A stretch of 34,417 nucleotides of DNA from a virus. The translations under genes and the position numbers were made by a program. The stretch lies in the IMG/VR virus record IMGVR_UViG_3300046694_000635, positions 1 to 34,417 of that record; one strand, written 5' to 3'. This document shows, in pieces, positions 1 through 34,417 of the stretch. The notes beneath the pieces were generated by a model, which saw nothing but the letters and a program-made list of their open reading frames with translations, ran no database searches and was not told the DNA's origin. Within the stretch, counting starts at the first letter, position 1; each line of letters begins with the position of its first letter.

Positions 1-63
1 CTCGCCCAGTTGGCCGAGAATCGCGGTGTAGTTCTGTTCCAGTGTCACAGAGGCTGATTCCAT
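1..63 (-). CDS. folE: Partial GTP cyclohydrolase I (FolE), N-terminus only
   Basis: Reading leftward from an ATG at 63-61, the frame stays open to the window edge and gives 21 residues containing EQNYTAILGQLGE, which I recognise as the amino-terminal segment of Pseudomonas FolE. FolE converts GTP to dihydroneopterin triphosphate, the first step of folate/pterin synthesis, in the cytoplasm. The start is uncertain: no good Shine-Dalgarno site precedes the ATG, and a GTG seven codons in (VTLEQNYT) is an alternative. The extra N-terminal residues (MESAS) may come from phage sequence created by integration. The gene lies 7 bases beyond the integrase stop on the same strand, so it could be read by transcripts from the prophage. 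The rest of the gene is outside the window, so the call depends on a short match. Confidence 0.65.
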   Translation of the reverse strand, partial: MESASVTLEQNYTAILGQLGE

Positions 64-70
64 AAGGGTT

Positions 71-1279
71 TCAGAGGGGTACTGTTTCTGTCTGTACCAA
101 TTTTGTACCAATCAAGCTGTTTTCAAGCTTCCCGAGCTCACCCCAATCGGTGCTGGAGTTAATCCATCGGGCGTATGTCGATAGCAACATCTGAACGCTA
201 TGACCGAGCTGAGTGGCAATAAACGCAGGGTTCATACCCGCCATGAGGCACATGGTAGCGTAAGTGTGTCGGCAGTTGTATTGCCGACGGGCGCGAATCC
301 CTAATTCGGTCAGTGCAGCCTGGAAATGTTTGTCGGTTACGCTCGACTGTTGAATGAACTCGAAGTTCTTGGTTGGCGGGAACACGTAGGACGATTTGGT
401 GCGTTTGCGACGGCTCTGCAAGGCACGTTGTTGTGCCTCCAGCTCGGCCTGTTCGATGGCGTTCAGCGCACGACTATTAAGCATGACCTGGCGACCATTG
501 CGTGTTTTGGTGCGCTCCTCGATCTTGTAGTCCGCGACGATCCGACACACGTTGACCAGTCGCTTTTGCTTGTCGACTTCCTCCCAGCGCAGCGCCGCGA
601 TCTCGCTGGGGCGCATGCCGGTATAAAAGGCAAACTCGAAATACGCCGCGTAGATCCGCATCGAATGGGTCAGCGTCTTATATAGGTGATCGATAATCTG
701 GTCGGCCTCACCGACGGTGAAGGGATCGATGGGTTTCTTGGCTTTCACCGGCAGTTCGATGGAGTCCACCGGGTTACGGGTGATCAGGCCGTCTTTCACT
801 GCGGTACCGAATACCGTGGTCAGGCGCTGGATCGCCGCGCGCTTCACGCCCGGCGTCGGCCATTCGGTATTGGCCACCACCTTGCGCAGCACCACCGACG
901 TGATGCTGTCGATGGGCAGCATCGCCAGATACGGCATCCAGTACAGATTGAGTGAGCCGAGATAGTTCTTGCGTGTCCCGGCCACGATCTCTCTGCTGTT
1001 GAGCCACTCCTGGGCGTACTCCGCGAAACGGGGAGTCGCCGAGTAGTTGGCATAAGTGGAGTTCGGGAACAGTTCGGCGTAGCGCTGATCATCCAGCACG
1101 CCGTGCTTGATCAGGCTGGTTACGTTAGCGCGTAAGTCGGCGGCAGCCTTAATCCCCTTCGGCGTTTGGGGATAGGGGAGGGTTTCGCAACGGCGTTGCC
1201 CGTTCCAAGTGAAGCGAATACGGACGGACTGTCCAGCAAATTCAACTCCGGTGGGCAATCCCATTGGCTCTCGAGCCAT
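71..1279 (-). CDS. int: Phage integrase, tyrosine recombinase
   Basis: Site-specific recombinase of 402 residues that integrates and, with an excisionase, excises the prophage. An N-terminal arm-binding region (about 1-70) is followed by a SAM-like core-binding domain (about 80-175) and the catalytic domain (about 185-385). Visible catalytic residues are Arg223 (TGMRPSE), Lys258, Arg337 (NCRHTYA), His360 (QLGHS) and the nucleophile Tyr369 (STYARW). The usual first His of the HxxR box is replaced by Tyr334, a common variant. The start is supported by AAGGAG ten bases upstream. The first 160 bases overlap the excisionase-like gene in another frame. It is the last phage gene on the left and reads directly toward folE, as expected for a gene next to an attachment site. 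Confidence 0.95.
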   Translation of the reverse strand: MAREPMGLPTGVEFAGQSVRIRFTWNGQRRCETLPYPQTPKGIKAAADLRANVTSLIKHGVLDDQRYAELFPNSTYANYSATPRFAEYAQEWLNSREIVAGTRKNYLGSLNLYWMPYLAMLPIDSITSVVLRKVVANTEWPTPGVKRAAIQRLTTVFGTAVKDGLITRNPVDSIELPVKAKKPIDPFTVGEADQIIDHLYKTLTHSMRIYAAYFEFAFYTGMRPSEIAALRWEEVDKQKRLVNVCRIVADYKIEERTKTRNGRQVMLNSRALNAIEQAELEAQQRALQSRRKRTKSSYVFPPTKNFEFIQQSSVTDKHFQAALTELGIRARRQYNCRHTYATMCLMAGMNPAFIATQLGHSVQMLLSTYARWINSSTDWGELGKLENSLIGTKLVQTETVPL

Positions 1280-1584
1280 GCTTCGTATCTCCTTAGGCTG
1301 TAATAAATGCGGCTATCGATGGTGTTCCAGACACCTTTGGGGATGACGCCTCTGGCGCGTTTTCCTTGTAGCGCCCGGCGGCTAGTCCCGATGAGCTCGG
1401 CCATCTTGTATTCCGGAATCTTGTCCAGGTGATAGGTGAGTAGCGATGACTCAGCAGCATCCTCAATGTGGGCATAGTTTTCACCAAGCTGTGCGGACGG
1501 GTGTTTCTGAGTAGCCAGAGTGGGATTGGCACCGCTCCCGTAACCGTTGCGCATTTGGATGTGTTGGAATGTACGCTCGATCAT
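1120..1584 (-). CDS. Excisionase-like DNA-binding protein
   Basis: A 154-residue protein whose middle (about residues 55-110) contains a winged-helix/MerR-like segment with MAELIGTSRRALQGKRARG followed by IDSRIYYSLRRYEAWLESQW. This pattern resembles Pseudomonas phage excisionase-like proteins, which choose a site, bend att DNA and steer integrase toward excision. The N-terminal 45 residues look unstructured. AAGGAG eight bases before the ATG supports the start, and the ATG overlaps the upstream stop as ATGA, so translation is probably coupled. The C-terminal third is encoded within the start of int in another frame; that tail is basic and proline-rich and may not be under strong selection. 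The position directly before int fits the function, but no experimental homologue is claimed. Confidence 0.65.
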   Translation of the reverse strand: MIERTFQHIQMRNGYGSGANPTLATQKHPSAQLGENYAHIEDAAESSLLTYHLDKIPEYKMAELIGTSRRALQGKRARGVIPKGVWNTIDSRIYYSLRRYEAWLESQWDCPPELNLLDSPSVFASLGTGNAVAKPSPIPKRRRGLRLPPTYALT

Positions 1585-2189
1585 GGGTGTACTCCTTCAG
1601 CTTGCTGCCCAACGAGTGCGGCGTGCTTCCACGCTCTGCGCTTCCATGCTGCGAAGCCCGCCCGATAGGCGTAATGCTCACGGGCGAACGAGTCGGATGT
1701 CTTCGCACCTGGTGCGGTGATGTACGTGCCTCGCTGGGCGCAGTACTGCAGGCCTTCGGGAACTGGGAACTCTTTCTCGAACTCAGCTCGCTCGTCGATC
1801 TGCGTCTCGTCGACGGCCTCTTGTGATGGGCTTTCAGAGTTGCTTTCAGGGTGCGTATACCCCACAGCAGGCTGCGCGGGCGGGCGATTCTGAGCGATTA
1901 GCGTTGCATTGGGTGTGGCTGCCTCGCGCAGCTTTTGGTGGGGTATAAGCGCCTCGGTGGTGCTGCTGGAAGAGGCAATAATGCCTGCTGCTGCGCAGCA
2001 GCGGCTGTTTGTTTCTGATGTGTCGACGTTGGTTTCCTTGCGGAGCAAAGCGGTCGTGGATTGGGTGTTGTGCTGATCCTTTTGCATGCCGCTTTCCTCC
2101 GAGGTCCGAGTGCGCGTTGGTTCATCAGCCGCGGAAGTGGCGTGAGCCGTGTTGCGGTGGGTGTTCGATTGATGGCAAATCTGGCTCAT
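1581..2189 (-). CDS. Hypothetical phage protein with conserved C-terminal segment
   Basis: A 202-residue protein of unknown function. The first 120 residues are rich in Ser, Thr, Asn and Gln and look disordered. The C-terminal 70 residues hold a compact aromatic segment (FPVPEGLQYCAQRGTY ... HYAYRAGFAAWKRRAWK) that resembles short conserved segments in other Pseudomonas phage early proteins. The start has AGGAG eight bases upstream and overlaps the preceding gene's stop (ATGA); the end overlaps the excisionase-like start (ATGA). A downstream ATG (MQKDQ) is a possible alternative start. It belongs to the leftward early operon. I do not recognise a function. Confidence 0.65.
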   Translation of the reverse strand: MSQICHQSNTHRNTAHATSAADEPTRTRTSEESGMQKDQHNTQSTTALLRKETNVDTSETNSRCCAAAGIIASSSSTTEALIPHQKLREAATPNATLIAQNRPPAQPAVGYTHPESNSESPSQEAVDETQIDERAEFEKEFPVPEGLQYCAQRGTYITAPGAKTSDSFAREHYAYRAGFAAWKRRAWKHAALVGQQAEGVHP

Positions 2190-2605
2190 GCGGCGCTCTC
2201 CTGATTTGCCGGCTCCAGCAGGGCTGCAATGGCGAGCGCTTGATCGCGCAGGACGCGGGTTTCGCGCTCGAGTTTTTTTCCCGTACGGAAGGCTGCAAAT
2301 GTCTCGGCGGCAATCCGGAGCTTTTCGGCGATGTCGAGCAACGTCTGGCGTTCGAGTTCACCAAGCCTCAATGCTTGCTGAAGGCGTTTGCTGAATTGCG
2401 CCAAGTGGGCGTGGTCAGCCTTGATGAAGTCTAGAGAGGCCCTCAACTCGCGAATGGTCTTGGCACTTTCAGCGCGCAGGGTGTTGTCGCTTTCTTTCAT
2501 GCCAGCGGACATGCCGTCGCCGTGCCCCATGAAGTAGCCGGCCCAGACTAGTAAGCCAGCCAGGGTGATAAGGGCGATGAGTGCGCAGATCTGAATTGCA
2601 GTCAT
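2186..2605 (-). CDS. Small membrane-anchored coiled-coil protein, unknown function
   Basis: The frame extends to a start at 2629, but AGGAG (2614-2618 on the complement) lies eight bases before the ATG at 2605, so I choose 2605 (139 residues). Residues 1-25 form one hydrophobic segment (MTAIQICALIALITLAGLLV), giving a membrane anchor with an aromatic/Gly border. The remainder is strongly charged and helical with heptad-like Leu spacing (about 45-110), suggesting a cytoplasmic coiled coil. It overlaps the next gene by ATGA. Small anchored early proteins can affect host membranes or superinfection, but nothing here shows that; the function is unknown. Confidence 0.65.
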   Translation of the reverse strand: MTAIQICALIALITLAGLLVWAGYFMGHGDGMSAGMKESDNTLRAESAKTIRELRASLDFIKADHAHLAQFSKRLQQALRLGELERQTLLDIAEKLRIAAETFAAFRTGKKLERETRVLRDQALAIAALLEPANQESAA

Positions 2606-2663
2606 GTGGTGTGCTCCTGGTGATGTCATTGGCTGGTGGTGGCAGCCATTCAGTTTGTGGGTG

Positions 2664-2981
2664 TTATTCGGTGGACTCTTCCTGCCGTCGCTGCATGTCT
2701 TCGTCGGCCTTGTAGGCGCGAATATCGATCAGTGAAGCGACGTGCCGGATGTGGGCGTACTTTGGTGCCTTGCGGCTGGTGTCCAGCGTGGTGATGGGAA
2801 GTTGGATGCGGCCGCTGCTGATCTCGGCCACGAACGATTGCTCGTTGAGGTTGCGGAAGTACTGCTCGCGTACTTTGTCCAGCGGGATCAGGACGTCGCC
2901 GAAGATGCGGTAGAGCAATTCGACGGTGGCTGTCTCCGGGGCTGGGAGCAGGCGGAGTGGGTTTTGTGCTGTGTTACTCAT
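2664..2981 (-). CDS. prtN: Pyocin activator PrtN family transcription regulator
   Basis: A 105-residue protein with the PrtN family signature: an N-terminal helix-turn-helix-like segment LLYRIFGDVLIPLDKVREQYF and the following QLPITTLDTSRKAPKYAHIRH. In Pseudomonas aeruginosa PrtN activates pyocin genes through P-boxes and is repressed by PrtR; prophage homologues usually sit near integrase. AAGGAGG precedes the ATG by about twelve bases, inside the end of the upstream 59-codon gene, which overlaps it by eight bases. Co-location with a PrtR-like repressor (5381-6112) and a repressor-type operator at the operon promoter supports a damage-induced activator. Its targets here, whether phage or host genes, are unknown. 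Confidence 0.88.
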   Translation of the reverse strand: MSNTAQNPLRLLPAPETATVELLYRIFGDVLIPLDKVREQYFRNLNEQSFVAEISSGRIQLPITTLDTSRKAPKYAHIRHVASLIDIRAYKADEDMQRRQEESTE

Positions 2982-3153
2982 GGCTTTGTTGGGCCTCCTT
3001 GCGTTGTTTTCTGGCCGGGTGATTCCAGGCGTTCAGGCAGTGCAGTTTGGTCAGCTCGCGCAGATGTTCGGGCACTTCGAGGAGCGCGGCGTTGCGCTCC
3101 TTTCGTGTCCGCATGGCGATGATCTGGCGGGCGTATTCCCTAGGCCACGTCAC
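2974..3153 (-). CDS. Small conserved phage protein, 59 residues, GTG start
   Basis: A short gene bridging the gap between the KilA-C-like gene and prtN. It starts with GTG at 3153, overlapping the upstream stop, and ends with TAA at 2974-2976, overlapping the prtN start. The product begins TWPREYARQIIAMRTRK and continues with a helical VPEHLRELTKLHC segment, a pattern I recognise from short proteins next to prtN in Pseudomonas prophages. It is basic, has no membrane segment and no recognised catalytic motif. An internal ATG at 3114 would give 46 residues but loses the conserved WPREYA start. No strong Shine-Dalgarno site precedes the GTG, so translation is probably coupled to the upstream gene. 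Function unknown. Confidence 0.6.
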   Translation of the reverse strand: MTWPREYARQIIAMRTRKERNAALLEVPEHLRELTKLHCLNAWNHPARKQRKEAQQSHE

Positions 3154-3424
3154 GGTTGTCTGCTGGGATGGCAGGCAGGTCGATGCCCAGTTGTTCGGCT
3201 AGCCAGCGGATGCCGGGTTGTTTTATCCGGGTCGACTGGCTGTACTGCATGCCGAGCTGGTCGTGGTACCACTGGCCGTCCTTGGTCCGCAGGTAGTCGC
3301 GATCACGGTTGGGGTAGGCCGGTAGGTTGCGGTCGTTGAGCAGGCCTTTTTCCCGCATGCGAGCGATGAGCTTTGGTCGGGTGAGGCCGAGTTGGGTTGC
3401 GGCTTGGGCGAGGTTGCGATCCAT
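3140..3424 (-). CDS. KilA-C-like phage antirepressor-domain protein
   Basis: The open frame reaches 3514, but AAGGGGGGAGG lies just before the ATG at 3424, so I take 3424 (94 residues). The product starts MDRNLAQAATQLGLTRPKL, a helix-turn-helix-like segment, followed by RMREKGLLNDRNLPAY and a later LRTKDGQWYHD...QPGIRWLAEQL. This layout resembles the C-terminal KilA-C/antirepressor DNA-binding domain, present here as a free-standing domain. Such domains act on phage repressors or operators. It overlaps the following GTG-start gene and lies ten bases beyond the 196-residue gene. Free-standing versions are common in Pseudomonas prophages; the regulatory role is inferred. Confidence 0.6.
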   Translation of the reverse strand: MDRNLAQAATQLGLTRPKLIARMREKGLLNDRNLPAYPNRDRDYLRTKDGQWYHDQLGMQYSQSTRIKQPGIRWLAEQLGIDLPAIPADNRDVA

Positions 3425-3434
3425 GCCTCCCCCC

Positions 3435-4025
3435 TTATGCCGCGTGCGCGGCTGGGGTGGCCGCTGCAGCGAGGTGGTTGATGGACTCAGTGACCTTGCT
3501 GTAGATCTCGACATCGTTGCCGTACGCGGTGAAGCACCGGGTGTGCGGGCTTTTGTTGCCGATGCTCAGGATGGTGGTGATACCTGAGCGCGATTGCGTG
3601 CGGTGTACCGCGACTTGCAGGGGGTAGTCGAAGCCCATGTCGAGGCTCAGCACGCCGCCGGTGCTTACCAGTTCGAACACGCGTTGTTTGTCGGAGACCT
3701 GGAAGCAGCCATATTCGCGGCGGGCGTGCGGGCGGGGCACCAGGTCGCTAGTGTTGCTCGCGTCGAACGGGCCATTCGCGATCTCTTCGATGAAGTCAGC
3801 CAGTTTGAGGTGAGTTTTCTTGTCGTTCTGCAGGGTCAGCGTGTGGCGTTCGCTGGCTAGCTCGACGACGAAGGTACTCTCGGTTGTACCTCGTTCGACC
3901 TCGAGACGAAACGCCAGGCATTCACGCTTGGGTGCTGTTCTCAGGATATGGTTGAAGGTCTCGGTCAGGTTGACCTGAGCATTGAGCAACTGCAGCGTGC
4001 GGTTGTCGATTTTGTACTTGATCAT
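3435..4025 (-). CDS. Hypothetical early phage protein
   Basis: A 196-residue soluble protein of unknown function. It has mixed alpha/beta character, no signal peptide or membrane segment, and a C-terminal Ala-rich tail (NHLAAAATPAAHAA). A beta-rich centre contains ESTFVVELASERHTLTL and GVLSLDMGFDYPLQVAVHR. The ATG has GGAGG eight bases upstream and overlaps the stop of the upstream 58-residue gene (ATGA). It is the second gene of the leftward early operon. I recognise it only as the kind of hypothetical protein found in Pseudomonas prophage left arms. Confidence 0.6.
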   Translation of the reverse strand: MIKYKIDNRTLQLLNAQVNLTETFNHILRTAPKRECLAFRLEVERGTTESTFVVELASERHTLTLQNDKKTHLKLADFIEEIANGPFDASNTSDLVPRPHARREYGCFQVSDKQRVFELVSTGGVLSLDMGFDYPLQVAVHRTQSRSGITTILSIGNKSPHTRCFTAYGNDVEIYSKVTESINHLAAAATPAAHAA

Positions 4026-4198
4026 GCTGCGTGCCCTCCGCCGTTCGGATCGAATTGGGTGGGGGCAGTGCGAGGTTGCTGCTTCGGTTTGGCGGTAACA
4101 AACGAGCAGCCGCTTTCGCGGGCCAAGCGGCGGATTTCGAAGATTCGGAAGGGATCAGCAGCGGCCGGGTGGACGTGCAGGGTTGCTGTGGTGTGCAT
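4022..4198 (-). CDS. Short hypothetical protein, first gene of the leftward operon
   Basis: A 58-residue product starting at the ATG at 4198, preceded by GAGG about eight bases upstream; a TTG at 4234 in the same frame lies too close to the promoter's -10 region and has no ribosome site. The protein begins MHTTATLHVHPAAADPFRIFEIRRLARES and is rich in His, Pro and Arg, with a disordered tail. It ends by overlapping the next start codon (ATGA). It is the promoter-proximal gene of the early left operon. No recognised function. Confidence 0.5.
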   Translation of the reverse strand: MHTTATLHVHPAAADPFRIFEIRRLARESGCSFVTAKPKQQPRTAPTQFDPNGGGHAA

Positions 4199-4233
4199 GG
4201 TTTTGCCTCGCTCTGTGGTGGAAGAGTGAGGCA

Positions 4234-4262
4234 AATATCATCCAGTGGTTTACGAATGTCAA
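4234..4262 (-). promoter_or_regulatory. Leftward early promoter (PL-like)
   Basis: On the minus strand a perfect TTGACA (complement of 4257-4262) is followed after exactly 17 bases by GATATT (complement of 4234-4239), a good sigma-70 promoter. It reads into the 4198-71 operon. Its -35 box overlaps the inverted repeat TCAAC-N5-GTTGA at 4259-4273, which places it under probable repressor control. Confidence 0.7.
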
Positions 4263-4294
4263 CTAACGGTTGATAATTTGTCCGTTGAGTTGAT
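4258..4294. promoter_or_regulatory. Repressor-type operator cluster at the left promoter
   Basis: A 15-base inverted repeat TCAAC-TAACG-GTTGA lies at 4259-4273, and two further half sites GTTGA follow at 4284 and 4289. The same TCAAC-N5-GTTGA form occurs between the repressor and cro genes at 6162-6176. Overlap with the leftward -35 box and with a possible rightward promoter makes this the likely left operator of the CI-like repressor. Confidence 0.65.
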
Positions 4295-4305
4295 CTTTTG
4301 ATAAT
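4278..4305 (+). promoter_or_regulatory. Possible rightward promoter for the DUF4917-like gene
   Basis: TTGTCC (4278-4283) and GATAAT (4300-4305) are separated by 16 bases and point toward the gene at 4369. The spacer contains two GTTGA half operators, so the gene may respond to the same repressor as the left operon. The -10 box is good and the -35 box is weak. Confidence 0.4.
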
Positions 4306-4368
4306 GCAGTGGCGTTTTAGTGGCGTTTTTGATATTTAGAAATATTTGGAACGGTGGAGGGGCACAGG

Positions 4369-5373
4369 ATGCCGGCTGCAGTCAACGACAGTCTTTTGAA
4401 CTGGGCAGATATTCGCGATGATGGATGGCACGATCTATTACTTGGTAACGGGTTCAGCATCAATATTCACGATGGATTTTGGTACGATAATCTAAAAGAT
4501 GTTGCTTGCCTTCCCGTGATTGGAGAGCCTCTACTCAACGAGTCGCGCGCTCTTTTTGATGCCTACAATACTACCAATTTCGAAGATGTTCTAAAGTCTA
4601 TATACCATGCTATGCAAGTTGATGATTGTTTAGGGCTTCAACAGATCGGTCCAATTAGTGATGTTTATGAAAATATTAAAAACTCTCTTGCTAGCGCGGT
4701 AAACTATGCTCATGTTCCTGAAGGTTTTAGCGCAGCTAATACTGTCAGTGATGAGCTTGCCAGATTTAACAATGTCTATACTACAAACTACGACTTAATT
4801 CCCTATTGGGGGGTAATGTCAAAGGAGACATATAGATTCAAGGATTTCTTCTGGGGTGACGCCTTCGATTCAAGTAATGCCAATGTATGGGGGCGCTGTA
4901 CGGCCATGCATTATCTGCATGGCGGGTTGCATCTTGTGGAGAATTTAGAAGGGCAAACTATTAAGCGGCGCTCGAATGGTCTAAGTTCTCTTAGGGATTT
5001 ATTTGATCTGGCGGAGCCTGATCTCTTTCCCTTGTTTATAACTGAGGGGCATTGGTCTAAGAAACTGTCAAAGATAAAAAGAAACGATTATTTGAGTTTC
5101 TGTTTTTCAAAGTTTTCCAATGGAGGCAATAGTCTGCTGGTCTTGGGGCACTCCCTCCACGCAGAATATGATCAGCACATCGTTGATGCTATAAGACGCT
5201 CGAATAGGCGGCGCGTAGCAGTGAGTGTCTGGCCAGGGCTGAATCCGATGCAGAAAATAAATTTTAAAGGTAGGCTGATTGAAGAAATGGCAGGAACGAA
5301 TATTCGTTTGTCTTTCTTCGACTCTACAACTCACCCACTGACGTCCCCGGCTATGCGTAATGTTGTAATTTAA
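4369..5373 (+). CDS. DUF4917-like protein with SIR2-like motifs, prophage cargo gene
   Basis: A 334-residue protein; the frame opens at a GTG at 4354, but GGAGGGG (4356-4362) fits the ATG at 4369. Near the N-terminus is DLLLGNGFSINIH, near residue 140 VYTTNYDLIPYWG, then MHYLHGGLHL and, close to the end, LLVLGHSLHAEYDQHIVDAI. Gly-rich LLGNGFS, TTNYD, HG and LGHSL are the order seen in SIR2-like NAD-binding folds and in the DUF4917 family; the fold assignment is inference. The gene is clearly AT-richer than its neighbours, lies alone and convergent to the repressor gene with 7 bases between the stop codons, and fits a horizontally acquired cargo gene. A role in defence or superinfection exclusion is plausible from position and fold but not shown. 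Confidence 0.7.
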   Translation: MPAAVNDSLLNWADIRDDGWHDLLLGNGFSINIHDGFWYDNLKDVACLPVIGEPLLNESRALFDAYNTTNFEDVLKSIYHAMQVDDCLGLQQIGPISDVYENIKNSLASAVNYAHVPEGFSAANTVSDELARFNNVYTTNYDLIPYWGVMSKETYRFKDFFWGDAFDSSNANVWGRCTAMHYLHGGLHLVENLEGQTIKRRSNGLSSLRDLFDLAEPDLFPLFITEGHWSKKLSKIKRNDYLSFCFSKFSNGGNSLLVLGHSLHAEYDQHIVDAIRRSNRRRVAVSVWPGLNPMQKINFKGRLIEEMAGTNIRLSFFDSTTHPLTSPAMRNVVI

Positions 5374-5380
5374 TAAAGAC

Positions 5381-6112
5381 CTATTCGGGTATAAAAGATC
5401 CTACGACTTTGCCGCATATATGAGTTTCCTCCGTAATATCAATGATTGGATATTGCGGATTTATCGGGCGGAGAAATTGGCGTCCCGCATCCTCTACCAA
5501 AATTTTGAATGTTGCCTCATTTGTTCTCGGTAGTCTGGCAATAACGCGATCACCTGTTTTCGTTTCGGCTTCAGGATCGACGAAAATTATGCAGCCGGTT
5601 GGATAGCTTCGGCCTGGTCCCGGATTAGTCATCGAGTCGCCTAAAACTTTTAATGCATAACCGTGTGAGCTGATCGCGACCGGGCACGATAACCAAGAGT
5701 CACTATCATAGTTCTCAAAGTTTGAAATCGCTTCGCACCAAGCCCCAGCCTGCACCCAAGAGATCAATGGAACCTTGCCAAAGCGTTGATTGATTTCACG
5801 GACGTTACTGGCGTCATTAGTCGTTATGTTGAGAACGTTATTATTACCAGTTTGCTCTTTCGGTAGCACACCATATTCAAGCCATTCTCGCCTGACCCCT
5901 AGCCACGAGGAGAGAGCAGACATGCTGTCTGCCTCAGCCATCGCTTCGCCATTCAGCCACTTGCTGATGGCCTGGGGCGTCTTATCAACCCCCACGCTTT
6001 TCAACTGACGATGAATATCCACCCCTCGACCTCGGCTGCGAACGCCGGCATCGTTGAGGGCTTCGTGTAGGCGCTCGCTGAAAGCTGCGCGAAGGGAATT
6101 TTTATCAACCAT
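5381..6112 (-). CDS. CI/PrtR-like self-cleaving repressor (HTH plus S24 peptidase)
   Basis: A 243-residue lysogeny repressor. Residues about 9-75 form a helix-turn-helix with TPQAISKWLNGEAM; residues about 110-240 form a LexA-type peptidase. The cleavage dipeptide Ala122-Gly123 (VQAGAW), the nucleophile Ser160 (LGDSM) and the general base Lys203 (TFKIL) are all present, so RecA-stimulated self-cleavage is expected. Binding would silence the left operon and cro, most likely through TCAAC-N5-GTTGA sites at 4259 and 6162. It is transcribed away from cro and converges with the DUF4917-like gene. The pairing with a prtN homologue recalls the PrtR/PrtN circuit of pyocins. The site upstream of the ATG is weak, as is usual for maintenance-level repressors. 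Confidence 0.93.
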   Translation of the reverse strand: MVDKNSLRAAFSERLHEALNDAGVRSRGRGVDIHRQLKSVGVDKTPQAISKWLNGEAMAEADSMSALSSWLGVRREWLEYGVLPKEQTGNNNVLNITTNDASNVREINQRFGKVPLISWVQAGAWCEAISNFENYDSDSWLSCPVAISSHGYALKVLGDSMTNPGPGRSYPTGCIIFVDPEAETKTGDRVIARLPRTNEATFKILVEDAGRQFLRPINPQYPIIDITEETHICGKVVGSFIPE

Positions 6113-6133
6113 GAGTTGAGAGTCTCACAAAGG

Positions 6134-6160
6134 TTGCGCAATAGTCAGTTGATCTATAAC
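6134..6160 (+). promoter_or_regulatory. Rightward early promoter (PR-like)
   Basis: TATAAC at 6155-6160 is a near-consensus -10 box. The best -35 candidate is TTGCGC at 6134-6139 with a short 15-base spacer. The -10 box lies in the centre of the inverted repeat GTTGAT-N7-ATCAAC (6148-6166), so repressor binding there would block it. Confidence 0.5.
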
Positions 6161-6177
6161 ATCAACCGCAAGTTGAT
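6148..6177. promoter_or_regulatory. Repressor/Cro operator region between cI and cro
   Basis: Three half sites overlap: GTTGAT (6148-6153), ATCAAC (6161-6166) and GTTGAT (6172-6177). They form a 19-base inverted repeat (6148-6166) and a 17-base one, ATCAAC-CGCAA-GTTGAT (6161-6177), that matches the operator at the left promoter. A weaker half match lies at 6138-6152. Position between divergent repressor and cro-like genes is that of OR. Confidence 0.7.
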
Positions 6178-6191
6178 AAATGGAGATTGTC

Positions 6192-6452
6192 ATGCTGGAC
6201 CCCGCAGATTTTCCGAGTGCGATTGCCTTCGCATTTGAAGCCGTCGGCGGCATCGGGGCCGCTGCGAAGGTATGCAATAGAAGCTACCAAGCGCTGAATA
6301 AATGGCGCCAGGCTTCATGCCTGCCGCGGACGGATTACACAGGTGAAACCAAATACGCCGAGCTGTTGGCGACTGCTGCGAAGAACAAAGGCAACGCATT
6401 CCAAGCCGCTTGGCTGTTGAAAGCCTCGGCTCCACAAAAAGCTGCGGCGTAG
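6192..6452 (+). CDS. Cro-like / YdaS-type regulator
   Basis: The frame has an ATG at 6180, but GGAG at 6182-6185 sits six bases before the ATG at 6192, so the product is 86 residues. It contains a helix-turn-helix-like FEAVGGIGAAAKVCNRSYQALNKWRQ followed by CLPRTDYTGETKYAELLA, the form of YdaS/Cro-type regulators of lambdoid prophages. It is the first gene of the rightward early operon and divergent from the repressor gene, sharing its operators. It should shut off repressor synthesis during lytic growth. A strong leftward terminator begins eleven bases after its stop. Confidence 0.75.
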   Translation: MLDPADFPSAIAFAFEAVGGIGAAAKVCNRSYQALNKWRQASCLPRTDYTGETKYAELLATAAKNKGNAFQAAWLLKASAPQKAAA

Positions 6453-6783
6453 CAAGAAAAAAGGCGACCCAACGGTCGCCCAGTTCCTCCCGGCACGCAC
6501 CACCACAGCGCTGTCGGGTCGCGATAAAGATAGGCGGGCACACCACATGCAACCACCTCTCTTTATCGCGCTTTTCCAAGGCTCGGAAGCCTTGGTGTTG
6601 CTGCCTTTTCCACCACAGATTGGGCAGCTGTTGCGCCAGGGGTGAGCAACGGATTGCTCGCCCTGGCACGGTGCCGGTGTCGATCCCTAAGATCTAGCCG
6701 GCGTTTGGGCCCTTTCAAGCCACGCGGCAAATGTATCACCACTGCATGTCGCGCGGCACTGGCAACTTACAAGGATTAATGCC
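6453..6783. other. Structured non-coding interval between cro-like and CII-like genes
   Basis: No convincing gene is present in these 331 bases. The interval holds the leftward terminator at 6457-6480, an 11-base inverted repeat CGCGATAAAGA / TCTTTATCGCG (6520-6530 and 6560-6570) followed by CTTTT, a perfect 8-base stem with loop CGGA (6576-6595), and a long stem GCCAGGG...GAGCAA-CGGA-TTGCTC...CCCTGGC (6635-6667). This is where lambda keeps nutR and tR1, so an early terminator/antitermination region or a small RNA is likely. A weak leftward promoter candidate lies near 6690-6720. Confidence 0.5.
6457..6480 (-). terminator. Rho-independent terminator for leftward transcription
   Basis: On the minus strand GGCGACC-GTTG-GGTCGCC forms a perfect 7-base stem followed directly by TTTTTTC (complement of 6456-6462). 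It would stop transcripts entering cro from the right. No protein gene feeds it, which suggests a leftward small RNA or a guard for the immunity region. Confidence 0.75.
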
Positions 6784-7302
6784 ATGAGCCGTATCATTCT
6801 GAGCTCTCTAGACCGGGCGCAGCGGGAAGTTCTGCCGCTCGATCTCGCGCTTTACCATGCCGCACGGGACTACCCCGGCGGCGCCGCAGCCATCGCCGCC
6901 ACCACCGGCCGGAATGCGACCACGCTGCAGCACAAGCTTTCTCCAACCCACCCTAGCCATACCGTGAATATTCAAGAGTTCGGCGAGATTCTGGAGCTGA
7001 CCAAGGATCGCCGCATCCTGGACGCAGTGCATGCCTTGGTCGGTGACACGACTTGGCAGGAGCTGGCTGAGGCGTATACCAACGATATGCCGGAGACGTT
7101 GACCACTGGAATTGCCGAGTACTTCCGACAGGTCGCGGATCTGGCGGATACCTGGGCCAAGAGCATTGGCGACGGGGTTGTTTCTGATGAGGAACTGGCC
7201 GCGATTCGCCTGCAGGTGTTTCGTGGGATTCAGGGGCTGTTGGGGTTGTTCAACCGCGCCACGTATGTCAACCAGACGACGCGGGGTGTTGATCGTGGCT
7301 GA
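6784..7302 (+). CDS. CII-like phage regulatory protein (Phage_CP76 family)
   Basis: A 172-residue regulator with LDLALYHAARDYPGGAAAIAATTGRN followed by TLQHKLSPTHPSHTVNIQEFGEI, the hallmark of the CP76/CII family found directly after cro in many Pseudomonas and P2-like phages. The N-terminal half binds DNA; the C-terminal half (about 100-160) is helical and may oligomerise. AAGGA at 6771-6775 supports the ATG at 6784. By analogy with CII it should influence the choice between lysogeny and lysis. It overlaps the start of the zinc-finger gene by eight bases. Confidence 0.85.
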   Translation: MSRIILSSLDRAQREVLPLDLALYHAARDYPGGAAAIAATTGRNATTLQHKLSPTHPSHTVNIQEFGEILELTKDRRILDAVHALVGDTTWQELAEAYTNDMPETLTTGIAEYFRQVADLADTWAKSIGDGVVSDEELAAIRLQVFRGIQGLLGLFNRATYVNQTTRGVDRG

Positions 7303-7522
7303 CGTCGCTGACTTTGCAAATGACCTGGTGCAAGAGCGCATCGATCAGGCGCTCGCCGCACGCAACGCCATCAAGCCCGCCTTGGTGGCGCATTCGTTTC
7401 TGTTCTGTGAAACGTGTGATGACCCGATCCCTGAGGCTCGTCGGCTGGCGCAGCCCGGCTGCACACAGTGTGTTGGGTGCCTTTCTCTCGTAGAGCTGAA
7501 GGGGGTACACCATGCTCGATGA
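7295..7522 (+). CDS. TraR/DksA-type C4 zinc-finger protein
   Basis: A 75-residue protein starting with GTG at 7295 within the end of the CII-like gene. It has an N-terminal helix with DLVQERIDQAL and a zinc finger made by Cys38, Cys41, Cys56 and Cys59 (CETC...CTQC), followed by VGCL. Small TraR/DksA-type phage proteins bind RNA polymerase in its secondary channel and alter promoter choice without ppGpp. The longer frame reading back to 7112 is out of frame with the CII gene and not plausible. Its last bases overlap the primase-helicase start, so the three genes form one unit. Confidence 0.85.
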   Translation: MADVADFANDLVQERIDQALAARNAIKPALVAHSFLFCETCDDPIPEARRLAQPGCTQCVGCLSLVELKGVHHAR

Positions 7523-9731
7523 GGTGTTGGGGCAATTCGCCGATTACGGTCTTGAGCCTGCGCAGCCGCTGGTGTTCGGTAAGCTGACCCGGTGTAAAAC
7601 CGCGCAGGACAAGGGCAAGGAAAAGAACGGCTGGTACGTCGTTCACGAACAGCGTACGGAGAAAGGCGAGACGCTGATTTTCGGAGCGTTCGGTGATTGG
7701 CGCTCGGGCGAGTCGCAGAAGATCAAGGTCAAGGCCGGCCGGATGTCGCCGGAAGAGCTTGAAGTCATGCGTGCTCGGCAAGAAGGAGCCAAGCGCCGGG
7801 CTGCCGAGATCTCGGCCAATGCGGCACGTCGTGCGGCGAAACGGGCGGCGGGGATTTTCACGCGCATGCCCGAAAAAGGCCGTAGCGACTATCTGGATCG
7901 GAAGCAGATTGTCGGCTTTGGCGTTCGGTATGCTCCGCGTACCGGCGCGTTCCTGGTACCGATGAGCAATGTACGCGACGAGATTGTCGGCTTGCAGGTG
8001 GTGTTCCCAACCAAGCAGCAAGACACCGGTCGCGATAAATCCTACTGGCCGTACGGCATGTCGAAAGAAGGTGCTTTCCATCTGATCGGGCCGCACCCAG
8101 ATCCGGGTGAGCCGGTGCTGGTGTGTGAGGGATACGCAACCGGCGCAAGCCTACATATGGCCACGTCACTAACCGTGGCTGTTGCGTTTGATGCGGGCAA
8201 TTTGCTGGTGGTTTGCAAGGCCATGCGCGAGCGTTTCGCCGGTTGCCCGCTAATCATCTGCCGAGATGATGACTGGAAGACCACGAAGCCGAATGGCGAT
8301 GCGTGGAACCCCGGTGAAGAGAAAGCGAACAACGCGGCGCTGATTGTCGGTGGCCAGGTGGTCGCGCCGATCTTTTCCGGAGAACGGGAAGCCAAGTGGA
8401 CCGACTTCAACGATCTGCATGTCGCTGAAGGTTTGGAGGCGGTGCGCCGTCAGGTGTTGGCGGTGGTCAAGCCGCCGGCTGCTGGTGGTTGGAAGGATCT
8501 GCTGGCACGCAGCGAAAGCGGCGCGCTGATTGCGCACATGCAGAACGTCGAGTTGATCCTGGCTAACGATGAACGCTGGGCTGGGGTGGTCACCTACAGC
8601 GCCTTCAGTTCGAAGATCGTTAAGTTGCGCTCTGCACCGTATGGCGGCGGTACCGGTGACTGGGCTGACATCGATGACATGCGGGTTATGAAATGGCTCG
8701 CGCAGCAGTACAACTTGCGAGTCAAGGCGTCCCATGTGATTGAGGCAATTAGCGTGGTGGCGCATGACCACGCGTTTCATCCTGTGCGTCAGTACCTGCG
8801 GAAGCTGGAATGGGATCGTGTGCCGCGGCTCGACAGTTGGCTCACAGATGTCATGGGTGTGAAGGCCACTGACTACTCCTCGAAGGTCGGTAAGCGTTGG
8901 ATGTTGTCGGCCGTCGCGCGGGTGATGAAGCCTGGCTGCAAGGCGGATTCGGTGATGATTTTGGAGGGCGCACAGGGTGCGGGTAAATCGACTGCGATGA
9001 GTATTCTCGGCGGCGAGTGGTTTATGGATACGCCATTCGCATTGGGTGACAAGGATGGCTTTCAGGCGATTCGGGGCAAGTGGATCGTCGAGCTGGGTGA
9101 GCTGGATAGCTTCAACAAGGCTGAGAGCACCAAAGCCAAGCAGTTTTTTTCGGCGTCCACCGACACATACCGCGAGAGCTACGGTCGCAGAACGATGGAT
9201 GTGCCACGCCAGTGTGTTTTCGTGGGTACGACCAACCAGGACGAGTACCTGAAGGATGCCACGGGCAACCGTCGCTATTGGCCAGTGGCGTGTACCAAGG
9301 TCGATCTGGATCTGCTGCGCTCGATGCGTGACCAGCTGTGGGCCGAGGCGGTGTTCTGTTACGACGCGGGCGATCTCTGGTGGGTGACGCTGGATGAGGC
9401 TGCGATGTTCGGAGAAGAGCAGGACGAGCGCTTTGTGGTGGATGAGTGGGAAGGGCCGATTCTGACCTGGCTTGAAGAGTCGCAGATCGGCGAGACCACC
9501 ACCGGCAGCGAAGTGCTGGCCAGTGCGTTGAAATTGGACTTTGGGCATTGGGGCAAGCCGGAGCAGATGCGCGTCGGAGCGATCATGCATCGATTGGGAT
9601 GGCGGCGTGTGCGGTTGCCTGCGCTGGTAAAAAGTGGGCAGCGGCCGTGGGCTTACAAGAAGCCGATAGGGTGGGGCGGTGCATCGGCGTTGGAGCGCGA
9701 AGCGTTCGAGGAGCCTTGTTTCGATGATTAA
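7512..9731 (+). CDS. Primase-helicase (TOPRIM plus VapE/D5-type ATPase)
   Basis: A 739-residue replication protein. The N-terminal part has a TOPRIM domain with Glu206 in CEGYATG and the acidic triplet at 252-254 (ICRDDDW). The C-terminal half is a VapE-type helicase with a Walker A motif at 486-494 (GAQGAGKST), a Walker B-like IVELGELD near 525-532, an arginine/sensor stretch VGTTNQDEYLKDATGNRRYWP. It should prime and unwind phage DNA at the origin. The ATG at 7512 overlaps the preceding gene's end. The iteron-like array at 10109-10384 lies just downstream, as origins do near replicator genes in P4 and staphylococcal islands with related ATPases. No truncation is seen. Confidence 0.9.
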   Translation: MLDEVLGQFADYGLEPAQPLVFGKLTRCKTAQDKGKEKNGWYVVHEQRTEKGETLIFGAFGDWRSGESQKIKVKAGRMSPEELEVMRARQEGAKRRAAEISANAARRAAKRAAGIFTRMPEKGRSDYLDRKQIVGFGVRYAPRTGAFLVPMSNVRDEIVGLQVVFPTKQQDTGRDKSYWPYGMSKEGAFHLIGPHPDPGEPVLVCEGYATGASLHMATSLTVAVAFDAGNLLVVCKAMRERFAGCPLIICRDDDWKTTKPNGDAWNPGEEKANNAALIVGGQVVAPIFSGEREAKWTDFNDLHVAEGLEAVRRQVLAVVKPPAAGGWKDLLARSESGALIAHMQNVELILANDERWAGVVTYSAFSSKIVKLRSAPYGGGTGDWADIDDMRVMKWLAQQYNLRVKASHVIEAISVVAHDHAFHPVRQYLRKLEWDRVPRLDSWLTDVMGVKATDYSSKVGKRWMLSAVARVMKPGCKADSVMILEGAQGAGKSTAMSILGGEWFMDTPFALGDKDGFQAIRGKWIVELGELDSFNKAESTKAKQFFSASTDTYRESYGRRTMDVPRQCVFVGTTNQDEYLKDATGNRRYWPVACTKVDLDLLRSMRDQLWAEAVFCYDAGDLWWVTLDEAAMFGEEQDERFVVDEWEGPILTWLEESQIGETTTGSEVLASALKLDFGHWGKPEQMRVGAIMHRLGWRRVRLPALVKSGQRPWAYKKPIGWGGASALEREAFEEPCFDD

Positions 9732-10083
9732 GGAGATCGATTCGCTGCTTCGGTCGTGGGCACAAGAGCTGCATTCGGATCTCTCAAGTGGAGGTCTCGC
9801 AGGTGGGAATATGGTCGCCATGATGATGGAGACCAATGGTCAACTGATTCGTGGGCGACGTGCCTTCCGTGCGCCGCTGGAGAGTTCGTTGGACATGGAG
9901 TTGATCGTGAACAAGCATCTCGCGCCCGAGTTGGTGACGGTCGTGCGGGAGCATTACTGCACGCTTGATGTGGATATGCGTTTGCGGTACGCCCATTGCG
10001 GTTGTGGCCGCGATATGTACTACCAGCGTTTGCACGATGCACATTTGCAGATCTTCGGTGTGATGATGGGGATGGCTGCGTGA
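9724..10083 (+). CDS. Probable late-gene regulator (antiterminator/sigma-region-4-like)
   Basis: A 119-residue protein whose ATG overlaps the primase-helicase stop by eight bases. The C-terminal half reads VREHYCTLDVDMRLRYAHCGCGRDMYYQRLHDAHLQIFG, the pattern of a sigma-region-4-like helix-turn-helix seen in Q-like and RinA/ArpU-type late regulators. The N-terminal half has ALRS... style charged helices but no catalytic motif. Its position as the last early gene, directly before the non-coding origin-like region and the holin, is typical of the gene that turns on late transcription. The role is inferred from position and the HTH-like C-terminus. Confidence 0.55.
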   Translation: MIKEIDSLLRSWAQELHSDLSSGGLAGGNMVAMMMETNGQLIRGRRAFRAPLESSLDMELIVNKHLAPELVTVVREHYCTLDVDMRLRYAHCGCGRDMYYQRLHDAHLQIFGVMMGMAA

Positions 10084-10108
10084 CCCCAAGCATCGTTCCC
10101 GCTGTTGC

Positions 10109-10384
10109 TGTCCCACTGGCCCGTCTTGTCTCGCTGCGTTTTGATGCTGTGGGACAGGTGCGGGCCTTGTCGTTGCTGGGCTGTCCCACCGTCCCGCTTG
10201 GAAGTGCCTCCCGCCCGTGTGAGCGCGGCGGACGAGCAGTACGCGCTCACGCGCGAACGCGTGTTCTTAATTTCTTCCTCTACACGAGAAAGGAGAAAGA
10301 TAAGTAGGACAGTGGGTCGAAGCCCCGAATTTAGGCGCTCTCAGGTGTCCTACTTCGATTCTGAAAAGTGGGACGTATGGGACA
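10109..10384. repeat. Iteron-like repeats, candidate replication origin
   Basis: Copies of TGTCCCAC or its complement occur at 10109-10116, 10149-10156 (inverted), 10182-10189, 10304-10311 (inverted, one change), 10346-10353 (one change), 10368-10375 (inverted, one change) and 10377-10384 (inverted, one change). They form a left and a right group flanking AT-rich DNA at 10263-10305. The array follows the primase-helicase gene. Origins of P4-type and VapE-carrying elements have this architecture, so I infer an origin or replication-control site. Confidence 0.5.
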
Positions 10385-10567
10385 CCGCCGCAACAACAGA
10401 ATGCCGGGGAGGTGTATTCGCCGACATTCGCTAGGCGTTCACCCTTCTTTACCCACTTATTCACCGGGTGGCATTAAAACAGGGTTGCTGCCACCGGAAT
10501 CGACCTGTAAAAAGTAGCCATCTTCGATAGGTGCGACCGCAGAGAGCGGCAGGCACCACACCACCAA

Positions 10568-10591
10568 ACCCGGCCATTGCGCCGGGTTTTT
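10568..10591 (+). terminator. Rho-independent terminator before the holin
   Basis: ACCCGGC (10568-10574) and GCCGGGT (10581-10587) form a 7-base stem with a 6-base loop and a run of five T. It lies 19 bases upstream of the holin ATG, so late transcripts must pass it or start after it. Confidence 0.7.
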
Positions 10592-10609
10592 GCGTTCATG
10601 GGGTAGGCG

Positions 10610-10954
10610 ATGACAAACGAGCAACAAGCACTGGCAGAGATGCCGATCTGGTTAGTGGTCGTGTTGGCCTTAGTCGGTGGCGTGTCGGGGGAGATGTGGC
10701 GAGCAGATAAAGATGGGGCGCGGGGCTGGGCATTGTTGCGCAGGCTCGCGCTTCGGTCGGGTGCCTGCATTGTCTGCGGCGTGTCGGCGATGATGCTGAT
10801 GATCGCTGCCGGCATGTCGCTCTGGACGGCAGGCGCCTTGGGTTGCCTCACTGCGATGGCTGGTGCCGATGTTGCCATCGGGTTGTACGAACGTTGGGCC
10901 GCGAAGCGGCTGGGCATCTGCGAAGTCCCGCCACCCGGGGGCGAACAGGGGTAA
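10610..10954 (+). CDS. Holin (three membrane segments)
   Basis: A 114-residue membrane protein with hydrophobic stretches at about 12-29, 46-68 and 70-90, separated by a charged loop (MWRADKDGARGW) and ending in a hydrophilic tail (ERWAAKR...PPPGGEQG). This matches class I holins of lambda-like Pseudomonas phages, which open the inner membrane to release the endolysin. The start is preceded by GGGGTAGG. It is separated from the endolysin/spanin genes (32388 onward) by the whole structural region, an arrangement common in Pseudomonas phages where the holin precedes terminase. Confidence 0.8.
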   Translation: MTNEQQALAEMPIWLVVVLALVGGVSGEMWRADKDGARGWALLRRLALRSGACIVCGVSAMMLMIAAGMSLWTAGALGCLTAMAGADVAIGLYERWAAKRLGICEVPPPGGEQG

Positions 10955-11122
10955 TGCACCGATCTGGTGCGCCGAAAACCGCCGGGGACCCTAGGGGTAT
11001 CTGAAGGGTACGGGGTCGGAAACCCGCGGGAAACTGTTAGCGGCAGGGTTGCCAGCTTACTGAAATTTCAATCATTGAAATCTTGAAAGGATTCATTGAA
11101 ATACGTTGAAAAAGGAGGGCTC
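10955..11122. other. Candidate cos / terminase-binding region
   Basis: A gene-free stretch directly before terminase. It has a GC-rich part with the near-palindrome ACCCTAGGGGT (about 10988-10998) and further G-runs, then an AT-rich part with TTGAAA at 11075, 11083, 11096 and 11106 and the inverted TTTCAA at 11066. In lambda the nicking site and the small-terminase binding repeats lie in this order just before the terminase genes. PrtN P-box-like function of the ATTGAAAT copies is an alternative. Confidence 0.45.
11061..11111. repeat. TTGAAA repeats upstream of terminase
   Basis: Four direct copies of TTGAAA start at 11075, 11083, 11096 and 11106, two of them as CATTGAAAT; TGAAATTTCA at 11061-11070 adds a palindromic copy. 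Irregular spacing of 8, 13 and 10 bases fits protein-binding sites rather than a slippage array. Confidence 0.6.
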
Positions 11123-11725
11123 ATGACAGAACCAACCTACCTGTCAAAGAGTGCCTTCGCGGCTCGGCTTGGCAGGTCGCCGAGCTACATCACTTGGCTG
11201 AAAGACAACAACCGTCTGGTGCTTTCGCCCAACGGCAAACAGGTTGATGTGCATGCCACCGAAGCGCTGATTCGCGACACCGCTGACCCCAGCAAGACCG
11301 CTGTTGCCGAACGACACCAACAGGACCGGATTCAGCGTGACGTCTACAGCCAGTTATCCAGCCAGGCCGAGCCGACTTCAACGGCTGCGCCGCCGCTCAC
11401 GATTACCCCTGCGGGGCAGCTCCCCGACTTCCAGAAGGCCCGGGCACTGCGCGAGCACAACCTGGCACAGCTCGCCGAGATCGAGTTGCACAAGGCCAAG
11501 GGTTCGCTGGTTGCCCTGTCGGCGGTGCAGTCCGGCGCCTACAACGCCGGTCGCATGCTGCGCGATCAACTGCTGGGCATGCCGCCGCAACTGGCTCCAG
11601 AACTGGCGTCGATGACCGACCCTTGGGAAATCGAAAAGCACCTCACGGCGGCGATCCGCCGCTCGCTTGAAGACGCAGAACGCATGTCTTCAGCGGATCT
11701 TGAACACGCACTGACCACGAGTTAA
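11123..11725 (+). CDS. terS: Terminase small subunit
   Basis: A 200-residue protein starting at the ATG at 11123, which has AAGGAGGG nine bases upstream; a TTG at 11096 in the same frame lies within the repeat array and is unlikely. The N-terminus has a winged-helix-like DNA-binding segment (LSKSAFAARLGRSPSYITWLKDN), and a central helical part (KARALREHNLAQLAEIELHKAKG) resembles the oligomerisation domain of Nu1-type subunits. It recognises phage DNA and feeds it to the large subunit encoded five bases downstream. Position between the cos-like repeats and terL supports the call. Confidence 0.8.
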   Translation: MTEPTYLSKSAFAARLGRSPSYITWLKDNNRLVLSPNGKQVDVHATEALIRDTADPSKTAVAERHQQDRIQRDVYSQLSSQAEPTSTAAPPLTITPAGQLPDFQKARALREHNLAQLAEIELHKAKGSLVALSAVQSGAYNAGRMLRDQLLGMPPQLAPELASMTDPWEIEKHLTAAIRRSLEDAERMSSADLEHALTTS

Positions 11726-11729
11726 GCCT

Positions 11730-13751
11730 ATGCCCACGGAAATTCCCGACGGTGCTGAGGTGTACCGCGAGGCGTATTTCCGTGGGCTACGGCCCGACCC
11801 GGACGTCTGGATCGATCAGTGGGCCGATGAGTACATGCGGATCCCGCGTGACACCGGCGCCGCGGAGCCGGGCCAGTACCGCACCTCGCGTACACCGTAT
11901 GCCCGCGAGCCCATGCGGTGCCTATCACCGGCTCACCCCTGCAAGCGCGTGATCACCATGGTCGCGTCGCAGCTAATGAAAACTCAGATCGGCCTGAATT
12001 GGATTGGCGGCCTGATGCACATGGCACCGTCGAATATCCTGGCGTTGCTGCCAAGCCTCGGCCTGGCCAAACGGGTGTCCTCGCGGATCGGCAAAACGAT
12101 TAAGGCAACGCCGGTGCTACGCGAACGCGTGGCGGCCAACCGCTCGCGGGATTCGCGCAACACGATGGACACCAAAGAGTTCGAGGGTGGCACGTTGTAC
12201 GTCACCACCGCCGGATCGGCCGCCAACTTGTCGGAGCTGTCGGCGCGCTACGTTTACGGCGACGAAATCGACCGCTGGGAAGTCGATATCGGCGAGGAGG
12301 GCGATCCCATTGAACTGGCGGAAACCCGGGGCAGTACCTTTGGCCGTAACGCCAAGTTCTACTTCTCCAGCTCGCCGACGATCAAGGGCGCCTCGCGAAT
12401 CTCCGACCTATTCGACGGCAGTGACCAGCGTCATTACTACGTGCCGTGCCCGTACTGTGGGCACATGCAGGTGCTTGAGTGGGAGAACCTTGTTTACTCG
12501 GCCGACTTCAGCGTAGTGCATTACAAATGCGCCGCGTCCGGGATGGAATGTGACGTACTGATCGATGAGTACCACAAGGGTGAAATGCTCGCCAAAGGCG
12601 AGTGGCGCGCTCATGCCGAGGGGGACGGCGAGACGGTGGGTTTCCACCTTAACGCGCTGTATTCACCGCTCGGTTGGATGGACTGGAAGTCGCTGGCCAA
12701 GCAATTCGAGAAGGCAAAAAAGGCCCAGGCCAAAGGCGATCTTGAGCCCATGCAGGTGTTCTACAACACCCGTTTGGCGAAGGTGTGGGACGCAGCTCAA
12801 GAGCAGACCAAAGCCGACGTTCTGAGGCAGCGCGCGCGGTTGGAAGGCTACACCCTTGGCTCTCTGCCCGCGGTGGTGATGATGATCACCGGCGCCGTTG
12901 ACGTTCAAGCCAACCGGCTGGAATTCATGGCCATGGGCTGGGGCGTCGGCATGGAGCGTTGGGTCGTCGACTACCAAGTGGTCTCCGGCGATCCCGCAGA
13001 CGAGCGTACTTGGGCGGCACTGGACGAATTACTCAAGGCCAAATATCGCCATCCGTGCGGTGTCGGTCTGGGCATCCTTGCGGTGGCCGTTGACTCCGGT
13101 GGTCACCACACCGATGAGGTCTATCAATTCTGCCGCGTTCGTCGCTGGCGAAACGTCTTCGCCATCAAGGGTGCGAGCAAACCCGGCAAACCGGTCATTG
13201 CTCAACGCCCGTCCATGGTCGACGTCACGTGGAAAGGCCAGACCGAACGCAACGGTGCCGAGCTTTGGTTCGTCGGTACCGATACTGCGAAGGACTGGAT
13301 CTACAACCGCTACCCATTTGAGTCCGGGCCGGGCGCGTTGCACTTCGCGAATGACCTGCCAGAGGACTTCTTCGACCAGTGCGTAGCAGAACGCAAGGTC
13401 GCCCGTTATGTGCGTGGCCACAAGCGCATCGAATGGGTGAAGGGTAAGGCCGAGCGCAACGAAGCGCTCGATCTGATGGTGTATTGCCTCGCCATGGCGC
13501 ATTACCTGGGCCTCCATCGATACAAGGAACACGACTGGGAGCGCGTGCGTCAGTCCCTGGCGCAGTCCGGACTGTTTGACGAAGCTCTGGGCATCAAGCC
13601 CGTTCAAGGTGAACGGGTCGATAGTCTTGGCCCAGCTACACCTGTTCGGCCTCCGGCTTCACCACCCGCTGTTCCGGTCGTGCCACCGCGCCCCGCAGCA
13701 ACACCACCTCAACGCCGCAGCTCCACCAGCGGCTACCTGAAGAGACGCTGA
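11730..13751 (+). CDS. terL: Terminase large subunit, lambda gpA family
   Basis: A 673-residue packaging motor and nuclease. The N-terminal ATPase region begins around SRTPYAREPMRC and includes VASQLMKTQ as a deviant Walker A and YVYGDEIDRW at 174-183 as Walker B. A zinc-knuckle-like CPYCGHMQ lies near residue 238. The C-terminal nuclease has acidic motifs TGAVDVQANRLE, AVDSGGHHTDEV and ERNEALDLMVY. The last 50 residues are Pro-rich and probably contact the portal. The length and motif order fit the phage terminase GpA family, which cuts at cos sites in lambda-like phages. The gene starts five bases after terS. Confidence 0.95.
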   Translation: MPTEIPDGAEVYREAYFRGLRPDPDVWIDQWADEYMRIPRDTGAAEPGQYRTSRTPYAREPMRCLSPAHPCKRVITMVASQLMKTQIGLNWIGGLMHMAPSNILALLPSLGLAKRVSSRIGKTIKATPVLRERVAANRSRDSRNTMDTKEFEGGTLYVTTAGSAANLSELSARYVYGDEIDRWEVDIGEEGDPIELAETRGSTFGRNAKFYFSSSPTIKGASRISDLFDGSDQRHYYVPCPYCGHMQVLEWENLVYSADFSVVHYKCAASGMECDVLIDEYHKGEMLAKGEWRAHAEGDGETVGFHLNALYSPLGWMDWKSLAKQFEKAKKAQAKGDLEPMQVFYNTRLAKVWDAAQEQTKADVLRQRARLEGYTLGSLPAVVMMITGAVDVQANRLEFMAMGWGVGMERWVVDYQVVSGDPADERTWAALDELLKAKYRHPCGVGLGILAVAVDSGGHHTDEVYQFCRVRRWRNVFAIKGASKPGKPVIAQRPSMVDVTWKGQTERNGAELWFVGTDTAKDWIYNRYPFESGPGALHFANDLPEDFFDQCVAERKVARYVRGHKRIEWVKGKAERNEALDLMVYCLAMAHYLGLHRYKEHDWERVRQSLAQSGLFDEALGIKPVQGERVDSLGPATPVRPPASPPAVPVVPPRPAATPPQRRSSTSGYLKRR

Positions 13752-13752
13752 T

Positions 13753-13959
13753 ATGTCATTTACCCAGAAGCACCTCGACGCGGTTGAGGCGGCCATTGCT
13801 CGCGGTGAAAAAACTGTGCGCTACACCGACCGCACCGTGGAGTACCGCACCGTCGATGAACTGCTTAAGGCTCGCGAAGAAATTCGTTCATCGCTGGTCA
13901 GCGCGGCCGGGCCACGTTCGCGCGTGGTCCGGCTGTTCCACGCAGGGAAGGGGGTCTGA
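13753..13959 (+). CDS. Head-tail joining protein, lambda gpW family
   Basis: A 68-residue protein, the same length as lambda gpW. It begins MSFTQKHLDAVEAAIARGEKTVRYTDRTVEYR and continues with LLKAREEIRSSL, giving the alpha-beta-beta-alpha pattern of gpW. It attaches below the portal after packaging to finish the head and prepare tail docking. It starts two bases after the terL stop, and its TGA overlaps the portal ATG (TGATG), so the genes are translationally linked. Confidence 0.9.
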   Translation: MSFTQKHLDAVEAAIARGEKTVRYTDRTVEYRTVDELLKAREEIRSSLVSAAGPRSRVVRLFHAGKGV

Positions 13960-15440
13960 TGGCCCGCCATTTTCCGACGCTGACCCGTAACGGATTTGTG
14001 CTGCCGTCAAACATTAAAGCCAGTTACGAAGGCGCTGGTGAGGGCCGCCGATCCACTGGCTGGGACGCTCCCGACAATGGGATCAACAGCATCAACACCC
14101 CGGCACTGCGCAACCTGCGGTCGCGTTCTCGGGCAGCGGTTCGCAATGATCCGTATGCCTTCAACGTCATCGACAAGCGCGTCAGCAATCTGATCGGCAC
14201 CGGCATCACCCCTCGGCCGACGACTGACGATGATGCCTTGCGCAAGCTGCTGCAGGAGCTGTGGGGCGATTGGGTCGATGAGTCGGATGCGGATGACCGT
14301 ACCGACTTCTACGGCCAGCAGGCGCTGGTGGCGCGCACGGTGGAAACCTCGGGTGAGTGCTTCGTTCGGTTGCGTCCTCGCAGTCTGGATGAAGGTTTAG
14401 CGGTTCCGCTCCAGCTGCAGATCCTGGCGCCGGAATTCGTCCCACACGACAAATTCGAATCCACAAAAAACGGCAACGTGATCCGCGCCGGTATCGAGTT
14501 CACTCCTGGCGGCAAGCGTGTGGCGTACTGGATGTATTTGTCGCATCCGCGTGATGCGGCCTCGCTGAACGCTGGCTACAACCAACTGGTGCGTGTTCCA
14601 GCCTCCCAGGTGCTGCACATCTTCGAACCGGTCGAGCCGGGCCAGTTGCGCGGTGTGCCGCGATTGTCGCCGGTGCTCAAGCGCCTGCGCAGTCTCGACA
14701 ACTACGACGACGCTGTGTTGTTCCGGCAGGAAGTGGCCAACCTGTTCGCTGGTTTCATCAAGCGGCCAGCGCCGGATTCGGGGCAGACGCCCCGCGATCC
14801 AGTCACCGGCGCGTTGCTGGATCTGGATCGCGACGGCTTCACCCCGATGGTCGCGCTCGAACCCGGCACGATGCAGGAGCTGGGGGCAGGAGAGGAGGTT
14901 GAGTTCTCCAAACCACCGGACGCGGGCAACAACTACCCGGACTTCATGCGGCAGCAATTGATGGCTGCAGCGGCGGGTAGCGGTACGCCTTACGAGATCC
15001 TCACCGGCGACATGCGCGGGATCAACGACCGAGCGCTGCGGGTGGTGCTCAACGAGTTCCGACGCCGCCTGGAACAGCTGCAGTTCAGCGTTTACGTCCA
15101 TCAACTCTGCCGTCCGGTACGTGCCGCGTGGATGGACATGGCCGTTCTGTCGGGTGTCCTGGTGCTTGACGATTACGCGCAGAAGCGTCGCCAGTACCTG
15201 CGTACCCGCTGGGTTCCACAAGGCTGGGCCTACATCCAGCCGGTTCAGGACGTGCAGGCACGGCGGATGGAAGTGCAAGCCGGCTTTTCCTCGCGTAGCG
15301 AGATGGTCTTGCGCACCGGCTACGACGCCGAAACGGTCGATCTGGAAAACGCTGCCGATCTGGCCCGGGCCACAAAACTGGGCCTCAACTACAACACCCT
15401 GGATGCCGTCGAAGACAACGACGACAAGGAGCAACCATGA
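13959..15440 (+). CDS. Portal protein, lambda gpB family
   Basis: A 493-residue portal protein. It has the family's typical early segment with TPALRNLRSRSRAAVRND...NVIDKRVSNLIGTGI, the middle ILAPEFVPHDKF, and the conserved PYEILTGDMRGINDRALRV near residue 345. Twelve copies form the dodecameric vertex ring through which DNA enters and leaves the head. Start overlaps the gpW stop; end overlaps the next start by ATGA. Length is normal for the family (lambda B, 533). Confidence 0.93.
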   Translation: MARHFPTLTRNGFVLPSNIKASYEGAGEGRRSTGWDAPDNGINSINTPALRNLRSRSRAAVRNDPYAFNVIDKRVSNLIGTGITPRPTTDDDALRKLLQELWGDWVDESDADDRTDFYGQQALVARTVETSGECFVRLRPRSLDEGLAVPLQLQILAPEFVPHDKFESTKNGNVIRAGIEFTPGGKRVAYWMYLSHPRDAASLNAGYNQLVRVPASQVLHIFEPVEPGQLRGVPRLSPVLKRLRSLDNYDDAVLFRQEVANLFAGFIKRPAPDSGQTPRDPVTGALLDLDRDGFTPMVALEPGTMQELGAGEEVEFSKPPDAGNNYPDFMRQQLMAAAAGSGTPYEILTGDMRGINDRALRVVLNEFRRRLEQLQFSVYVHQLCRPVRAAWMDMAVLSGVLVLDDYAQKRRQYLRTRWVPQGWAYIQPVQDVQARRMEVQAGFSSRSEMVLRTGYDAETVDLENAADLARATKLGLNYNTLDAVEDNDDKEQP

Positions 15441-16591
15441 GCAAGAAAGCGCGACCGCGCGTTTACAACCGAGCTGGGCAGCGGGTGCAAGTTCAGGACA
15501 AAACCTGGTACGCACTACAAGCCAGTGGCGAGGCGTCGGAGCGAGTGATCGAAGTATTCGTCTACGGCGAGATTGGCACATGGGGCATCACCGCTAATCA
15601 GTTTGTTCAGGATCTACGCGCCATGGACGACGGTGTGTCGCCGGTGATCGCCGCGTTCAACAGTATCGGCGGTGACCTGTTCGACGGGCTGGCCATACAC
15701 AACGCGCTTTCGCGGCTGGGCGAACGCTGCACCGGTCGGATCGACGCGTTGGCAGCGAGTGCGGCCAGCGTGGCAGTGTGCGGTGCACACCGTGTAGTCA
15801 TCGCTGCGAACGCCATGTTGATGATTCATAACCCCTACACCTACGCAGGCGGGGACGCTGAGGACTTTCGCCGGGTCGCTGATGTGCTGGATCAAACCTT
15901 GGAGGCGATCATTGCGGCCTATAAGGCCAAGGCGCCCGACATCGACGACGCGGAACTACGGCGAATGGTTAATGCAGAAACCTGGCTGACTGCCAATGAA
16001 GCATTGGCTCTCGGTCTGGCTGACGAAGTCGGCGACGGCATCAAAGTCAAAGCATGCCTCGGGCAAGGCGCGGTGCTGCAGCGATACCAGCACGCTCCGG
16101 CTGAGCTGGTGGCGCAGCTCGACGAGCCACCTGAACCGGATCCCGAACTCGAACCTGTCGATCCGCCGCTGGTGTCGCCTGTAGTCGACTCGACCAAGTT
16201 GGCATTGATGATCACTCAGCGCTGCACGGCGGCGGGCATCAGCAACCTGATCGAGCCGCTGCTCAAGTCCACCCAGCTTGAAAGCGAAGAGATCGTTTTA
16301 GCCGGTCTGGCACGCGCCAAGGCGGTCAACGACCTCTGTGTGGCCGCCCGGCTGCCGGAATTCAGCGCCGAGTATGTCGCGGCAGGTCTGGATGCGGCTG
16401 CGGTGCGGGCGCGTCTGTTCGACAAGATTGTCACCAGCGGAAAAGGCTTTGAAATCGACAACAGCCTGCCACTGGACGATGACCCGGCACCTAAGGTGCA
16501 AGCCAAGAAAATTGATCAGCCATCTATCTGGTCGGCTCGCCAAGCTGCCCAGACAGGTAAATCTCATTCCGCAACAGGAGCAAGACGATGA
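15437..16591 (+). CDS. ClpP-like head maturation protease with C-terminal scaffold-like region
   Basis: A 384-residue protein. Residues about 35-215 are a ClpP/S14-type serine protease with SIGGDLFDGLAIHN, the likely nucleophile Ser108 (ALAASAAS) and His131 (LMIHNPY). Residues about 230-384 are acidic and Pro-rich at first (EPPEPDPELEPVDPP), then helical, as in lambda C/Nu3 proteins in which a scaffold part follows the protease. It should process portal or scaffold during head assembly. It overlaps both neighbours by ATGA. Function in the prohead is inferred from family and order. Confidence 0.9.
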   Translation: MSKKARPRVYNRAGQRVQVQDKTWYALQASGEASERVIEVFVYGEIGTWGITANQFVQDLRAMDDGVSPVIAAFNSIGGDLFDGLAIHNALSRLGERCTGRIDALAASAASVAVCGAHRVVIAANAMLMIHNPYTYAGGDAEDFRRVADVLDQTLEAIIAAYKAKAPDIDDAELRRMVNAETWLTANEALALGLADEVGDGIKVKACLGQGAVLQRYQHAPAELVAQLDEPPEPDPELEPVDPPLVSPVVDSTKLALMITQRCTAAGISNLIEPLLKSTQLESEEIVLAGLARAKAVNDLCVAARLPEFSAEYVAAGLDAAAVRARLFDKIVTSGKGFEIDNSLPLDDDPAPKVQAKKIDQPSIWSARQAAQTGKSHSATGARR

Positions 16592-16932
16592 CGATCCAAC
16601 GAGAGCCGATGCATGCAGGCGAATTTCTCCTGTCCGAAGCGGCTGGCACCATTTCCCGCGAGGCAATTAATGTCGCTGCCGGCCCTGCGTTAGAGCCGGG
16701 GCAGATCCTCGGTTTAATCAGCCTGACCGGCGAATTCGCCCCCTACAACCCAACCGCTGAGGACGGCAGTGAAAACGCTATCGCCATTCTTTACGGTCCA
16801 CTGGGTGAGTCGGACGTGGTTCGACGCGGTCGGGCCGTGGTGCGGCTGGCCGAAGTCAGCGAAGCGCACCTGACCGGCCTGGATCCGGCAGCCGAGAAAG
16901 CGCTGGCCACCCACTTCCTGATCGTCCGCTGA
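16588..16932 (+). CDS. Head decoration protein, lambda gpD family
   Basis: A 114-residue protein with the gpD-family signature near its start (HAGEFLLSEAAGTISREAI) and a later AIAILYGPLGESDVVRRGRAVVR. Trimers bind the expanded capsid at the threefold positions and stabilise it. Length is close to lambda gpD (110). It overlaps the protease gene and is followed, after 24 bases, by a terminator-like hairpin in front of the capsid gene. Confidence 0.9.
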   Translation: MTIQREPMHAGEFLLSEAAGTISREAINVAAGPALEPGQILGLISLTGEFAPYNPTAEDGSENAIAILYGPLGESDVVRRGRAVVRLAEVSEAHLTGLDPAAEKALATHFLIVR

Positions 16933-16956
16933 AGGCGATCGCCACCAATTATCCAG

Positions 16957-16977
16957 CCCGCCCTGTGCGGGTTTTTT
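16957..16977 (+). terminator. Terminator-like hairpin before the capsid gene
   Basis: CCCGC (16957-16961) and GCGGG (16967-16971) with loop CCTGT and six T. It ends seven bases before the GGAGA ribosome site of the capsid gene. Partial termination or a recombination boundary are both possible. Confidence 0.55.
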
Positions 16978-16996
16978 GTTTTCTGGAGATAGCTTC

Positions 16997-17992
16997 ATGG
17001 CTGACATTGAAATCTTTAACGACGATGCTTTTTCGGTCTCTTCGCTGACCGCCGCCATCAACGAACAGGAATACCTCCCGGGCCGCATTAGCAGCCTCGG
17101 TCTGTTTCAGGAGGAGGGCATCACCACCCTGACGGTCCAGATCGAAAAGGACGGCGACACCCTGGCCCTGGTACCAGCTGGTGAGCGTGGTACATCCGGT
17201 TTGGTCGTCGGTGGCAGCAAGCGCAACCTGATCCCGTTCAACACCGTGCACCTGCCGCAACGCTTCGCTATCAAGGCCGATGAGATCCAAGGTATTCGCG
17301 CCTTCGGCACCCGTTCGGAACTGCAAGCCGTGCAGGACGTGGTCAACAAGCGTTTGGGTAAAGCTCGTCGACAGCTCGACGCTACGCACGAATTCCAGCG
17401 CATGGGTGCGCTGAACGGCCAGATCCTGGACGCGGATGGCAAAACCGTGTTGCTCGACATTTACAAAACGTTCGGTGTGACCCGCAAAAAAATGTCCATG
17501 GAACTCAACAATCCTGACACGGAGTTTCGCGTTAAGTGCGGTGAAGCGCTGGATCTGCAGGAAGAACAGCTAGGCAGCATTACTAGCAGTGGTTCGAGAG
17601 CGTTTTGCGGCAAGAATTTCTGGAATCAACTCCTGAAGAACGTAAAGGTGAAGGAGACTTTCCTCAACACCCAGCAAGCCGCAGCGTTGCGTGGTGATGC
17701 CCGTGAAAGCTTCGAATTCGGCGGCATTGTCTGGGAGCGATATCGCGGCAAGATCGCCGGTGTGTCGTTCGTCCACGACGATAAAGCACTGCTGATTCCC
17801 GAAGGCGTACCAGATCTGTACATCTCGGTGTTTGCACCGGCTGACTACATGGAAACAGTCAACACCGAAGGCGTACCGTACTACAGCAAGATCGAACCGA
17901 TGCCATTCAACAAAGGCATGGTGGGCGAGGCTCAATCGAACCCGCTGCACCTATGCACCCGACCGCTGGCGCAGATCCTGCTGGAGCTCTGA
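16997..17992 (+). CDS. Major capsid protein, lambda gpE family
   Basis: A 331-residue coat protein starting at the ATG at 16997 with GGAGA eight bases upstream; a TTG at 16976 in frame lies in the terminator T-run. It has the family segments YLPGRISSLGLFQEEGITT, PFNTVHLPQRFAIKADEIQGIRAF and, near the end, LYISVFAPADYMETVNTEGVPYY. It forms the icosahedral shell with an HK97-type fold. Close in length to lambda gpE (341). Confidence 0.94.
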   Translation: MADIEIFNDDAFSVSSLTAAINEQEYLPGRISSLGLFQEEGITTLTVQIEKDGDTLALVPAGERGTSGLVVGGSKRNLIPFNTVHLPQRFAIKADEIQGIRAFGTRSELQAVQDVVNKRLGKARRQLDATHEFQRMGALNGQILDADGKTVLLDIYKTFGVTRKKMSMELNNPDTEFRVKCGEALDLQEEQLGSITSSGSRAFCGKNFWNQLLKNVKVKETFLNTQQAAALRGDARESFEFGGIVWERYRGKIAGVSFVHDDKALLIPEGVPDLYISVFAPADYMETVNTEGVPYYSKIEPMPFNKGMVGEAQSNPLHLCTRPLAQILLEL

Positions 17993-17994
17993 TC

Positions 17995-18315
17995 ATGCGC
18001 TTTCGCGATCTGATCGCCGAGGTCGACGCGGTGGTGTTCGAAACGCTGGGCGACACCGCACGGATCGAGGGTCGCGACGAGCCAGTGTTCGGCATGTTTG
18101 CCGCGCCTTGGCTGCAACCCAAGTTCGGCAAGCTCAACACCGGGTTGCGCGAGCCGCGCTTCGAGATCCGTGTCAGCGATTCGCAAGGTCTGGAGCAGGG
18201 CATGCTGGTCAGCGTCGATTTGCCTGCCTTGGATGGTGGTGGTGACTACGACCTGATCCAGCTCGAGCCGAGCGGCGACGGCCTGGTCGCCCTGATTCTG
18301 AGGTTGCGGCCATGA
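17995..18315 (+). CDS. Head-tail attachment protein, lambda gpFII-like
   Basis: A 106-residue protein starting two bases after the capsid stop. It begins MRFRDLIAEVDAVVFETLGDTARIEG and contains a beta-rich PRFEIRVSDSQGLEQGMLVSVD...DYDLIQLEPSGDG. Size, position between capsid and gpZ-like genes, and beta content fit lambda gpFII-type joining proteins (117 residues). It would bridge the gpW ring and the tail. Family match is weaker than for its neighbours. It ends by overlapping the next ATG (ATGA). Confidence 0.65.
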   Translation: MRFRDLIAEVDAVVFETLGDTARIEGRDEPVFGMFAAPWLQPKFGKLNTGLREPRFEIRVSDSQGLEQGMLVSVDLPALDGGGDYDLIQLEPSGDGLVALILRLRP

Positions 18316-18977
18316 GCGTCGGCAGCTATTTCAAACCCTCGGCCGGGGGCGGGATGATCTCCATCCAGTCCTCGGCCGCAGATTTTCAGGCGTTCCAGGA
18401 CTTTGCCAAGGTGGTGCCGAAAGCGGCGGCTGCGGCGCATCGGCGCGCAATCAACAAGACGCTGGGCTGGTTGCGCACGCACATTGCCCGAGCCGTCAGC
18501 CGGTCAGAGCGTATTGCTGTTGCAGCGGTGCGTCAGCGGTTGCGCAGCTATCCGGTTTCCGGCGGTGCCGCGAGCGGCAAACTGTGGTTCGGGTTGAACG
18601 CCATCGAATCCAGCCGGATCGGCCGGGCGCGGCAGACCGGGACCGGTGTGTCGGTGGCGGGGCGGCGTTACCAAGGGGCTTTCCTCAAGAAGGTCTACGG
18701 CAACAAACCCGACATCTGGATCCGCACAGCCAGCAAGCATTTCAACGGGGACGATTACCCGGACAGCACGGTCTCTCCCGGTCGCGGGCCGAGTTCGGGC
18801 TGGGTCGCCGAACACGGCAGTCGTTTCCCGCTGGCCAAAGCCAAAGTGTCGCTGGAGCAAGCCCGGCCGCATTTCGACAGCTGGGTCAAAAAGGCAGATG
18901 AGCGTCTGCTGGAGATTCTCAAGCAGGAACTCAACTTTGAGCTGCAGAAATACCTTAAGAGGATCGGCAATGTCTGA
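18312..18977 (+). CDS. Minor tail protein Z family (tail completion)
   Basis: A 221-residue basic protein. The segment FQDFAKVVPKAAAAAHRRAINKTLGWLRT and the following IRTASKHFNGDDYPDS fit the lambda gpZ/minor tail Z family, which attaches to the tail end that joins the head. The start overlaps the preceding stop (ATGA) and the end overlaps the next gene by eight bases. Presence of gpZ in a phage with a contractile tail is part of the hybrid organisation seen here. Confidence 0.8.
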   Translation: MSVGSYFKPSAGGGMISIQSSAADFQAFQDFAKVVPKAAAAAHRRAINKTLGWLRTHIARAVSRSERIAVAAVRQRLRSYPVSGGAASGKLWFGLNAIESSRIGRARQTGTGVSVAGRRYQGAFLKKVYGNKPDIWIRTASKHFNGDDYPDSTVSPGRGPSSGWVAEHGSRFPLAKAKVSLEQARPHFDSWVKKADERLLEILKQELNFELQKYLKRIGNV

Positions 18978-19485
18978 CGAACCGTTCAGCCTGGACCAGC
19001 TTTATCGGGCGGTAGAACAGCATCTGCGTACCCACTTGCCTGGCGTTCAGGCCGTCACAGCCTGGCCAGACATTAAGGATCGCGTGTTGCTGCCAGCGGT
19101 GTTTCTGGAGGTGGCCGAGATCGAGCCGGGTACCGATATCGGCACCGGCGAAACCTCGCTGGTCTGCAAGTTCGAGGCTCGGATCATTGTTGACCCGATC
19201 AAGCCGCACCATCATCAACAGGCCGTGCAATTGGCGACCCAGTTGGCGGTGCTGCTGCGTGCGCAGACGTGGGGGTTGGCAGTTGAACCCGCCGAGTTTG
19301 TGCAATCGCTGCAGGACTGGACCCAGCCGCACCTGGATGGATACACCGTGTGGCTGGTGGAGTGGACTCAGCAAGTCTATCTCGGCCCGGAGGAATGGCT
19401 CTGGCCTGACGAGCCGCCGGGCATGTTGCTCATTGGATTCAACAACGATGCCAAAGAGGACTTTGTCCCTGCGGAGAGTGTGTGA
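18970..19485 (+). CDS. Tail-module protein, probable tail terminator/completion
   Basis: A 171-residue acidic protein with an N-terminal helix [27 protein letters not shown] and a beta-rich middle [17 protein letters not shown]. No motif is decisive. Length, an N-terminal helix plus beta sheet and the position between gpZ-like and baseplate V genes resemble tail-terminator proteins (gpU of lambda, Mu gp37-like), but this is inference. It overlaps gene Z by eight bases and ends with TGA overlapping the GTG start of V. Confidence 0.55.
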
Positions 19486-20069
19486 GTAGCTATGCGAGTG
19501 CCCAGCATGACCGCATGATCGCGGGGGCGGTCAAAGCTTGCTATGTGGTCGCGCTGGATCTGTCCGCATCGCCGCCGGTGTGTCGGGTGTCCGATGGCAG
19601 TGATTGGGTCAGCGCCTGGGTGCGCTGGCACAGCATCGCGGCGGGCAAGGCTAGGCATTGGCGGGCGCCGTCCATGGGCGAGCAGGGCAGTTTGATCAGT
19701 CCCAGCGGCGACGTGTCGCAAGGCACGTTTGTCCCGGGCCTGTACGGGAATGCCGGACCGCCGCCGGACAATCGCGATCACGTCGAGGTCTGGCGGTTCG
19801 ATGATGGCGGCTCGCTGGTCTACGACTGGCAGAACAAGTCCTACACCATCACGCTGCCGAGTGGCACGGTGACGATCAAGGTCGGCGGCACGGACGTCGT
19901 CGTAACGGATAGCGCGGTGACAGTGAAGTCGGGAACGATCGATCTTGAGGCCACTGTGAACATCAAAGGCCCGGTCAACATTGATGGCGCGTTACGCGTA
20001 ACGGGCAACATCGACGGCGCCGGCAACATCATAGCCGTCGGTGACAGCGACAACCATCACAAGCATTAA
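19482..20069 (+). CDS. V: Baseplate assembly protein V, central spike
   Basis: A 195-residue protein starting with GTG at 19482. It has an OB-like N-terminal half ([10 protein letters not shown]...[19 protein letters not shown]) and a C-terminal repetitive beta-helix rich in Gly, Thr and Val ([15 protein letters not shown]...[13 protein letters not shown]). The end DSDNHHKH supplies the His-x-His motif that in P2 gpV holds an iron ion at the spike tip. As a trimer it punctures the outer membrane when the sheath contracts. It opens the contractile-tail module; the hairpin 20086-20108 follows. Confidence 0.9.
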
Positions 20070-20085
20070 CCCAAACATTCATCCA

Positions 20086-20108
20086 GCCCGCCGCGTGCGG
20101 GCTTTTTT
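20086..20108 (+). terminator. Terminator-like hairpin after V
   Basis: GCCCGC (20086-20091) and GCGGGC (20097-20102) with loop CGCGT and six T, followed five bases later by the TGGAGAA ribosome site of the next gene. Same design as the hairpin before the capsid gene. Confidence 0.6.
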
Positions 20109-20124
20109 ATACCTGGAGAAATAC

Positions 20125-20373
20125 ATGGCCAAGATCGATACGACCGTCACTGAAGCGCAAGCGTCCTCTGAACCAGTAATTGCATCCTCAATGTTCTCAT
20201 CGCCGGAGTTCTTGAAATTCCGCGACAAGCTCTACACGTCGCGACTATTGATCGTGCCCGGTACTGACCGTTCCTATCCGGTCGAGAAGGCGACGGTCGT
20301 TGTGCCGGTCTCTGACTTCGAGGCGGTCAAGTTCCTGAAAGCCAGCGAAGAATACGAGCCGTTGAAGGAGTGA
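20125..20373 (+). CDS. Small hypothetical tail-region protein
   Basis: An 82-residue protein starting at the ATG at 20125, supported by TGGAGAA eight bases upstream. It begins MAKIDTTVTEAQASSEP and has a conserved-looking C-terminal half (FRDKLYTSRLLIVPGTDRSYPV...FEAVKFLKASEEY). It lies between V and W, a place where similar phages carry a small unnamed gene. It has no membrane segment or signal peptide. Function unknown. Confidence 0.7.
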   Translation: MAKIDTTVTEAQASSEPVIASSMFSSPEFLKFRDKLYTSRLLIVPGTDRSYPVEKATVVVPVSDFEAVKFLKASEEYEPLKE

Positions 20374-20378
20374 CGTAG

Positions 20379-20705
20379 ATGATCGGAATGGATCGCCACA
20401 CCGGCCTACCCATATCCGGCATCGAGCACCTGCGCCAATCCATTGCCGACATCTTGAGCACGCCGCTGGGTAGTCGTCGGCACCGCATGGAGTACGGCAG
20501 CAAGCTGCGGCGGTTTGTCGATTTGCCCGTTAACGAGGGCTGGAAAAGCGCCGTACAGGCTGAGGTCGCCCGCGCCCTTGGACGTTGGGAACCGCGTTTG
20601 AAGCTTGACCAGGCGCGCGTCATTTCCGTCATTGGCGGGCAAATCAATCTGCTAATCGTCGGGAAGTACCTGGGCGACAGCGTCACGTTGGAGGTGGCCG
20701 CATGA
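20379..20705 (+). CDS. W: Baseplate wedge protein W (gp25 family)
   Basis: A 108-residue protein with the gp25/W signature: HLRQSIADILSTPLGSRRHRMEYGS followed by NEGWKSAVQAEVARALGRWEPRL. In T4 gp25 and P2 W form the baseplate layer that starts the sheath. It is five bases after the 82-residue gene and its stop overlaps the J start (ATGA). Confidence 0.93.
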   Translation: MIGMDRHTGLPISGIEHLRQSIADILSTPLGSRRHRMEYGSKLRRFVDLPVNEGWKSAVQAEVARALGRWEPRLKLDQARVISVIGGQINLLIVGKYLGDSVTLEVAA

Positions 20706-21583
20706 GTACCGTTGATCTGTCGTCGTTGCCGGCACCGACCGTGTTGGAGCCTCTGGACTTTGAAGAGGTTTATCAGGACGGGCTGGGCGTGTTTCGCGGA
20801 TACATGGGTGGCAACTGGACGGCCGCGCTGGAAAGCGATCCTGTGGTCAAGACGCTTGAGGTCGGGGCTTATATCAAGGTCGGCAACCGTGCCCGGGTCA
20901 ATGACGCCGGCAAGGCGCTGCTGCTGGCACACGCCATTCGTGGCGACCTCGATCACTTGGGTGCCAACGTCAATCTCAAGCGCCTGGTTATTCAGGCCGA
21001 GGATCTGCTGGCGGTGCCGCCGGTGCCCAAGGTCATGGAAGACGACGACCCGTTTCGCGAACGCATTCAGCTGGCCTATGAGGGCTTGACCACAGCCGGC
21101 CCACGTAACAGCTACATCCTGCATGCGCGTAACGCCTCGGGGTTGGTAGCAGACGCGACGGCCGAAAGCCCGAAGCCTTGCTACGTTACGGTAACGGTGC
21201 TGGGGCTGGACGGGGAAGGCGAAGCGCCGCCGGATCTGCTGGCGACGGTGGCCGCTGCGTTGAATGACGATGACGTGCGCCCGGTCGGTGATCGCGTGAC
21301 CGTGCAAAGCGCGCAGGTGATCCGCTACGAGATTGACGCCATCTTGCATATGGCCGGCGCCGGCCCGGAAGCTGATGCCAGTTTGGCCGAAGCGAAAAGC
21401 CGATTGGCCGGTTGGATCAATCCACGCAAGCGGCTGGGCGTCGAGGTCGCACGCTCCGCTGTTGACGCTCAGTTGCACGTTGCCGGCGTTGCCCGGGTTG
21501 AGTTGGTCGGGTGGCAGGACTTGGCCCCAACCAAGGCTCAGGCGGCGTTCTGTAAGCGCTACAACGTGAGGCTGGCGGGCTGA
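20702..21583 (+). CDS. J: Baseplate assembly protein J
   Basis: A 293-residue protein of the baseplate J family, with FEEVYQDGLGVFRGYMGGNW near the N-terminus, RARVNDAGKALLLAHAIRGDLDHLGAN, and the C-terminal VELVGWQDLAPTKAQAAF. Together with W and I it builds the wedge that holds tail fibres and transmits the contraction signal. Length equals that of P2 J (302) within normal variation. The start overlaps the W stop, and I follows after one base. Confidence 0.93.
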   Translation: MSTVDLSSLPAPTVLEPLDFEEVYQDGLGVFRGYMGGNWTAALESDPVVKTLEVGAYIKVGNRARVNDAGKALLLAHAIRGDLDHLGANVNLKRLVIQAEDLLAVPPVPKVMEDDDPFRERIQLAYEGLTTAGPRNSYILHARNASGLVADATAESPKPCYVTVTVLGLDGEGEAPPDLLATVAAALNDDDVRPVGDRVTVQSAQVIRYEIDAILHMAGAGPEADASLAEAKSRLAGWINPRKRLGVEVARSAVDAQLHVAGVARVELVGWQDLAPTKAQAAFCKRYNVRLAG

Positions 21584-21584
21584 T

Positions 21585-22190
21585 ATGAAAAGTCTACTGC
21601 CGCTCAATAGCACGCAACTGGAACGGGCCATGGAGGCCGCGTTTTTCGAAAAGACGATTGTCCCACTGCGCGACCTCTACAACCCCGACGCCTGTCCGGT
21701 GCATCTGCTGCCGCATCTGGCGTGGGCGTGGTCGGTGGATCGCTGGGATTACCGATGGTCTGAGGCGACAAAGCGCGCGGCCATCAAAGCCTCGTTTTAC
21801 ATCCATAAGCACAAGGGCACGATCGGCGCGATACGCCGGGTGGTCGAGCCGCTGGGTTATCTGATCGAGATTATCGAGTGGTTCAACACCGTGCCTGAGG
21901 GTGTTCCGGGAACGTTCGCGTTGAAGGTTGGCGTACTGGAAACCGGCATCACCGAGGAAATCTATCAGGAGTTGGAGCGCCTGATTGATGATGCCAAGCC
22001 CGTGACCCGACAATTAGTCGGATTGGCGATCAGCCTCGAAACAAAGGGCAATTTAGATATCGCCGTGTCCCTGTATGACGGCGACGAAATCGACGTTTAC
22101 CCGCCCGTCATGCGTGACATTGAGGTCACTGGCAGCTTTGGCGTGGTCGGCCGCGAACACACCATAGACACTCTGGATATTTATTCATGA
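21585..22190 (+). CDS. I: Tail protein I
   Basis: A 201-residue baseplate/tail protein. The segment CPVHLLPHLAWAWSVDRWDYRW followed by KRAAIKASFYIHKHKGTIGAIRRVVEPLG is the family hallmark of P2 gpI. It connects the wedge to the fibre network. It starts one base after the J stop and its stop overlaps the fibre start (ATGA). The final 30 residues vary most, as is usual. Confidence 0.93.
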   Translation: MKSLLPLNSTQLERAMEAAFFEKTIVPLRDLYNPDACPVHLLPHLAWAWSVDRWDYRWSEATKRAAIKASFYIHKHKGTIGAIRRVVEPLGYLIEIIEWFNTVPEGVPGTFALKVGVLETGITEEIYQELERLIDDAKPVTRQLVGLAISLETKGNLDIAVSLYDGDEIDVYPPVMRDIEVTGSFGVVGREHTIDTLDIYS

Positions 22191-24175
22191 TTGATGCGAA
22201 TTCGCAGTTTTTAGCCATCCTCACGAATGTGGGCAGGGCCAAACAGGCGAATGCCGACGCGCTCGGTATTGCCTGGAAGATCACAGAAATGGGCTTGGGT
22301 GATGGCAACCCGAACGGGCTGGCGGATCCGCCGAATCCCGTCCCGGCGGCGACTCAAACCCGACTGTTAAACGAGTGGCGACGCAAGCCACTGAATCAGC
22401 TACGCATTGACCCGGTCAACGCGGCGGTGATCATCGCCGAGCAGATCATTCCGGCCGATGAAGGCGGTAAGTGGATCCGCGAAATCGGTCTGTACGACGC
22501 GGACGGTGATCTGGTCGCCGTGGCCAACTGCGCGCCGAGCTTTAAGCCGTTGCTGTCGCAAGGATCGGGTCGCACGCAAGTGGTGCGGATGAATTTCATT
22601 GTGTCCAGCACCGGCAACATCACGTTGAAAATTGACCCGGCCGTGGTATTGGCCACGCGGGAATACGTCGACTCGCGGATTATGGAAGAGCTGGGCAAGC
22701 TCGACATTAAGCAGTCCGTGCGCGCAGCCACCGCGGTCAACATCAATCTGATCGGCCTGCAGACGATTGATGGTGTAGCGCTGGAAGTGGGCGATCGGGT
22801 GTTGGTGAAAAACCAATACGTAGCCAAAAACAACGGCCCTTACGTGGCGGGAGTTGGGGCTTGGGTTCGAGCCAAAGATGCGGACAACAACGCGAATGTC
22901 ACACCGAATTTGACGGTAGCAGTCGAGGCTGGCTCTACTCTAGCGGACACTATTTGGCAGCTGGTGACGGATGGCCCGATTGTTGTGGGAACCACCGCCC
23001 TGACGTTCCGGGATATTACCGATGGCTTAGCTCGAACGCAGTCGCCAAGTTTAACCGGCATCCCGACAGCCCCGACTCCAGCGCTTTTCGATAGCAGCAA
23101 ATTGTTGGCTACGACGGAGTTTGTCGCGCGCGCCGCTGGCAATTATCGCGGCTTCACCAGTCTGACGGCGGCGGCGTCGCTGACGACGGCAGCGGCCGGT
23201 ACGGTGGTGACAGCCATCGGCACATTTACGATCACGCTACCATTGGCCAGCACGCTGGCATTAGGCGCCGCTGTGCACTTCCATAACATTGGCGGTGGCG
23301 TTGTTACCGTGGAGTGTGCGGGCGCCGATGCGTACAACGTCGGCAGCGGTGAGCATCCTGGGAGCATTGCCTTGCAGCCCGGTGCCTCACTTACAGTGGT
23401 GACCAGTCCTACACAGGCCGCGTGGTGGGCTTGGGGTTCAGCGCAACTTCAATACGCCAAAGTGTTTGGTAATACCGCCCCGCAGTTCGACAACAGTAAA
23501 TTGCTGGCCACTAATGAATTTGTGCAGCGATCCTTAGGTAACTGCAAAGGGTTGGTGGTGGTTTCGGCCAACACCGTGCTGACACCCGCGCAGGTCGGCA
23601 GCTATGTGACCTCGAACATCGGCACGGGGTCGGTCAATGTCGGATTGCCGTTGCTTAGCTCGGTGGCTGCTGGGTCAACGTTCGTCATTACGCATTCATC
23701 GACGGCCATGGCATCGTTTGCCGTGGTGACCTCTGGCGCTGATTCGCTGGTATTTGACGGGCTGTCGGGAACTGCATCGCCTTACGTGATGACTGTTGGT
23801 GAGATTTTGACGGTCGTTTCCACGGGGGCCGCGTGGAAGGTTTCGGGTGGTAACGGCGCGAGAATCCTTAAAAACGGCGGAGCGTTTGCAGCACAGCTGG
23901 GCGGCTCCGGTTCTCAGCTTTTGCCAAGCGGGCTCATTCGTAAGTGGGGATCGGTTGCGACGTCGGCATCTGGCGCGGTGACGGTCACGATGCCGAGTGC
24001 ATTTCCTACAGCGTGCGTGCGGGCCTCGGCGACCATGACTGATACCGCAAACCCATCCCTCGTATCCGCAGAAATCGTGTCTGCTGGTCAGATAAAAATA
24101 TCCGGTTGGTCTGGGACTAATGTCCCGCTGTCCCGTGTTGCAACAGTCGCGAGCTGGGAAGCCATCGGCTATTGA
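22187..24175 (+). CDS. Tail fibre protein, receptor-binding
   Basis: A 662-residue fibre. Residues 1-160 form the phage-collar/gpH-type N-terminus (AWKITEMGLGDGNPNGL...GKWIREIGLYDADGDLV) that attaches to the baseplate. Residues 180-280 include a module with GDRVLVKNQ and NGPYVAGVGAWVRAKDAD. Two related modules follow, each starting FD(S/N)SKLLAT(T/N)EFV at residues 301 and 434, so about 133 residues were duplicated and diverged. The end (SGLIRKWGSVATSASGAV...SWEAIGY) is the gp53-like C-terminal domain that sets host range. Rich in Thr, Ala, Gly and Val as usual for trimeric fibres. Confidence 0.9.
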   Translation: MIDANSQFLAILTNVGRAKQANADALGIAWKITEMGLGDGNPNGLADPPNPVPAATQTRLLNEWRRKPLNQLRIDPVNAAVIIAEQIIPADEGGKWIREIGLYDADGDLVAVANCAPSFKPLLSQGSGRTQVVRMNFIVSSTGNITLKIDPAVVLATREYVDSRIMEELGKLDIKQSVRAATAVNINLIGLQTIDGVALEVGDRVLVKNQYVAKNNGPYVAGVGAWVRAKDADNNANVTPNLTVAVEAGSTLADTIWQLVTDGPIVVGTTALTFRDITDGLARTQSPSLTGIPTAPTPALFDSSKLLATTEFVARAAGNYRGFTSLTAAASLTTAAAGTVVTAIGTFTITLPLASTLALGAAVHFHNIGGGVVTVECAGADAYNVGSGEHPGSIALQPGASLTVVTSPTQAAWWAWGSAQLQYAKVFGNTAPQFDNSKLLATNEFVQRSLGNCKGLVVVSANTVLTPAQVGSYVTSNIGTGSVNVGLPLLSSVAAGSTFVITHSSTAMASFAVVTSGADSLVFDGLSGTASPYVMTVGEILTVVSTGAAWKVSGGNGARILKNGGAFAAQLGGSGSQLLPSGLIRKWGSVATSASGAVTVTMPSAFPTACVRASATMTDTANPSLVSAEIVSAGQIKISGWSGTNVPLSRVATVASWEAIGY

Positions 24176-24185
24176 GGAGAAATGC

Positions 24186-24800
24186 ATGTTCTATTCCGCA
24201 CAGTTAAGCGGTTTTTACAACGTCGAGGATCATGGGCCGCGCAAAATTTCAGTCGTGGATCCGGCATGGATCAGGCCTACGGTCAATATCGTGCTGCAGC
24301 CCGGCGAATCGGCGTGGGATGGTGAGAAGCAGGTGGAGAATATGGATGATGAGCCGCTGACGCTGCGCAATGTCCCCGATGCCAACGCAGTCCCTGACAT
24401 GCTGATGGTCAACAACCCGGCCTGTTTGATTCCGATCGACGCGGTTGAGATTACCAAGGCGCAGCGCGACGAGCTGCTAGCGGGAGAGTCCACCGGACTG
24501 GTTATTTCATCCGACAAGTATGGTTATCCGGTGCTGGTCGATCCGCCGGCACCGGATGCGGCAGTGCTTGAGGCAATCGAGCGTGCCTGGCGCGACGCGC
24601 AATTGGCATCGACGGATCCGCTGGTGTCCCGCCATCGCGATGAGGTCGAGGAGGGTGGTTCGACCACGCTCGCTGCAGAGCAATACGCCGAACTGCAAGC
24701 GTACCGCCGTCAGTTGCGCGACTGGCCGCAGGGCGAGCAATTTCCGCTCGCTGAACATCGTCCGCCGGTGCCGCCTTGGCTGGCCGAACAAACCACCTAA
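24186..24800 (+). CDS. Tail fibre assembly chaperone
   Basis: A 204-residue protein starting at the ATG at 24186, with GAGGAG seven bases upstream; the frame's earlier starts lie within the fibre gene. It begins MFYSAQLSGFYNVEDHG, and the C-terminal half is helical with LEAIERAWRDAQLA and EQYAELQAYRRQLRDWPQ, the pattern of phage tail assembly chaperones. These fold or trimerise the fibre encoded just before them. The end LAEHRPPVPPWLAE is also typical. A terminator-like stem follows the stop. Confidence 0.85.
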   Translation: MFYSAQLSGFYNVEDHGPRKISVVDPAWIRPTVNIVLQPGESAWDGEKQVENMDDEPLTLRNVPDANAVPDMLMVNNPACLIPIDAVEITKAQRDELLAGESTGLVISSDKYGYPVLVDPPAPDAAVLEAIERAWRDAQLASTDPLVSRHRDEVEEGGSTTLAAEQYAELQAYRRQLRDWPQGEQFPLAEHRPPVPPWLAEQTT

Positions 24801-24801
24801 A

Positions 24802-24825
24802 CGCCCCGCACTGACGGGGCGTTTT
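24802..24825 (+). terminator. Terminator after the fibre chaperone
   Basis: CGCCCCG (24802-24808) and CGGGGCG (24815-24821) form a 7-base stem with a 6-base loop, followed by four T. It starts one base after the stop codon. Confidence 0.65.
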
Positions 24826-24860
24826 CTATTCCGTTACGCGTAACGCATTCACCCCTCACA

Positions 24861-24880
24861 GCCTCGTTTATGCGGGGCTT
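24861..24880 (+). terminator. Second terminator-like hairpin before the sheath gene
   Basis: GCCTCG (24861-24866) pairs with CGGGGC (24873-24878) with one G-U pair, loop TTTATG, followed by a T-rich tract. The GGAGA site of the sheath gene follows ten bases later, repeating the hairpin-plus-ribosome-site design. Confidence 0.45.
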
Positions 24881-24904
24881 TCTCGTTTCTGGAGATTGGA
24901 CTTT

Positions 24905-26071
24905 ATGAGTTTCTTTCACGGCGTCACCACCACTGATGTCAAGACGGGGGCGCGCACCATCTCGCTGCCGTCTTCGTCGATTATCGGCCTGTGCGCCACC
25001 TTCACCCCGGGCATTCTCGGCGGCGGTACAGCCAAGGCCGGCGAACTGAAGTTGATCACCACCGAGCGCGAAGCCATTGCCGCCTTCGGCGCCGATTCGG
25101 CGATTACCAAGGCCTGTCAGGCGATCTACGTCAAAGCCAAGGCGGTGATCGTCGCCATCGGCGTGGCCAAGCTGGAAGACCCTGCGCTGCAAACCTCGGC
25201 CATCATCGGCGGTGTTCTGGCCTCGGGGCAGCGCACAGGCCTGCAGGCGCTGATCGACGGTAAAAGCCTGTTCAACGCCCAGCCGCGGTTGCTGATCGCC
25301 CCCGGCCACACCGCGACTCAGGCGGTGGCCACTGCGATCGACAGCGTGGCGCAGAAGCTGCGCGCTATCGGCATAATCGACGGCCCGGGTACGACCGACG
25401 AGGCCGCGATTGCCTACGCCGAGAACTTCGGCAGTCGCAACCTGTTCATGGTTGACCCAGGTGTGAAGTACTGGGACACCGTCACCAGCTCGACGGTAGA
25501 CGCGCCCGGCTCGGCTTGGGCGGCTGGCCTGTTTGCGTGGACGGATGCTGAATACGGTTTCTGGGCCTCGCCATCGAACAAGGAATTGACCGGCATTACC
25601 GGCACCGGCCGCGCGGTCGAGTACCTGGACGGCGACGAGACTTGCCGGGCCAACCTGCTCAACAACGCCAATATCGCCACGATCATTCGCGATGACGGTT
25701 ACCGCCTGTGGGGCAACCGCACGCTGTCGAGCGATTCGAAGTGGGCTTTTGTTACTCGCGTTCGCACGCTGTTCATCCTCATGGATGCGGTGCAGGCCGG
25801 GCACAAATGGGCGGTCGACCGCTCGATCACCAAGACCTACGTGACCGATGTCACCAACGGTCTGGATGCGTTTATGCGCGACCTGAAAGCTCAGGGCGCG
25901 ATCATCAACTTTGAAGTGTTCCCCGACACCGAGCTGAACACGGCCAGCCAGATCGCCCAGGGCAAGGTTTATTGGCGCATCCGTTTCACCGACGTGCCGC
26001 CGGCAGAAAACCCGAATTTCCTTTTCGAAGTCACCGATCAATGGATGACCGAAGTGCTTGAAGCAGCCTAA
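24905..26071 (+). CDS. FI: Tail sheath protein FI
   Basis: A 388-residue contractile sheath protein starting at the ATG at 24905, with GGAGA nine bases upstream; a TTG at 24896 is less likely. The N-terminus FFHGVTTTDVKTGARTISLPSSSIIGLCATF, a central GIIDGPGTTDEAAIAYAENFGSRN and the C-terminal AQGKVYWRIRFTDVPPAENPNF are family features. Close in length to P2 FI (396). Its subunits surround the tube and shorten on infection. Confidence 0.95.
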   Translation: MSFFHGVTTTDVKTGARTISLPSSSIIGLCATFTPGILGGGTAKAGELKLITTEREAIAAFGADSAITKACQAIYVKAKAVIVAIGVAKLEDPALQTSAIIGGVLASGQRTGLQALIDGKSLFNAQPRLLIAPGHTATQAVATAIDSVAQKLRAIGIIDGPGTTDEAAIAYAENFGSRNLFMVDPGVKYWDTVTSSTVDAPGSAWAAGLFAWTDAEYGFWASPSNKELTGITGTGRAVEYLDGDETCRANLLNNANIATIIRDDGYRLWGNRTLSSDSKWAFVTRVRTLFILMDAVQAGHKWAVDRSITKTYVTDVTNGLDAFMRDLKAQGAIINFEVFPDTELNTASQIAQGKVYWRIRFTDVPPAENPNFLFEVTDQWMTEVLEAA

Positions 26072-26084
26072 GGGGGCGTAACCA

Positions 26085-26588
26085 ATGATTCCTCAAACTT
26101 TGTACAACACCAATCTGTTCGTCGACGGTGTGAATTTCTCCGGCGACGTCCCGAGCCTGACGCTGCCCAAGCTGACCACCAAGACCGATGAATATCGTGG
26201 GGGCGGCATGGCCGGCCCGATCGAGATGGATCAGGGTCTGGAAAAAATGGAAGCCTCGTTTGTCACCAAAGGCGTGCGCCGCGAGTCGCTGAAATACTTC
26301 GGCCTGGCTGATGGCACGGCGTTCAACGCCACGTTCCGAGGTGCCTTCAAGGGCCAAAAGGGCGCGGTGACAGCGGTCGTTGCCACCTTGCGCGGCCGCC
26401 TCAAGGAGCTGGATCTGGGTGACTGGAAAGCCGGCGATCCCGCCGAGATCAAGCACGGCATTGCCGTCACGTACTACAAGCTCGAAATCGACGGGCGCCT
26501 GATGTACGAAATCGACATGGTCGCCGGCATTCAGGTGATCGACGGCACAGACCAACTGCTCGAAGTGCGCAACGCGCTCGGCCTGTAA
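26085..26588 (+). CDS. FII: Major tail tube protein FII
   Basis: A 167-residue tube protein. It shows the family start IPQTLYNTNLFVDGVNFSGDVPSLTLPKL, the middle MAGPIEMDQGLEKMEASF and the C-terminal KLEIDGRLMYEIDMVAGIQVI. It polymerises into the inner tube that carries DNA. Length is near that of P2 FII (172). It follows the sheath after thirteen bases. Confidence 0.95.
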   Translation: MIPQTLYNTNLFVDGVNFSGDVPSLTLPKLTTKTDEYRGGGMAGPIEMDQGLEKMEASFVTKGVRRESLKYFGLADGTAFNATFRGAFKGQKGAVTAVVATLRGRLKELDLGDWKAGDPAEIKHGIAVTYYKLEIDGRLMYEIDMVAGIQVIDGTDQLLEVRNALGL

Positions 26589-26599
26589 GGATAGATACA

Positions 26600-27199
26600 G
26601 TGACCAAAGTAATCGCTACAAACCTGCCGGCCTGGCTGTCGCTCAGTGCGCTCAGCGCCGTTGTGACCCTGACCCGTCCAAGTCAAGCGAACAGCGTCGA
26701 CGTTGAGACGTTGACCCTGCGCAATCCGACCGTGCGTGAGGTGCGGGCGGCTGACCGTGCCGCCAACGGGGACGACGAACAACGCGAATTGATGCTGTTC
26801 GCAGGTCTCGCCGAAGTCGGACTGAAGGATCTGGAAGGCCTCAAGCTGGCGGATTATCGCCGCGTGCAGGCGGCGTATTCGCACCTGGTGCCGAAAACCG
26901 ATTATTCGGACTCGATGCCGGCGTGGTTGTCGCTGACCACCGATCAGGTGCTGGTGACGCTGTCGTGCCCGAGCGAAATCAACGGCGTGACCGTCGACAA
27001 GCTGGCCTTGCGTTCGCCGACTGTAGGCGATGTGCGGGCAGCCAACCGCGCTGTGGGTGGTGACGATGAGCAGCGCGAACTGGTGTTGTTTGCGGCGTTG
27101 TCCGGTGCGCCGGTGGCGGATCTGGAGGGGCTGAAGCTGGTTGATTTTAACCGCTTGCAGGCCGGCTATTTTCGCATGGACAACGACGACGGGCTTTAA
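26600..27199 (+). CDS. Tail assembly chaperone with tandemly duplicated domain (E-like)
   Basis: A 199-residue protein with GTG start, eleven bases after the tube gene. It consists of two copies of one domain: residues about 9-95 and about 106-194. Both contain PAWLSL, then LTLRNPTV / LALRSPTV, then VRAA-DRA/NRA, GDDEQREL(M/V)LFA and DLEGLKL. Single-domain forms are the usual E-type chaperone that coats the tape measure while the tube grows. A GpE-like segment lies in the +1 frame at the end, reachable at CUU-UAA-C (27194-27200). The duplication is plain in the sequence; its effect is unknown. Confidence 0.88.
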   Translation: MTKVIATNLPAWLSLSALSAVVTLTRPSQANSVDVETLTLRNPTVREVRAADRAANGDDEQRELMLFAGLAEVGLKDLEGLKLADYRRVQAAYSHLVPKTDYSDSMPAWLSLTTDQVLVTLSCPSEINGVTVDKLALRSPTVGDVRAANRAVGGDDEQRELVLFAALSGAPVADLEGLKLVDFNRLQAGYFRMDNDDGL

Positions 27200-27200
27200 C
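27194..27200 (+). promoter_or_regulatory. Candidate +1 ribosomal frameshift site
   Basis: The stop of the chaperone gene is embedded in GGG-CTT-TAA-C. This is the same CUU-stop-C design as the prfB (RF2) site CUU-UGA-C, where tRNA-Leu slips from CUU to UUU. Slipping here places AAC at 27198 in frame with the GpE-like extension. The extension frame is open only from 27135, so the window for shifting is short. Confidence 0.55.
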
Positions 27201-27311
27201 CCCAGCGTTATCAAGTCGGCGGCGAAACGTCTGGCGGCGGAAACCGGATTTTCCGCCGCCGAGATCCAGTCGATGCCGTTCGCGGACATGGTGTGGTGGC
27301 TCACGGATTGA
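27198..27311 (+). CDS. GpE-like extension of the tail chaperone (E' product)
   Basis: A 37-residue segment in the +1 frame after the chaperone stop. It reads NPSVIKSAAKRLAAETGF, then SAAEIQSMPFADMVWWL before TGA at 27309-27311. This resembles the GpE family of P2-like phages, which is made as an extension of gpE by frameshifting. There is no good start codon: the only candidate is a TTG at 27141 within the overlap, whose first residues look like an out-of-frame shadow. A fusion of 236 residues through the +1 site is therefore preferred. The tape measure gene begins 38 bases later. Confidence 0.65.
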   Translation, partial: NPSVIKSAAKRLAAETGFSAAEIQSMPFADMVWWLTD

Positions 27312-27349
27312 GCCGCTTTGGGTAGTGCGGGGCACATGGGGGCCATCAC

Positions 27350-30157
27350 ATGGCAAACAAAATCGCCCTCGGGCTGGTAATCGGCGGCGCCGTCAGTTCG
27401 ACGGTCGGCGCCGCGTTCAAGGACGTGACCGGGCGCATCAAGCGCCTCGAGGCAGAAGGCAACAAAGCGCGGGTGCTGCAGCGCACGATTGGCGACACCA
27501 TCCGCCTGCGCGAAGAATGGAAAAAGGCTCACGACACCGGCGCTGCCGGCGCGTCCAAATTACTCAACCGTTTGAACTCGAACCTCGACAGCCTGAAAAA
27601 GCAGGGGATCGAGGTCGGCCGGCTGGAAAAAGCCTATCGCTCGATGGGGCAGACGGCCAACAAGGCCGAGCTGAAAGCCAAGGGGCATCAGCAGATTGAT
27701 TCTGGCGTAAAGGGCATGAAGGGCGCCGTCGGTGCAGCGGTTGTCGGTGTGGGTGCCATGGCGGTACCGACCAAGGTCAGCGCTGATTTTGGCGCCATTG
27801 TGCGCGACATCGCGATCAAGGCCGGCATTGCCAACAAGCCGCAAGAGCAGGAGATGTCGCGCACGATTATCGACACTTCACGCGATACCGGCATGGCGCG
27901 CAACGATGTGGCCGATGTGGTGAACCAGTTGGTCGGTGCCGGCATGGAGCTGAGCAAGGCGCTGGAGTACGCGCCGGTCGCGGCCAAGTTTGTCGTGGGG
28001 CAGGGCTCCAGTGGTGTCGATACGGCGAAGATGATCAACGCCTTGGGGCAGAACGCCAAGATCACCGATCCCAAGCAGATGCAGCAGGCGCTGGAAGCGA
28101 TTGCCTACCAAGGTCAGGCGGGCAGCTTCGAAGCGGCCGACATGGCCAAGTGGTTCCCGGAACTGCTGGCCAACATGGCCAGCAACGGTATCACTGGCAT
28201 GGACGCGGTGACCCAGCTGGGTGCCATGCTGCAAGTGCAAATGAAGCAGGCCGGCAGTTCGGACGAAGCGGCCAACAACCTGAAAAACTGGATGGGCAAA
28301 ATCGGCTCGACCGACACGGTCAAGGCCTACGAAAAAGCCGGTATTGATTACAAGGGTTCGATGCAGACCGGCTTGCAAAACGGCCTGTCGACGCTTGAAA
28401 CCAGTATGGGGCTGGCTCAGAAATACATTCAGGCGACCGATCCGAAGCGTGCGGCGGCAATGGCCGAAGCCACGTCAAAAATCGGCAAGGAAGCCGATCC
28501 AGAAAAGGCCAAGGCCATGATGGCCTCGCTGGAAGAATCCCTGCGCACCGGCGACCTGTTCGCTGACATGCAGGTCAAGGCGGCGCTATCGGCCTTCATG
28601 CAGAACAAGGCGCTTTACAGCCAGCTTAAAAACGATTCGCGCGAGGCGACCGGGATCCTCGATAAAAACCTCGCCGAGCGGCGTGAGTCGTCATCGCAGA
28701 AGTGGGTCGAAATGGCCCAGTCGATGGATGACGCCATGCGCAGTGTGGGGGACGCGCTGCGCCCGGTAACGGACACCGTGGCCGAGACGCTGACCAAACT
28801 CACCAAGGGCATCACGTCGCTGACTGATAGCGCGCCCGGGGTAGTCGCCGGTATCGCCACAGTCGGGGCTGGGCTGGTCGCTTTAAAAGGTATCGTCAGC
28901 ACGATCAAGATCAGCAAGGGGCTGCTAAACATTGCGCGTGGGTCGCGAGGTGGCAGGAGTGGAAGCGAAGCCCGCAATAAAAACCCCGGAGAACTTGATC
29001 TGGTAGCGACTGGCCTGGATGTTGTTTCACGGGTGAAGGAGGCGGCAACAGGCGGCGGCCTTGGTACTGAAACGGGCGCAGGTAACGACGGCGTCAGAAA
29101 GGTTTTCGTCGTCAATGTCGGCGCTATGGGTGGCGGTGTGGATGCGTCGGGCGAATCGCGTCGACGTGGACGTGGGGCAAGGCGCAGCGCTCGGCGCCGG
29201 TCGTTGCCGAGTTCGAGAGGGCCTCGTCTGTCTGCGCCTCGTCCACCTGTTCCGGCACCGCGTGCGCCTGTACCGGTTTCACGTCCACCAGCTCCGGCTC
29301 CGCGTGCGCCTGTACCGGTTTCACGGCCACCTGTTCCGGCTCCGCGTGCGCCTGTACCGGTTTCACGGCCACCTGTTCCGGCTTTGGGTTCGCCTGTTCC
29401 GGCTTCGCGGCCACCTGTTCCGGCACCGCGTCCCCCTGTCCCGATCCCATTGCCGTCAGTCCCTTCCGTTCCAAGTGGGGCGTTGTCCAAGCTCGGCGTC
29501 GTCGCAGACGCCGTCGGTAAGGTCGGCAAGGTGGGCAAGATCATTCCTGGCGGTACGCTACTGGAATCCGGCGTGATGGCTGTTGAAACTTTTCAAAACG
29601 CCAAAACCAAGGATGAAAAAGCTGAGGGTTATGGTGAGGCCGCTGGCAACCTGGCCGGCACCATGGCTGGTGCGGCGGCGGGCGCGGCCATTGGTTCGGT
29701 GGTGCCGATTATCGGCACCGCTATCGGCGGCATGATCGGTGCCTACCTTGGCAGTCAGGGCGGTGCGGCGCTGGGCGGATCCTTGGGTAAATCGCTGTTT
29801 GGTGGCGAGGATGAAAAGCCCGTGGAAAAGCTAAAGGCGCCCGTGCCGACCACGCCGCTCATGATGGCGTCAGCGGCGCAGCAAGGCCCGGTGTTGGGTG
29901 ATGCGGCGCGCTCGATGGCGGTGACGGCGCCGCTCAAGTCGGCAGCGCAGGCCATTCAACCCAAAGAGCCGGAGAAACCGGTGCCTGCCAAGGTGGATCA
30001 GCAGTTTCACTACTCGCTGAGTATGCCGGTCAATGTGCAGGGCGACGTCAAAGACCCCCAGCGTCTGGCGCAGGATCTGATGCCACACATGCAGCGAATG
30101 ATGGAAGGCGCTGCGAAGCAGAATGCCGCCAAGCTGTACGACGAACCCCATGTGTAA
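27350..30157 (+). CDS. Tail tape measure protein
   Basis: A 935-residue protein that sets tail length and is ejected with the DNA. Residues 1-100 contain a coiled-coil-rich start (GRIKRLEAEGNKARVLQRTIGDTIRLREEWKK); residues about 110-420 resemble the TP901-type core with ATDPKRAAAMAEA and GITGMDAVTQLGAMLQVQ. Residues about 624-705 are an unusual Pro-rich stretch encoded by five 42-base repeats. Glycine-zipper hydrophobic segments follow (AGAAAGAAIGSVVPIIG, IGAYLGSQGGAALGG), then a helical C-terminus. The ATG has a GGGGG tract upstream. The size fits a tail of roughly P2-like length, allowing for the repeat insertion. Confidence 0.9.
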   Translation: MANKIALGLVIGGAVSSTVGAAFKDVTGRIKRLEAEGNKARVLQRTIGDTIRLREEWKKAHDTGAAGASKLLNRLNSNLDSLKKQGIEVGRLEKAYRSMGQTANKAELKAKGHQQIDSGVKGMKGAVGAAVVGVGAMAVPTKVSADFGAIVRDIAIKAGIANKPQEQEMSRTIIDTSRDTGMARNDVADVVNQLVGAGMELSKALEYAPVAAKFVVGQGSSGVDTAKMINALGQNAKITDPKQMQQALEAIAYQGQAGSFEAADMAKWFPELLANMASNGITGMDAVTQLGAMLQVQMKQAGSSDEAANNLKNWMGKIGSTDTVKAYEKAGIDYKGSMQTGLQNGLSTLETSMGLAQKYIQATDPKRAAAMAEATSKIGKEADPEKAKAMMASLEESLRTGDLFADMQVKAALSAFMQNKALYSQLKNDSREATGILDKNLAERRESSSQKWVEMAQSMDDAMRSVGDALRPVTDTVAETLTKLTKGITSLTDSAPGVVAGIATVGAGLVALKGIVSTIKISKGLLNIARGSRGGRSGSEARNKNPGELDLVATGLDVVSRVKEAATGGGLGTETGAGNDGVRKVFVVNVGAMGGGVDASGESRRRGRGARRSARRRSLPSSRGPRLSAPRPPVPAPRAPVPVSRPPAPAPRAPVPVSRPPVPAPRAPVPVSRPPVPALGSPVPASRPPVPAPRPPVPIPLPSVPSVPSGALSKLGVVADAVGKVGKVGKIIPGGTLLESGVMAVETFQNAKTKDEKAEGYGEAAGNLAGTMAGAAAGAAIGSVVPIIGTAIGGMIGAYLGSQGGAALGGSLGKSLFGGEDEKPVEKLKAPVPTTPLMMASAAQQGPVLGDAARSMAVTAPLKSAAQAIQPKEPEKPVPAKVDQQFHYSLSMPVNVQGDVKDPQRLAQDLMPHMQRMMEGAAKQNAAKLYDEPHV
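29243..29452 (+). repeat. Five 42-base tandem repeats within the tape measure gene
   Basis: Units begin at 29243, 29285, 29327, 29369 and 29411, each encoding a 14-residue PPVPAPRAPVPVSR-type unit. Copies three and four agree most closely; the outer copies have drifted. Exact 42-base spacing keeps the reading frame, indicating growth by slippage or unequal recombination. The product is a stiff polyproline-like linker. Confidence 0.85.
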
Positions 30158-30166
30158 GGAGGCCTC

Positions 30167-31012
30167 ATGGCTTATATGGAGAGCATGCAATCGAGCCTGA
30201 AGTATTTGATCGAGGCCGCAGAAACCGGGCGGCGCAGTGCTGACGGCATGCTGACCCCGGTCAATGGCGCGATCCGCGAGCTGACCGGCGCCGCGTCCGA
30301 GTTGGAGAACATCCCGTTTGTCGGGCCGGCCATCGGCGCCAAACTTCAGCGGGTGATGCGCGGCGTCGATGCGGCTCAAGCCAAGGTCGGTCAGGTGGCG
30401 GCGGTGTACGGCCGCGCCACCCGGGCGGCGGCCGAAGTACAGGAGCGGTTGGGCACGTTGAAGGAACAGGCGGGCAAGGCGGCCACGGCGATCAACAACG
30501 TCGCCGGCAAGGTGAGCCCGTCGCTGGCCAACATCGTGCCCACCAGTTCCTTTGCCGTGGATGCCACACCGGCACCGGAGGCGGTGAAGCCGTTCCCGCA
30601 CCTGATGATCATCCAGCCGCGCGATCCGAAAATTGAGCCGTATTACTTCAACCTGGACACGGCGGCCTTTGATGAGCTGAGCCGTTCGACTGAGTTCCGC
30701 TGGGCTTCGCAGGAGCGGCTGACGCGCCGGCCGGCGAAGCAGGCCATCGGCATGGGCGATGAAAAGTTGACGCTCAAGGGCACGATTTACCCGGGCTTTA
30801 AAGGTGGTTTAAAGCAGCTCGACACACTGCGCTCCATCGGGGCCAGGCTTCAACCGCTGACCCTGACCACGGGTTATGGCGAGGTGATCGGCACGTGGTG
30901 CCTGAAAAACATCAACGAGGAACAGTCGGCGCTGCTGCATGGCGGCATTCCCCGAAAACAGGGTTTTACCTTGGAGTTTGAGCGCTATGGCGAAGACATG
31001 CAGGACGTCTGA
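30167..31012 (+). CDS. U: Tail protein U with long N-terminal extension
   Basis: A 281-residue protein; AAGGAGG lies directly before the ATG. The C-terminal half, from about residue 143 (PHLMIIQPRDPKIEPYYFNLDTAAF) to the end, is the P2 gpU family, with WASQERLTRRPAKQAIGMGDEKLTLKG and SLL-type end KQGFTLEFERYGEDMQ. The first 140 residues are an added helical region with AAETGRRSADGMLTPVNGA and ENIPFVGPAIGAKLQRVM; P2 U has only about 159 residues. The extension may contact the tape measure. The end overlaps gene X by 26 bases. Confidence 0.88.
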   Translation: MAYMESMQSSLKYLIEAAETGRRSADGMLTPVNGAIRELTGAASELENIPFVGPAIGAKLQRVMRGVDAAQAKVGQVAAVYGRATRAAAEVQERLGTLKEQAGKAATAINNVAGKVSPSLANIVPTSSFAVDATPAPEAVKPFPHLMIIQPRDPKIEPYYFNLDTAAFDELSRSTEFRWASQERLTRRPAKQAIGMGDEKLTLKGTIYPGFKGGLKQLDTLRSIGARLQPLTLTTGYGEVIGTWCLKNINEEQSALLHGGIPRKQGFTLEFERYGEDMQDV

Positions 31013-31193
31013 TGGCGACATGCTCGATGTCATTTGCAACAACGTGTATGGCCATCTGAACGGCAGCGTCGAGGCCGTGCTTGATGCCAATCAGGGATTG
31101 GCTGATGAGCCTCAGCCGTTCCGGTCGGGCGTGATTATCGTCCTGCCGGATCTGCCGATGCCAACTGAAGAAGTCATCTCGCTTTGGAATTGA
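30987..31193 (+). CDS. X: Tail protein X (LysM-like)
   Basis: A 68-residue protein starting at the ATG at 30987, inside the end of U, with TGGAG ten bases upstream. DMLDVICNNVYGHLNGSVEAVLDANQGLADEPQ is the gpX/LysM-like signature; it ends with VLPDLPMPTEEVISLWN. gpX binds at the tail hub and helps join baseplate and tube. Length is the same as P2 X (67). Confidence 0.92.
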   Translation: MAKTCRTSDGDMLDVICNNVYGHLNGSVEAVLDANQGLADEPQPFRSGVIIVLPDLPMPTEEVISLWN

Positions 31194-31247
31194 TGAGCTA
31201 TAGTCGATGTGTAGCCCTTGTTACACCTGCATCTACAACCCCTTCAA

Positions 31248-31270
31248 AACCCGCTTCGGCGGGTTTTTTT
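31248..31270 (+). terminator. Terminator-like hairpin before D
   Basis: AACCCGC (31248-31254) and GCGGGTT (31259-31265) enclose a TTCG tetraloop and are followed by T to 31270. The ribosome site of D (GGAAAA) follows within a few bases. Confidence 0.7.
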
Positions 31271-31282
31271 ATGGAAAAATTT

Positions 31283-32338
31283 ATGACACCCATGTTTCGA
31301 ATCGTCGCCGGTGGCGCCGATGTCACGGCCAAGATCAATGACCGGCTGTTGTTGTTGCGCACCTCTGACAAACCGGGCATGGAGTCCGACGAGTTTGAAT
31401 TACGTATCGACGACCGTGATGGTCAGGTGCAATTGCCACGCCGAGGCAGCTCGATTGAGGTCTACCTGGGTTATGCCGAAACGGCCCTGACGCGCATGGG
31501 CCGTTACACGGTGGACACGGTCGAGGTCTCGGGGCCGCCGGATGCTATCGTAATCAAGGGTAAGGCCAGCGACATGCGGGGCAGCGGCAAGACCATCCGC
31601 AGCGGAAGCTGGGAAGACGTGCCGCTGTCGAAGATCGTGGCCGACATCGCCGCGCGCAATGGCTGGCAACCAGTGTGCCCGGTGTCGACCAAGGTCGCCC
31701 GGGTCGATCAGCTCAACGAGTCCGATTTTAACTTCATCACCCGGCTGGCCAAACAGTACGACTGCACGGCCAAGGTCGCCGACGGCAAACTGTTGGTGAT
31801 GCCGCGCCAAGGTGGTCAGACCGCCAGCGGTAAAGCGTTCGGTGCCATCACCCTAACGCGCAGCGACCTCAGCCGCTGGCAATTCAGTCTCGGCGATCGC
31901 AATTCGCATAAGGCGGTGGCCACCAAGCACCAGAACAAGAAGGACGGCAAGCTGGCGGTGGTCACCATTGACAACGACGACGCCCCGGACGGTCTGCCGG
32001 CGGTGCATACCGATCGCCATATCTACCCGAACAAGACCGCCGCCGAAGCAGCGGCCAAGGCCCGTCTGTCAGCGTTCAATCGCTCGACCGCCGACGTGCG
32101 ATTTGAGATGCCCGGCCGCACCGACATTTTTGCCGAGCGCCCGATTCTTGCCCAAGGCTTCAAGGAAGGTCTTGACGGTGAATATCTGGCGGACTCCGTT
32201 GAACAGGTGTTTACCCAGTCCGGCTGGTCGACCACGGTCGAATGCAATGCCGGCAATGCAGGTAAATCCAAGGGCAAGAAAAAGAAAGAGAAAGAGGCCA
32301 AGCCACCCCTCAAGGTCGTGACCATCGAGAAGCAGTAA
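31283..32338 (+). CDS. D: Tail hub / late control protein D
   Basis: A 351-residue protein starting at the ATG at 31283, with GGAAAAA upstream; an ATG at 31271 lies at the end of the terminator T-run. It contains the D-family features DSFELRIDD-like ESDEFELRIDDRDGQVQLPRRGS, DVTAKINDRLL, SGSWEDVPLSKIVADIAARNGW and NESDFNFITRLAKQYDC. It forms the hub trimer on which the spike V sits. The Lys-rich end (KGKKKKEKEAK) is basic and unstructured. Close to P2 D in length (387). Confidence 0.93.
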   Translation: MTPMFRIVAGGADVTAKINDRLLLLRTSDKPGMESDEFELRIDDRDGQVQLPRRGSSIEVYLGYAETALTRMGRYTVDTVEVSGPPDAIVIKGKASDMRGSGKTIRSGSWEDVPLSKIVADIAARNGWQPVCPVSTKVARVDQLNESDFNFITRLAKQYDCTAKVADGKLLVMPRQGGQTASGKAFGAITLTRSDLSRWQFSLGDRNSHKAVATKHQNKKDGKLAVVTIDNDDAPDGLPAVHTDRHIYPNKTAAEAAAKARLSAFNRSTADVRFEMPGRTDIFAERPILAQGFKEGLDGEYLADSVEQVFTQSGWSTTVECNAGNAGKSKGKKKKEKEAKPPLKVVTIEKQ

Positions 32339-32351
32339 ACGCATCCCATCG

Positions 32352-32372
32352 CCGCCCCAGTGCGGTTTTTTT
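32352..32372 (+). terminator. Weak terminator-like hairpin before the endolysin
   Basis: CCGC (32352-32355) and GCGG (32362-32365) with loop CCCAGT, followed by seven T. The TGGAG site for the endolysin begins five bases later. The short stem makes it the weakest of the set. Confidence 0.4.
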
Positions 32373-32387
32373 ATGTCTGGAGTTTGT

Positions 32388-32951
32388 ATGTCCATCACAG
32401 AACGACAGCTGCAAAGCATCATGCCCAACGCCCGCCGCCAAGCGGGCGTTTTTGTATCCGCCCTCACCGCAGCCATGGCCCACCGGCAGATCAACACGCC
32501 GAAACGTCAAGCCGCGTTTCTGGCCCAAGTCGGTCACGAGTCAGGTCAGTTGCAGTACGTCCGGGAACTGGGCAGCAACCAGTACCTGAGCAAATACGAC
32601 ACCGGCAACCTGGCTGCGAAACTGGGCAACACGCCGGCAGCGGATGGTGATGGCCAACGCTATCGCGGTCGTGGCCTGATCCAGGTCACTGGACACGACA
32701 ACTACCTGCGCTGCAGCCTTGCGCTGTTCGGTGACGAGCGATTGTTGCGCACGCCTGAACTGCTGGAGCTGCCGCAGTGGGCCGCCGAGTCGGCCGCATG
32801 GTTCTGGTCAGTGAATGGGCTGAACGCGCTGGCCGATCAAAACGAATTCAACACGATCACCCGTAGGATCAACGGCGGCCTCAATGGCCTGCAGGATCGG
32901 CTGGAGTTGTGGGGGCGGGCGAGGGTGGTGCTATGCGTCTCGGCGAACTGA
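32388..32951 (+). CDS. Endolysin, glycoside hydrolase family 19 lysozyme
   Basis: A 187-residue muralytic enzyme starting at the ATG at 32388, with TGGAG five bases upstream; the ATG at 32373 has no site. It has the GH19 segment KRQAAFLAQVGHESGQLQYVRE, where Glu51 (GHES) and Glu60 (VRE) are the likely catalytic pair, and YRGRGLIQVTGHDNYLRCS. It cleaves glycan strands of peptidoglycan after the holin opens the inner membrane. There is no signal peptide, so export depends on the holin. The end overlaps the Rz start. Confidence 0.92.
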   Translation: MSITERQLQSIMPNARRQAGVFVSALTAAMAHRQINTPKRQAAFLAQVGHESGQLQYVRELGSNQYLSKYDTGNLAAKLGNTPAADGDGQRYRGRGLIQVTGHDNYLRCSLALFGDERLLRTPELLELPQWAAESAAWFWSVNGLNALADQNEFNTITRRINGGLNGLQDRLELWGRARVVLCVSAN

Positions 32952-33472
32952 TCCCGACACCTTATCGACTGGTTGCCAAAGGTGTGCTGCTGGCCGTTTT
33001 AGCCGGTGCCTCCTTCGCCATCGCTTGGCAATTACAGGATTGGCGCTACGGCAAGCAGCTCGCAGAGCAGGCCCGACTCCACACCGAAATCCTTAACCAG
33101 TTGGCCCTTGCCACGGTTGCGCAGCAGCGTGCCGAACAGGACAAACGCTTTGCGCTCGAGCAGCGCCTGGCCACCAGCGAACAAACCCATTACCGAGTCT
33201 TGAATGATGCCCAGCGTGATCAAAGTCGCCTGCGTGACCGCCTTGCCACTGCTGATCTGCGCCTGTCAGTCCTACTCGACACCACCGGCGCCGACAACAG
33301 ATCGGTGTCAGCCACCACCGCCACCGGCGGCGTGGTTCATGGCCCCGCAAGAGCCGAACTTGACCCAGCGCATGCTCTACGAATTATCGGCATCACCGAT
33401 GACGGCGACCGGGGGCTGATTGCCCTCGCGGCCTGTCAGGCATACGCCAAAGAAGTCTCAACACCGAAGTGA
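32933..33472 (+). CDS. Rz: Inner-membrane spanin Rz
   Basis: A 179-residue protein starting at the ATG at 32933, supported by GAGGGT; an earlier start at 32909 lies in the endolysin gene. One N-terminal membrane segment (VAKGVLLAVLAGASFAIAW) is followed by a long periplasmic coiled coil rich in Gln, Arg and Glu (QLAEQARLHTEIL...RAEQDKRFALEQRLATSEQ). The end (LIALAACQAYAKEV) is the Rz family signature. With Rz1 it fuses inner and outer membranes as the last lysis step. Rz1 is wholly nested in it in the +1 frame. Confidence 0.9.
   Translation: MRLGELIPTPYRLVAKGVLLAVLAGASFAIAWQLQDWRYGKQLAEQARLHTEILNQLALATVAQQRAEQDKRFALEQRLATSEQTHYRVLNDAQRDQSRLRDRLATADLRLSVLLDTTGADNRSVSATTATGGVVHGPARAELDPAHALRIIGITDDGDRGLIALAACQAYAKEVSTPK
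33204..33419 (+). CDS. Rz1: Outer-membrane spanin Rz1 lipoprotein, nested in Rz
   Basis: A 71-residue protein in a different frame, entirely inside Rz. It has a lipoprotein signal peptide (MMPSVIKVACVTALPLLICAC) with the lipobox ending at Cys21. The mature part is rich in Pro (PPAPTTDRCQPPPPPAAW), typical of Rz1, which anchors in the outer membrane and binds Rz across the periplasm. Two ATGs (33204, 33207) are possible starts. Complete nesting as in lambda supports the call. Confidence 0.88.
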   Translation: MMPSVIKVACVTALPLLICACQSYSTPPAPTTDRCQPPPPPAAWFMAPQEPNLTQRMLYELSASPMTATGG

Positions 33473-33516
33473 AAAAGAGCGGCCGATCCGGATGCGTCAA
33501 CATCCGGATCGGCCGC
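33472..33516 (-). terminator. Large perfect hairpin after the lysis genes
   Basis: GCGGCCGATCCGGATG (33479-33494) is repeated inverted at 33501-33516, a perfect 16-base stem with a 6-base loop (CGTCAA). On the minus strand it is followed by CTCTTTTT, a terminator shape for leftward transcription; on the plus strand no T-run follows. It marks the end of the late module. Confidence 0.5.
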
Positions 33517-33589
33517 CGTCCCTGCAGAATGTCCCTGCAAGTCCAGCCAAGGCTCTTGCTCCGTGCACAAAGCGCGGCGAGCCTAGCAC

Positions 33590-33605
33590 CTGTTTATCCA
33601 TACAG
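33590..33605. promoter_or_regulatory. LexA-box-like site upstream of the methyltransferase
   Basis: CTGT-TTATCCAT-ACAG matches the LexA operator pattern CTGT-N8-ACAG exactly, and TA follows it as in strong sites. It lies 17 bases before the ATG at 33623. No clear sigma-70 promoter is visible, but the site is placed to overlap one. SOS control of the methyltransferase is inferred. Confidence 0.65.
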
Positions 33606-33622
33606 TAAAGGTCTTGCTCTCA

Positions 33623-34417
33623 ATGTCTACACCCATCATCCCTTGGATGGGCGGCAAACGCCGCCTGGCCGACCGTCTCCTTCCACTTTTTCCGCCACAT
33701 GAATGCTATGTCGAAGTCTTTGCCGGCGGTGCCGCGCTCTACTTCATGAAGCCTCAGCCATCGCCCGTCGAAGTCCTCAACGACATCAACGGCGACCTGG
33801 TCGCGCTTTACCGCGTCGTGCAGAACCACCTTGAAGAGTTCGTGCGACAGTTCAAATGGGCGCTCAGCTCGCGGCAAGTGTTCGAATGGCAGAAAATGAC
33901 CCGTCCTGAAACCCTCACCGACATCCAGCGTGCCGCCCGATTCTTCTACCTGCAGCATCATGCTTTCGCTGGCAAGGTCTCCGGTCAGACGTTCGGCACG
34001 GCAACGACTGCCCCGGCCATCAACCTTCTGCGGATCGAGGAAAACCTCTCGGCCGCGTGGCAGCGCCTGTCGGGCACCTACGTCGAAAATCTCCCCTGGC
34101 TTGAATGCGCTGAACGCTACGACCGTGCTCACTCCTTCCATTACATGGATCCGCCTTACTGGCAGACAGCCGGTTATGGCGTGGACTTTCCTTTCGAGAA
34201 CTACGAACGGATGGCCGAGTTCATGCGCCGCTGCAAAGGCAAGGTGATGGTCAGCATCAACGACCATCCAGACATCCGCCGTGTGTTCAAAGGCTTTCAT
34301 TTTGAAACCCTAGACGTCCGTTATTCCAATACCAATCAACGGCAAGGCAAAGCTGAGGTCAGTGGCGAACTCGTGATCATGAATTGGGAGCCGGTTGCTT
34401 TGGGAGGGCTATTTTAG
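33623..34417 (+). CDS. D12-class N6-adenine DNA methyltransferase (Dam-like)
   Basis: A 264-residue solitary methyltransferase starting at the ATG at 33623; a TTG at 33614 in frame is unlikely. Motif order is that of the D12/alpha class: PWMGGKRRL near the start, EVFAGGAALY with Phe33-Gly36 (motif I, SAM binding), and Asp176-Tyr179 DPPY (catalytic motif IV). Phage Dam-like enzymes shield phage DNA from host restriction or mimic host GATC marks; the target site cannot be read from sequence. It stands alone after the lysis genes, behind a LexA-like box, with no partner endonuclease in view. The stop codon is the last base triplet of the window. Confidence 0.92.
   Translation: MSTPIIPWMGGKRRLADRLLPLFPPHECYVEVFAGGAALYFMKPQPSPVEVLNDINGDLVALYRVVQNHLEEFVRQFKWALSSRQVFEWQKMTRPETLTDIQRAARFFYLQHHAFAGKVSGQTFGTATTAPAINLLRIEENLSAAWQRLSGTYVENLPWLECAERYDRAHSFHYMDPPYWQTAGYGVDFPFENYERMAEFMRRCKGKVMVSINDHPDIRRVFKGFHFETLDVRYSNTNQRQGKAEVSGELVIMNWEPVALGGLF

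Follow-up and report, generated by a model that had tools for sequence, protein, structure and literature searches.

A DUF4917 gene with a predicted SIR2 fold in an exchangeable, defence-rich slot beside the repressor of a prophage

Introduction

The gene at positions 4,369 to 5,373 of the viral record IMGVR_UViG_3300046694_000635 (34,417 nucleotides, hereafter the window) encodes a DUF4917 protein with a predicted SIR2 fold, and it occupies an exchangeable cassette next to the phage repressor, in a slot whose other contents are rich in defence genes. The phage is a temperate one of the Pseudomonas type, and we regard the gene with good confidence as a prophage defence gene. Our preferred reading, to which we assign a probability of roughly 0.7, is that it acts by NAD hydrolysis, as a single-gene SIR2 effector that would protect lysogens from other phages. 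The basis for this reading is computed and comprises the family, the SIR2 fold, the conserved Asn and His residues, the exchangeable cassette and the defence-rich slot.

SIR2 effectors are central in bacterial immunity, and those studied in depth comprise several domains or several genes. The slot position and the fold described here are each of a known kind; what is added here is their pairing, the extent of the slot in Pseudomonas phages and the assignment of a fold to DUF4917. The features of the region are collected in Table 1.

Table 1. Features of the repressor region of the window
Feature	Positions	Strand	Remarks
Conserved left-operon gene, phrog_15582	3435..4025	-	anchor for slot search
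Predicted leftward promoter PL, TTGACA-17-GATATT	4234..4262	-	left operator overlaps it
Weaker left operator-like site, 2 mismatches to RTCAACYNNNRGTTGAY	4237..4253	.	
Left operator, GTCAACTAACGGTTGAT, perfect match to RTCAACYNNNRGTTGAY	4258..4274	.	
Exchangeable cassette	4275..5381	.	blastn vs L011, L026, L129
Shine-Dalgarno-like GGAGGGG ahead of ATG 4369	4356..4362	+	sequence
DUF4917/PDC-S21 gene, predicted SIR2-fold enzyme, 334 aa	4369..5373	+	ATG 4369, TAA 5373
CI/LexA-type repressor, HTH + Peptidase_S24	5381..6112	-	convergent with cargo gene
Right operator-like site over repressor start, 1 mismatch	6104..6120	.	
Right operator, ATCAACCGCAAGTTGAT, perfect match to RTCAACYNNNRGTTGAY	6161..6177	.	
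Cro-like regulator	6180..6452	+	phrog_35, weak match
CII-like regulator	6784..7302	+	Phage_CP76

The gene and its family

The initial annotation had described an AT-rich reading frame at these positions, and the base composition bears this out: GC is 43.2% in the gene vs 59.2% in the window, and GC3 is 42% vs 71-78% in the primase, terminase and left-neighbour genes. In the mechanical ORF call, an in-frame GTG at 4354 precedes the ATG at 4369. At its other end, 7 bases separate the gene from the stop codon of the repressor on the opposite strand. As had also been claimed, the gene stands alone in transcription; the left operon and the repressor both run leftward, no other + strand gene lies between them, and the gene therefore needs a transcription start of its own.

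Pfam DUF4917 (PF16263) matches the protein with an E-value of 4e-44 and 151.7 bits, vs a cut-off of 28. The alignment covers positions 1-307 of the 311 in the profile, so the match is full-length and above the curated cut-off, in agreement with the family first proposed. The PADLOC profile PDC-S21 matches residues 7-329 of the 334-aa protein (E about 1e-92 to 3e-92, 307.5 bits), and phrog_30889 matches with an E-value of 3e-102. SIR2_2 (PF13289) does not match the window protein, and a homologue from the same slot in another locus (L109) scores 23.7 bits (E 5e-5) against a cut-off of 24.5. With the window protein as the query, no match was found in NCBIfam or, by phmmer, among PDB sequences.

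The suggestion that the gene might represent an undescribed system has to be given up, as PADLOC already lists the family as a single-gene defence candidate. The likeness to PDC-S21 consists of the full-length match and the one-gene arrangement, and what is added here is the phage slot and the fold. In the open literature we found no experimental test of DUF4917 or PDC-S21; DUF4917 is mentioned in a plasmid paper and PDC-S21 is unmentioned.

A tblastn search of 50,697 phage records returned no close relatives of the window protein, so the gene is rare among isolated phages. Scanning genome contigs for peptide patterns of the window protein likewise gave none, and the homologues discussed below came from the family alignment and from whole-genome family searches. 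Against a 78%-identical relative in another phage (L001), pN is 0.15 and pS is 0.77, which indicates purifying selection; the corresponding values between the DUF4917 genes of L137 and L138 are 0.19 and 0.86. Judged from the sequence, the family matches and purifying selection mark it as a genuine gene and not a chance reading frame.

Predicted SIR2 fold and active site

An AlphaFold2 model was built from 42 sequences (the window protein and viral homologues) and reached a pLDDT of 89.8 and a pTM of 0.90. The top Foldseek match for this model is 8sub, the SIR2 protein of E. coli SIR2-HerA (E 3.6e-11), and further matches include DSR2, ThsA and KomC. The VIA comparison gives a Z of 16.3 to PsSIR2 (8w9l), also the SIR2 subunit of a Nezha complex, over 281 residues at an rmsd of 5.2; KomC, SPARSA, ThsA, DSR2 and Avs5 rank next with Z of about 11-13, and human SIRT2 has about 11. 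A BFVD fold search had no match below E 0.001, and its top entry is the SIR2 deacetylase of Klebsiella phage KPN4 (E 0.07). Comparison of a predicted structure with SIR2 folds had been put forward as a check on the original suggestion, and on the strength of this model the protein almost certainly has a SIR2 fold.

The four motifs on which the suggestion was based are all present in SIR2-like order (LLLGNGFS, TTNYDL, YLHGG and LGHSL), with key residues that vary little or not at all across the 42-sequence DUF4917 alignment. The SIR2 motif residues G26, N27, G28 and S30, N140, Y141 and D142, and H184 and G185 are conserved across it. Profile comparison with PDB sequences aligns NYDL and HG to 8j4u, and residue counting in that alignment equates N140 with N168 and H184 with H227. 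It is important to note that this match, with an E-value of 0.01 and a rank below two designed proteins, is weak on its own, and the SIR2 claim rests for that reason on the fold search. In Nezha of V. cholerae, N168 and H227 are conserved NADase residues, and alanine mutants lose immunity (PMC11559045). In the modelled fold, N140 and H184 form a putative catalytic pair.

The exchangeable cassette and its contents

Loci were collected via the conserved left-operon gene, giving 80 viral loci and 43 from Pseudomonas genomes, with both flanks present in 122. The slot counts that follow are approximate, given mechanical ORF calls and some redundancy among the loci: 54 of the 122 loci hold only the repressor region (less than 1.8 kb from the left gene to CII), and 68 are occupied, by 88 ORFs that fall into about 58 clusters by sequence. 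Most of these cargo ORFs (78/88) lie on the + strand, as does the gene studied here, and their mean GC is 41.5%. That other prophages carry alternative genes in the same slot, which had been proposed as a further check, is thus borne out.

The edges of the cassette are sharp. In blastn comparisons with relatives that carry other cargo (L011, L026 and L129), a similarity of ~74-90% ends at ~4274-4286 and resumes at ~5382; the first boundary is where the left operator ends on the cassette side, and the second lies inside the stop codon of the repressor. One of these relatives, L129, has the empty site, with 35 bases between the cassette edges.

Among the PADLOC matches of all cluster representatives are Septu, Lamassu, RT_V, RT_VI and Drt5, as well as a CBASS cyclase and effector, PD-T4-2 and PDC-S20. 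Pfam adds NACHT, SIR2_2, a putative AbiC, AbiTii, KAP and GmrSD. At a threshold of E 1e-5 or better, 11 of 20 randomly sampled slot clusters match PADLOC models, among them Septu, Lamassu and AbiTii, whereas 10 control genes from elsewhere in the window gave 0 matches, and the defence role that had been suggested for the gene is accordingly probable. Many alternative defence-like genes between constant phage genes, which is the pattern of a prophage defence hotspot, are therefore what the slot contains; some of its contents are without a defence match. The 9 sampled clusters without a PADLOC match are candidate defence genes in their own right, for example L038 (1118 aa), L022 (854 aa) and L014 (356 aa).

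DUF4917 itself recurs in the slot. The relatives are 78% (L001), 47% (L137, the same gene as L109) and 48% (L138 and L179) identical to the window protein, and together with it they form one clade with support of 100/99. Directly upstream of DUF4917, three of these loci carry a 210-aa gene of unassigned family (L137:4669-5301, L138:5215-5844 and L179:5035-5664). It is absent from the window and from L001, is found only with the L137/L138/L179 subfamily, and its model has a pLDDT of 35; it is a possible partner of DUF4917.

Operators, promoters and repressor types

Perfect matches to RTCAACYNNNRGTTGAY are found only at 4258 and 6161, and by their position these two sites are the left and right operators. 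The initial annotation had placed the promoter of the cargo gene over repressor half sites. The half sites do prove to be real operators; the overlap with a cargo promoter is at chance level, as 4 promoter-like sites were found in all vs 3.0 expected from shuffles. Those facing rightward, at 4249-4277 and 4278-4305, are weak. Regulation of the cargo gene by the repressor was therefore not adopted, and the proposed tuning by lysogeny is reduced to a possibility: expression of the gene may depend on the lysogenic state.

Just past the point where PL is predicted to start, a strong hairpin (-17 kcal/mol, z -5.2) lies at 4202-4235 on the - strand. Its stretch CTCTGTGG is found in 105 of 123 loci, relatives have frequently lost pairs of the outer stem, and the sequence is apparently better conserved than the pairing. 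Any role in antitermination would be a guess, and an Rfam search over 3900-6700 gave no match. In L015, L019, L021 and other loci, a second repressor type (215 aa, ~34% identity) occupies the same place and goes with a different-looking, TTAACC-type operator; immunity type thus seems to vary independently of cargo.

Comparison with known systems

The SIR2 subunit of SIR2-HerA (Nezha) is the closest solved fold, with the catalytic Asn and His aligned, whereas the present protein is encoded by a single gene and shares about 11-17% identity with it. Membership in SIR2-HerA was rejected, as no HerA-type or other helicase adjoins the gene and its neighbours are the repressor and left-operon genes. 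A toxin-antitoxin reading was also set aside, the cassette being without a partner gene. DSR2, ThsA, KomC, Avs5 and SPARSA have the SIR2 domain fold in common with the window protein. These effectors act with extra sensor domains or partner proteins, whereas none is visible for the gene described here.

In lambdoid phages, the cI-N interval is a recognised mosaic hotspot in which lambda carries rexAB (PMC8585504), and RexABpp of the Pseudomonas putida prophage P1 sits downstream of its repressor (PMC12894663). Lambda rexAB, BstA and RexABpp are likewise defence cargo beside a cI repressor (PMC8585504; PMC12894663), and rexAB lies in the same interval, from the left control region to cI, as the present gene. 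However, rexAB, bstA and rexABpp are downstream of the repressor and in its orientation, whereas the DUF4917 gene is convergent with it and needs its own promoter, and their protein families are unrelated to DUF4917. Defence hotspots have been described in P2, P4, Vibrio and Bacillus prophages, and one of them adjoins cI (PMC9122126). Those of P2/P4 and Vibrio K139-like phages are, like the slot studied here, high-turnover loci of 1-5 kb between conserved phage genes that hold alternative defence systems, but they concern a different phage group and a different slot; PMC9122126 names Vibrio and Bacillus, not the Pseudomonas slot.

Proposed mechanism and alternative explanations

Under the preferred reading, the SIR2-fold DUF4917 protein of a lysogen would sense a component of another phage that infects the cell. 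Neither a sensor domain nor a partner gene is visible in the window phage, and a helical insertion at residues about 57-130 may serve as the sensor because a separate sensor domain is lacking. Sensing would trigger the cleavage of NAD+, and growth of the infected cell would then stop before progeny phage are formed.

Elsewhere, several members of the family have defence genes as neighbours, which supports this reading. In E. coli, where 36 of 5426 genomes have a gene of this kind, it is flanked in one region by retron Eco8 and an ABC-3C/restriction endonuclease set, and the same arrangement is found on a Klebsiella plasmid. The Methylobacter gene adjoins type I restriction genes, and on a Vibrio plasmid DUF4917 lies near the Hhe defence gene; the family is also seen adjoining arsenic resistance genes. 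In Pseudomonas, 321 of 398 genomes carry a DUF4917 gene, vs 13 of 194 in the wider order. Across the 12 genomes examined, the chromosomal copy shares 32-36% identity with the window protein (examples are L222:7866-8945 and L224:7959-8978), its site is loosely conserved and without an obvious defence island, and an iron-alcohol dehydrogenase is nearby in 7. The sampled chromosomal copies form a supported clade of their own, apart from the phage clade. We tentatively consider, at well under even odds, that a single DUF4917 gene suffices for immunity, its SIR2 domain sensing infection with neither a partner nor a sensor domain, and that the family would exist both as a near-universal chromosomal immune gene of Pseudomonas and as a separate phage version for superinfection exclusion.

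The near-fixed chromosomal copy is also the main reason against equating DUF4917 with defence, and some members of the family may have another role. Homologues with a housekeeping function had been named at the outset as evidence that would speak against defence; the near-fixed Pseudomonas member leaves such a non-defence role possible for the family. Applied to the phage gene, it would mean an NAD-dependent physiological enzyme (a deacylase, or one for ADP-ribosyl transfer or NAD-derived signalling) that alters the metabolism of the lysogen's host and excludes no phage. The high frequency in Pseudomonas against a patchy distribution in the wider order, the separate chromosomal clade, and the fact that the SIR2 fold includes deacylases such as SIRT2 are all consistent with this. 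We nevertheless think it unlikely, since the top structural matches are defence NADases and not deacylases, the slot of the phage copy is otherwise largely defence-like, and the phage clade is separate from the chromosomal one.

The protein could also defend without hydrolysis, with its SIR2 fold binding NAD or a nucleotide signal while the effect comes from other chemistry or from blocking a phage component. In two homologues (L004 and L142) the catalytic-position Asn is replaced by Cys, so NADase activity need not apply to every DUF4917 member, and many other residues are invariant without an assigned role (F71, E72, D159, K199 and K232). But the window protein keeps both Asn and His, and in the family alignment the catalytic-position His is invariant and the Asn at least 90% conserved, which makes this explanation quite improbable for the present gene. 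Finally, its atypical composition and replaceable position would suit a neutral passenger, an acquired AT-rich gene without present function in the phage, but this is very improbable for a gene that is intact, is under purifying selection in both comparisons above, and belongs to a family that several distinct phages retain in this slot.

Significance

The slot offers a practical site for prospecting, as it holds ~58 families in one phage group, roughly half of which, judged from the sample, are unmatched in the defence library. If the preferred reading of NAD hydrolysis by a single-gene effector is true, the 334-aa protein would be the simplest version of a SIR2 defence to analyse. The near-universal relative in Pseudomonas makes it testable whether the family is a core immune gene or an enzyme of another role.
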